A stretch of 39,070 nucleotides of DNA, taken from positions 1-39,070 of the forward strand of contig DVNU01000002.1 of the NCBI GenBank assembly GCA_018714165.1, given 5' to 3'. Every line of letters begins with the position of its first letter. Positions within the stretch are counted from its first letter, which is position 1. Of the stretch, positions 1 through 39,070 are shown one piece after another. The position numbers and the translations under genes are program-made. The stretch is from Candidatus Coproplasma excrementipullorum (lineage in GTDB: Bacteria > Bacillota > Clostridia > Christensenellales > Borkfalkiaceae). The notes under the pieces are model-generated. The model was not told the DNA's origin, ran no database searches, and saw nothing but the letters and a program-made list of their open reading frames with translations.

Positions 1-217
1 CAATAAATTCCTTTTTGAGGTCTTCAATATAGAGCTTGGAAGCACCCGTTTTGAGAGCCTTCTCTTCAAGGCCTTCAAGCTCGGTCGTCTGTCCGACGTC
101 ACCCGAAACGGCTATAACTTCGCAGTTGTCATAATTCTCTTTGAGCCAGGGTATGATAATCGAAGTGTCTAATCCGCCCGAATATGCAAGTACAACTTTT
201 TTAATCTTCTTTTCCAT
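1..217 (-). CDS. argG: Argininosuccinate synthase, N-terminal part (cut by window edge)
   Basis: Reverse-strand translation from ATG at 217 gives a 72-residue start whose core [12 protein letters not shown] is the ATP-pyrophosphatase P-loop of argininosuccinate synthase. It continues with the family's typical residues, including a VSGDVGQ stretch. The enzyme joins citrulline and aspartate using ATP, the penultimate step of arginine synthesis, in the cytosol. The rest of the gene lies beyond position 1, so it is absent from the ORF track. It has its own promoter (273-302) and a leader of about 50 bases. No good Shine-Dalgarno sequence lies just before the ATG; a GGAGG sits about 35 bases upstream inside a small GGGCC/GGCCC hairpin (248-260). 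The family call is certain; only completeness is unknown. Confidence 0.95.
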
Positions 218-266
218 AACTATTTTACCGTAAATTTTAATTATTAAGGGCCTCCGGCCCCAAACC

Positions 267-280
267 TGAACAATTATACA
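267..280. promoter_or_regulatory. Candidate ArgR (ARG) box over the argG -10
   Basis: TGAACAATTATACA matches the 14-base core of the ARG box (TGAATWWWWATTCA) at 12 positions and overlaps the argG -10 hexamer. Binding of an arginine-loaded ArgR here would block RNA polymerase. The region is AT-rich, so chance matches are possible. Confidence 0.4.
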
Positions 281-302
281 ATATATATCAGACCACAGTC
301 AA
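273..302 (-). promoter_or_regulatory. Promoter of argG
   Basis: On the minus strand TTGACT (297-302) and TATAAT (273-278) are 18 bases apart, a near-consensus housekeeping promoter. It predicts transcription start near 266 and a leader of about 50 bases before argG. Confidence 0.8.
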
Positions 303-343
303 GCAAATTGCACGCATAAATAAAAGTTTTTGCGGCAATAAAG

Positions 344-357
344 TGAATAAATTTTCA
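344..357. promoter_or_regulatory. Candidate ArgR (ARG) box upstream of argG
   Basis: TGAATAAATTTTCA matches the ARG-box core at 13 of 14 positions and is nearly palindromic. It lies about 40 bases upstream of the argG -35. Confidence 0.4.
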
Positions 358-403
358 TTTAAACTTGATATAATTTATAATTATTTAAATATACAATATT
401 TAA

Positions 404-417
404 TGTATAATTATTCA
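404..417. promoter_or_regulatory. Candidate ArgR (ARG) box, distal
   Basis: TGTATAATTATTCA matches the ARG-box core at 13 of 14 positions. Its centre is 60 bases, about six helical turns, from the middle box, which suits cooperative binding on one DNA face. Confidence 0.4.
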
Positions 418-425
418 AAATACAT

Positions 426-1097
426 TCAGGAATAGCGCCTGGCTATCAAAGCATATCGCTTAAGCTCTTTTTCATCATTTCGGTTTGAGGGGTACACCCT
501 GTCCAAAAGCCTGTGGAACTGCGCAGAATGATTGCGGTGCACGGTATGGCAGAGCTCGTGCGCGATTACAAAGTCTTGCAGTTTCAGGGGCAACATCAGC
601 AATTTATAATTAAAAACTATGTTGTCTCTGGCATCGCAACAGCCCCATCTTCCCTTATACGCCCTGAAGGACACGCTGTTATAGTTAAAGCTGTTCGCTT
701 GGGCAAAAAGTTTGAACCTCTGCAAAAATTGTTCACCGAAGGTGGAAATATAAACTTTTTTAAGCGCACTCAGGCTCCTGACCCTGATCACTCCACCGCC
801 CGCGGCGTTGGTATTGCAGATTTCCAAATCATAAAATTGGCCGCCGACAAGAATTTTTTTATTGGCAATAACATCGGCAAATGTTTCCGTCAGGGCAATA
901 TTTTGCTCAATATGTCGTCTGAGCCAATTCCTCTTTTCAAAGAGAAAACCCTCGATTTTTTTATCGGGCGTGCCCACAGGACAGCGCACAACGATTGTGT
1001 TATCGTCACAGATTTTTACCGAAATAGAGCGCCTGCGGGAGCGGATTACCTTATAAGTCAGCCCTGCAGGAAAATCAGAGTTCGCCGAAGAGGACAT
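426..1097 (-). CDS. YgjP-type zinc metallopeptidase domain protein (DUF45)
   Basis: 223 residues. The C-terminal half carries HELCHTVHRNHSAQFH, an HExxH zinc site with a third histidine, the hallmark of the YgjP/DUF45 (WLM-like) gluzincin family. The N-terminal half has the basic segment (VIRSRRRSISVKI) typical of this family. Members are predicted cytosolic metal-dependent hydrolases whose substrates are mostly unknown. No signal peptide or membrane helix is seen. The start codon lies inside the upstream thioesterase gene, a 23-base overlap, with GAGGG about 9 bases before the ATG, so the two genes are probably co-transcribed. I see no strong terminator after the stop, only AT-rich DNA. The family call is firm; the biological role is unknown. 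Confidence 0.85.
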   Translation of the reverse strand: MSSSANSDFPAGLTYKVIRSRRRSISVKICDDNTIVVRCPVGTPDKKIEGFLFEKRNWLRRHIEQNIALTETFADVIANKKILVGGQFYDLEICNTNAAGGGVIRVRSLSALKKVYISTFGEQFLQRFKLFAQANSFNYNSVSFRAYKGRWGCCDARDNIVFNYKLLMLPLKLQDFVIAHELCHTVHRNHSAQFHRLLDRVYPSNRNDEKELKRYALIARRYS

Positions 1098-1806
1098 TGA
1101 ACTGCACCCTCAGCTCGTCACCGGCCCTGCCCTCGACAACCCAGCTGCCATCATCGAGCTTTAAGCGGTAGAAACAAACTTTTTCGCCGCACTTACACTG
1201 TTTGATGTAGGAAATCCTGAACTGCTTTACCCATTTTCCCCTGAGATCATCCACAGAAAAGGCGTCCATAAGCAAGTCGGCATACTTGGTATTGTTGGCG
1301 TGATTGTAATGGTCGTAATCGGAATACGAAATAATTTTGGAGTAAGTACACTCGCCGCCCTCGGCGCGGGGAATCCTCCAGCTGTTGAATGTCGTTGAAC
1401 GGAAATCGTTGTACTCAGTTTTAACACCGTCGAAAATCACCGAAGAGGGCAGCATAGCAAAGTTAGCCAGGTCGACAAGACACCACCGCGAAGTGCCGAC
1501 GCCCACCCTTTCTTTGCCTACAAACAATTCAAAATCACGAAAGACAATGAGATGCTTGGGTTTGATGGGCCAGGTATGAACGGTGAGAACGTCATCGTAA
1601 TTGACGGGGCGGAAGAGCTCAACATACCAGTTGGAAAGGATAAAACCTATATTTTTTGGTTGAAGTTTTTTATAGCCGAAGCCGAGCTCGTCGGCCGAAA
1701 GACAGGCAGACTCCTGCATAACCGCGAGAAAGGACGCGGGACGGACTATATCCCGGAAATCGGCATCCGAATATCGGAAAGCATAATCCCTTGAATGAAG
1801 ATACAT
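1075..1806 (-). CDS. Acyl-ACP thioesterase
   Basis: 243 residues, the usual size for a bacterial acyl-ACP thioesterase (PF01643), built from two hotdog folds. The N-terminal hotdog has the family's arrangement around RYSDADF, and the second hotdog carries YDHYNHANNTKY, matching the DxNxHxNNxxY active-site region. It hydrolyses acyl-ACP to free fatty acid, ending fatty-acid elongation in the cytosol. AAGGA lies 8 bases before the ATG, and an extended -10 promoter is seen upstream (1847-1876). It is divergent from the PadR-like gene and overlaps the metallopeptidase gene downstream by 23 bases. Chain-length preference cannot be read from the sequence. Confidence 0.9.
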   Translation of the reverse strand: MYLHSRDYAFRYSDADFRDIVRPASFLAVMQESACLSADELGFGYKKLQPKNIGFILSNWYVELFRPVNYDDVLTVHTWPIKPKHLIVFRDFELFVGKERVGVGTSRWCLVDLANFAMLPSSVIFDGVKTEYNDFRSTTFNSWRIPRAEGGECTYSKIISYSDYDHYNHANNTKYADLLMDAFSVDDLRGKWVKQFRISYIKQCKCGEKVCFYRLKLDDGSWVVEGRAGDELRVQFNVLFGEL

Positions 1807-1846
1807 AAAATAATCCTTGCAAAATTCTTTAAATTATCTTTTTAAT

Positions 1847-1876
1847 ATCATACCACTTTTTACCATGCAAAGTAAA
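1847..1876 (-). promoter_or_regulatory. Promoter of the thioesterase-metallopeptidase pair
   Basis: Minus-strand TTTACT (1871-1876) and TATGAT (1847-1852) are separated by 18 bases, with an upstream TGG giving an extended -10. It lies about 40 bases before the thioesterase start codon. Confidence 0.6.
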
Positions 1877-1938
1877 CTGTTTTGATAAAAAAAGATACAA
1901 TTATGTCTGGCATAGTACCATTTATTTGGCTGATAATA

Positions 1939-1967
1939 TTGACACATAAAGTATTATATGATATAAT
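1939..1967 (+). promoter_or_regulatory. Consensus promoter of the PadR-like membrane protein gene
   Basis: TTGACA (1939-1944), 17 bases, TATAAT (1962-1967): a perfect match to the housekeeping sigma consensus. It is divergent from the thioesterase promoter, and GGAGG (1981-1985) follows 8 bases before the ATG. Confidence 0.9.
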
Positions 1968-1993
1968 AAATACAAAATACGGAGGATAACGCC

Positions 1994-4015
1994 ATGAAAG
2001 ATGATAAAGACTTTGAGGACGAGCACTCCACTGCCGACGACGGCGATGAAAGGGAAAACACAACAGAACCCGCCGAGGATTCATCCAAGGGCGCAATCAG
2101 CGCAGACCTTATACGCGGACATATCAATACGATAATACTGCGCACCCTCGATGAACGCGACAAATACGGCTATGAAATAATCAATGAAATTGAAGATAAG
2201 TCGCACGGGCAATATACTCTGAAACAGCCCACGCTCTACAGCGCGCTCAAACGCCTTGAAACCCAGGGGTACATAAAGGCCTATTGGAAGACCGACGAAG
2301 TTTCTTCGGGCGGCCGCAGAAAGTACTTTACGCTTACCGAACTAGGAAGAGAATATTCGGAGAAGAATCAAGCCGAATGGGAATATTCAAGGACAGTCAT
2401 CGACTCGCTCATTTCCGACCGTTCTTTCGATTTCTCCCAGCCCGCCCCCACTCCCGTTGATTTCAATATTTTGAAGAAATCTGTTTCAAGGGTATATACC
2501 GGAGGCAAAAGTGAAGAGAGCGAAAGCGTTGTTCCGGATGAAAAAAGAGCCAGTCCTGATGTACAGAGTGAATATGCAAAAAAATACGACCAGATAGAAA
2601 ATTCCCCCGTCAGGAATGAGTACAACAGCCAGACTGTAAGGGACGTTTACGTCGGGAAAGAACCCGAGCAGCAGCCCTCAGAACAGAGCGGCAAAACTGC
2701 TGAAGAAGAAAATCAGCCAGCCCGGGCACAGGAACAAACGACGACCCAACCTATGCGCAATGAGGAGACAGTCCAGGCTCAACCCGCACCTGAATCCGCT
2801 GCCGCACAGGATACACAACCTGCGCAACAGCAGGATATGCCCTTCCCCCAGCAACCTCAGGGAATACCGTACAATGCCCAACAGCCTATGTACGACGGCG
2901 GACAGTACTCTCAGACAGTCAATAACGTTTACGGACAACCTCAAGGCGCATATGGCCCCGTCTATACGGACAGGCAGGTAAATTACTACGGTGATTACTC
3001 CCAGCCTTATCCTCCCTACGGCGCCTCATACCCCCAGCAGGGCTATGTACCTGATCCGTACAACAGGACGGCCTATCCCTACCCTCAGCCTCCCGCACAA
3101 CCCTATCCCCAACAGGAAAACGGCGCAGGAACACAAATTCCCGAACAACCTATAAAGCGCGACCTGTTTGCCACGCAGACGACCCCCGAACAGCCGCGCG
3201 ATACGCGCACCGAGGAAGAAAAGCGCGCCACGCACGAGAATTTTATCAAGCTGATCTCCGAACAGAACGACAAGGAGCGCGGAATTGTTCCCAATAGCGA
3301 GGATATAGACACAGAAAAACTCATCTACACCAACCGTCCCGAAACCGAACGTGACTACAAGAAGCTTGTTAGCAACATATTCAACAAGGCCATCAAACAG
3401 AGCGAACCGCCAAAAAATCAGCCCGCACCTCAGGAGGATGAGGTGCAGCCTGAGCAACCTCAGCAGACACAGACCAGCCACGATCAGATTGAGAACGTGC
3501 AGAATGTGTACTACTCTTACCCCGCCGACCCCGCAGTCGAAAAAGCCAGGGCAGACGGACTTAAGATAAACACCTCCTCTCCCACGGCCGCACGCGCGAG
3601 AGGCTCGCGCGGAACGACGTTCAACAGAGGCGCGGCGATGTTCGCCAGTTCGGTTATAGTTGCCGTAATTCTGCTCATTGAATTTGCCGTGTGCATGGCT
3701 CTGATGCAACCTCTCGGCATAGGAATTATGTATCCGATTACACTGTTGATTATCGCCGTGGTTCAGCTCGGCGTATTCGGCACAATGTACGCCTGCGGAT
3801 TCGGCAGAGGCAGTATACGCCCCGCCAGTCACGGTTACATATCGCTCTGCATAGTGCTGACGATAATAAGCGTGCTCGTAATCTGCCTGGTAAGCTTTTT
3901 ACTCGACATAAATCTTCAGTCGGCGACAGATATAGCAATAAAAATCATCATCCCCTCTATAACCGCGTTGAATATCACGATATTCGGGGTAAGCTACTAC
4001 TTCATAAGCAAATAA
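1994..4015 (+). CDS. PadR-family winged-helix protein with Pro/Gln/Tyr-rich linker and C-terminal membrane domain
   Basis: 673 residues in four parts. Residues 1-35 are acidic. Residues about 37-140 form a PadR-type winged helix (KYGYEIINEI, PTLYSALKRLE, GGRRKYFTLTELG). A long low-complexity linker rich in Pro, Gln and Tyr follows to about residue 540. The last roughly 130 residues contain four strongly hydrophobic helices, two of them starting near MFASSVIVAV and YISLCIVLTI. PadR proteins are normally soluble repressors of 100-200 residues, so a membrane-tethered version is unusual. The predicted topology puts the DNA-binding domain in the cytosol. The promoter is consensus, the RBS strong, and the gene is monocistronic with a terminator. 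It may regulate transcription from the membrane or act as a structural protein; I do not recognise a named homologue. Confidence 0.85.
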   Translation: MKDDKDFEDEHSTADDGDERENTTEPAEDSSKGAISADLIRGHINTIILRTLDERDKYGYEIINEIEDKSHGQYTLKQPTLYSALKRLETQGYIKAYWKTDEVSSGGRRKYFTLTELGREYSEKNQAEWEYSRTVIDSLISDRSFDFSQPAPTPVDFNILKKSVSRVYTGGKSEESESVVPDEKRASPDVQSEYAKKYDQIENSPVRNEYNSQTVRDVYVGKEPEQQPSEQSGKTAEEENQPARAQEQTTTQPMRNEETVQAQPAPESAAAQDTQPAQQQDMPFPQQPQGIPYNAQQPMYDGGQYSQTVNNVYGQPQGAYGPVYTDRQVNYYGDYSQPYPPYGASYPQQGYVPDPYNRTAYPYPQPPAQPYPQQENGAGTQIPEQPIKRDLFATQTTPEQPRDTRTEEEKRATHENFIKLISEQNDKERGIVPNSEDIDTEKLIYTNRPETERDYKKLVSNIFNKAIKQSEPPKNQPAPQEDEVQPEQPQQTQTSHDQIENVQNVYYSYPADPAVEKARADGLKINTSSPTAARARGSRGTTFNRGAAMFASSVIVAVILLIEFAVCMALMQPLGIGIMYPITLLIIAVVQLGVFGTMYACGFGRGSIRPASHGYISLCIVLTIISVLVICLVSFLLDINLQSATDIAIKIIIPSITALNITIFGVSYYFISK

Positions 4016-4020
4016 ACTCC

Positions 4021-4054
4021 CCCGCCGCGCACAATTGTGCGCGGCGGGATTTTG
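4021..4054 (+). terminator. Terminator of the PadR-like gene
   Basis: 4021-4048 is a perfect 28-base palindrome (CCCGCCGCGCACAA and its complement) followed by ATTTTG. It lies 5 bases after the stop codon. Confidence 0.8.
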
Positions 4055-4064
4055 CTATTATAGC

Positions 4065-4095
4065 ATAAAAAATGCCGCGCGGCCGCGCGGCATTT
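4065..4095 (-). terminator. Terminator of rny
   Basis: AAATGCCGCGCGG and its complement form a perfect 26-base palindrome (4070-4095), followed on the minus strand by a T-run (ATTTTTTAT). With the adjacent plus-strand hairpin it makes a back-to-back convergent terminator pair. Confidence 0.85.
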
Positions 4096-4105
4096 CAATT
4101 TTTAT

Positions 4106-5719
4106 TTACTTTGCATATTCAACGGCACGCGATTCACGTATGACGTTGACTTTGATCTGACCGGGATATTCAAGCTCGGCCTCGATCTTCTTCGCAATAT
4201 CCTTTGCAAGAAACATTGCCTGTGCATCGTCAACCTGTTCGGGCTTGACGATTACGCGCACTTCTCTGCCCGCCTGAATGGCATAGCTCTTGTCCACGCC
4301 GCTGAAACCTGAAGCGATGGATTCAAGTTTTTCGAGACGCTTGACGTAATTTGTGCCCGTCTCTCTTCTTGCACCGGGACGCGCGCCCGAAATTGCGTCA
4401 GCTGCGGCCACAAGTACAGCCTCTACCGTCTTGGGTTCGCAGTCGCCGTGATGCGCCGCAATGGCGTTGACAACATTTGCGTTTTCCTTGTACTTCTTGG
4501 CCAGATCTGCGCCGAGCTGAACGTGCGTGCCCTCCTGCTCGTGGTCGACGGCCTTGCCTATATCGTGCAGAAGACCTGCACGCTTTGCGAGGTTTACGTC
4601 GAGGCCGAGTTCGGAGGCCATGAGGCCAGCAAGCTGGGCAACTTCAATGGAATGCTGGTACACATTCTGGCCGTAACTTGTCCTGTACTTTAAGCGGCCG
4701 ATGAGCTTTATAAGTTCGGGATGCAATCCGAAGATGCCTACCTCGAACATAGCGCTTTCGCCCGCGGCCTTGATCTCCTGGTCAAGTTCCTTTTTGACCT
4801 TTTCAACCGTCTCCTCAATCCTTGCGGGATGAATTCTGCCGTCGGCGATCAGTCTTTCAAGGGTGAGCCTTGCAACCTCCCTTCTTATAGGGTCAAACCC
4901 TGAAACTATTACAACTTCGGGCGTATCGTCTACGATGAGTTCTATTCCCGTTGCATTTTCAAGCGCACGAATATTTCTGCCCTCGCGGCCGATTATTCTT
5001 GCCTTCATATCGTCGCTGGGAAGGGGCACGACAGAGACCGTAATCTCAGATGCATGATCGCTTGCGCATCTCTGTATTGCAAGAGAGATGATTTTCTTGG
5101 CCTCGGTTGTGGCCTCGTCTTTCGCCTGCTGTTCTATGTTGCGCACCTGAATGGCCACATCCCTGCGGGTCTCGTCCAGTATTTCGTTGGTGAGAAGCTG
5201 TTTTGCCTCATCCTTTGTCAGCTGAGCTACTTTTTCAAGCTCCTCGATCATCAAATCGTGCTGATGATTTATCTTTTCCTGTGTGCGTTTGATCTCCTGT
5301 TCCTTATTCTGAAGATCGCGCTTTTGCTTTTCGAGTTCGTCATTTTTTTTCATTAAAGAATCTTCACGCTTGTCGAGGTTGTCCTCTTTTGACTGTAACC
5401 TCTGCTCGAGCTTGTTGAGCTCCTTTTTCTTTTCGTTTGATTCTCTTTCAAACTCGTTACGTAATTTTAATTCCTGTTCCTTTGCTTCAAGTATAGCTTC
5501 TTTTTTAAGTGCTTTGCATTCTACCGCAGCGTCGTCCACCATCTTCTTGGTGCGCTCCTCAACGGTACCCAACTTTTTATCGGTCGTCTTTTTATAGACG
5601 AGCCAACCTACTACGCCGCCGACGGCAAGGAATAGCACTGCCGCAACACAGATGAGCGCAATGCCTAAGCCTAAATCCATCGTCGCAAGAAACAGGGAGC
5701 CTAAGTTAAAAATGTGCAT
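4106..5719 (-). CDS. rny: Ribonuclease Y
   Basis: 537 residues, close to the usual 510-520. An N-terminal membrane helix (about residues 16-42, ending VVGWLVYKK) is followed by a long charged coiled coil (about 55-210, rich in E and K). A KH domain with [15 protein letters not shown] comes next, then an HD domain with [12 protein letters not shown]. RNase Y is the membrane-bound endonuclease that starts mRNA decay in many Bacillota and acts with the degradosome. GGAGG lies 7 bases before the start codon, a strong promoter is upstream (5791-5819), and a terminator hairpin follows. The alternative start at M14 (ATMDLGLG) would be a more typical N terminus, but the RBS favours the upstream ATG. 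In many Clostridia rny lies near recA and cinA, as here. Confidence 0.97.
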
Positions 5720-5790
5720 TTAAGCCTCCTGATATGATTATTTAAATATATACTAAATCTTATTAAAAGACTATTCTATATCCATATATA

Positions 5791-5819
5791 ATTATATAGC
5801 AAGTAGCAATAAAAGTCAA
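5791..5819 (-). promoter_or_regulatory. Promoter of rny
   Basis: Minus-strand TTGACT (5814-5819), 17 bases, TATAAT (5791-5796). The leader is about 65 bases and AT-rich before the rny RBS. Confidence 0.85.
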
Positions 5820-5939
5820 TTTATTTGTGAAAATACCTTTATATATGCGGCGCTTTTTTTGAAAGACGGCGATAATTTTGTGATAATATACATGTCTTGC
5901 TTTACGCGATAAACACATATGCAGTATATAGATAAAATT

Positions 5940-5967
5940 CGCGCCGCGGAATTAATTCCGCGGCGCG
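5940..5967 (-). terminator. Terminator of the ftsK-nadE operon
   Basis: A perfect 28-base palindrome (CGCGCCGCGGAATT and its complement) lies 11 bases past the nadE stop. The minus-strand tail is AATTTTATC, a modest T-run; the plus side has TTATTTTTATT. Confidence 0.7.
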
Positions 5968-5978
5968 CGTTATTTTTA

Positions 5979-7880
5979 TTATATATCAAATTGGGACAGC
6001 CACAGTGCGACGGAGGCATCTGACGGCATACGCCAGTCGCCGCGCGGCGAAAGCGAGACCGAGCCCACCTTTACGCCGTCGGGTATGCACGAACGCTTGA
6101 ACTGCTGGGCAAAAAAGCGGCGGTAAAAATTTTTAAGCCATTTATCTATGGTTGCACCGTCAAAATTGCCTTTAAATGCCCTGTGTGCAATATAGCGCAC
6201 CTTATCGGGAGTAAAGCCCCAGCGCACTGCATAATAGAGAAAAAAGTCGTGCAGAATATACGGACCGACGAGATCCTCCGTCTTCTGTGCAATGTTGCCG
6301 CTCTTGTCGGGCGGGAGCAGTTCGGGGCTGATTTCAGTGTTTAAAATGTCCGTGAGCACTTCCTCCGCCTCTCCGCCGAGATTGCCCGCCTCGTACCGGA
6401 CAAGATGTTTTACAAGCGTTTTAGGCACCGAACAGTTGACGGCGTACATCGACATATGATCACCGTTATATGTGGCCCATCCGAGCGCAAGCTCGCTTAA
6501 ATCGCCCGTGCCGATTACCAGTCCGCCCGTCTTGTTGGCCAGATCCATTAGTATTAAAGTGCGCGTGCGGGCCTGGGCGTTTTCATATGTCACATCCAGC
6601 ACGTCGGGGTCATGGCCGATATCTTCAAAGTGTTGCAGTACGCTCTTGGTAATGTCGACAGACTTCGCCGTGGCGCCCAGACACTTAATGAGCTTTAATG
6701 AGTTATTGTAAGTCTTGCCCGTTGTGCCGAAGCCGGGCATCGTCACAGCGATAATATCTGATGCGGATTTGCCAAGCTGTTTGAACACGCGGCTGACGAC
6801 AAGCAGTGCGAGGGCCGAATCAAGCCCTCCTGATATGCCTATGACGGCAGTCTTTGAGTGGGTGTGTTCAAATCGCTTTTTAAGCCCGGAAGCCTGGATA
6901 GACAGTATAAGCTCCGTCCGCTCGCGCAGTTTTTCGTCACTTGCGGGAACGAACGGCGTCTGTGGGAAATTACGGTCCGGCTCTCCCCCCTCGGATGCAA
7001 CAAAATCTATAATTTTATATCCCTCGCCGTCGCCCGCCTCAAAGAAGGTGTTGGCCATTCTTCTGCGCTCGTTGGAGAGCTTGTCAACGTCGATGTCGGC
7101 AGTAACCGCGCCGCCCTTGAAGAGTTGGCTTTCAGCCAAAAGAGCGCCGTTTTCGCAGATGAGATTGTGTCCTGCAAACGCCATGTCGGTTGTGCTCTCG
7201 CCCTCGCCTGCGTCGCAATAGACATATCCGCAGACGAGCTTTGCCGACTGCATTCTGACTAAATCGCGTCGGTATTCGGCCTTGCCAACCGTCTCGTCGC
7301 TGCACGATAGATTGACAATTATATTTGCGCCGGCCTTGGCGTGGTAAATTGAAGGGCTGTCGGGCACCCACAGATCTTCGCAGATCTCTGCCGCAACAGT
7401 AACTGAAGGCACGTCAGTGGCTCTGAAGATGAGCTTGGTACCAAAATCAACCGTCTGCCCGCACAGCGTGACAGAGCCGTTTGACTTTTCGGCGGGAGTG
7501 AAATGGCGGCGCTCGTAGAACTCGCTGTATGTCGGCAGAAAGCTCTTGGGGACGACACCCAAAATGCGACCGTCGCTTATAACCACGGCACAGTTATACA
7601 GCTTATCAAAACAGAGCACGGGCGCGCCGACAAAGACGAGCGCCCTGTTGCCTTGAGTAGACCTGCATATTTCCGCCAGACCCTTCTCCACTCCGTCGGT
7701 CAAAGCTCGCTGGTTGAACAGGTCGCCACAGGTGTAGCCGCACACGCAAAGTTCGGGAAAGACTATAACCTGCGCCTCTCCCGCCCTGCTTATCTCCTGT
7801 ATAATTGTATCTGTATTGAACTGCACATCCGCCACTTTCAGCTTGGGCGTGACGGCGCGCACCTTTATAAAACCGTACAT
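5979..7880 (-). CDS. nadE: Glutamine-dependent NAD+ synthetase
   Basis: 633 residues, typical of the two-domain, glutamine-using NadE. The N-terminal nitrilase-fold glutaminase has its Glu at FPELCVCGYT, its Lys in VVPKSFLPTYSEF and its Cys in AAEICEDLW. The C-terminal synthetase starts about residue 340 with the PP-loop GISGGLDSALALL. It amidates nicotinic acid adenine dinucleotide to NAD+ with ammonia channelled from glutamine. The ATG overlaps the recA stop (TGATG), so translation is probably coupled; no strong separate RBS is visible. It is the last gene of the ftsK-rimO-pgsA-cinA-recA-nadE unit. The CinA/PncC-like gene two places upstream also belongs to pyridine-nucleotide salvage, which may explain the grouping. 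Confidence 0.97.
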   Translation of the reverse strand: MYGFIKVRAVTPKLKVADVQFNTDTIIQEISRAGEAQVIVFPELCVCGYTCGDLFNQRALTDGVEKGLAEICRSTQGNRALVFVGAPVLCFDKLYNCAVVISDGRILGVVPKSFLPTYSEFYERRHFTPAEKSNGSVTLCGQTVDFGTKLIFRATDVPSVTVAAEICEDLWVPDSPSIYHAKAGANIIVNLSCSDETVGKAEYRRDLVRMQSAKLVCGYVYCDAGEGESTTDMAFAGHNLICENGALLAESQLFKGGAVTADIDVDKLSNERRRMANTFFEAGDGEGYKIIDFVASEGGEPDRNFPQTPFVPASDEKLRERTELILSIQASGLKKRFEHTHSKTAVIGISGGLDSALALLVVSRVFKQLGKSASDIIAVTMPGFGTTGKTYNNSLKLIKCLGATAKSVDITKSVLQHFEDIGHDPDVLDVTYENAQARTRTLILMDLANKTGGLVIGTGDLSELALGWATYNGDHMSMYAVNCSVPKTLVKHLVRYEAGNLGGEAEEVLTDILNTEISPELLPPDKSGNIAQKTEDLVGPYILHDFFLYYAVRWGFTPDKVRYIAHRAFKGNFDGATIDKWLKNFYRRFFAQQFKRSCIPDGVKVGSVSLSPRGDWRMPSDASVALWLSQFDI

Positions 7881-8893
7881 CAGTCTCTGTCTTTCTTAGC
7901 TATCGAATCCTTATGCGCCTGTCTGATTTTGGCGTCGAGCTCAGCCATGACTTCGGGATTGTCCTTTAAATAGTCCCTCATCTTCTCGCGGCCGTTGGCA
8001 ACCTTAGTATCGTTATAGCTGAACCATGCGCCGCTCTTGGTAAGTAAGCCGTACTCCAAACCGAGGTCTATAAGGCACCCCTCCTGCGAGATGCCGTGGC
8101 CGTAAATGATATCAAACTCGGCAACCTTGAAGGGAGGCGCAACCTTGTTCTTTACAACCTTGGCCTTTGCCCTGTTACCTATGATTTCGCCGTCATTTTT
8201 GAGTGCGTCGGCCTTGCGGATATCGAGGCGTATGGTTGCAAAGTACTTGAGCGCCTTGCCGCCGGGGGTCGTTTCGGGGTTGCCGAACATTACGCCCACC
8301 TTTTCGCGCAACTGGTTGATGAACACAACGCATGTCTTGGAGCGGTTTGTTATGGCCGTGAGCTTGCGAAGCGCCTGGGACATCAGGCGGGGGAGCGCAC
8401 CTACGTGTGCGTCGCCCATATCTCCTTCAATTTCAGCCTTGGGGGTAAGCGCGGCAACGGAGTCGATTATGATTACATCGACGGCGCTGGAGCGCACGAG
8501 CGATTCGCAGATATCGAGCGCCTGTTCACCCGTATCAGGCTGGGACACATATAACTCGTCCGTATTGACGCCGAGCGCCTTGGCATATGCCGCGTCGAGA
8601 GCGTGCTCCGCATCGATGAACGCCGCAACGCCGCCCATCTTCTGGGCCTCGGCAATTATATGCAGTGCAACGGTGGTTTTACCTGAAGATTCGGGGCCGT
8701 ATATCTCCATAATTCTGCCGCGGGGAACACCGCCTACGCCGAGGGCAAGGTCGAGGGATAGACAACCCGTGGGAATGACGTCAATTTCGTTGTTGACGCT
8801 GACGTCGCCCAGCTTCATTATGGCGCCCTTGCCAAACTGCTTTTCTATCATCGCAATGGTCGAATTGAGAGCTTTTTGTTTTTCTTCGTTCAT
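7880..8893 (-). CDS. recA: Recombinase RecA
   Basis: 337 residues, the normal length. Walker [10 protein letters not shown], Walker [13 protein letters not shown], the L1/L2 region ([21 protein letters not shown]) and a typical N-terminal helix ([14 protein letters not shown]) are all intact. RecA coats single-stranded DNA, drives strand exchange and stimulates LexA self-cleavage. AGGAGA lies 6 bases before the ATG, and only 14 bases separate it from cinA. I see no Gram-positive LexA box in that gap, so SOS control, if any, must act on a promoter I did not detect or at the operon's start. The short acid-base-mixed C terminus ends KKDRD. Confidence 0.98.
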
Positions 8894-8907
8894 GTATATT
8901 CTCCTGG

Positions 8908-9978
8908 TTATTTTAGCATTTTATAGGCGAGGAAAAGCGCGTCGTTAATTGCCATACGTGTAATGCTCTCCCTGTCCCCTTTATAGTTGAATTTATAGAC
9001 CTTTATATTTTCGCGCGTGCCGATTGCAATGTACGCAAGGCCGACGGGCTTGGCCGTATTGTCTGACTTGGGGCCGGCTATTCCCGTAGTTGCTATGGCC
9101 GCGTCGCAGTTGCCGGTATTTATAAGGCCCTGAGCCATCTCGAAGGCTGTCTGTTCCGACACGGCGCCGTATTGCTTTAATGTGAGTTCATCTACGCCGA
9201 GGCGGGTCATTTTGGACTCGTTTGCGTAGGTATTGAGGCCCTCAAAATAAACTTCAGATACGCCCGGAACGGATACAAGTCTTGATGCAATGCCGCCGCC
9301 CGTAAATGATTCCGCAACGGAGATCTTCATTCTGCGAAGCTTTAAAAGATCGTACAGCCTTCGTTCAAGCGAGATGTTCTCCAAGGCATAAATATATTCG
9401 CCGAGAGCAGAAACGAGAGTGCGCTGAACACCATCGGCCGTCATCTTGGGCGTATTGCTCGAATAGGAGACCTCTATGGTCTGGTCGCCGAAGTCGTCAT
9501 AGACGGCAAAGGCCGTATCCCCACCCGCGGCTCTGGCTTTTTCTATGCTTTCATAGATAAGCGCAGCGGGCGCGGAAACACACTTTATATAAAATTTATC
9601 GTAGCTTAAACCGTATTTTTTATCAAAAAACTGCACGCACGCTTGCGCAAAAGCCTGCCAGTCGTCAGCCTGTCCAAGGCAGACGGAGATCTGTCCGCTG
9701 TTTAAATAAAATCTGCCGTCAAAACTCTGGCCGTAAATTTTTTGCAGGTAATCCTCTATGGCTGCGCGCTGTTCGCCGTTGCAGAGAATGACTGAATTTT
9801 CAAAATTTGCCCTGCACTCTCTGAGTTGGTCTGAAATGCCCTTCGAACTGTCGAAGCCGACAAAGGATATCTTATCGAAATAATAACAGGCGGCAGAAAA
9901 TATACGTATAAGCGAACTCAGACGGTTGTAGTCGATATTTAATTTTTTATTTCTGATTATAACTAAGCAATTAGCCAT
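8908..9978 (-). CDS. cinA: CinA/PncC-type protein with divergent N-terminal domain
   Basis: 356 residues, shorter than the usual 410-420. The C-terminal 160 residues are a clear CinA C-domain (nicotinamide-nucleotide amidase, PncC): [29 protein letters not shown] and a conserved [12 protein letters not shown] segment. This enzyme deamidates NMN to nicotinic acid mononucleotide. The N-terminal 200 residues sit where CinA's MoaB-like domain should be, but lack its GTELLxG opening and GGLGPT motif, so ADP-ribose pyrophosphatase activity is doubtful. The start overlaps the pgsA stop (TAATG), and recA follows after 14 bases. The pgsA-cinA-recA order is common in Bacillota and supports orthology with cinA. 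Confidence 0.88.
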
Positions 9979-10649
9979 TAAACCTTGAGCACAGCGATAT
10001 TTTTTACTATATAGTTTATTCCCGAAATTATCGTAAGTATTGCGGCGACCGCCAACATTATGAGGCCGACGTAGTTGAGCACGCGCACTGCTATTGCCTC
10101 CCTGAACAGCTCGTAAAACCCGCCGAATACGAGGAGTAAAATGACAGCAATATCCTGCGTGACTGTTTTGAACTTTCCTATCTTATCTGCGGCAATCACA
10201 ATACCCGCATCGGCCGCAACCATGCGGAAACCACTGACAATGAGCTCGCGTGCAAAGATGACGACGACACAGCATCCGCCTACGATGAGCGCCCAATCAT
10301 TTAAGAATACATTAAAAAACTGAGGCTGGGTAAGAATGACTATGAGCGCCGAGGATACTAAAACTTTGTCGGCAATGGGGTCGAGAAACTTGCCGAGGTT
10401 GGTGACAAGATTGTATTTGCGGGCAATTTTACCGTCAAGAAGGTCGGTAAACGAGGCCAGCGCAAAGACTGCAAGCGCAACAAAATAGTGACCTGCAAAG
10501 TTGAGATAAAAGAAGAGAATAAATACGGGTATCATTATCATGCGGGCAATCGTCAGCTTGTTGGGAAGATTCATTACCCCCTTGCCCGCCGCTATTTTGT
10601 AGGCGCGTGAAGATGTATCCACCGCCTTTTTGTTGTCGTTTTCTGCCAT
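9978..10649 (-). CDS. pgsA: CDP-diacylglycerol-glycerol-3-phosphate 3-phosphatidyltransferase
   Basis: 223 residues. The CDP-alcohol phosphotransferase signature D-x2-D-G-x2-A-R-x8-G-x3-D-x3-D is complete (DLLDGKIARKYN then LGKFLDPIAD). About six membrane helices follow a 25-residue polar N-terminal extension (NDNKKAVDTSSRAYK). It makes phosphatidylglycerol phosphate, the committed step to phosphatidylglycerol and cardiolipin, in the cytoplasmic membrane. GGAGG lies 8 bases before the ATG and overlaps the rimO end. A start at M26 (MNLPNKLTIARM) would give the canonical N terminus, but it lacks an equal RBS, so the extension is probably real. Confidence 0.95.
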   Translation of the reverse strand: MAENDNKKAVDTSSRAYKIAAGKGVMNLPNKLTIARMIMIPVFILFFYLNFAGHYFVALAVFALASFTDLLDGKIARKYNLVTNLGKFLDPIADKVLVSSALIVILTQPQFFNVFLNDWALIVGGCCVVVIFARELIVSGFRMVAADAGIVIAADKIGKFKTVTQDIAVILLLVFGGFYELFREAIAVRVLNYVGLIMLAVAAILTIISGINYIVKNIAVLKV

Positions 10650-10651
10650 TG

Positions 10652-11992
10652 TTATTCCTCCGTATAATCGGGCGTGCGGCCATAAAGGTCATAATCGCCG
10701 CTGTGCGTTATTAATACGTCATAATATCTGCCCTGAACCGCGTCGTGACAATTGAAGTACACCTTGCCGTCGATATCGGGAGCCTGGAAGTACGCTCTTC
10801 CGACAAAGCAACCGTTATCATAGTCGATGCCGTCGCACAGAACTTTTACCGTTTTGCCGGCAAAGCCGTTTAAAAATGCGCGGGATACGTCGCTCTGCAC
10901 ACGGTAGAGATTTTTCACCCTTCTGTTCTTGACGGACTGGGCAATCTGTCCCTTCATTTTATACGCTGCCGTATCGGGTTCGCGCGAGTAGGCGAAGAAA
11001 CCGCAGTTGGCCAGGCCAGCCTCATCCAAAAAGGTGCACAGAGCCTCGTACTCCTCCTCTGTTTCACCGGGGAAACCGCTTATAAAGGTTGAACGGACGG
11101 CTATGCCCGGCACCTGCTCTTTGAGCTTGGCGATGAGCGACAGATAGCCCGCCCGCGAGCCCTTGCGGTTCATCAGCTTTAAAATCCTGTCCTCGCTGTG
11201 CTGGAGGGGAATGTCGATATACTTTATGACTTTGGGGTTGTCGCAAATTTCGGCGATTAGCTCGTCGTCTATCGCGTCAGGATAGCAATACAAAAGGCGC
11301 ACACTGCCGATATTTTCAAGCGCGGTCAGCTTTCTTATGAGCGGAACGAGACTGCGCTTGCCGTATAAATCCTCGCCGTAGCGCGTTACATCCTGCGCGA
11401 CGAGTATGAGTTCGGCGATATCGCCAAGATTTTCAGCTTCCTTTATCAGCTGTTCCTGGGGATAGCTGACATATCTGCCGCGAATTTTAGGTATGAGACA
11501 GTAAGTGCAGAAGTTGTTGCAACCGTCGGCAATTTTTAAATACGCGTAATGACAGGGCGTGGTTATCACCCTGTCAGTCGCACAACTGTTATTGCCACAG
11601 CCGACAAAGTTGACCCTTTGTCCGTCGTAGGCCTGCTGAAGCGCATCGAAAAACCTGTCGTAATCATTGATGCCGAGGAACACGTCGGCTTCGGTGAGCG
11701 CGGGAAAGGTCTCCGCCACATATCTTTGAGGCAGACAGCCCGTGACTACCAGTTTTTCAAGCTTGCCGTTCTGTTTATAGGAGGCACAGTCGATGACAGT
11801 CTCTATGGCCTCTTTGCGCGCCGAGTTCAAAAAGGCGCAAGTGTTGACAACCAGCACTTCCGCCTGGCCGATATCGTTGCATATCCGGCAACCGTTGTCA
11901 CGGATTATAGCCAGCAGTTTTTCGGAATCAACCCTGTTTTTGTCACAGCCGAGCGAAATTACGCCGTATTTTTTGGTTTTGAGATCAGTCAT
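10652..11992 (-). CDS. rimO: Ribosomal protein uS12 methylthiotransferase RimO
   Basis: 446 residues from the chosen start. Order: N-terminal UPF0004 domain with cluster cysteines (SLGCDKNRVDSE, VNTCAFL, TGCLPQRY), radical-SAM core with CNNFCTYC (CxxxCxxC), and a C-terminal TRAM domain (about the last 65 residues). RimO adds a methylthio group to an aspartate of ribosomal protein S12. The ORF track starts 10 codons earlier; I prefer ATG at 11992 (MTDLKTKKYGVISLGC) because it overlaps the ftsK stop as ATGACTGA and matches family length. The tail encodes the pgsA RBS. The SLGC-D-KN opening favours RimO over MiaB. Confidence 0.95.
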   Translation of the reverse strand: MTDLKTKKYGVISLGCDKNRVDSEKLLAIIRDNGCRICNDIGQAEVLVVNTCAFLNSARKEAIETVIDCASYKQNGKLEKLVVTGCLPQRYVAETFPALTEADVFLGINDYDRFFDALQQAYDGQRVNFVGCGNNSCATDRVITTPCHYAYLKIADGCNNFCTYCLIPKIRGRYVSYPQEQLIKEAENLGDIAELILVAQDVTRYGEDLYGKRSLVPLIRKLTALENIGSVRLLYCYPDAIDDELIAEICDNPKVIKYIDIPLQHSEDRILKLMNRKGSRAGYLSLIAKLKEQVPGIAVRSTFISGFPGETEEEYEALCTFLDEAGLANCGFFAYSREPDTAAYKMKGQIAQSVKNRRVKNLYRVQSDVSRAFLNGFAGKTVKVLCDGIDYDNGCFVGRAYFQAPDIDGKVYFNCHDAVQGRYYDVLITHSGDYDLYGRTPDYTEE

Positions 11993-14900
11993 CCACATCA
12001 CCGTAAATGCGGGTAAATTCATCGAGAGAAAGGAGTACTTTTCTCGGCTTTGAGCCCTCTGACTGAGTTATGTAGTTCATATTTTCCATCCAGTCGATTA
12101 TTTTGCATGCCTTTACATAGCCTATGGGGAACCGGCGCTGAAGCATAGAAACGGAGGCCTGGTTGCTGGTTACGCAGAACTTAAGAGCCTGTATAAACTT
12201 GTCGTCTATCTTTACATCCCCTTCGCCGCCGTCGCCGTCACCACCACCGCCGTCACCGTCATCGGGTTCTTCAACAGTATTGATGAAGTCAGAAACGCTC
12301 TGGTCGAAATAGGTCTCGTTGTTCTTTTTTACAAAGTCTGTTACCGCCTGCACTTCGGGAGAATCTATAAAGCAACCCTGTATGCGCGCAAGATCGGGAT
12401 TCTGAGCCGAGCGGAAATACATATCGCCCGCGCCCAGCAGTTTTTCGGCGCCGCCGATATCGAATATTGTGCGCGAATCGTCAAACGAGTTGACCTTGAA
12501 GCCAATGCGCGTGGGCAGATTGGACTTGATGAGGCCCGTAATGCAGTCGACCGAAGGACGCTGAGTTGCGAGAATGAGATGTATTCCACAGGCGCGCGAC
12601 TTCTGCACGAGGCGGATAATCCTGCTCTCAATGTCCTTCTTGTTCTGCAACATCAAATCGCCGAATTCGTCGAGAATGATGACGATTTTGGGTAATTTCT
12701 CCTCACCTTCGGGAAGATGTGCGTTGTATTCGTTTATATTCTTTACGAGCGTGCCCGCCAGCGTCATTTCCTTGAACAGCGCATAGCGGCGCTCCATCTC
12801 CTTGATTGCCCAGTTCAAAGCCTTTATCGCCTTGTCAACATCGGAAATGATTTCGTTTACGATGAGGTGGGGCAGACTTTCGTAGGAGATGAACTCCGAC
12901 TGCTTGGGGTCGACGAGGATAAAGCGCAACTCGTCTGGCCCGTATTTATAGAGCAGGCTGATGATCAGCGAGCTTAAACAGATACTTTTACCTGAACCTG
13001 TGGTACCTGCGACGAGCAGGTGGGGCATCTTGGTTATATCGGGACAGTTGGGCTTGCCCTCAACGTTTTTGCCCAGCGCAAAGGTGAGCGTGTTGGGCTT
13101 ACAGTTAATAAATTCACTGCTGGTCAGCATGCTCTTGAGGCCGACGACGGTGCGTTTGCCGTTGGGCACTTCTATGGATATTGCGCCCTTTGAGTAATTG
13201 AGATAGGCAGTGACGTTCTCTTTCATCAAGGCCATTGCAATCGCCTCGCGATAGCGCATAGCGCTCTTTATGTTGGTTCTGTCCTCGATAATGACGTCGT
13301 ACCTCGTTATCGCGGGGCCGACAATGACATCGGAGATGTGCGCGGCTATCCTGAAGTTTTCAAGCGTTTCAATTATAAGCTTTTTATTTTCCTCTATCTC
13401 ACCGAGATTGGCGTTGTTGTTTTCGGGATAATCGGCCAGCAGGTCGAGGGTCGGCCGCACATACTTTTTCCATACGTGTTTGGGCTTTTCAGGCTGAGGT
13501 TCGGGTTTTTCCTCCGCCTTTTCCTCGCGGAGGGGTTGCAGAGGACGGGCGGGCGTAAGATTTTCCCTGCCCTGGGCAGGCAAACTTTCTCCCCTACCCG
13601 ATGAGACCCCATTTGTACCGTCGTCGGCGCGCAATCCGCGCGTGCCGAGATCGGGCACATCGTCTGTGAGATAATCGTCGTCATCGCCGTCAAACAGGTT
13701 CTCCCGGCTCTCTTCGCGGCGCGAGGAAAGACGAGATGCATCCGGCTTGATGTCATCCGAGATATTAGTATTCGAGGCGCTGAAGATGCTGCGCAGGTCG
13801 TTGGGATTGGATTTTTGGTCATCGGCAATGGGCTGTTCGCCTCTGCGCAGGAGACGGGAATAGTCCTCTCCCTCCTCCTCTTTTCCGTCATCGCCCAGAC
13901 TGTGAACATCATCTGAAAATCCGCTCAGCCGTCCTCCGGATGTCAGCCTGTCGGAACGCGAGACAATGTCATTATTTTCACTGCCTGCCGTCTCGCCGGA
14001 CTCCCTGGGGGAGAAGTGTATATCCTCCTGATCTTCATTATCTTCTGCCTGCGCGCCAAACAATGACGAGCGACCGCCATCGTCGCGCAAACAGGAAGTT
14101 CTGTCGGCGTCGGCACCGTTGCTTTCGGCGGGTTCATCAGTCGAAAAATCGACGGCATTGTCTGATATATCCGTATCGTCGTCAACGGCACGGCGATCTT
14201 GCTCATATCCTGTTTGGTCGTAGCCGTTGAAATCATCGCGATAATCGGAGTCGTCATAATAGGCGGCTTCGTTGTCGTAGCTCTCCTCCTCAGGGGCGTA
14301 GTCATCCAGACTGCCGACAGGTTTGTCACCATAGATGTATGACGGCGTGGACGGCATCTTCTCTGAACTTTCCACTTCCTCGGAATAGCTTTGGGTGTAG
14401 CTTTGGGTATAGGTAGGAGAGCTGTCAACATTCTGCACAGGTTTAACCGCAGGCTGGGCGGGTTGCACGGGCTTTTTGCCCGAAGAGAAACTGCTTAAAT
14501 AATCGCCCTCGTTGTGGACGGGATGATTGAAATACGAATCATCGTTGAATATCATATTCCTGCGATAGCTCTCCGCGGCAAACTCGTCGTTATCGAATAA
14601 AATTTTTCTTCCGAGATTGCGCTGCGAAAATTTGTCCTCGTCCGACTGAACATTTTGTGTCGGCTGAACGTAAGACGGCTCCGAAGGCGCGGATACGGCT
14701 GTGCCGAATGGCTGTGCGCCGTATGCCTGGGCAGGAGCAGAATAACCGTATTCGGGGTGAGCGGCATATTCCTGCTGGGGCGTCTGACTATAGTCGGGCC
14801 GGGGGACGGGCGCAACGGGATGAAAATTATTTACTATCTGATAATTTTCGTCTACCGTATAGGCATTGTCGTTGATTGCAGGCTGGGCAGTCTGCTCCTC

Positions 14901-15497
14901 CGCCGCGGCAACAGCCGCAACGTCAGCCTGCTTTTTGCTTTTGGCCTTACCTCCTGCCGCGGCAACGTCGCTCCTTATGACAATGAACGAAAGATAGGCA
15001 CAGAGCGCAAAGAGGATTGAAAAAATGACATAGGCGCCTACAAATGTAGTTCCGCGGGCGATAGGATAGACGATCACCCCCGAAAGCACGCCGCCGAAAG
15101 TGTAGCCCGAATAGCCAACTTCTGCGGCAGTGTAGCACTGCGTCAGGTATGCGCCGTAACTTTCAAGCGAGAAATCACGCGTAGTGACGGCGTGAAAGAG
15201 CAGAAAAAACACAGCTATCGTAAGGGCGATCACCGCAACGGTGCGCAGTTTGACGCGCAGAGCTTTTTCAAATACAAGCCACACGCCGAGCGCGGCAAGC
15301 GCGGCAACGACAAGATAACAGCCGTAACCGAAGGTGCCATACATAAACGCGCAGATTGCCGCTCCGAGCGACGAAAATACAGTATTGTAAGTAAAAAGAA
15401 TCAACAGCATGAGCGCGCTGAACAAAAGCAGAGTCATGCCGAGAGTTTCGCGCGTGAAAATATATGAATGTCTGTTGTTATCGTTTTTTTTCTTCAC
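11985..15497 (-). CDS. ftsK: DNA translocase FtsK/SpoIIIE
   Basis: 1170 residues, longer than SpoIIIE (about 790) because of its linker. About four or five membrane helices fill the first 175 residues. A disordered linker of about 500 residues, rich in Asp, Ser, Glu and Gln, follows. The motor has Walker A GTTGSGKS and Walker B IVIILDEFGDLM, then a DDGDGGGGDGDGGEGD acidic spacer and a C-terminal winged-helix gamma domain (VSMLQRRFPIGYVKACKI) that reads polar DNA motifs. It pumps chromosomal DNA across the septum. The start is GTG (15495-15497) with GGAG 8 bases upstream; the nearby ATG is out of frame. It heads the operon that ends with nadE. Confidence 0.97.
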   Translation of the reverse strand: MKKKNDNNRHSYIFTRETLGMTLLLFSALMLLILFTYNTVFSSLGAAICAFMYGTFGYGCYLVVAALAALGVWLVFEKALRVKLRTVAVIALTIAVFFLLFHAVTTRDFSLESYGAYLTQCYTAAEVGYSGYTFGGVLSGVIVYPIARGTTFVGAYVIFSILFALCAYLSFIVIRSDVAAAGGKAKSKKQADVAAVAAAEEQTAQPAINDNAYTVDENYQIVNNFHPVAPVPRPDYSQTPQQEYAAHPEYGYSAPAQAYGAQPFGTAVSAPSEPSYVQPTQNVQSDEDKFSQRNLGRKILFDNDEFAAESYRRNMIFNDDSYFNHPVHNEGDYLSSFSSGKKPVQPAQPAVKPVQNVDSSPTYTQSYTQSYSEEVESSEKMPSTPSYIYGDKPVGSLDDYAPEEESYDNEAAYYDDSDYRDDFNGYDQTGYEQDRRAVDDDTDISDNAVDFSTDEPAESNGADADRTSCLRDDGGRSSLFGAQAEDNEDQEDIHFSPRESGETAGSENNDIVSRSDRLTSGGRLSGFSDDVHSLGDDGKEEEGEDYSRLLRRGEQPIADDQKSNPNDLRSIFSASNTNISDDIKPDASRLSSRREESRENLFDGDDDDYLTDDVPDLGTRGLRADDGTNGVSSGRGESLPAQGRENLTPARPLQPLREEKAEEKPEPQPEKPKHVWKKYVRPTLDLLADYPENNNANLGEIEENKKLIIETLENFRIAAHISDVIVGPAITRYDVIIEDRTNIKSAMRYREAIAMALMKENVTAYLNYSKGAISIEVPNGKRTVVGLKSMLTSSEFINCKPNTLTFALGKNVEGKPNCPDITKMPHLLVAGTTGSGKSICLSSLIISLLYKYGPDELRFILVDPKQSEFISYESLPHLIVNEIISDVDKAIKALNWAIKEMERRYALFKEMTLAGTLVKNINEYNAHLPEGEEKLPKIVIILDEFGDLMLQNKKDIESRIIRLVQKSRACGIHLILATQRPSVDCITGLIKSNLPTRIGFKVNSFDDSRTIFDIGGAEKLLGAGDMYFRSAQNPDLARIQGCFIDSPEVQAVTDFVKKNNETYFDQSVSDFINTVEEPDDGDGGGGDGDGGEGDVKIDDKFIQALKFCVTSNQASVSMLQRRFPIGYVKACKIIDWMENMNYITQSEGSKPRKVLLSLDEFTRIYGDVDD

Positions 15498-15536
15498 GAA
15501 ACATACTCCGTTAAGTTATTACTCAATCTAATATAT

Positions 15537-15565
15537 ATTATAACATCTGCACGCCGAAAAAACAA
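15537..15565 (-). promoter_or_regulatory. Promoter of the ftsK-nadE operon
   Basis: Minus-strand TTGTTT (15560-15565), 17 bases, TATAAT (15537-15542), with TGT before the -10 (extended -10). It lies about 40 bases upstream of the ftsK GTG. Confidence 0.7.
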
Positions 15566-15620
15566 CAAAATGGCGGCCGAATATTACAAATAGCTGATTT
15601 CATTTTTATAAAAAATGAAA

Positions 15621-15645
15621 GCGCGCCGCCCGACGGGCGGCGCGC
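15621..15645 (-). terminator. Terminator of ilvC
   Basis: A perfect 12-base-pair stem (GCGCGCCGCCCG / CGGGCGGCGCGC) with a one-base centre, followed on the minus strand by TTTCATTTTTTAT. It lies 15 bases after the ilvC stop. Confidence 0.85.
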
Positions 15646-15660
15646 ACAAATTCTTGAAAA

Positions 15661-16754
<1,094 letters not shown>

Positions 16755-16792
16755 GCGATATTAAAAATTATTACAAAAACTTGCATAAAAAA

Positions 16793-16821
16793 TTGCATAA
16801 AAATAAATTTTAGTATATAAT
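16793..16821 (+). promoter_or_regulatory. Promoter of the DUF815 ATPase gene
   Basis: TTGCAT (16793-16798), 17 bases, TATAAT (16816-16821). The -35 is the second copy of a direct repeat TTGCATAAAAA; the first begins about 12 bases earlier. AAGGA (16840-16844) is 9 bases before the ATG. Confidence 0.7.
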
Positions 16822-16853
16822 CATATTCGAAAGCTGTTTAAGGATGAATAATT

Positions 16854-18008
16854 ATGAATAAACTTACCGTGTTGAGAGGACTTTTCAAAAACCCGCTTTT
16901 TGCCGCGTTTGACCGCGCAAGTTCGGGGGAAAATCCGGAGGACTTCTATTATCAACTTTACGAAGCAGGGGCTGAGAGCGACTTTTTATGCGAACTATGC
17001 CGGCTCATTCTGGTGGATGAAAACGCCTTTTCGCGGGTATGCGCCAAGGGCGAAACACCTTCGGCATATCTGCTGGACGCTTATATCGGCGATTTAAACG
17101 AAATATTCAGCGCGTCAAGGACTTTTGAATGCGATGAACACTTCAATCTCGGCACAGGTTTTCCCCCTTTCGATGGCGAGCTTGACGGCGGACAGTGCGC
17201 CGAAAACTTAATGCAATTTTACGCAGTCCACGGCTACGGCAAATTTATAAACCACAAGGCCTTTTATTTTGAAAACGGAGAACTGGTGCCCATTGCCGCA
17301 AATGCAACTTCGCCCATCCTGCTCCATAAACTCAAGGATTACCAAAGCGAGAAAAAACAGATTGGCGACAATATTTTAAACTTTATATCCGGACTGCCCT
17401 ACGCCAATATGCTCCTCTACGGCGACAGAGGAACGGGCAAATCGTCGACCATTCACGCAATGCTCAATCAGTACTTCGGCGACGGACTTAGACTGATTGA
17501 GGTGGACAGACAAAATCTGTCGGCCATACCCGCCATACGCAGGCTGGTGGCCGACAATCCTCTCAAATTTATAGTGTTCATAGACGACCTTTCGCTTGCC
17601 GAAAACGATGAAAAAACCTCTTCACTCAAGGCCGCACTTGAAGGATCGGTATTCGGCGGCACCGACAATGTAATGGTAGTTGCCACAAGTAACCGCAGAC
17701 ACATCGTTAAAGAGAGCTTTGCAGACAGGGAGAATTCCGTGCACCCCTCTGACTCGATTGACGAGCAACTCTCCCTCTCTGACAGATTCGGCCTGACCGT
17801 AATGTTTTCGACAACCGACAAGGCGGCCTACCTCTCTATTGTAAGCCAGCTTGCAGACGACAGAGAGCTTAAATGCGACAGGCAGCAGCTCGCCGTCCTT
17901 GCCGAGCGCTGGGCGCTGGTCAAAGGCGGCCGTTCACCCAGGCGGGCAAAGCAGTTCACCGACTATGTCTTTGCCTGCGAACAGCGCGGCGTTCCCGTAG
18001 ATATCTAA
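16854..18008 (+). CDS. DUF815-family AAA ATPase
   Basis: 384 residues. The C-terminal AAA domain has Walker A YGDRGTGKSS, Walker B FIVFIDDLSL and a sensor-1-like VVATSNRRH, the pattern of the DUF815 (PF05673) ATPases found across bacteria. The N-terminal roughly 180 residues are a family-typical region without a recognised motif. The function is unknown; the fold suggests a remodelling ATPase. No membrane segment is seen. The gene is divergent from ilvC, with which it shares a promoter region. Its stop TAA (18006-18008) overlaps the murC stop on the other strand, and no terminator is present between them, so transcripts should run into each other. Confidence 0.9.
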   Translation: MNKLTVLRGLFKNPLFAAFDRASSGENPEDFYYQLYEAGAESDFLCELCRLILVDENAFSRVCAKGETPSAYLLDAYIGDLNEIFSASRTFECDEHFNLGTGFPPFDGELDGGQCAENLMQFYAVHGYGKFINHKAFYFENGELVPIAANATSPILLHKLKDYQSEKKQIGDNILNFISGLPYANMLLYGDRGTGKSSTIHAMLNQYFGDGLRLIEVDRQNLSAIPAIRRLVADNPLKFIVFIDDLSLAENDEKTSSLKAALEGSVFGGTDNVMVVATSNRRHIVKESFADRENSVHPSDSIDEQLSLSDRFGLTVMFSTTDKAAYLSIVSQLADDRELKCDRQQLAVLAERWALVKGGRSPRRAKQFTDYVFACEQRGVPVDI

Positions 18009-19324
18009 ACGAGCATATTTTTGACTATCGAACAGATATCGCCCGCGCCGAGCACAAAAACTTTATCTTCTCTCCGCACATCGCGCAGAAAATACATTAT
18101 ATCCCGTTCGCACTCAGCGTAACGGGAATTTTTTATTGCAGAAGAGAGTGTGAGCGCGCTCCCCTCAGCGTCAAAATATTCCCTTGCGGCGAAAGTTTTA
18201 TAAATCAAAAGCTTATTCACACCCGACAGAACGGATACAAAGTCGCCGAACAGATTTTTTGTGCGGCTGTATGTGTGAGGCTGAAAGATGACGTAAATTT
18301 CGCCGCTCGTCACCTCTGCGGCCGTCCTCAGCGCCGCGGCTATCTCGCGCGGGTGGTGCGCATAGTCGGCAATGACTTCGCAACCGTTTATAGTTCCGAT
18401 TTTTTCGAACCGCCTGGCCACTCCCGAAAATCGGGCCAACCCTTGCTCCACTGCTTCTGGGCGGATTCCCGCCAGCCTTGCGGCGGCCGCGGCCGCAAGA
18501 GCGTTGAGTATGTTATGCCTGCCATAGACATTGAGCGACACATTGCACAGCAGACGGCCTCCTTCGCACAGCTCGAACGAGTATTTGCCGCCGGACGCGG
18601 ATATATTTTTAGCCCTGTAATACGCGCCTTCGTCCACGCCGAAGGTGATATCGCCGCGCACCACGCCGTCCCCGAAGAGAGTGACGCATTTTTTGGAATT
18701 GTCCACAAACTGCCTGTACGCCTCAATCAATCCGTCCCTCCCGCTGTAACATTCAAGGTGGTCGGCATCTGTATTCAATATGACCGAAATATCGGGTCTG
18801 AGACGGAGAAAATTTTTGTTGTACTCGCAAGCTTCGGTGAGCATAAAGTCGTAACCTGTAATGCGGCAGTTGCCGAAAGCCAGGTCATTTCCGCCTATAT
18901 GGGCGGTGAATTCCCTGTCTGCACTCGCAAAGATGTGGCTGAGCATACTCACGCAGGTGGTTTTGCCGTGACAGCCTGCCACGGCTATAGTATGTTTGTA
19001 CTTTTTGCATAGCTCCGCCAGAAATGCGCCGCGCGGAATAATGATCTTGTTGTCCGCCACGGCGCGCCTGAGATGCTGATCGTCGGGCTTGACCGCGTCG
19101 GTATAGATAACCACGTCACAGTCGTCAAGGCGGCAATCGTCGCCCGTAAAGTCAACTTGAATGCCGCAGGCGGTCAGATCGCGGGTGTATTCGCTCTCAA
19201 CCCTGTCGCTTCCGCAGACGCCGTTGCCCATCGAGAGCACTATCTTTGCAAGCGCGCTCATGCTTACGCCGCCTATGCCGACAAAATAGTATTTATGCGT
19301 GCCGTTAAACAGATTTATATCCAT
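18005..19324 (-). CDS. murC: UDP-N-acetylmuramate-L-alanine ligase
   Basis: 439 residues, normal for MurC. The N-terminal UMP-binding Rossmann opens with YYFVGIGGVSMSALA, the ATP P-loop is AVAGCHGKTTCVSM, and the C-terminal Mur domain has IADYAHHPREIAAAL, all MurC-specific. It adds L-alanine to UDP-MurNAc, the first peptide step of peptidoglycan precursor synthesis in the cytosol. It lies downstream of ftsZ after a terminator-like hairpin, so it probably has its own promoter, but I can see only a weak CATAAT in the gap. No clear Shine-Dalgarno precedes the ATG (AAGTAAAATGCAGT). Being outside the murD-ftsW block is unusual for the dcw order. Confidence 0.97.
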   Translation of the reverse strand: MDINLFNGTHKYYFVGIGGVSMSALAKIVLSMGNGVCGSDRVESEYTRDLTACGIQVDFTGDDCRLDDCDVVIYTDAVKPDDQHLRRAVADNKIIIPRGAFLAELCKKYKHTIAVAGCHGKTTCVSMLSHIFASADREFTAHIGGNDLAFGNCRITGYDFMLTEACEYNKNFLRLRPDISVILNTDADHLECYSGRDGLIEAYRQFVDNSKKCVTLFGDGVVRGDITFGVDEGAYYRAKNISASGGKYSFELCEGGRLLCNVSLNVYGRHNILNALAAAAAARLAGIRPEAVEQGLARFSGVARRFEKIGTINGCEVIADYAHHPREIAAALRTAAEVTSGEIYVIFQPHTYSRTKNLFGDFVSVLSGVNKLLIYKTFAAREYFDAEGSALTLSSAIKNSRYAECERDIMYFLRDVRREDKVFVLGAGDICSIVKNMLV

Positions 19325-19345
19325 ACTGCATTTTACTTAAAACAA

Positions 19346-19382
19346 GCAAAAATTATGACGAAGTTTGCAAAATAATGACGAA
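19346..19382. repeat. Tandem direct repeat upstream of murC
   Basis: GCAAAAATTATGACGAA (19346-19362) and GCAAAATAATGACGAA (19367-19382) are near-identical with a 21-base period, about two helical turns, located 20-60 bases before the murC start. This is where a murC promoter or operator would lie; no matching regulator is recognised. Confidence 0.6.
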
Positions 19383-19459
19383 CCGATATGTTTTATGCGT
19401 AATTTTTGCACAAAAAATATAATTTAAAACATTATTGTGTTTAGTCACGCTGACAAGCA

Positions 19460-19493
19460 AAAGGGCGAAGCGCTGTACGGCGCTTCGCCCTTT
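19460..19493 (-). terminator. Terminator of ftsZ
   Basis: A 14-base-pair stem, AAAGGGCGAAGCGC and its complement, with a 6-base loop lies 16 bases past the ftsZ stop. The minus-strand tail TTTTGCTTG is a short T-run, so termination may be partial and allow read-through to murC. Confidence 0.7.
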
Positions 19494-19509
19494 ACTTAGC
19501 AAGATTAAA

Positions 19510-20907
19510 TTATTCGTCGCCGCGGCGGCCGAGATTTTTAAGAAGGCGCGCAAACTTGGGAACGCTCTTATCGCTGGGGCGTTCGATAGTCACGTCATCC
19601 TGCTGTTTGTTTACATACTGGGGCTGTGCGGGCTGTTGAGCCTGGGGAGGCACCTGAACATATCCGCCCTGCTGGGTATAGACCTGTTGCTGGGGCTGTT
19701 GATATACGGGAGGCTGAACGTAGTTCTGCACGGGCGGCTGTTGGGGCTGCTGGGGATAGAGCTGCTGAACAGGCTGTTGAGGCTGGACAGGCTGATGCTG
19801 TACAGGTTGCTGAACGGGCTGTTGTACAGCCTGGCGCTGTGCATAGTAAGGGTCGTTATTCAAAGGCATACGCGAAGCATAGTTCTGCTGGGGATAGAGC
19901 CTGCCAGCAGTGTACGCTTTCTGCTGATCGTCCTCCTTTTTATTGTCGAAACCGGGGAAGCCGGTGGCGATTACGGTTATTTCAACTTCGTCCTGAACAT
20001 TGGGGTCAATGCGGGCGCCGAAGATAATGTTGGCAGAAGCGTCTACAACGCCGCGGACAAGTTCTGCCGCGTCGGCAACTTCGTCAAACGTCAGATCTGT
20101 GCCGCCGACGACGTTAAGAATGACGCCGCGCGCGCCCTCGATAGTCGTTTCAAGCAAAGGGCAGTTTACCGCAACGCGGACAGCCTCGATAATTCTGTTG
20201 TCGCCCTTGGCAACGCCTACGCCGAGGTGGGCAATACCTTTATCCTTGAGCACAGTCTTTACATCTGCAAAGTCGAGATTGATGAGCGCGGGGTTGACGA
20301 TAAGTTCGGCAATGCCCTTGATGCCCTGCTTCAATATTTCGTCGGCAACGCGGAGCGCCTCCACCATGGGGGTATTCTTCTGAACCACCGTTTTTATCTT
20401 GTCGTTGGGAATGATTACAAGGGTATCGACATACTTTTTGAGGTTTTCAAGGCCCTTTACGGTGTTTTCCATCCTCTTCTTGCCTTCGAAAGCGAAGGGT
20501 TCGGTGACGACGGCCACTGTGAGAATCTTCATATCCCTTGCAATCTTTGCGATTACCGGAGCGGCGCCGGTACCCGTGCCGCCGCCCATGCCCGCGGTTA
20601 TGAACAGAAGGTCTGTACCCTTGATGAGCTCGGTTAAAACGTCCTTGCTCTCCTCCGCGGCGGCTCTGCCCACGTCGGGATCGGCGCCGGCGCCGAGGCC
20701 CTTGGTAAGCTGTGCGCCTATCTGAACCTTATTTTCGCAGGGGGAAAGCGCGAGAATCTGACTGTCGGTATTAACAACTATGTACTCCGCGCTGTTTATA
20801 CCGGCTTCGAGCATACGGTTGACGGCGTTATTGCCTGCACCGCCGACGCCGATTACTTTAATTTTTGCTCTGCCGGAAATATTGTTCAATGCCTGATCGT
20901 TAAACAT
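19510..20907 (-). CDS. ftsZ: Cell division protein FtsZ
   Basis: 465 residues, longer than the usual 360-390. The GTPase domain (about 1-315) has the tubulin signature GGGTGTGAAP, the N-terminal VIGVGGAGNNAVNRM and the T7-loop NLDFADVKTVL. A linker of about 120 residues follows, almost wholly Gln, Pro, Val and Tyr, and the end SVPKFARLLKNLGRR fits the conserved C-terminal peptide that binds FtsA, SepF or other partners. FtsZ polymerises at mid-cell and recruits the divisome. GGAGG lies 8 bases before the ATG. It follows the ftsA-like gene by 58 bases and is probably co-transcribed with it. The linker length suggests a loosely tethered Z-ring. Confidence 0.98.
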   Translation of the reverse strand: MFNDQALNNISGRAKIKVIGVGGAGNNAVNRMLEAGINSAEYIVVNTDSQILALSPCENKVQIGAQLTKGLGAGADPDVGRAAAEESKDVLTELIKGTDLLFITAGMGGGTGTGAAPVIAKIARDMKILTVAVVTEPFAFEGKKRMENTVKGLENLKKYVDTLVIIPNDKIKTVVQKNTPMVEALRVADEILKQGIKGIAELIVNPALINLDFADVKTVLKDKGIAHLGVGVAKGDNRIIEAVRVAVNCPLLETTIEGARGVILNVVGGTDLTFDEVADAAELVRGVVDASANIIFGARIDPNVQDEVEITVIATGFPGFDNKKEDDQQKAYTAGRLYPQQNYASRMPLNNDPYYAQRQAVQQPVQQPVQHQPVQPQQPVQQLYPQQPQQPPVQNYVQPPVYQQPQQQVYTQQGGYVQVPPQAQQPAQPQYVNKQQDDVTIERPSDKSVPKFARLLKNLGRRGDE

Positions 20908-20965
20908 TTGTTGACCTCCGTATTAGTGCGCGAATTATAAGCGTTCACGCAAGACGCATTATATT

Positions 20966-22087
20966 TTAATTTCCGGTCTCTCCGAGAGCCGCGTCAAGCA
21001 GGCTGAACAGCGAAGAAAACCTGGGTTTGTCGTAATAGGGAACCTTGGGTGATACAGCGTTTACTGCACAGACAAGACGGTTGGAAAGATGCTCTGCCGT
21101 GCCGCGGACGGCGTTTATCGATTCACCAGTGACATAGAGCGGCTTTGCCGCCATATCTCTTTCGGCAAATGACTGTCTGCACTCCTCTATCATCTCACAG
21201 ATGCCGTCCAGCCCTTCGCGAATAAGGTCGCGGAGCGAAGATGTCGAAAAGCTGTAAACCTTGTCGCCGTATTTAATTTCCTGGACGGAAGTCAGCCTCT
21301 CCTTTGCGTTGAGGTTGACGCGCGAAAGAAATTGCGTGGCCACTTCAAAGGGGATTTCAAGCTCCTCCATAAGGAGTGCGGCTATATGACCCGTGCCTAC
21401 AGAAAAGGACTGACTGAACAAGACGCCGTTTCCGCATGCGACGCTGTAGGTTGAAGAAATGTAGCCCATATCGAATAGCGCCGCGCAGTTATCGCGGATC
21501 TGCGGTTCAAGCAGGTACCTCGTCTGGGCGAGCGCCGATGGAATAAACCGCAAACTTATCTGCCCGAATGGCTTAAAGGCGCGTCGCACACACTCGGCAA
21601 AGGATTGCTTGCATAAAAACCAGCTTATCTTTGCGCGCAGACTGTCAGACACACAGCCGACAGGATCGATTACCCTACGCTTGTCCGAAAGAACGTAATA
21701 GACGGGACTGCTTTCGATTATTGAAAAACCATCCGTCTCTGCGGGTTCGGAAAGCTGCTCGACACTGCGAAGGTGTGAAGATTTTATTCTTTGGGGTGAA
21801 GGAAAAGAGATCACGTCGTCGGTGACGCGGGTCTTTAAAAATTCGCCGGGTATGCCAATAAAAAAGCGCGAAAAATTTTCACCTGCCGCCGCAAGCGTGC
21901 TTCTGACCACTTCCTGCAATGCGGCAGAAAAGCTGTTGACGTCCAAAAGCTCGCCGTCGGCATAGCCATCGTATGCGCTGCTGTATTTACTTTTGATGAT
22001 AAAGGTATTGTTTACCCCCCTTTCGCCCACAGCCGCACAAATTTCGGACGAACGAATATCCAACACCGCTACGCTTTTGTTACGCAC
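20966..22087 (-). CDS. ftsA: FtsA-like cell division protein, shortened and divergent
   Basis: 373 residues from GTG at 22087. The actin-fold N terminus SVAVLDIRSSEICAAVGERG matches FtsA (LDIGSS), and FDMGYISSTYS aligns with the second phosphate loop. The adenosine motif is degraded (LYVTGESINAV where TGGG is expected). The protein stops at FSSLFSLLDAALG, the FtsA segment before the linker and amphipathic membrane helix, so no membrane-targeting tail is present. FtsA normally tethers FtsZ to the membrane. The ORF track starts 12 codons earlier at a GTG without RBS, only about 8 bases from the predicted transcript start; the chosen GTG has AAGG 8 bases upstream. Position between divIB and ftsZ supports the call. 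Confidence 0.8.
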   Translation of the reverse strand: MRNKSVAVLDIRSSEICAAVGERGVNNTFIIKSKYSSAYDGYADGELLDVNSFSAALQEVVRSTLAAAGENFSRFFIGIPGEFLKTRVTDDVISFPSPQRIKSSHLRSVEQLSEPAETDGFSIIESSPVYYVLSDKRRVIDPVGCVSDSLRAKISWFLCKQSFAECVRRAFKPFGQISLRFIPSALAQTRYLLEPQIRDNCAALFDMGYISSTYSVACGNGVLFSQSFSVGTGHIAALLMEELEIPFEVATQFLSRVNLNAKERLTSVQEIKYGDKVYSFSTSSLRDLIREGLDGICEMIEECRQSFAERDMAAKPLYVTGESINAVRGTAEHLSNRLVCAVNAVSPKVPYYDKPRFSSLFSLLDAALGETGN

Positions 22088-22137
22088 TTTCCAAGCCTTT
22101 TTCCCGCGCGCGGCTCCGCGCACGCATTTATAAGTCT

Positions 22138-22166
22138 ATTATATAATAGTGTTCTGAAAATGTCAA
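22138..22166 (-). promoter_or_regulatory. Consensus promoter of ftsA-ftsZ
   Basis: Minus-strand TTGACA (22161-22166), 17 bases, TATAAT (22138-22143), a perfect match. Transcription should start near 22131. It lies directly after the divIB terminator, so ftsA-ftsZ form a separate strong unit. Confidence 0.92.
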
Positions 22167-22182
22167 CAAAATGACGTAAAAA

Positions 22183-22211
22183 AGCGGCTCAATTGCACCA
22201 ATTAAGCCGCT
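22183..22211 (-). terminator. Terminator after divIB
   Basis: AGCGGCTTAATTG and its near-complement form a hairpin followed on the minus strand by TTTTTTACG. The plus side also has a T-run (TGATTTTTTC), so it may work both ways. Confidence 0.85.
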
Positions 22212-22241
22212 GATTTTTTCTGGTTGCCCCGCAGATATGCT

Positions 22242-23000
22242 TTAATCACCCCAATTGTCGGTGTAATACGCCGCATACTCGCCCGACGTCCCCGCCGAAA
22301 GGGTTACCGCACATATCGCGCCGCGCAGTTTTTCGCTCTCTGAAAGGGTGCAGTACTCGTTATACACCGCCGATATTTTCTGCGCGGAGTACTCCTCGTA
22401 ATCGTAAATGACTATCTGCAGTCCGCTGTACAGCCTGAAAGTCAGACTTGAGTTTGAAAGTATGGCGTCGTAACCGGTCGTAACGCTCTCTACGAGGTTG
22501 CGTATCGAGCCGAAGTTGTCCGCAAAATAGCCGCACATCTGCAAAACGAGGGCTAATTCATCGTCGTCGGCGACCAGCAGAACGTTGGGACTGTCGTCCG
22601 CGGGATTGATATTTTCACTGCGCGAGCCCATCGGCCGGCCCTGACTGTCGTAAACATCGTAGCCGCCCGAAGAGTTTGCGCGGCAGTACTGCTCAAGCCT
22701 CTCCTTTACGACTATGTTCAGCGTGCAGGGATAGACCTTGTCGTAACTTTCAAGCGTGAGAATATCGCCGCTGACGCACGCGGCAATCTCGCCATCACTC
22801 AAAAAGAGCAGGTTTTTGCCCCTGAGTCCTTCGAAATTGTCGACGGTCTGTTCATACTCGCCGTCGCCGCGCTCCGAATAATAGATATACTCAACATTGA
22901 CATTCCTGATTGAGAGCATTACCCCCGCGCCGATTATTACGGCGATGCAAAAGAGCAGAGTTAATGCAATTGAAGTGATTTTTCTTATGTAACCGTTCAT
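22242..23000 (-). CDS. divIB: Cell division protein DivIB/FtsQ
   Basis: 252 residues. A short basic N terminus and one membrane helix (about 8-29) precede a POTRA-type region (IRNVNVEYIYY, GLRGKNLLFLSDGEI, YPCTLNIVVKERLEQYC) and a beta-rich extracellular domain, the DivIB/FtsQ plan. It bridges FtsL, the septal PBP and FtsW outside the membrane. Sequence similarity in this family is always low, so the call rests on domain order and position after murA (5 bases away). No strong RBS is visible before the ATG, which suggests coupling to murA. The extracellular part is acidic and Tyr/Ser-rich. Confidence 0.82.
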   Translation of the reverse strand: MNGYIRKITSIALTLLFCIAVIIGAGVMLSIRNVNVEYIYYSERGDGEYEQTVDNFEGLRGKNLLFLSDGEIAACVSGDILTLESYDKVYPCTLNIVVKERLEQYCRANSSGGYDVYDSQGRPMGSRSENINPADDSPNVLLVADDDELALVLQMCGYFADNFGSIRNLVESVTTGYDAILSNSSLTFRLYSGLQIVIYDYEEYSAQKISAVYNEYCTLSESEKLRGAICAVTLSAGTSGEYAAYYTDNWGD

Positions 23001-23005
23001 AATTT

Positions 23006-24262
23006 TCAGATGCCCACGCGCCTTATGCGCGCACCGAGCGAAGAAAGTTTATGTTCGAAGCGGGCATAGCCCCTGTCTATATGCGAAATGTCCAACACTT
23101 CGCTTTCGCCCTCGGCCGCCATTGCCGCAACCACTAATGCCGCGCCGCCGCGAAGGTCATGCGCCACGGTAGTCGCACCCTTGAGCTTCTCCACCCCGCG
23201 GACGAAGGCGCTCCTGTCGATGACGGTTATGTCCGCCCCCATCTTGCGCAGCTCCGGCACATATTTGAAACGCGTTTCAAACAGATTTTCGGTGACGATG
23301 GAGTTGCCCGAACAGATACAGCACAGCGCTGTCATCTGGGCCTGAAGGTCGGTGGGGAATCCCGGATAGGGCTGAGTTTCAATACTTTTGACAGCTACAG
23401 GCCGCCTGTCGCTTCTTATAAATATTTTATCATTTTTTGCGCGCAATTTGCAACCGTTTTCCCTAAGTTTGTGCAAAAGTGAGCTGAGATTTTCGGGATT
23501 CACACCGTTCAGCTCCACATCTCCGCCACACATTGCCGTTGCAATGAGAAAAGTACCCGCCTCTATGCGGTCGGCGATAGGCTGATAGATGCACCCGCCC
23601 AGTTTTTTTACGCCCTCCACCACGACAGAGCCCGACCCAGCACCTCGCACTCTGCCGCCCAGCGCGTTGAGAAAATTTTGCAGATCCTCTATTTCGGGTT
23701 CGCGCGCGGCATTCTTGATTACCGTCGTCCCCTCCGCCCTGACTGCGGCCAGCATAATATTTTCGGTGGCGCCCACGCTGGGACAGTCGAGCATTATTTC
23801 GTTGCCGGTTAGCTTTTCGCACTCGCAATTGATATAGCCGTTGCTTTCGGTTATTTTGACCCCGAGCCGTTTTAAACCCGTAAGATGCAGATCGACGGGG
23901 CGGAGACCTATGTCGCATCCGCCGGGATAGGCTATCTTTGCGCGGCGGAAGCGCGATATGACAGAACCGAGCAAAAAGACAGACGAGCGCAACTCGTGGG
24001 CGAGCGCGCGGGGAATTTCGCAGTTGTCGGCTGAGGAACTGTCTATTACTATATCGTTCCCGCAATATACCGCCTTGCAACCGAGACAACCGAGTATCTT
24101 TACCATATTGCGCACGTCGGTGATGTCAGGCACGTTGAGCACTGTAACGGGCTCGTCTGTGAGCACAGCCGCGGCCAAAATGGGGAGCACGGAGTTTTTT
24201 GCCGTCTGCACCCGAACTCTTCCTTCAAGCCGCCGGCCTCCGCTTATTATGTACTTATCCAT
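23006..24262 (-). CDS. murA: UDP-N-acetylglucosamine 1-carboxyvinyltransferase
   Basis: 418 residues, the standard length. The substrate Lys-Asn pair lies in TAKNSVLPILAAA, the catalytic cysteine that fosfomycin alkylates is in PGGCDIGLRPVDLH, and the C-terminal YPGFPTDLQAQMTA and HIDRGYARFEHKL motifs are intact. It transfers enolpyruvate to UDP-GlcNAc, the first committed peptidoglycan step. The Cys (not Asp) at the active site predicts fosfomycin sensitivity at the target level. GGAG lies 7 bases before the ATG, and a promoter is seen upstream (24328-24357) within the ftsW end. It is co-transcribed with divIB. Clostridia often carry a second murA copy elsewhere. Confidence 0.97.
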   Translation of the reverse strand: MDKYIISGGRRLEGRVRVQTAKNSVLPILAAAVLTDEPVTVLNVPDITDVRNMVKILGCLGCKAVYCGNDIVIDSSSADNCEIPRALAHELRSSVFLLGSVISRFRRAKIAYPGGCDIGLRPVDLHLTGLKRLGVKITESNGYINCECEKLTGNEIMLDCPSVGATENIMLAAVRAEGTTVIKNAAREPEIEDLQNFLNALGGRVRGAGSGSVVVEGVKKLGGCIYQPIADRIEAGTFLIATAMCGGDVELNGVNPENLSSLLHKLRENGCKLRAKNDKIFIRSDRRPVAVKSIETQPYPGFPTDLQAQMTALCCICSGNSIVTENLFETRFKYVPELRKMGADITVIDRSAFVRGVEKLKGATTVAHDLRGGAALVVAAMAAEGESEVLDISHIDRGYARFEHKLSSLGARIRRVGI

Positions 24263-24288
24263 ATTGACTCCGTATATGTAAAATGCCG

Positions 24289-24319
24289 AGCAGCCCGAAT
24301 TGGATTTTTTCAGGCTGCT
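24289..24319. other. Hairpin in the ftsW-murA gap
   Basis: AGCAGCC and GGCTGCT pair around a 17-base loop. It lies inside the predicted murA leader, just after the -10. It lacks a T-run on the minus strand, so it may be a leader structure more than a terminator. Confidence 0.45.
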
Positions 24320-24327
24320 TTAACACT

Positions 24328-24357
24328 ATTATATGGATTTTTGCTCAAGCTTGTTAA
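24328..24357 (-). promoter_or_regulatory. Promoter of murA-divIB
   Basis: Minus-strand TTAACA (24352-24357), 18 bases, TATAAT (24328-24333). The -35 overlaps the last codons of ftsW. Confidence 0.6.
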
Positions 24358-25457
24358 TTGTTTGCCGACACGTTGTACAGCACCCCCATTGAGGCCATGG
24401 TTATTATGAGCGAAGTGTTGCCGCTGCTTACAAGCGGCAACGGCAGGCCCGTGGGCGGTATGGCGCCGCTTACGACAAGAGCGTTGACTATGACCTGTAT
24501 ACCGTAGACCAGAGTTATTCCCGCCGAAAGCAGATAGCCGAAGGTATCTTTACATCTGCGCGCAATGGCAATGCCCCGCCATATTATGAACAGACAGACG
24601 GCGAAAAACACCGCCAGGCCGACAAAGCCCAACTCTTCGCCCATTACCGACATTATGAAGTCGCTCTCGGCAAAGGGCAGAAAGCGATACTTCTGCGTCG
24701 AGTTGAAAAGTCCCACCCCGAACCAACCGCCATTTCCCAGCGCATACAGCGATTGAATGAGCTGATACCCCTCATCTCTCGGCGAGGCCCAGGGGTCGAT
24801 GAATGCGCTCAGTCTCTGGAGCCTGTATGGCTCTAACGCAATCAGAACGGGCACGGCAATTATGCATGGCACGAGCATAAAAGCAAAGGTTTTCAGGTTT
24901 GTTCCGCTCAAAAATACCATTGCAAGCATCAGCAGACCGACGCACATGGTTATGGACATATTCGGCTCGATGATTATCAGCACACAGAACAAGACGCCCA
25001 GGCCGAGCACGGGAGCGACCCCCTTTATACTGCGCGTCGTGGCATAGTTTTTGGAAAAGTGCGCCGCGGCAAACACGACGAAGGCGTATTTGGCTATCTC
25101 CGACGGCTGAATAGTCACGGGGCCAAGGCCTATCCAGCGCGTGGCGCCGTAATTTGTCACCCCCACACCGGGCACGAACACCAGAACGAGGAGCACAATT
25201 GCTATGGCCGCCAAGGGAATTTTCAGCTTTATGAGCTTTTTATAGGGTATAAAGGCCGCGGCCGCCATGACTGCCAGCCCGGCGACCGCACCTATGATCT
25301 GCTTGTTGACAAAATAGAATTTGTCGCCGTACTGCACCTGGCCGACATACGAACTGGCCGAATAGATCATTATACAACCAAAGACGACCATGCCGCATAC
25401 ACAGATGAGCAGAGGCACATCGCCCGTCTTCTTAGGTTTTTCGAACAACTTACTCAT
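24354..25457 (-). CDS. ftsW: Peptidoglycan glycosyltransferase FtsW (SEDS family)
   Basis: 367 residues from ATG at 25457, with about ten membrane helices. SEDS motifs are present: SAFIDPWASPRDEGYQLIQS, FAESDFIMSVMGEELGFVG and PPTGLPLPLVSSGNTS (the usual SYGGTS varied to SSGNTS). It polymerises lipid II glycan strands at the septum with the class B PBP of this cluster. The ORF track starts 22 codons earlier; I prefer MSKLFEKPKK because it overlaps the murD stop (ATGAGTAA) and has an AGGG 9-10 bases upstream. Position after murD supports FtsW over RodA or SpoVE, though SpoVE cannot be excluded. Confidence 0.93.
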   Translation of the reverse strand: MSKLFEKPKKTGDVPLLICVCGMVVFGCIMIYSASSYVGQVQYGDKFYFVNKQIIGAVAGLAVMAAAAFIPYKKLIKLKIPLAAIAIVLLVLVFVPGVGVTNYGATRWIGLGPVTIQPSEIAKYAFVVFAAAHFSKNYATTRSIKGVAPVLGLGVLFCVLIIIEPNMSITMCVGLLMLAMVFLSGTNLKTFAFMLVPCIIAVPVLIALEPYRLQRLSAFIDPWASPRDEGYQLIQSLYALGNGGWFGVGLFNSTQKYRFLPFAESDFIMSVMGEELGFVGLAVFFAVCLFIIWRGIAIARRCKDTFGYLLSAGITLVYGIQVIVNALVVSGAIPPTGLPLPLVSSGNTSLIITMASMGVLYNVSANN

Positions 25458-26799
25458 CGGCCATGCCCTGAACAAGCTTTGCAAAGGCCTCACCCCGCTC
25501 CTCGTAATTTTTGAACTCGTCAAAACTCGAACTTGCGGGGCTCAGGAGTATGCACTGTCCGCGCAGCGCATAACTTTTGGCCAGAAGCACGGCCTCGCGC
25601 ATATGCCCGCACAGCGAAAAGGTCATAAATCCGCACGCAAGCGCGGCCTCCAGCAATTTATAACGGTTTTCACCGTAGAACACAGCGTGAATTACGCGGC
25701 TGTTTTTGAGCCCTTCAAACAGCGGACTGTAGTCATACCCCTTATCCTTGCCGCCCAAAAGAAGTATTGTGGGCACGGTCATGCTCTCCACCGCCTTTAA
25801 GGTCGCATCCACATTGGTGCCCTTGCTGTCGTTTATGTATTCGACGCCGTCAATTTGACAAATTTTCTCTATGCGGTGCTTTACGCCCTTAAACGACAAC
25901 AACGAGTCGGCCATTTGCTGATAATCGAGGCCGAGGATGCCGCCCACGGCCACGGCCGCAAGCACGTTGCAGAGGTTATGCTCGCCGCCGACAGCCATAT
26001 CGCCGAATGAAAATAACTTATGTCCTGCATAATAAACTTCCCCGCCGTCGGCATAAGCCCCGTCCACCCTATGCTTTGCCGAAAACCACACCACCTTTGC
26101 CCTGGTGTTTGAGGCCATTGCGCGCACGCGCTCGTCGTCGTAGTTGAGCACGGCAAACTCGCTCTCGCGCAGGCCGCGTACAAGTTTGCTCTTGAGGAAT
26201 ACATAGTTCTCCATGTTATAGTGCCTGTTGAGGTGATCGGGCGTAATGTTGGTTATCACGGCAATGTGCGGCCGCAGACCTGAGAGCGTTTCAAGCTGAA
26301 ATGACGAAATTTCGATGACGGCAAAATCGTCAAAGCCCAGCTTTTCAACCACGTTGAGGGTAGGTTCGCCTATGTTGCCGCAGGCCACGGAACACTTGCC
26401 GCAATCGCGGAGCATCTTGTCTATCATGGTCACGGTAGTCGTCTTGCCGTTTGTGCCCGTCACTGCCACGGCTGTTGCGCGGAGATACTGAGCCGCCAGT
26501 TCCTCCTCGCCTATTATCAGCTTGCCCATCCTTCTGAAAGTGACGGGCAGAGCATTGTCGATGGGTATTCCGGGACTGAGCACAAGCACGTCGCACTCCC
26601 TCACAGCCTCTTCCAGGTCGGATGCGGTCACCTCGGCGGCGCCCGCCTGAACAAGTTCGTCCATAGTTTTGCGAACAGTTTCGTTTACTATGTCGTCATA
26701 GAGATATACTTTCGCCCCGCGGGCAAGCAAAAAGCGGGCACTGCTTTCACCCGATCTGGATATGCCCGCCACCAAAAATTTTTGACCTTTGAAATACAT
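25450..26799 (-). CDS. murD: UDP-N-acetylmuramoylalanine-D-glutamate ligase
   Basis: 449 residues, normal for MurD. The N-terminal domain has FLVAGISRSGESSARFLLARG, the ATP loop is AVTGTNGKTTTVTMI, and later motifs are ITPDHLNRH and EYINDSKGTNVDATLKA. It adds D-glutamate to UDP-MurNAc-L-Ala. GAGG lies 5 bases before the ATG, overlapping the mraY stop, with 6 bases between the genes. It needs D-glutamate, normally made by MurI; the only murI trace in this window is a broken remnant (33287-33639). Confidence 0.98.
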   Translation of the reverse strand: MYFKGQKFLVAGISRSGESSARFLLARGAKVYLYDDIVNETVRKTMDELVQAGAAEVTASDLEEAVRECDVLVLSPGIPIDNALPVTFRRMGKLIIGEEELAAQYLRATAVAVTGTNGKTTTVTMIDKMLRDCGKCSVACGNIGEPTLNVVEKLGFDDFAVIEISSFQLETLSGLRPHIAVITNITPDHLNRHYNMENYVFLKSKLVRGLRESEFAVLNYDDERVRAMASNTRAKVVWFSAKHRVDGAYADGGEVYYAGHKLFSFGDMAVGGEHNLCNVLAAVAVGGILGLDYQQMADSLLSFKGVKHRIEKICQIDGVEYINDSKGTNVDATLKAVESMTVPTILLLGGKDKGYDYSPLFEGLKNSRVIHAVFYGENRYKLLEAALACGFMTFSLCGHMREAVLLAKSYALRGQCILLSPASSSFDEFKNYEERGEAFAKLVQGMADE

Positions 26800-26805
26800 T
26801 TTACC

Positions 26806-27747
26806 TCACATAAAAATCAGACAGATTATTCCGACGAGCGAGGTTATTACAAAATACGTATATGAAATTTTACTTTCAGTATAGCCCTTCATCTGGAAAT
26901 GATGATGAATGGGTGCCATAAGAAATACCCTGCGCTTCGTCCGTTTATAGTATATTACCTGAATTATTACGGATATGCCTGACAGCACAAACATTATTCC
27001 CAGCACGGGGATGTAAAGTGTTTTTCCCGAAAAAACGGACAGGCAGGATATCAGCCCGCCGAGCGCGAGCGAACCCGTGTCGCCCATAAATACAGACGCC
27101 TTGCTGCAATTGAAAATGAGGAACGCGGCGAGCGCGCCCACGGACGCACCCGCCGCGGCGGCCCCGTTTGGCCACAGCGGCGCGAGCATAATGCCGAGAA
27201 ATGCCAGATAGGCCGCCGAAGTTCCGCCCGCCAGGCCGTCAAGACCGTCGGTGAGGTTGACACAGTTGACCGTGGCAAGAAAGACGAACAGCACCAGCGG
27301 GATAATGCCCCAGCCGATATCCCACTCCAGCCCGCCGCCGAAGGGAATTTTAAGAGCGGTGATACCGTTTACATAGCAATAGACCGCGGCAATGACGGCG
27401 ATGGACAGCTGAAATATTATCTTCTGATAGGGCTTAAGCCCCTCGTTCTCCCTGCGGTAAATTTTTAAAAAATCGTCCAGAAACCCAACGATTGCAAAAC
27501 CCGCCGTTATAGCGAGGGTTAGGTTTATTCTGTTGTCGCCAACACCGCAGAAGCACAGCGTGACTATAATTATTGCAGATATAAACGACAACCCGCCCAT
27601 TGTGGGCGTGCCGCCCTTTGAGGCGTGCTCCTTTACGTAGGATAAGATGTACTGACCCGCTTTGAGTTTTCTTAAAAGGGGCAGAAGCACGGCCATGAAT
27701 ATCAGGGACGCCGCAAAGGACGCGAGTATGCATAAAAGATAATTCAC
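26806..27747 (-). CDS. mraY: Phospho-N-acetylmuramoyl-pentapeptide transferase
   Basis: 313 residues, about ten membrane helices. MraY motifs are KGGTPTMGGLSFI, GFLDDFLKI (the DD pair), NLTDGLDGLAGG and MAPIHHHFQMKG (the HHH loop). It moves phospho-MurNAc-pentapeptide onto undecaprenyl phosphate to make lipid I in the membrane. The start is GTG (27745-27747) overlapping the murE TGA by 4 bases as GTGA; no separate strong RBS is visible, so translation is probably coupled to murE. Confidence 0.98.
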   Translation of the reverse strand: MNYLLCILASFAASLIFMAVLLPLLRKLKAGQYILSYVKEHASKGGTPTMGGLSFISAIIIVTLCFCGVGDNRINLTLAITAGFAIVGFLDDFLKIYRRENEGLKPYQKIIFQLSIAVIAAVYCYVNGITALKIPFGGGLEWDIGWGIIPLVLFVFLATVNCVNLTDGLDGLAGGTSAAYLAFLGIMLAPLWPNGAAAAGASVGALAAFLIFNCSKASVFMGDTGSLALGGLISCLSVFSGKTLYIPVLGIMFVLSGISVIIQVIYYKRTKRRVFLMAPIHHHFQMKGYTESKISYTYFVITSLVGIICLIFM

Positions 27748-29189
27748 GTTAAATTGTCCAGAATCTTTTTTATAATCGTATTGTCGTTATAGCTGTGTTT
27801 TATACCCATTATCTCCTGGTATGTCTCCCCGCCCTTGCCCGCGACGAGAAGTATGTCGCCCTTCTGCAAGAGGTTTATTGCATATTCGGTAGCCATCTCC
27901 CTGTCACTTATCGTAACATACGGCGTGCCTACCTTCTGTATGCCGGGCTCTATCTGACTTATTATGTCGTAAGCATCCTCAAACCTGGGGTTATCCGAAG
28001 TAACTATTAGAAAGTCGGCGTTGCGCGCGGCGGCCTCGCCCATTATAGGGCGCTTTGTCGCATCGCGGTTGCCGCCGCAACCGAACAGGCAGTAAAGTTT
28101 GCCGCCGCACAGCTGTCTGAGACCGCAGAGACACTTTTCCAGGCCATCGGGAGTATGGGCAAAGTAGACAAAGATGCTCCCGCCGTTGTGTTCAGCAACC
28201 TTTTCAAGCCTGCCCGCAACACCGCGTAGCCGACCTAATCCTCTGGCTATCGTCTCCAGATTAATGCCGAGCGCCCTCGCGCAGGTGGCAGCGGCCAGAG
28301 CGTTGTACACATTGTGCACGGCGGGCATATTTAAGTGAACGTCGTAAAGCTCATCATTGATGTTGATTATAAAATCCGATCCGTCTATGCTCTCGCTAAG
28401 ATTGACGGCAAAAGTATCAGCGGGGTTTTCCAGCCCGTAGCTGTGCACGTTGGCACATTGCGACATCAATTTTACGCCGAAGGCGTCGTCTGAATTTATA
28501 ACGGCTATGCCGCATCTCCCCTCGCCGAAGAGCCCGGCTTTTGCTTTGCCGTAGGACTGCATATCGCCGAAAAAGTCAAGGTGATCCTGTGTGAGGTTGG
28601 TAAACACGCCCGCCTCGAAGCGCAGACCGTCCACCTTGCCGAAATGGAGCGCGTGGGCCGACACCTCCATAAACACGTACTCTACCCCGCACTCCGCCAT
28701 GTCGGCAAAGGCAGAATACAGAAATATGGGGTCGGGCGTAGTCAGTTCGGGAGCAATAAATTTTTCGCCATAGGAGATGCCAAGGGTGCCGACGACCGCC
28801 GTCTTATATCCTGCGGCGTCAAAAATAGCCTTGAGCATATATGTAGTGGTCGTCTTGCCGTTGGTGCCCGTAACGCCCACTATTTTAAGTTTTTTATCGG
28901 GATAGCCGTAAAAGGCGCGTGCGAGCGGCGCCATGGCCGCGCGGCCGTCTTTGACAATTACCTGCGTAACCTGCAGGTCGAGAGGCCTCTGACACACAAT
29001 GGCGCAGGCACCCTTTTCGCAGGCCTCGGCGGCATAGACGTGGGAATCCACATTTTCGCCCGCATAACAGATAAACAAATCGCCGTCATGCACTTTTCGG
29101 CTGTCGGAGCATACGCCCCCGACTTCCACGCGCACTTCGCCCACAATTTTTTCATAGCCGATACAGTCAAGAAGCTGACAGAGTTTCAT
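27744..29189 (-). CDS. murE: UDP-N-acetylmuramoyl-tripeptide synthetase, predicted meso-DAP-adding
   Basis: 481 residues. The ATP loop VGVTGTNGKTTTTYMLK, the TTPDP substrate region, the carbamylated-lysine region YGKAKAGLF and the C-terminal TSDNPRFEDAYDII are seen. DNPR is the motif that binds meso-diaminopimelate, so a DAP-type wall is predicted in place of lysine. It adds the third residue of the stem peptide. The usual VDYAHTPD appears as VYFAHTPD, losing an otherwise very conserved Asp. GAGGG lies 8-9 bases before the ATG and overlaps the PBP stop region. Confidence 0.96.
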   Translation of the reverse strand: MKLCQLLDCIGYEKIVGEVRVEVGGVCSDSRKVHDGDLFICYAGENVDSHVYAAEACEKGACAIVCQRPLDLQVTQVIVKDGRAAMAPLARAFYGYPDKKLKIVGVTGTNGKTTTTYMLKAIFDAAGYKTAVVGTLGISYGEKFIAPELTTPDPIFLYSAFADMAECGVEYVFMEVSAHALHFGKVDGLRFEAGVFTNLTQDHLDFFGDMQSYGKAKAGLFGEGRCGIAVINSDDAFGVKLMSQCANVHSYGLENPADTFAVNLSESIDGSDFIININDELYDVHLNMPAVHNVYNALAAATCARALGINLETIARGLGRLRGVAGRLEKVAEHNGGSIFVYFAHTPDGLEKCLCGLRQLCGGKLYCLFGCGGNRDATKRPIMGEAAARNADFLIVTSDNPRFEDAYDIISQIEPGIQKVGTPYVTISDREMATEYAINLLQKGDILLVAGKGGETYQEIMGIKHSYNDNTIIKKILDNLT

Positions 29190-29200
29190 ATATTATTCCC

Positions 29201-30895
29201 TCATTCAAAAGGTTTTAAGTTTTTAATTGCAATTATATCTTCGAATATACTCTTCGCCACGGGCGCGGCAACCGTACTGCCGTAATACGAACCCTGAGGT
29301 TCATCTACAATGATGAGCGCGAGATATTGCGGATCGTCAGACGGAAAGAAGCCCACAAAAGACGACACATACTTGCCGGCGGCTACCGCGCCGTTTTCGT
29401 ACTTCTGCGCAGTACCAGTCTTGCCTGCAACTTTGTAGCCCTCTATATAGGCGTGTTTGCCGCTGCCCTCCGTTACTACGTCTTCAAGCATTGCGCACAG
29501 CATTGACGAGGCCTCGGCGCTTATCGTCTTATTCTTCAGAACGGGCTCATTGCTCTCAACTACAGTACCGTCTGAGGAAACAATACTCTTCAGCAGACGG
29601 GGAACGTAGTAGTTGCCGCCATTAACCGCAGAGGCAACAGCGCAGGCAAGTTGCAGACCCGTAACGGCTACAGTCTGGCCGAAGCCTATGCGGGCGAGGT
29701 CGCAGTCGCGCACGAGCGACTGCGGCACGAGCATGCCCGACGCTTCGCCCGCAAAATCTATGCCCGTCACATTGCCCAATCCGAATGCCGACAGATATTC
29801 GTAGAAAGTGTCGGTGCCCAGCGCTAAGGCTATATCCGTAAAACAGGGGTTGCAGCTGTTGTTGAGAGCCTCGGCCAGCGTCTGGTTGGAGTGTTTGCCG
29901 TTGGCGTGGTCAGACCAGCACTTTACGGTAGTGCCGTCTACCGTGCGCGTGCGGCTGCCGTTGAACACATACGTCGGCGAAAACGCCGACTGATTGCCGT
30001 TGAGATATTCCTGAATATCGGCTGCGGCCGTCAGCACCTTGAACGTTGAACCCGGCTCGTAGATGTCGCAGACTATCGTATTCCTAGACAGCGCGTCAAG
30101 AGTCTGACTGTCGTCGCGGGGAACGTCGTTGAGATCGTATGACGGATAGTTTACCATGGCGAGAATGTCGAAGTTGCCTGGATCGAGGACGATGCACGAG
30201 GCGCTCTTTGCACCCGTAGAATTGTACACCTCGCGTATTGCCTGCTCGGCCGCCAGCTGAATTTCCAAGTCTATGGTCAACCTTATGTCGTCACCGTCGA
30301 CGGCGCTCTTATACACTATCTGCGTGTTCTCTGTCTGGTTGCCAACAATGTCCGTGGTATACATAATTTCGCCGTTCTGTCCGCCCAGAACGGAGTCGTA
30401 AATCTTTTCCAGCCCCGAAAGACCGAGGCCGTCGCTCGAAGTAAAACCCAGCACCTGGCACAGTACGTCGCCGTATGAGTACACGCGTGTATTATCTTTT
30501 GAATAGTAAATTCCCGGTATATCGCAGGCTATGAGCTCGCCGACCGTCTGCCAGTCGGCCTGCCTTGCTATGGTGACTTCGGACGAGTTTTTGCCCGTAA
30601 GTTTTTCGTAAACTTCTCCCTCGTCGAGGCCGAAAATGACCGAAAGGGTCTGAGAAGCATAAGTTTTGTCGGGTATGGCGTTGGGACGCGCAAAGACGCT
30701 GTAAGTTGTCAGGTTGCCTGCAAGCAACTGTCCGTTTGCGTCCAAAATGTGCCCGCGCGAAGCCACGACGGGTATCTCCCTGTTCCACTGGTCGGTGGCA
30801 CGGAGGACAAGTTCGGCGCCCCAGATGACCTGAACATAGAAAAAGCGCACTATTATTATGCAAAAAATAAAGGTTATTGCCAGTATGACTGACAA
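29201..30895 (-). CDS. Class B penicillin-binding protein (FtsI/SpoVD type transpeptidase)
   Basis: 564 residues as tracked from TTG at 30895. One membrane helix near the N terminus is followed by the PBP dimerisation domain (ASRGHILDANGQLLA) and a transpeptidase with the catalytic EPGSTFKVLT, the NNSCNP (SxN) and AGKTGTAQKY motifs. It cross-links septal peptidoglycan with FtsW. No C-terminal PASTA domain is present. The TTG start leaves no cytoplasmic tail; the frame stays open 18 codons further up to an AUA (30947-30949) placed 9 bases after a perfect AAGGAG, giving a basic tail (KKLNKNAFSITVLQKRL) typical of this family. The true start is therefore probably 30949 or close by. Confidence 0.93.
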   Translation of the reverse strand: MSVILAITFIFCIIIVRFFYVQVIWGAELVLRATDQWNREIPVVASRGHILDANGQLLAGNLTTYSVFARPNAIPDKTYASQTLSVIFGLDEGEVYEKLTGKNSSEVTIARQADWQTVGELIACDIPGIYYSKDNTRVYSYGDVLCQVLGFTSSDGLGLSGLEKIYDSVLGGQNGEIMYTTDIVGNQTENTQIVYKSAVDGDDIRLTIDLEIQLAAEQAIREVYNSTGAKSASCIVLDPGNFDILAMVNYPSYDLNDVPRDDSQTLDALSRNTIVCDIYEPGSTFKVLTAAADIQEYLNGNQSAFSPTYVFNGSRTRTVDGTTVKCWSDHANGKHSNQTLAEALNNSCNPCFTDIALALGTDTFYEYLSAFGLGNVTGIDFAGEASGMLVPQSLVRDCDLARIGFGQTVAVTGLQLACAVASAVNGGNYYVPRLLKSIVSSDGTVVESNEPVLKNKTISAEASSMLCAMLEDVVTEGSGKHAYIEGYKVAGKTGTAQKYENGAVAAGKYVSSFVGFFPSDDPQYLALIIVDEPQGSYYGSTVAAPVAKSIFEDIIAIKNLKPFE

Positions 30896-30962
30896 TAACC
30901 TCTTTTGTAAAACTGTTATGGAAAATGCGTTTTTATTGAGTTTTTTTATTTTTATAATCTCC

Positions 30963-31724
30963 TTAAAGAAGAATCAGACCATGCGACAGCGCATACTGGG
31001 CGATGTTCTCCATACTCGTGGCCGCCTGAATCTGTGAGTTTACCGCAGACAGCATTTCGCTTGCGGCGGCAACGCCGCTTTCGATGGCGCTGAGTTCGCC
31101 GTTGAGCCCGGCTATCACTGCCGAATTTACTATTACGAGCACAAACAATGCAACGACAACGCTTATAAACGTTGCAATTATAATCTTGTCGCGCTTGCCG
31201 AGAATGTGGCCCTCGCGCTCTTCAGCCGCCTTGGCCGCATGCCTCTCTTCACTGAGAGTGCGATACTGTATCGTCGTGCTGGTGGGGCGGAGATCATCGC
31301 TCTCATCCTCTTCGGCAACGGCGGCAACAGCAGTCTCTTCAACAAACGCGCGGCGCTGGTTTACGGGACTGTCGGCGCGGAAGATATCTGCATCTGCGCG
31401 GGCGTTGGTAACCAGGTAGGGCTGTGCAGGCTGGGCGACAGTCCTTGCAACGGTCTGTTCGGCCTGTACTTGCTGGCGCGGCTGGAGAATGCTCTGGCGT
31501 GCGGTTCTTTCAGGCTGAATAACTGTCGCACGGCGGTCGACGACGGGCTGTTCCCTCACTTCGGGTTCAACCGTCCTTCCCCTTACCTCGTTTATGTTCA
31601 ATTCGGGATTGATTAACCTTTTGTAATTTTCCTTTATCTGCGAATTGTGCAGTTCGTCCGCAGACAATTCGGCGGACTGGTTCTGTAAGGTTTGTCTTTC
31701 GAGTACGGGGGTTGCGACTGCCAT
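30963..31724 (-). CDS. ftsL: FtsL-like divisome protein with long cytoplasmic tail
   Basis: 253 residues, about twice the usual FtsL. The first roughly 178 residues are hydrophilic and rich in Gln, Arg, Glu and Ala. One membrane helix follows (IIIATFISVVVALFVLVIVN), then a short predicted coiled coil (LNGELSAIESGVAAASEMLSAV) outside. FtsL forms a complex with DivIB and the septal PBP and helps recruit FtsW-PBP. Similarity is too weak for a sequence-only call; position between rsmH and the PBP gene, topology and coiled coil support it. AAGGAG lies 8 bases before the ATG, and its own stop is fused to the next RBS (TAAGGAG). Confidence 0.78.
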   Translation of the reverse strand: MAVATPVLERQTLQNQSAELSADELHNSQIKENYKRLINPELNINEVRGRTVEPEVREQPVVDRRATVIQPERTARQSILQPRQQVQAEQTVARTVAQPAQPYLVTNARADADIFRADSPVNQRRAFVEETAVAAVAEEDESDDLRPTSTTIQYRTLSEERHAAKAAEEREGHILGKRDKIIIATFISVVVALFVLVIVNSAVIAGLNGELSAIESGVAAASEMLSAVNSQIQAATSMENIAQYALSHGLILL

Positions 31725-31753
31725 TTTCTTTCACTCCTTATCGCATATTTTTT

Positions 31754-32692
31754 CTAAATTTTTTGCGCTATGCGCAACTTTGCGCTCTTTGAGCGCGAAT
31801 TTATCGCCATTTCCTTTAATGTGGAGGTTACGGGTTTTTTTGTTAAAATTTCTATTTCCTTTTTCTTGCCGCATACGCAGACGGGAAGCGTCTTGGGACA
31901 GACGCAGTCGGCTTCAAGCTGATTGAACGCCTGTTTTACAATTCTGTCCTCCAGGGAATGGAAGGTCAGAATGGCTATCCTGCCGCCGCTTTTAAGTCTC
32001 CGGGTAAGACCTGTCACGCACTCATACAGTCCGTCAAGTTCGCCATTTACGGCAATCCTTACGGCCTGAAAGCTCTTGCGCGCCGCAGGGCCGTTCTGCT
32101 GATATTTTTTTGGTATGCTGCTCTCTATTATTTCCACGAATTCGCCGCACGTTTTGATCGGGTTTTTGCTTCGTCTTTCGACGACGTTTGCGGCAATCTG
32201 CGAAGAGAACCTCTCCTCCCCGTAGACTTTTAAAATCCGGGCTATTTCCTGTTGGGGGTATGTATTGAGGATTATTTCGGCGGTCAGCGGGTTCGACCTG
32301 TCCATCCTCATGTCGAGCGGAGCGTCCTTTTTCATATAGGCGAATCCCCTGTCCTCGGTATCCAGCTGATGGCTAGACACTCCGAAATCGAGAAGAACTC
32401 CGTCCAGCAGGTCTACACCTGCCTGTTCAAACACCTGCCCGTAATTTTTGTAGTTCGATTTGTAAATTTCAAAGCGGCCCTTGAAGGGACTGAGCTTTTG
32501 CGTAGCCGCCGCTATCGCTTCGTCGTCAAGATCCGTGGCTATCAGCCTGCCGCTTGGGGACGATCTTTTGAGTATCTCGTAGGAATGATTTCCTCCGCCG
32601 ATCGTGCCGTCGAAGTAAATTCCTCCGTCATGGACATCCAGCCCCTCCATGCACTCTTCGAGCATTACGGGGATATGCGAAAAGATTGCCAT
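31754..32692 (-). CDS. rsmH: 16S rRNA (cytosine1402-N4)-methyltransferase RsmH
   Basis: 312 residues, the normal size. It opens with HIPVMLEECMEGL, has the SAM-binding FDGTIGGGNHSYEIL, the LLDFGVSSHQLD motif and the RMDRSNPLTA segment. A Cys-rich CVCPKTLPVCVCG near the C terminus is the usual family knuckle. It methylates C1402 in the ribosomal P site and is also known as MraW. The start overlaps the mraZ stop (TAATG), so the two are translationally coupled. Confidence 0.98.
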   Translation of the reverse strand: MAIFSHIPVMLEECMEGLDVHDGGIYFDGTIGGGNHSYEILKRSSPSGRLIATDLDDEAIAAATQKLSPFKGRFEIYKSNYKNYGQVFEQAGVDLLDGVLLDFGVSSHQLDTEDRGFAYMKKDAPLDMRMDRSNPLTAEIILNTYPQQEIARILKVYGEERFSSQIAANVVERRSKNPIKTCGEFVEIIESSIPKKYQQNGPAARKSFQAVRIAVNGELDGLYECVTGLTRRLKSGGRIAILTFHSLEDRIVKQAFNQLEADCVCPKTLPVCVCGKKKEIEILTKKPVTSTLKEMAINSRSKSAKLRIAQKI

Positions 32693-33129
32693 TATATTCC
32701 CAGCTGCGAGAACAGCTTGTCGTAGTCGGTTTCCATATCGGCGGTATACTCTTCGTAGATGCGTCTGTTCCAGATCTCTATTCGGTTGACGGCGCCGCAG
32801 ATGACTAGGTCTTTGTCGTCCTTGCCGAGCTGGGCGTGCCGCCTGAATTCGGGGCTCAGAACTATTCTGCCCTGATTATCCTCCTCCACCTGCACGCACG
32901 TTCTGGCGAACATCCTCACGCGCTTCTGAGCTTCGAGGTCGGATATCTTTGTGGCGCCAAGTTCTTCGAGATACTGCTGCATTCTCTCCTTGGTGAAAAC
33001 GAAAATGCAGTGATTTGTGCCGTAGGCAAAGTAATATTCTTCGCCAAGATCTTTTTTGAGCCTGGCGGGGATACGTATTCTGTTTTTAGCATCCAGCTGG
33101 TGGAAATACTCTCCCGTGAACATTGCCAT
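32692..33129 (-). CDS. mraZ: Transcriptional regulator MraZ
   Basis: 145 residues from ATG at 33129. Two SpoVT/AbrB-like repeats carry the MraZ DxKxR motif twice: FHQLDAKNRIRIPARL and VEEDNQGRIVLSPEF. MraZ forms rings and binds direct repeats at the dcw promoter, acting as autorepressor. The ORF track begins 14 codons earlier, but MAMFTGEYFHQLDAK is the standard opening and AAGG lies 8 bases before this ATG. A strong promoter with two GTGG repeats lies upstream. It heads the mraZ-to-ftsW unit. Confidence 0.97.
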   Translation of the reverse strand: MAMFTGEYFHQLDAKNRIRIPARLKKDLGEEYYFAYGTNHCIFVFTKERMQQYLEELGATKISDLEAQKRVRMFARTCVQVEEDNQGRIVLSPEFRRHAQLGKDDKDLVICGAVNRIEIWNRRIYEEYTADMETDYDKLFSQLGI

Positions 33130-33161
33130 ACAAAGTACCTTGTAAAAACTTAAGTGATTTA

Positions 33162-33190
33162 ATAATAGCATATAGTTTGCCCACTGTCAA
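33162..33190 (-). promoter_or_regulatory. Promoter of the dcw cluster (Pmra)
   Basis: Minus-strand TTGACA (33185-33190), 17 bases, TATTAT (33162-33167) with a TGC before the -10 (extended -10). It lies about 35 bases before mraZ. Confidence 0.88.
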
Positions 33191-33194
33191 CCAC
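33180..33194 (-). promoter_or_regulatory. Candidate MraZ-binding direct repeats
   Basis: GTGGT and GTGGG occur exactly 10 bases apart on the minus strand, one on each side of the -35 TTGACA. MraZ boxes are GTGG-type repeats with a 10-base period, so binding would block the promoter. Confidence 0.65.
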
Positions 33195-33286
33195 CAAAGG
33201 CAAATTTTTTAAAAAAATTGCAAGAAATTTTTAAAATAGCAAATTTAAACATCAAAACTTTTGTTTGATTTACCGCAGATTAATTC

Positions 33287-33639
33287 TTAAATTTGGCGAT
33301 TTTTTTGAAAATCCCCTCTAAAAAAGCTAATTTTTTGTTTATATAAACTATTATTTTGTAAATTCCCTAAAAGTAGTCGCAGGTGGTCAGCTATCCCTAA
33401 AATTCCATCAAAAATGGCGCATCCGTAGTGCTTTGCAATGACCTCTTCGGCAAAGACATAGTGCGTGCAACCCAGCACCACGCTGGAGGGGTGGCGGGCA
33501 GGCAAAAGACATGAAAGGTCAAAGTCAGGGTAATCGCATATATTCCCGTCTATATACGCGGCCAGATGTGGGCAGGCACGAACAGGTTGAGCCCTCCTAT
33601 TCCGCTGTCGAACACGCATACGGGGCACCCTTCGGCATC
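33287..33639 (-). pseudogene. murI: Glutamate racemase remnant with internal deletion
   Basis: Two pieces of MurI lie in different frames on the minus strand. The 5' piece reads CPVCVFDSGIGGLNL, the MurI N-terminal DSGxGG active-site motif. After about 6 residues the similarity continues in another frame with ACPHLAAYIDG and VVLGCTHYVF, the second-cysteine signature, running to a plausible C terminus at 33287. About 150 residues between, including the first catalytic Cys (ACNT), are missing. The ORF track shows only the C-terminal 113-residue frame, started from a GTG. An in-frame stop lies just before the 5' piece and no good start or RBS is seen. It looks like a dead gene, or a contig join error. 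Confidence 0.75.
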
Positions 33640-33715
33640 TTAACTGTACATATAATTATTAATATTAGGAGCGCAAAAAATATATTAAAAAAATTGTAAA
33701 AGCGCGCAAAAACAG

Positions 33716-33744
33716 TTTACAAGAGTGTAAATTTGTGATAGAAT
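33716..33744 (+). promoter_or_regulatory. Promoter of rpsT
   Basis: TTTACA (33716-33721), 17 bases, TAGAAT (33739-33744) with an extended TGA. The -35 is the left arm of an inverted repeat TTTACA-N4-TGTAAA (33716-33731). Confidence 0.7.
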
Positions 33745-33793
33745 TACTCAAGATTATTAGTTGAATATAATTTTCCAAAAGGAGAGACTGAAA

Positions 33794-34057
33794 GTGCCTA
33801 ATATTAAATCTGCAAAGAAGCGTACTTTGGTAATCGAGAAGAAAACCGCCCAGAACAAGATGATCAAGTCTGAAGTAAAGACCGCCATCAAGAAACTGCT
33901 TGCGGCTATCGAATCGGGCGATAAGGCTTCTGCAACCGAAATGTTCCCCGGTGTATGCTCGCTGTTAGACAGCGCGGTAAGCAAGGGTGTGTATAAGAAA
34001 AACACGGTTGCAAACAAAAAATCCGGCCTTGCAAAAAAACTCAACGCAATGGACTGA
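33794..34057 (+). CDS. rpsT: 30S ribosomal protein S20
   Basis: 87 residues from GTG at 33794, the normal S20 length. The opening PNIKSAKKR and the two long basic helices (KKTAQNKMIKSEVKTAIKKL, KKNTVANKKSGLAKKLN) are standard. S20 binds 16S rRNA near the 5' domain during 30S assembly. The ORF track starts 11 codons earlier at an ATG; the GTG is preferred because AAGGAG (33779-33784) is 9 bases upstream and the upstream ATG has no RBS. The gene is monocistronic, with a promoter 50 bases upstream and hairpins downstream. Confidence 0.96.
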   Translation: MPNIKSAKKRTLVIEKKTAQNKMIKSEVKTAIKKLLAAIESGDKASATEMFPGVCSLLDSAVSKGVYKKNTVANKKSGLAKKLNAMD

Positions 34058-34075
34058 AACCAAAAACTGCTTTAA

Positions 34076-34099
34076 AAGGCGGACGTGATCGTCCGCCTT
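34076..34099 (+). terminator. First hairpin after rpsT
   Basis: AAGGCGGACG / CGTCCGCCTT, 10 base pairs with a TGAT loop, followed by ATTTACG. The T-run is weak on the plus strand, so termination may be partial here. Confidence 0.6.
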
Positions 34100-34116
34100 A
34101 TTTACGTGCAAAAATA

Positions 34117-34146
34117 AAATATTGCCTTTGACATCCGGCAATATTT
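34117..34146 (-). terminator. Second hairpin after rpsT, minus-oriented tail
   Basis: AAATATTGCC / GGCAATATTT pair around a 10-base loop. A T-rich tail (TATTTTATTTTTG) follows on the minus strand only, so it would stop antisense transcription. Confidence 0.45.
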
Positions 34147-34149
34147 AAA

Positions 34150-34187
34150 CCGGGCGCCATCCGCAATGCGGATGGCGCCCGGTTTTT
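34150..34187 (+). terminator. Strong terminator before the pot regulator
   Basis: A 16-base-pair stem, CCGGGCGCCATCCGCA and its complement, ends in GGTTTTTATCC. It is the main rpsT terminator and insulates the pot operon. From here to 34306 I see only AT-rich DNA with a short GTAAATA/TATTTAC inverted repeat near 34210. Confidence 0.9.
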
Positions 34188-34306
34188 ATCCTTATTCCTC
34201 CTCTTCGCTGCAATGTGGTAAATATCTGGTAATTATTTACATTTTGTGAAACATATGTGATAAATACTTACATATCCGACATAATTTAATTATTTTTTCA
34301 AAGTGT

Positions 34307-34335
34307 TTGACACTTCGGCACACGACCGCTATAAT
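34307..34335 (+). promoter_or_regulatory. Consensus promoter of the pot operon
   Basis: TTGACA (34307-34312), 17 bases, TATAAT (34330-34335), a perfect match. It gives a leader of about 90 bases that contains the operator candidates. Confidence 0.92.
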
Positions 34336-34355
34336 CATAATCGGTTTGTTTTTAC

Positions 34356-34370
34356 TAAACTTTTTGTTTA
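34356..34370. promoter_or_regulatory. Operator candidate 1 for the XRE-cupin regulator
   Basis: TAAACTTTTTGTTTA is a perfect TAAAC-N5-GTTTA inverted repeat 20 bases downstream of the -10. Confidence 0.6.
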
Positions 34371-34394
34371 ATAATTCTAACCGTTTAGAAAAAG

Positions 34395-34409
34395 TAAACA
34401 CGGTGTTTA
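34395..34409. promoter_or_regulatory. Operator candidate 2 for the XRE-cupin regulator
   Basis: TAAACACGGTGTTTA repeats the TAAAC-N5-GTTTA pattern 39 bases from the first; the palindrome extends to 34393-34411. It sits just before the AAGGGG ribosome binding site. Confidence 0.65.
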
Positions 34410-34430
34410 CTGTAAGGGGTATATAATATT

Positions 34431-34964
34431 ATGGATATAGGAGCCAAAATTAAGGCCCTGCGTCTACAGCTCAATCTTTCCCAGGCCGAGCTTGCCGACA
34501 GGTGTGAGCTGACAAAAGGCTACATTTCACAACTTGAAAACGACGTCACCTCCCCCTCCATAGCCACCTTAAAGGACATTCTCGCCGCTCTCGGCACAGA
34601 CCTTGCGGAGTTTTTCAAAAAGGAAGACGATGAGCGCGTAGTCTTTTCGGCAGACGACTTCATTGAAAAGCGCGAGGACGGTATGCTTTTGAAGTGGATA
34701 ATCCCCAATGCGCAGAAGAATGAAATGGAGCCCGTGCTTGTCGAACTGATGGCGGGTGCCTCCACCTCGCTCGATTTCCCGCACGACGGCGAAGAATTCG
34801 GCTACGTGCTGGAGGGACGCGTGCGCGTGGAGCTGGGCAAACATAACTATGTATGTAAAAAGGGCGAAACCTTTTACTATACCGCGGACAAATCCCACAG
34901 GATTACCAACTGCGGAAAGAGCAACGCTAAATTTTTGTGGATTTCCACACCGCCAAACTTTTAA
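34431..34964 (+). CDS. XRE-family regulator with C-terminal cupin sensor domain
   Basis: 177 residues. An XRE helix-turn-helix fills residues 6-60 (LRLQLNLSQAELADRCELTK, then GYISQLENDVTSPSIATL), and a small cupin barrel fills about 100-177 (PHDGEEFGYVLEGRVRVELG, GETFYYTADKSHRI). This PuuR-like architecture is commonly found in front of polyamine transport genes, where the cupin is thought to bind the ligand. The gene leads the potABCD operon, its stop overlapping the potA RBS (TAAGGAG). Two palindromic operator candidates in its leader suggest autoregulation. The ligand is inferred from neighbours, not from the cupin sequence. Confidence 0.92.
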   Translation: MDIGAKIKALRLQLNLSQAELADRCELTKGYISQLENDVTSPSIATLKDILAALGTDLAEFFKKEDDERVVFSADDFIEKREDGMLLKWIIPNAQKNEMEPVLVELMAGASTSLDFPHDGEEFGYVLEGRVRVELGKHNYVCKKGETFYYTADKSHRITNCGKSNAKFLWISTPPNF

Positions 34965-34978
34965 GGAGAGAAAAAGCT

Positions 34979-36487
34979 ATGACAAACCAGAACATTATTG
35001 AGCTTATCGACGTGAGAAAGGTGTTTGACGACGAGACGATTGCCGTTGACAACTTCAATCTTCAGGTCAAAAAGGGCGAATTCGTCACTTTCCTCGGCCC
35101 GTCGGGCTGTGGCAAGACGACCACCCTGCGCATGATTGCAGGGTTCGATCTGCCCACTTCGGGCAAGATTTTGTTGAACGGCGAGGATATTTCCAACCTG
35201 CCGCCCAACAAGCGCCCCGTTAACACTGTATTCCAGAAATACGCCCTCTTCCCCCATCTGAACGTATACGAAAACATAGCTTTCGGTCTGCGCCTCAAGA
35301 GGGTGGAAAACACCTACAAGAACGACGCGGGCGATTCATACGTAAAGAAGGAGCGCCTTACAAAGAAGGAGATTGACGCTAAAGTTAAGAAGGCGCTGGA
35401 GATGGTTGACCTCGAAGGCTTTGAAAAGAGGGGCGTAAACACTCTCTCCGGCGGTCAGCAGCAGAGGGTTGCCATAGCAAGGGCCATTGTCAACGAACCT
35501 GAAATCCTTCTTTTGGACGAGCCCTTGGGCGCGCTCGACTTAAAGATGCGCAAGGAGATGCAGATTGAACTCAAAAATATGCACCGCCGCCTGGGAATAA
35601 CCTTCATCTACGTCACACACGACCAGGAAGAGGCGCTGACGATGTCCGATAAAATCGTTGTAATAAACGACGGCGACATTCAGCAGATAGGCACCCCCAC
35701 CGAGATCTACAACGAGCCCGTGAATACATTCGTTGCCGACTTCATCGGCGAGAGCAACATATTCAACGGCGCCGTGGTGGGCAAATACCGGGTGAGATTC
35801 TGCGGCGCTACATTTGAGTGCGTTGACGACTTTGAAATCAACCAGCTTGTAGACGTTGTAGTCAGACCCGAAGACATAATAATCTGCAAGCCCGGCGAAG
35901 GCCAGCTCAAGGGTAAAGTTACATCCACCGTCTTCAAGGGAGTACACTACGAAATTACCGTTGAAGTCGGCAGGTTCGAGATAGTCATTCAGTCTACAGC
36001 CTACGCCGAGCCCGGCACCGTAATCGGCATGAGGATTGAACCCGACGGCATTCATCTGATGAAACCCGTATACACCATAAACCGCTTCGATGGCACAATA
36101 ACCAAAAACAACACGGTTGAATTCGGCGACGGCGAATTTGAATGCGACGTAACCACACTCTACCCCGGCTCCCGCCTCGACGAGGACGGCTACCTCATAA
36201 CGGCCAAAGGCGAAAAACTCGATCTTACGGGCGTAAAGGTCAACGTTGAGGTCGACACTCACGACATAACCATGAGCGACGACGAGGACGAAGGCGGTGC
36301 AAAGGGCACCATAATTTCGATGATATACAAAGGCGACCACTACCGCTATATCGTCAGGACAGAGGAGAATGAAGAGGATTATGTGCTCTCCTGCCCCGAC
36401 ATGTGGAACACGGACGACTTTGTAAGCCTTGTTATTCCCAAGGAAAAGATAAAGCTTACGCTTAAACCTGCAGCGGAGAATGACTGA
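34979..36487 (+). CDS. potA: Spermidine/putrescine ABC transporter ATPase PotA, long form
   Basis: 502 residues against the usual 350-380. Walker A GPSGCGKTT, the Q-loop, signature LSGGQQQRVAIARA and Walker B LLLDEPLGALD are intact. Two additions explain the length: an extra charged segment between the Q-loop and signature (ENTYKNDAGDSYVKKERLTK) and a C-terminal tail after the normal TOBE domain. The tail (about 390-502) has its own TOBE-like segment (KGTIISMIYKGDHYRYIV) echoing the first (KGKVTSTVFKGVHYEITV). It powers polyamine import. The start is ATG 34979 with AAGGAG upstream, not the ORF-track start inside the regulator gene. The potB start region overlaps its end. Confidence 0.95.
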   Translation: MTNQNIIELIDVRKVFDDETIAVDNFNLQVKKGEFVTFLGPSGCGKTTTLRMIAGFDLPTSGKILLNGEDISNLPPNKRPVNTVFQKYALFPHLNVYENIAFGLRLKRVENTYKNDAGDSYVKKERLTKKEIDAKVKKALEMVDLEGFEKRGVNTLSGGQQQRVAIARAIVNEPEILLLDEPLGALDLKMRKEMQIELKNMHRRLGITFIYVTHDQEEALTMSDKIVVINDGDIQQIGTPTEIYNEPVNTFVADFIGESNIFNGAVVGKYRVRFCGATFECVDDFEINQLVDVVVRPEDIIICKPGEGQLKGKVTSTVFKGVHYEITVEVGRFEIVIQSTAYAEPGTVIGMRIEPDGIHLMKPVYTINRFDGTITKNNTVEFGDGEFECDVTTLYPGSRLDEDGYLITAKGEKLDLTGVKVNVEVDTHDITMSDDEDEGGAKGTIISMIYKGDHYRYIVRTEENEEDYVLSCPDMWNTDDFVSLVIPKEKIKLTLKPAAEND

Positions 36488-36488
36488 A

Positions 36489-37286
36489 ATGAAACTGCGC
36501 TTTAACAGAAAACAGCTATGCATACCTTACGCGGCTTTTTTGATACTCTTCGTCATAGTGCCGCTTCTGGTAATTATCTACTACGCCTTCACAAACGGCG
36601 AAGGGAAATTCACCTTCGCCAACCTCGTATCCTTCTTTTCGAGCACCAACACGATAGGCACACTCATCTACAGCTTTGCCCTGGCAATAACTACAACGCT
36701 GGTCTGTCTGCTCATTGCCTACCCCACCGCCTACATTCTGGCCCGTTCGAACTTCAAGAAAAAATATGTGCTTTTGCTCCTCTTCATCATGCCGATGTGG
36801 ATCAACTTCACCCTTCGCATCACAGCGCTCAAGGAGATCCTGACGGCAATAGAGCGCAACATCTCAGCCTATCCCTTCCTCAACTCTGTGATAGGCATGA
36901 CGTATGACTTCCTGCCCTTTATGATACTGCCCCTGTACACCTCGCTCTTAAAGCTCGACAAGAGCCTTATGGAAGCCGCGCAGGATCTGGGTGCAAGCAA
37001 GTTCAGAGTATTTTTGAGGATTACGCTTCCGCTCTCTGTGCCCGGCATAATTTCGGGCGTAACGATGGTGCTGTTACCCTCGATGACCAACTACGTTGTT
37101 TTAGATATGCTCTACAACTCCACTTACATCATGGGCAGTCTGATAGGCAGTTACTTCAACGCCTACGACTGGAACAACGGTTCGATGATCTCGTTGATAC
37201 TTCTCGTGATAATCTTTATAGTAACTTTGGTTACCAACCGCTTCAGCGATAAGGACGATAACAGCGGCAGAGAGGTGATATTATGA
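36489..37286 (+). CDS. potB: Spermidine/putrescine ABC transporter permease PotB
   Basis: 265 residues with about six membrane helices. The binding-protein-dependent permease EAA loop, EAAQDLGASKFRVFLRITLP, docks onto PotA. It forms the import channel with PotC in the cytoplasmic membrane. The ORF track starts three codons earlier at an ATG overlapping the potA stop (ATGACTGA). I favour the second ATG (MKLRFNRKQL) because GGAG is then 10 bases upstream; with the first it is only one base away. Coupling to potA is likely either way. Confidence 0.95.
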   Translation: MKLRFNRKQLCIPYAAFLILFVIVPLLVIIYYAFTNGEGKFTFANLVSFFSSTNTIGTLIYSFALAITTTLVCLLIAYPTAYILARSNFKKKYVLLLLFIMPMWINFTLRITALKEILTAIERNISAYPFLNSVIGMTYDFLPFMILPLYTSLLKLDKSLMEAAQDLGASKFRVFLRITLPLSVPGIISGVTMVLLPSMTNYVVLDMLYNSTYIMGSLIGSYFNAYDWNNGSMISLILLVIIFIVTLVTNRFSDKDDNSGREVIL

Positions 37287-38092
37287 AGAAAATTGCTCCT
37301 ATTTTATGGCTTTGCATAGTACTATGTTTCATATACATCCCCATTTTAATGCTTGCTGTGTACTCCTTTACGGATGCGACAATCGTCGGAGGGGGGATAA
37401 ACGCCTTCTCATTTGACAACTACATCAACCTGTTTGCAAATGAGGAACTACGTGATATGATAATCGGAACTGTAGTTCTCGCCCTCGTCTCAGCGGCGAT
37501 TGCCACCATTCTTGGTACGCTGGGCGCAATCGGCGGATTCTATTCCAAAAAGCTGAGCAAGAGACTGCTCCACTCCGCCAATCAGATTCCCGTTGTCAAT
37601 GCAGACATCGTCACCGGTTTTTCGATATGTGTGCTCCTCATTGTCCTTCTGGGCGTAAATAAGGACACCTTCGTCCCCCTCGGCGTCGGCCACGTAGTGC
37701 TCTGCGCGCCCTTCGCATACCTCTCTGTTTTGCCCAAACTCAAGCAGATGGACAACAACCTTTACGAGGCGGCATTAGACCTCGGCGCAACACCCGCGCA
37801 GGCGCTCTTCAGAGTCGTTCTGCCCCAGCTGATACCCGGAATTGTTTCGGGATTCATGCTGGCTGTAACGCTGTCTCTCGACGACTATTTTATAACCACC
37901 TACACCAAACCCTCAACATTCGATACGATAAGCACCTATGTCGTCAATGCTACTAAGGGCGGACAGACGGAGATTAAGACGGCTCTGTGGGCGCTGTCCA
38001 CCCTTATCTTCCTCATCGTCGTTGTGGTGGTGATCGTGATGAACGTAACCTCTTCCAAAAAGAAAGCGGAGGTAAACAATGAAAAAATTTAA
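37283..38092 (+). CDS. potC: Spermidine/putrescine ABC transporter permease PotC
   Basis: 269 residues, about six membrane helices. The EAA loop reads YEAALDLGATPAQALFRVVL. The ORF starts with an ATGA overlap with the potB stop, so translation is coupled. The first helix (IAPILWLCIVLCFIYIPI) and the conserved LSLDDYFITTY segment near the C terminus are typical of PotC. The charged C-terminal tail (SSKKKAEVNNEKI) overlaps the potD start by 14 bases. Confidence 0.95.
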   Translation: MKKIAPILWLCIVLCFIYIPILMLAVYSFTDATIVGGGINAFSFDNYINLFANEELRDMIIGTVVLALVSAAIATILGTLGAIGGFYSKKLSKRLLHSANQIPVVNADIVTGFSICVLLIVLLGVNKDTFVPLGVGHVVLCAPFAYLSVLPKLKQMDNNLYEAALDLGATPAQALFRVVLPQLIPGIVSGFMLAVTLSLDDYFITTYTKPSTFDTISTYVVNATKGGQTEIKTALWALSTLIFLIVVVVVIVMNVTSSKKKAEVNNEKI

Positions 38093-39070
38093 AAGAATGA
38101 TGTGTGTGGGCGCCGCAATTTCGCTGGCGGCCTGCTCCACCCTCACTCTGTTCGGGTGCTCTGCAGAGAGCGACGTCATAACCCTCCGCGTGGCAAACTG
38201 GGAGGAATACATCGACCTCGGCGACTGGGGCGAGGATGAGTTTATAGATATCGACAATGAATATTCTGAGGACGGCGGCGTGTTCGGAGAAAATTCAATG
38301 GTAGACGACTTTGTGGAATGGTTCAACGCCAACCACGATTACGAAGTCGAGGTTGAATACTCGACATTCGGCACCAATGAAGATTTGTACAACCGTCTCT
38401 CACTCGGCGACGTCTACGACCTCGTGTGCCCCTCCGACTACATGATCGAAAAACTGCTCAACGAGGGTGAGCTTGAGCCTTACTCCGAAACCTTCCTCGA
38501 TACTTCCATAGAGGAAAACTACTATGTAAATAACGCGTCGACCTATATCACTGACATCTTCGACAACTACATGGACGGCAGCGGCAAGACATGGAACGGG
38601 TATGCGGCCTGCTATATGTGGGGCACGACGGGTATCGTATATAATACCGACAAAGTAGACGAGGCTGCCGTTTCGACCTGGGAAATCCTGAGGGATACCG
38701 ATTATAACCGCCAGGTGACCATAAAGGACAACGTGCGCGACGCGTATTTTGCAACCCTCGGCATAATCCACGGCGATGAATTGCGCGAGGGCGTGAGCGA
38801 CGAAAGGCGTAGCGATCTCTTGAACGACACGTCGGACGAGACCATCGCAGCCGCAGAGGATATGCTCAAGGAGATAAAGGAAAATGTCTATTCCTTCGAG
38901 ACTGACAGCGGCAAAGCAGACATGGTCACCGGCAAGGTACTTGCAAACTATCAGTGGTCGGGCGACGCCGTCTATATAATGGATGAAGCCGAGGGCGACG
39001 AACTCAACCCCACAGAGCTTTGGTATTCCGTACCCAACGAATGTACCAACCTCTGGTTCGACGGCTGGGT
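38079..39070 (+). CDS. potD: Spermidine/putrescine-binding lipoprotein PotD, partial (runs off the window)
   Basis: 330 residues are visible, without a stop, so it is missing from the ORF track. GGAGG (38068-38072) is 6 bases before the ATG. A basic signal peptide (MKKFKRMM) ends in two candidate lipoboxes, LAAC and LFGC; the second is nearer the mature start. The mature part follows the PotD plan: RVANWEEYIDLG, CPSDYMIEKLL, GTTGIVYNTDK and NLWFDGW. It has an acidic insert (about residues 45-72) before the first helix. It is the membrane-anchored binding protein delivering polyamine to PotBC. Substrate choice between spermidine and putrescine cannot be settled from the visible part. Confidence 0.95.
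   Translation, partial: MKKFKRMMCVGAAISLAACSTLTLFGCSAESDVITLRVANWEEYIDLGDWGEDEFIDIDNEYSEDGGVFGENSMVDDFVEWFNANHDYEVEVEYSTFGTNEDLYNRLSLGDVYDLVCPSDYMIEKLLNEGELEPYSETFLDTSIEENYYVNNASTYITDIFDNYMDGSGKTWNGYAACYMWGTTGIVYNTDKVDEAAVSTWEILRDTDYNRQVTIKDNVRDAYFATLGIIHGDELREGVSDERRSDLLNDTSDETIAAAEDMLKEIKENVYSFETDSGKADMVTGKVLANYQWSGDAVYIMDEAEGDELNPTELWYSVPNECTNLWFDGW

Follow-up and report, generated by a model that had tools for sequence, protein, structure and literature searches.

What does a PadR winged helix do when it is one end of a membrane protein? The question is raised by a gene at 1994-4015 on the + strand of the window, by which we mean the whole 39,070-nucleotide stretch of Candidatus Coproplasma excrementipullorum DNA that was analysed. 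The gene is a single open reading frame whose ATG start is preceded by a GGAGG ribosome-binding site, and its product is a membrane-anchored PadR-like protein of 673 aa. We argue, with a probability of roughly two in three, that this is an autoregulated protein that would bind the replication terminus and is a candidate tether of the terminus to the membrane.

The DNA-binding end is well defined. A Pfam scan places PadR (PF03551) at residues 48-122 (2135-2359, +) with E=2e-19 and 69.7 bits, where the curated cut-off is 27 bits. At E up to 1 the scan of the 673-aa protein returns PadR plus two weak winged-helix matches only. The closest solved sequence is the PadR protein 9qbc (E=1.8e-25), which puts this part nearest to the solved PadR/LmrR-type repressors. 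The alignment runs beyond the wing to 9qbc residue 107, so the C-terminal dimerisation helix that follows the wing is present, and dimerisation itself is predicted. Nearly all invariant columns of the homologue alignment sit in the PadR part, including the recognition helix and the wing. The first-pass annotation had allowed that this might be a former DNA-binding domain put to new use in a membrane complex. We think this unlikely: conservation is highest in the elements that contact DNA, and a conserved site lies upstream of the gene.

At the other end hydropathy gives four C-terminal hydrophobic helices at residues 553-665 (3650-3988, +), in line with the charges and with AlphaFold2, which models the C-terminal domain at a pLDDT of 88. 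Across 88 homologues the mean charges are +3.3 before TM1, +0.2 in loop 1, +2.9 in loop 2, -0.5 in loop 3 and +1.4 in the tail. By the positive-inside rule these fit an N-in/C-in topology with a cytoplasmic PadR domain. Pfam has no family beyond PadR for the membrane part of the window protein and its homologues, and the membrane domain has no match among solved PDB folds (best E 2.7). Just before it, an alignment of 52 C-terminal domains picks out a juxtamembrane element, ADGLKINT (3552-3575, +), where relatives carry DGLKV/KGYNLKPY.

The two ends are joined by a linker at about residues 150-545 (2486-3628, +, for residues of about 165-545), which we take to be disordered from its composition and variation in length. 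It had been described as 400 residues of low complexity. The length (~390 aa) and the richness in P/Q/Y/E agree with this, but the linker is not featureless, since it holds two conserved short motifs. One is HENFIKLIS (approximately 3231-3262, +), which recurs as HENYLKLIS in homologues. The other is ERDYKKLVSNIFNKAIKQ (3347-3401, +), whose pattern [DENS]Y[KR]x[LVIF] is found in 78/90 linkers versus 2.6 when linkers are shuffled. The peptide ERDYKNLVNNIF also belongs to this disordered linker. Among 90 homologues the linker runs from 153 to 705 aa and is richest in E, A, P and Q.

The fusion is not an accident of one contig. No frameshift or contig join is present at the linker, and the homologues are single open frames. 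Matches were found in 54 of 61 genomes (the window's own and its relatives), nearly all of the same genus, Candidatus Coproplasma, with one long open frame. All 79 of the 79 complete homologues, which come from uncultured Clostridia and Candidatus Coproplasma, end in exactly four C-terminal TM helices. The annotation of a PadR winged helix, a linker and a membrane anchor of four helices was right. Searching the Clostridia for this architecture with a C-terminal-domain profile (A2) found it in about 120/248 genomes of the order, mostly gut Clostridia, usually within a frame of 370-1005 aa, and in 0/324 genomes of the class outside the order. With the fused form this widespread, the idea that the two halves are always separate genes is excluded. 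It must be noted that the genomes used here all appear to be MAGs and that genes on their contigs were called crudely. One genome, G054, does encode a small standalone PadR, a relative of the fusion's head, at L042:4881-5204; it has 18 motif copies, and the fusion gene was not found in it. We considered this PadR as part of a split version of the protein and rejected the idea, as a partner membrane gene is not visible.

The gene had been credited with a consensus promoter and a strong terminator, and both hold up. The sigma-A promoter (1939-1967, +) is TTGACA-17-TATAAT with an extended -10 (TG), a 12/12 match to the consensus. The intrinsic terminator (4021-4048, +) is a 12-pair GC-rich hairpin followed by a T-rich tail. 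A perfect palindrome, TATTATATGATATAATA, lies over the -10 in the window, but it is not conserved in relatives and was dropped as an operator. Comparison of upstream regions gives a better candidate. The near-palindrome ATTATGTsTGrCATAGTACT, with the core TATGTnnGnCATARTAC, precedes the gene in 76/89 loci, and it is kept also in families whose neighbouring genes differ. In the window this candidate operator is TATGTCTGGCATAGTAC at 1902-1918 (+), with a PWM score of 32. One half-site of the Coproplasma-type site is far better conserved than the other. Fully symmetric copies give the half-site CATAGTACT, then an A-rich stretch. The window has a second, weaker candidate, TATATGAAACATAGTAC at 37319-37335 on the - strand (PWM score 22.9, 2 mismatches to the core), and its remaining matches at 2-3 mismatches are at chance level. 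We infer autoregulation from the upstream site, as tus and rtp each control their own expression through a ter site in the promoter (PMC10331603).

In most Coproplasma loci the site-bearing intergenic region is shared with divergent genes for a YgjP-like metallopeptidase and an acyl-ACP thioesterase (426-1806 in the window). One can imagine that control of the thioesterase is the main function. We reject this: the thioesterase is the neighbour in about 63 loci and is swapped elsewhere, while the gene and its site persist. In another family (L110-L122) an uncharacterised multi-TM protein takes the divergent position; the copy at L110 was tested and has no NCBIfam match.

The site is not limited to this promoter. 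At one mismatch the core has 20 copies in the window's own genome versus 1 for a reversed control. Coproplasma genomes have about 8-35 copies each versus about 1 in controls, and nearly all of them are enriched. The Coproplasma-type motif is enriched in 43/120 genomes with the C-terminal domain versus 5/128 without it (p=5e-11, which is optimistic because the genomes are related). One genome of the same family, G133, has neither the gene nor the sites, and an apparent exception, G121, has a gene truncated at a contig end. Could a different protein bind the dispersed sites, with the PadR fusion merely having one in its promoter? That PadR binds the site is our inference, and sites without a detected fusion gene do occur in four Coproplasma genomes and in G203, G316, G056 and G054, some of which may be accounted for by incomplete assemblies. 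Against a different binder stands the co-occurrence above, and so does a second family. The membrane domain occurs without the Coproplasma motif in 77 genomes, and one such family was examined for a motif of its own. In f3 the palindrome AA(C/G)TATTATA-N15-TATAATA(C/G)TT lies upstream of the gene, overlaps the -35 and is fully symmetric. Its half-site, TATAATACTT, resembles the Coproplasma half-site, CATAGTACTT, and the half-sites are 15 bp apart in f3 versus 5 bp in Coproplasma, a difference of one helical turn. A scan of contig G038:C2 specific to spacing gives 11 pairs at the right gap, at 42-148 kb, versus 0-2 at every other gap, with a matrix built from sites that include two from this contig. 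Here the GC-skew peak is at 50 kb and dif at 64.3 kb, and the best f3 site is 450 bp from dif. Both the gene and the terminus of f3 thus have a palindrome that differs from the Coproplasma one but is related to it, and therefore site and gene vary together. We consider a different binder the least probable of the accounts discussed here.

Where the sites lie is the heart of the argument. At two mismatches they fall on one or two contigs: 48/50 in G002, 25/30 in G030, 10/12 in G026 and 15/16 in G072. None of the site-rich contigs of these genomes carries dnaA. A PWM trained only on the window's genome (G000) was run on three large contigs of other genomes. Its sites surround the switch from plus to minus of GC skew and gene strand, which is the replication terminus, and shuffled sequence gives 0-2 sites. 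The terminus of each of the three contigs is marked by the GC-skew peak, a dif-like site and a XerS-like gene.

The dif-like site is a short conserved intergenic element, TTCGTAAAA-N6-TTTTACGAA, found once per contig when terminus regions are compared. It lies about 100-170 bp upstream of the XerS-like recombinase gene (NF003462 match at E~1e-50, below the NF003462 cut-off) and within 0.1, 0.3 and 3.5 kb of the cumulative GC-skew peak on the three contigs. An intergenic site near a recombinase gene and the GC-skew peak has the published hallmarks of dif (PMC2731167). The canonical B. subtilis or E. coli dif was looked for and not found. The element and the recombinase suggest a single-recombinase dimer-resolution system in this order of Clostridia. 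Between dif and the nearest terminus site lie 490, 171 and 528 bp; a random position would be this close with a probability of 0.03, 0.015 and 0.09. In the window's own genome the distance is 781 bp. In other families the PadR-TM gene adjoins the XerS-like gene or dif. The form TTCGYAAAA-N6-TTTTRCGAA stands next to a XerS-like recombinase at L129:719-742 (the window's own genome), L155, L170, L032:7459 and L033:5607. Further positions of this form are G026:C1:198307, G072:C1:592342, G030:C1:103943 and G038:C2:64308.

It is worth considering whether the sites are simply the regulon, located in the terminus region, of an ordinary membrane-bound one-component transcription regulator. A conserved site does lie beside the gene's own promoter and the divergent thioesterase promoter, and intergenic sites are enriched (31/61, in sequence that is about 90% coding). 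However, the other 30/61 sites lie inside genes such as miaA, argC, coaE and hisA, where they recur at matching positions across species. The intergenic ones are 19 tandem, 9 convergent and 3 divergent. Those 3 are the PadR-TM gene's own promoter in each of the three genomes, the sole divergent promoter region with a site on the mapped contigs. The neighbours vary by family, and clustering and polarity around dif are left unexplained. Such a regulator is a long shot. The first-pass annotation had suggested a one-component membrane regulator; the part of this that survives is probable autoregulation of its own gene, and the part that does not fit is the spread of sites around the terminus, half of them in genes. 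In argC the site is at the same position in 31/35 sequences, and no other 6-codon window of the gene is as conserved at synonymous positions (0.83 versus a mean of 0.45). With the recurring in-gene positions this means that selection acts on the DNA. Judged by its sequence conservation, the site is under selection both in front of the gene and in the terminus region. No site was found in argJ, argG, ygjP or rny. In several species a site falls on or next to the start of what we take, from sequence alone, to be a gene for a dnaB-like replicative helicase (L133:1501-1517; G072:C1:743207; G030:C1:158068).

The Coproplasma sites are also polar. Orientation follows the replichore in 51/61 merged sites, with 10/61 misoriented, and the flip around dif is significant (Fisher p=3e-7). 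Polarity is not a coding artefact, since intergenic sites alone are oriented too (27/31). This is more than a simple anchor needs, and we count it against the tether. The main rival is a polar replication fork trap like Tus/ter or RTP/ter, in which PadR halts forks that have overrun the terminus and the membrane part has a lesser role. RTP is a winged helix as well. The flip at dif, the uneven half-sites and a gene apparently autoregulated by a terminus-type site all speak for a fork trap. However, the f3 sites are fully symmetric, several Coproplasma sites score on both strands, and up to about 50 sites per genome is many. Neither the four-helix anchor nor the conserved linker motifs would be needed. 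The window protein has no Tus or RTP Pfam match, and one homologue has a sub-threshold RTP match (E=0.057). We think a fork trap unlikely.

The tether must also be compared with known systems. In site distribution it would work most like MatP/matS of Escherichia coli and Vibrio, where a site-specific DNA-binding protein has about 20 palindromic sites, all within the terminus region; E. coli has 23 matS in 800 kb (PMC3330122). On the mapped contigs of Coproplasma and f3 our sites are likewise palindromic and confined to the terminus region. Unlike MatP, PadR-TM is unrelated in sequence (no MatP match in the window protein at E up to 1), has an integral fused anchor and longer sites that are polar in Coproplasma, and belongs to an order of Clostridia. 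Compared with Tus and RTP, which share with Coproplasma polar sites that flip at dif and a terminus-type site in their own promoter, PadR-TM is membrane anchored and has many more sites, symmetric in f3. Noc of Bacillus binds DNA at sites dispersed over the chromosome and also binds the membrane (PMC8429893). It is ParB-like and binds the membrane reversibly through a CTP switch, whereas PadR-TM is PadR plus four TM helices with sites at the terminus, and the Pfam scan of the window protein finds no ParB-like DNA-binding or CTPase domain. The HAAS-PadR signalling dyad also couples a PadR winged helix to a membrane protein (PMC11237479). There a standalone PadR works with a separate HAAS protein; here it is one chain. 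The window protein and its homologues have no HAAS/DUF1700 domain and the adjacent genes are different ones, so with no Pfam or PDB fold match we reject HAAS or another known domain in the membrane part. The CadC/ToxR type likewise combines DNA binding with a TM region in a single chain, but PadR-TM has four TM helices, a very long linker and sites scattered around the terminus, with half of those mapped lying in genes. PadR is absent from the main text of a survey of transmembrane transcription regulators (PMC10269533). In the literature library that was searched we found no paper tying PadR to the chromosome terminus, which is weak evidence.

We argue that the tether would work as follows. 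PadR dimers would bind the palindromic sites spread roughly 100-300 kb around the terminus and dif, and the protein would regulate its own gene through the site in its promoter. The disordered linker and the four-helix domain would link this part of the chromosome to the inner face of the cell membrane. The anchor would probably keep the sister termini at the place of division and of XerS/dif dimer resolution. That an integral membrane protein tethers the terminus macrodomain directly through PadR and a disordered arm, across an order of Clostridia and with a XerS-like/dif system, is to us an even bet.

How the terminus is marked and positioned outside the enterobacteria and Bacillus is largely open, as tus and rtp are limited to a few clades (PMC6549158). 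Even for MatP, which touches lipid membranes, it is doubtful that terminus DNA is brought to the membrane, since in vitro MatP did not bring matS there (PMC6538776). In PadR-TM a covalent link joins DNA binding to membrane anchoring. With candidate sites known to the base and a candidate dif mapped, tethering of the terminus can be tested directly. If our reading is true, a PadR repressor has become a protein that organises the chromosome, and this would be a chromosome-terminus system new to biology.
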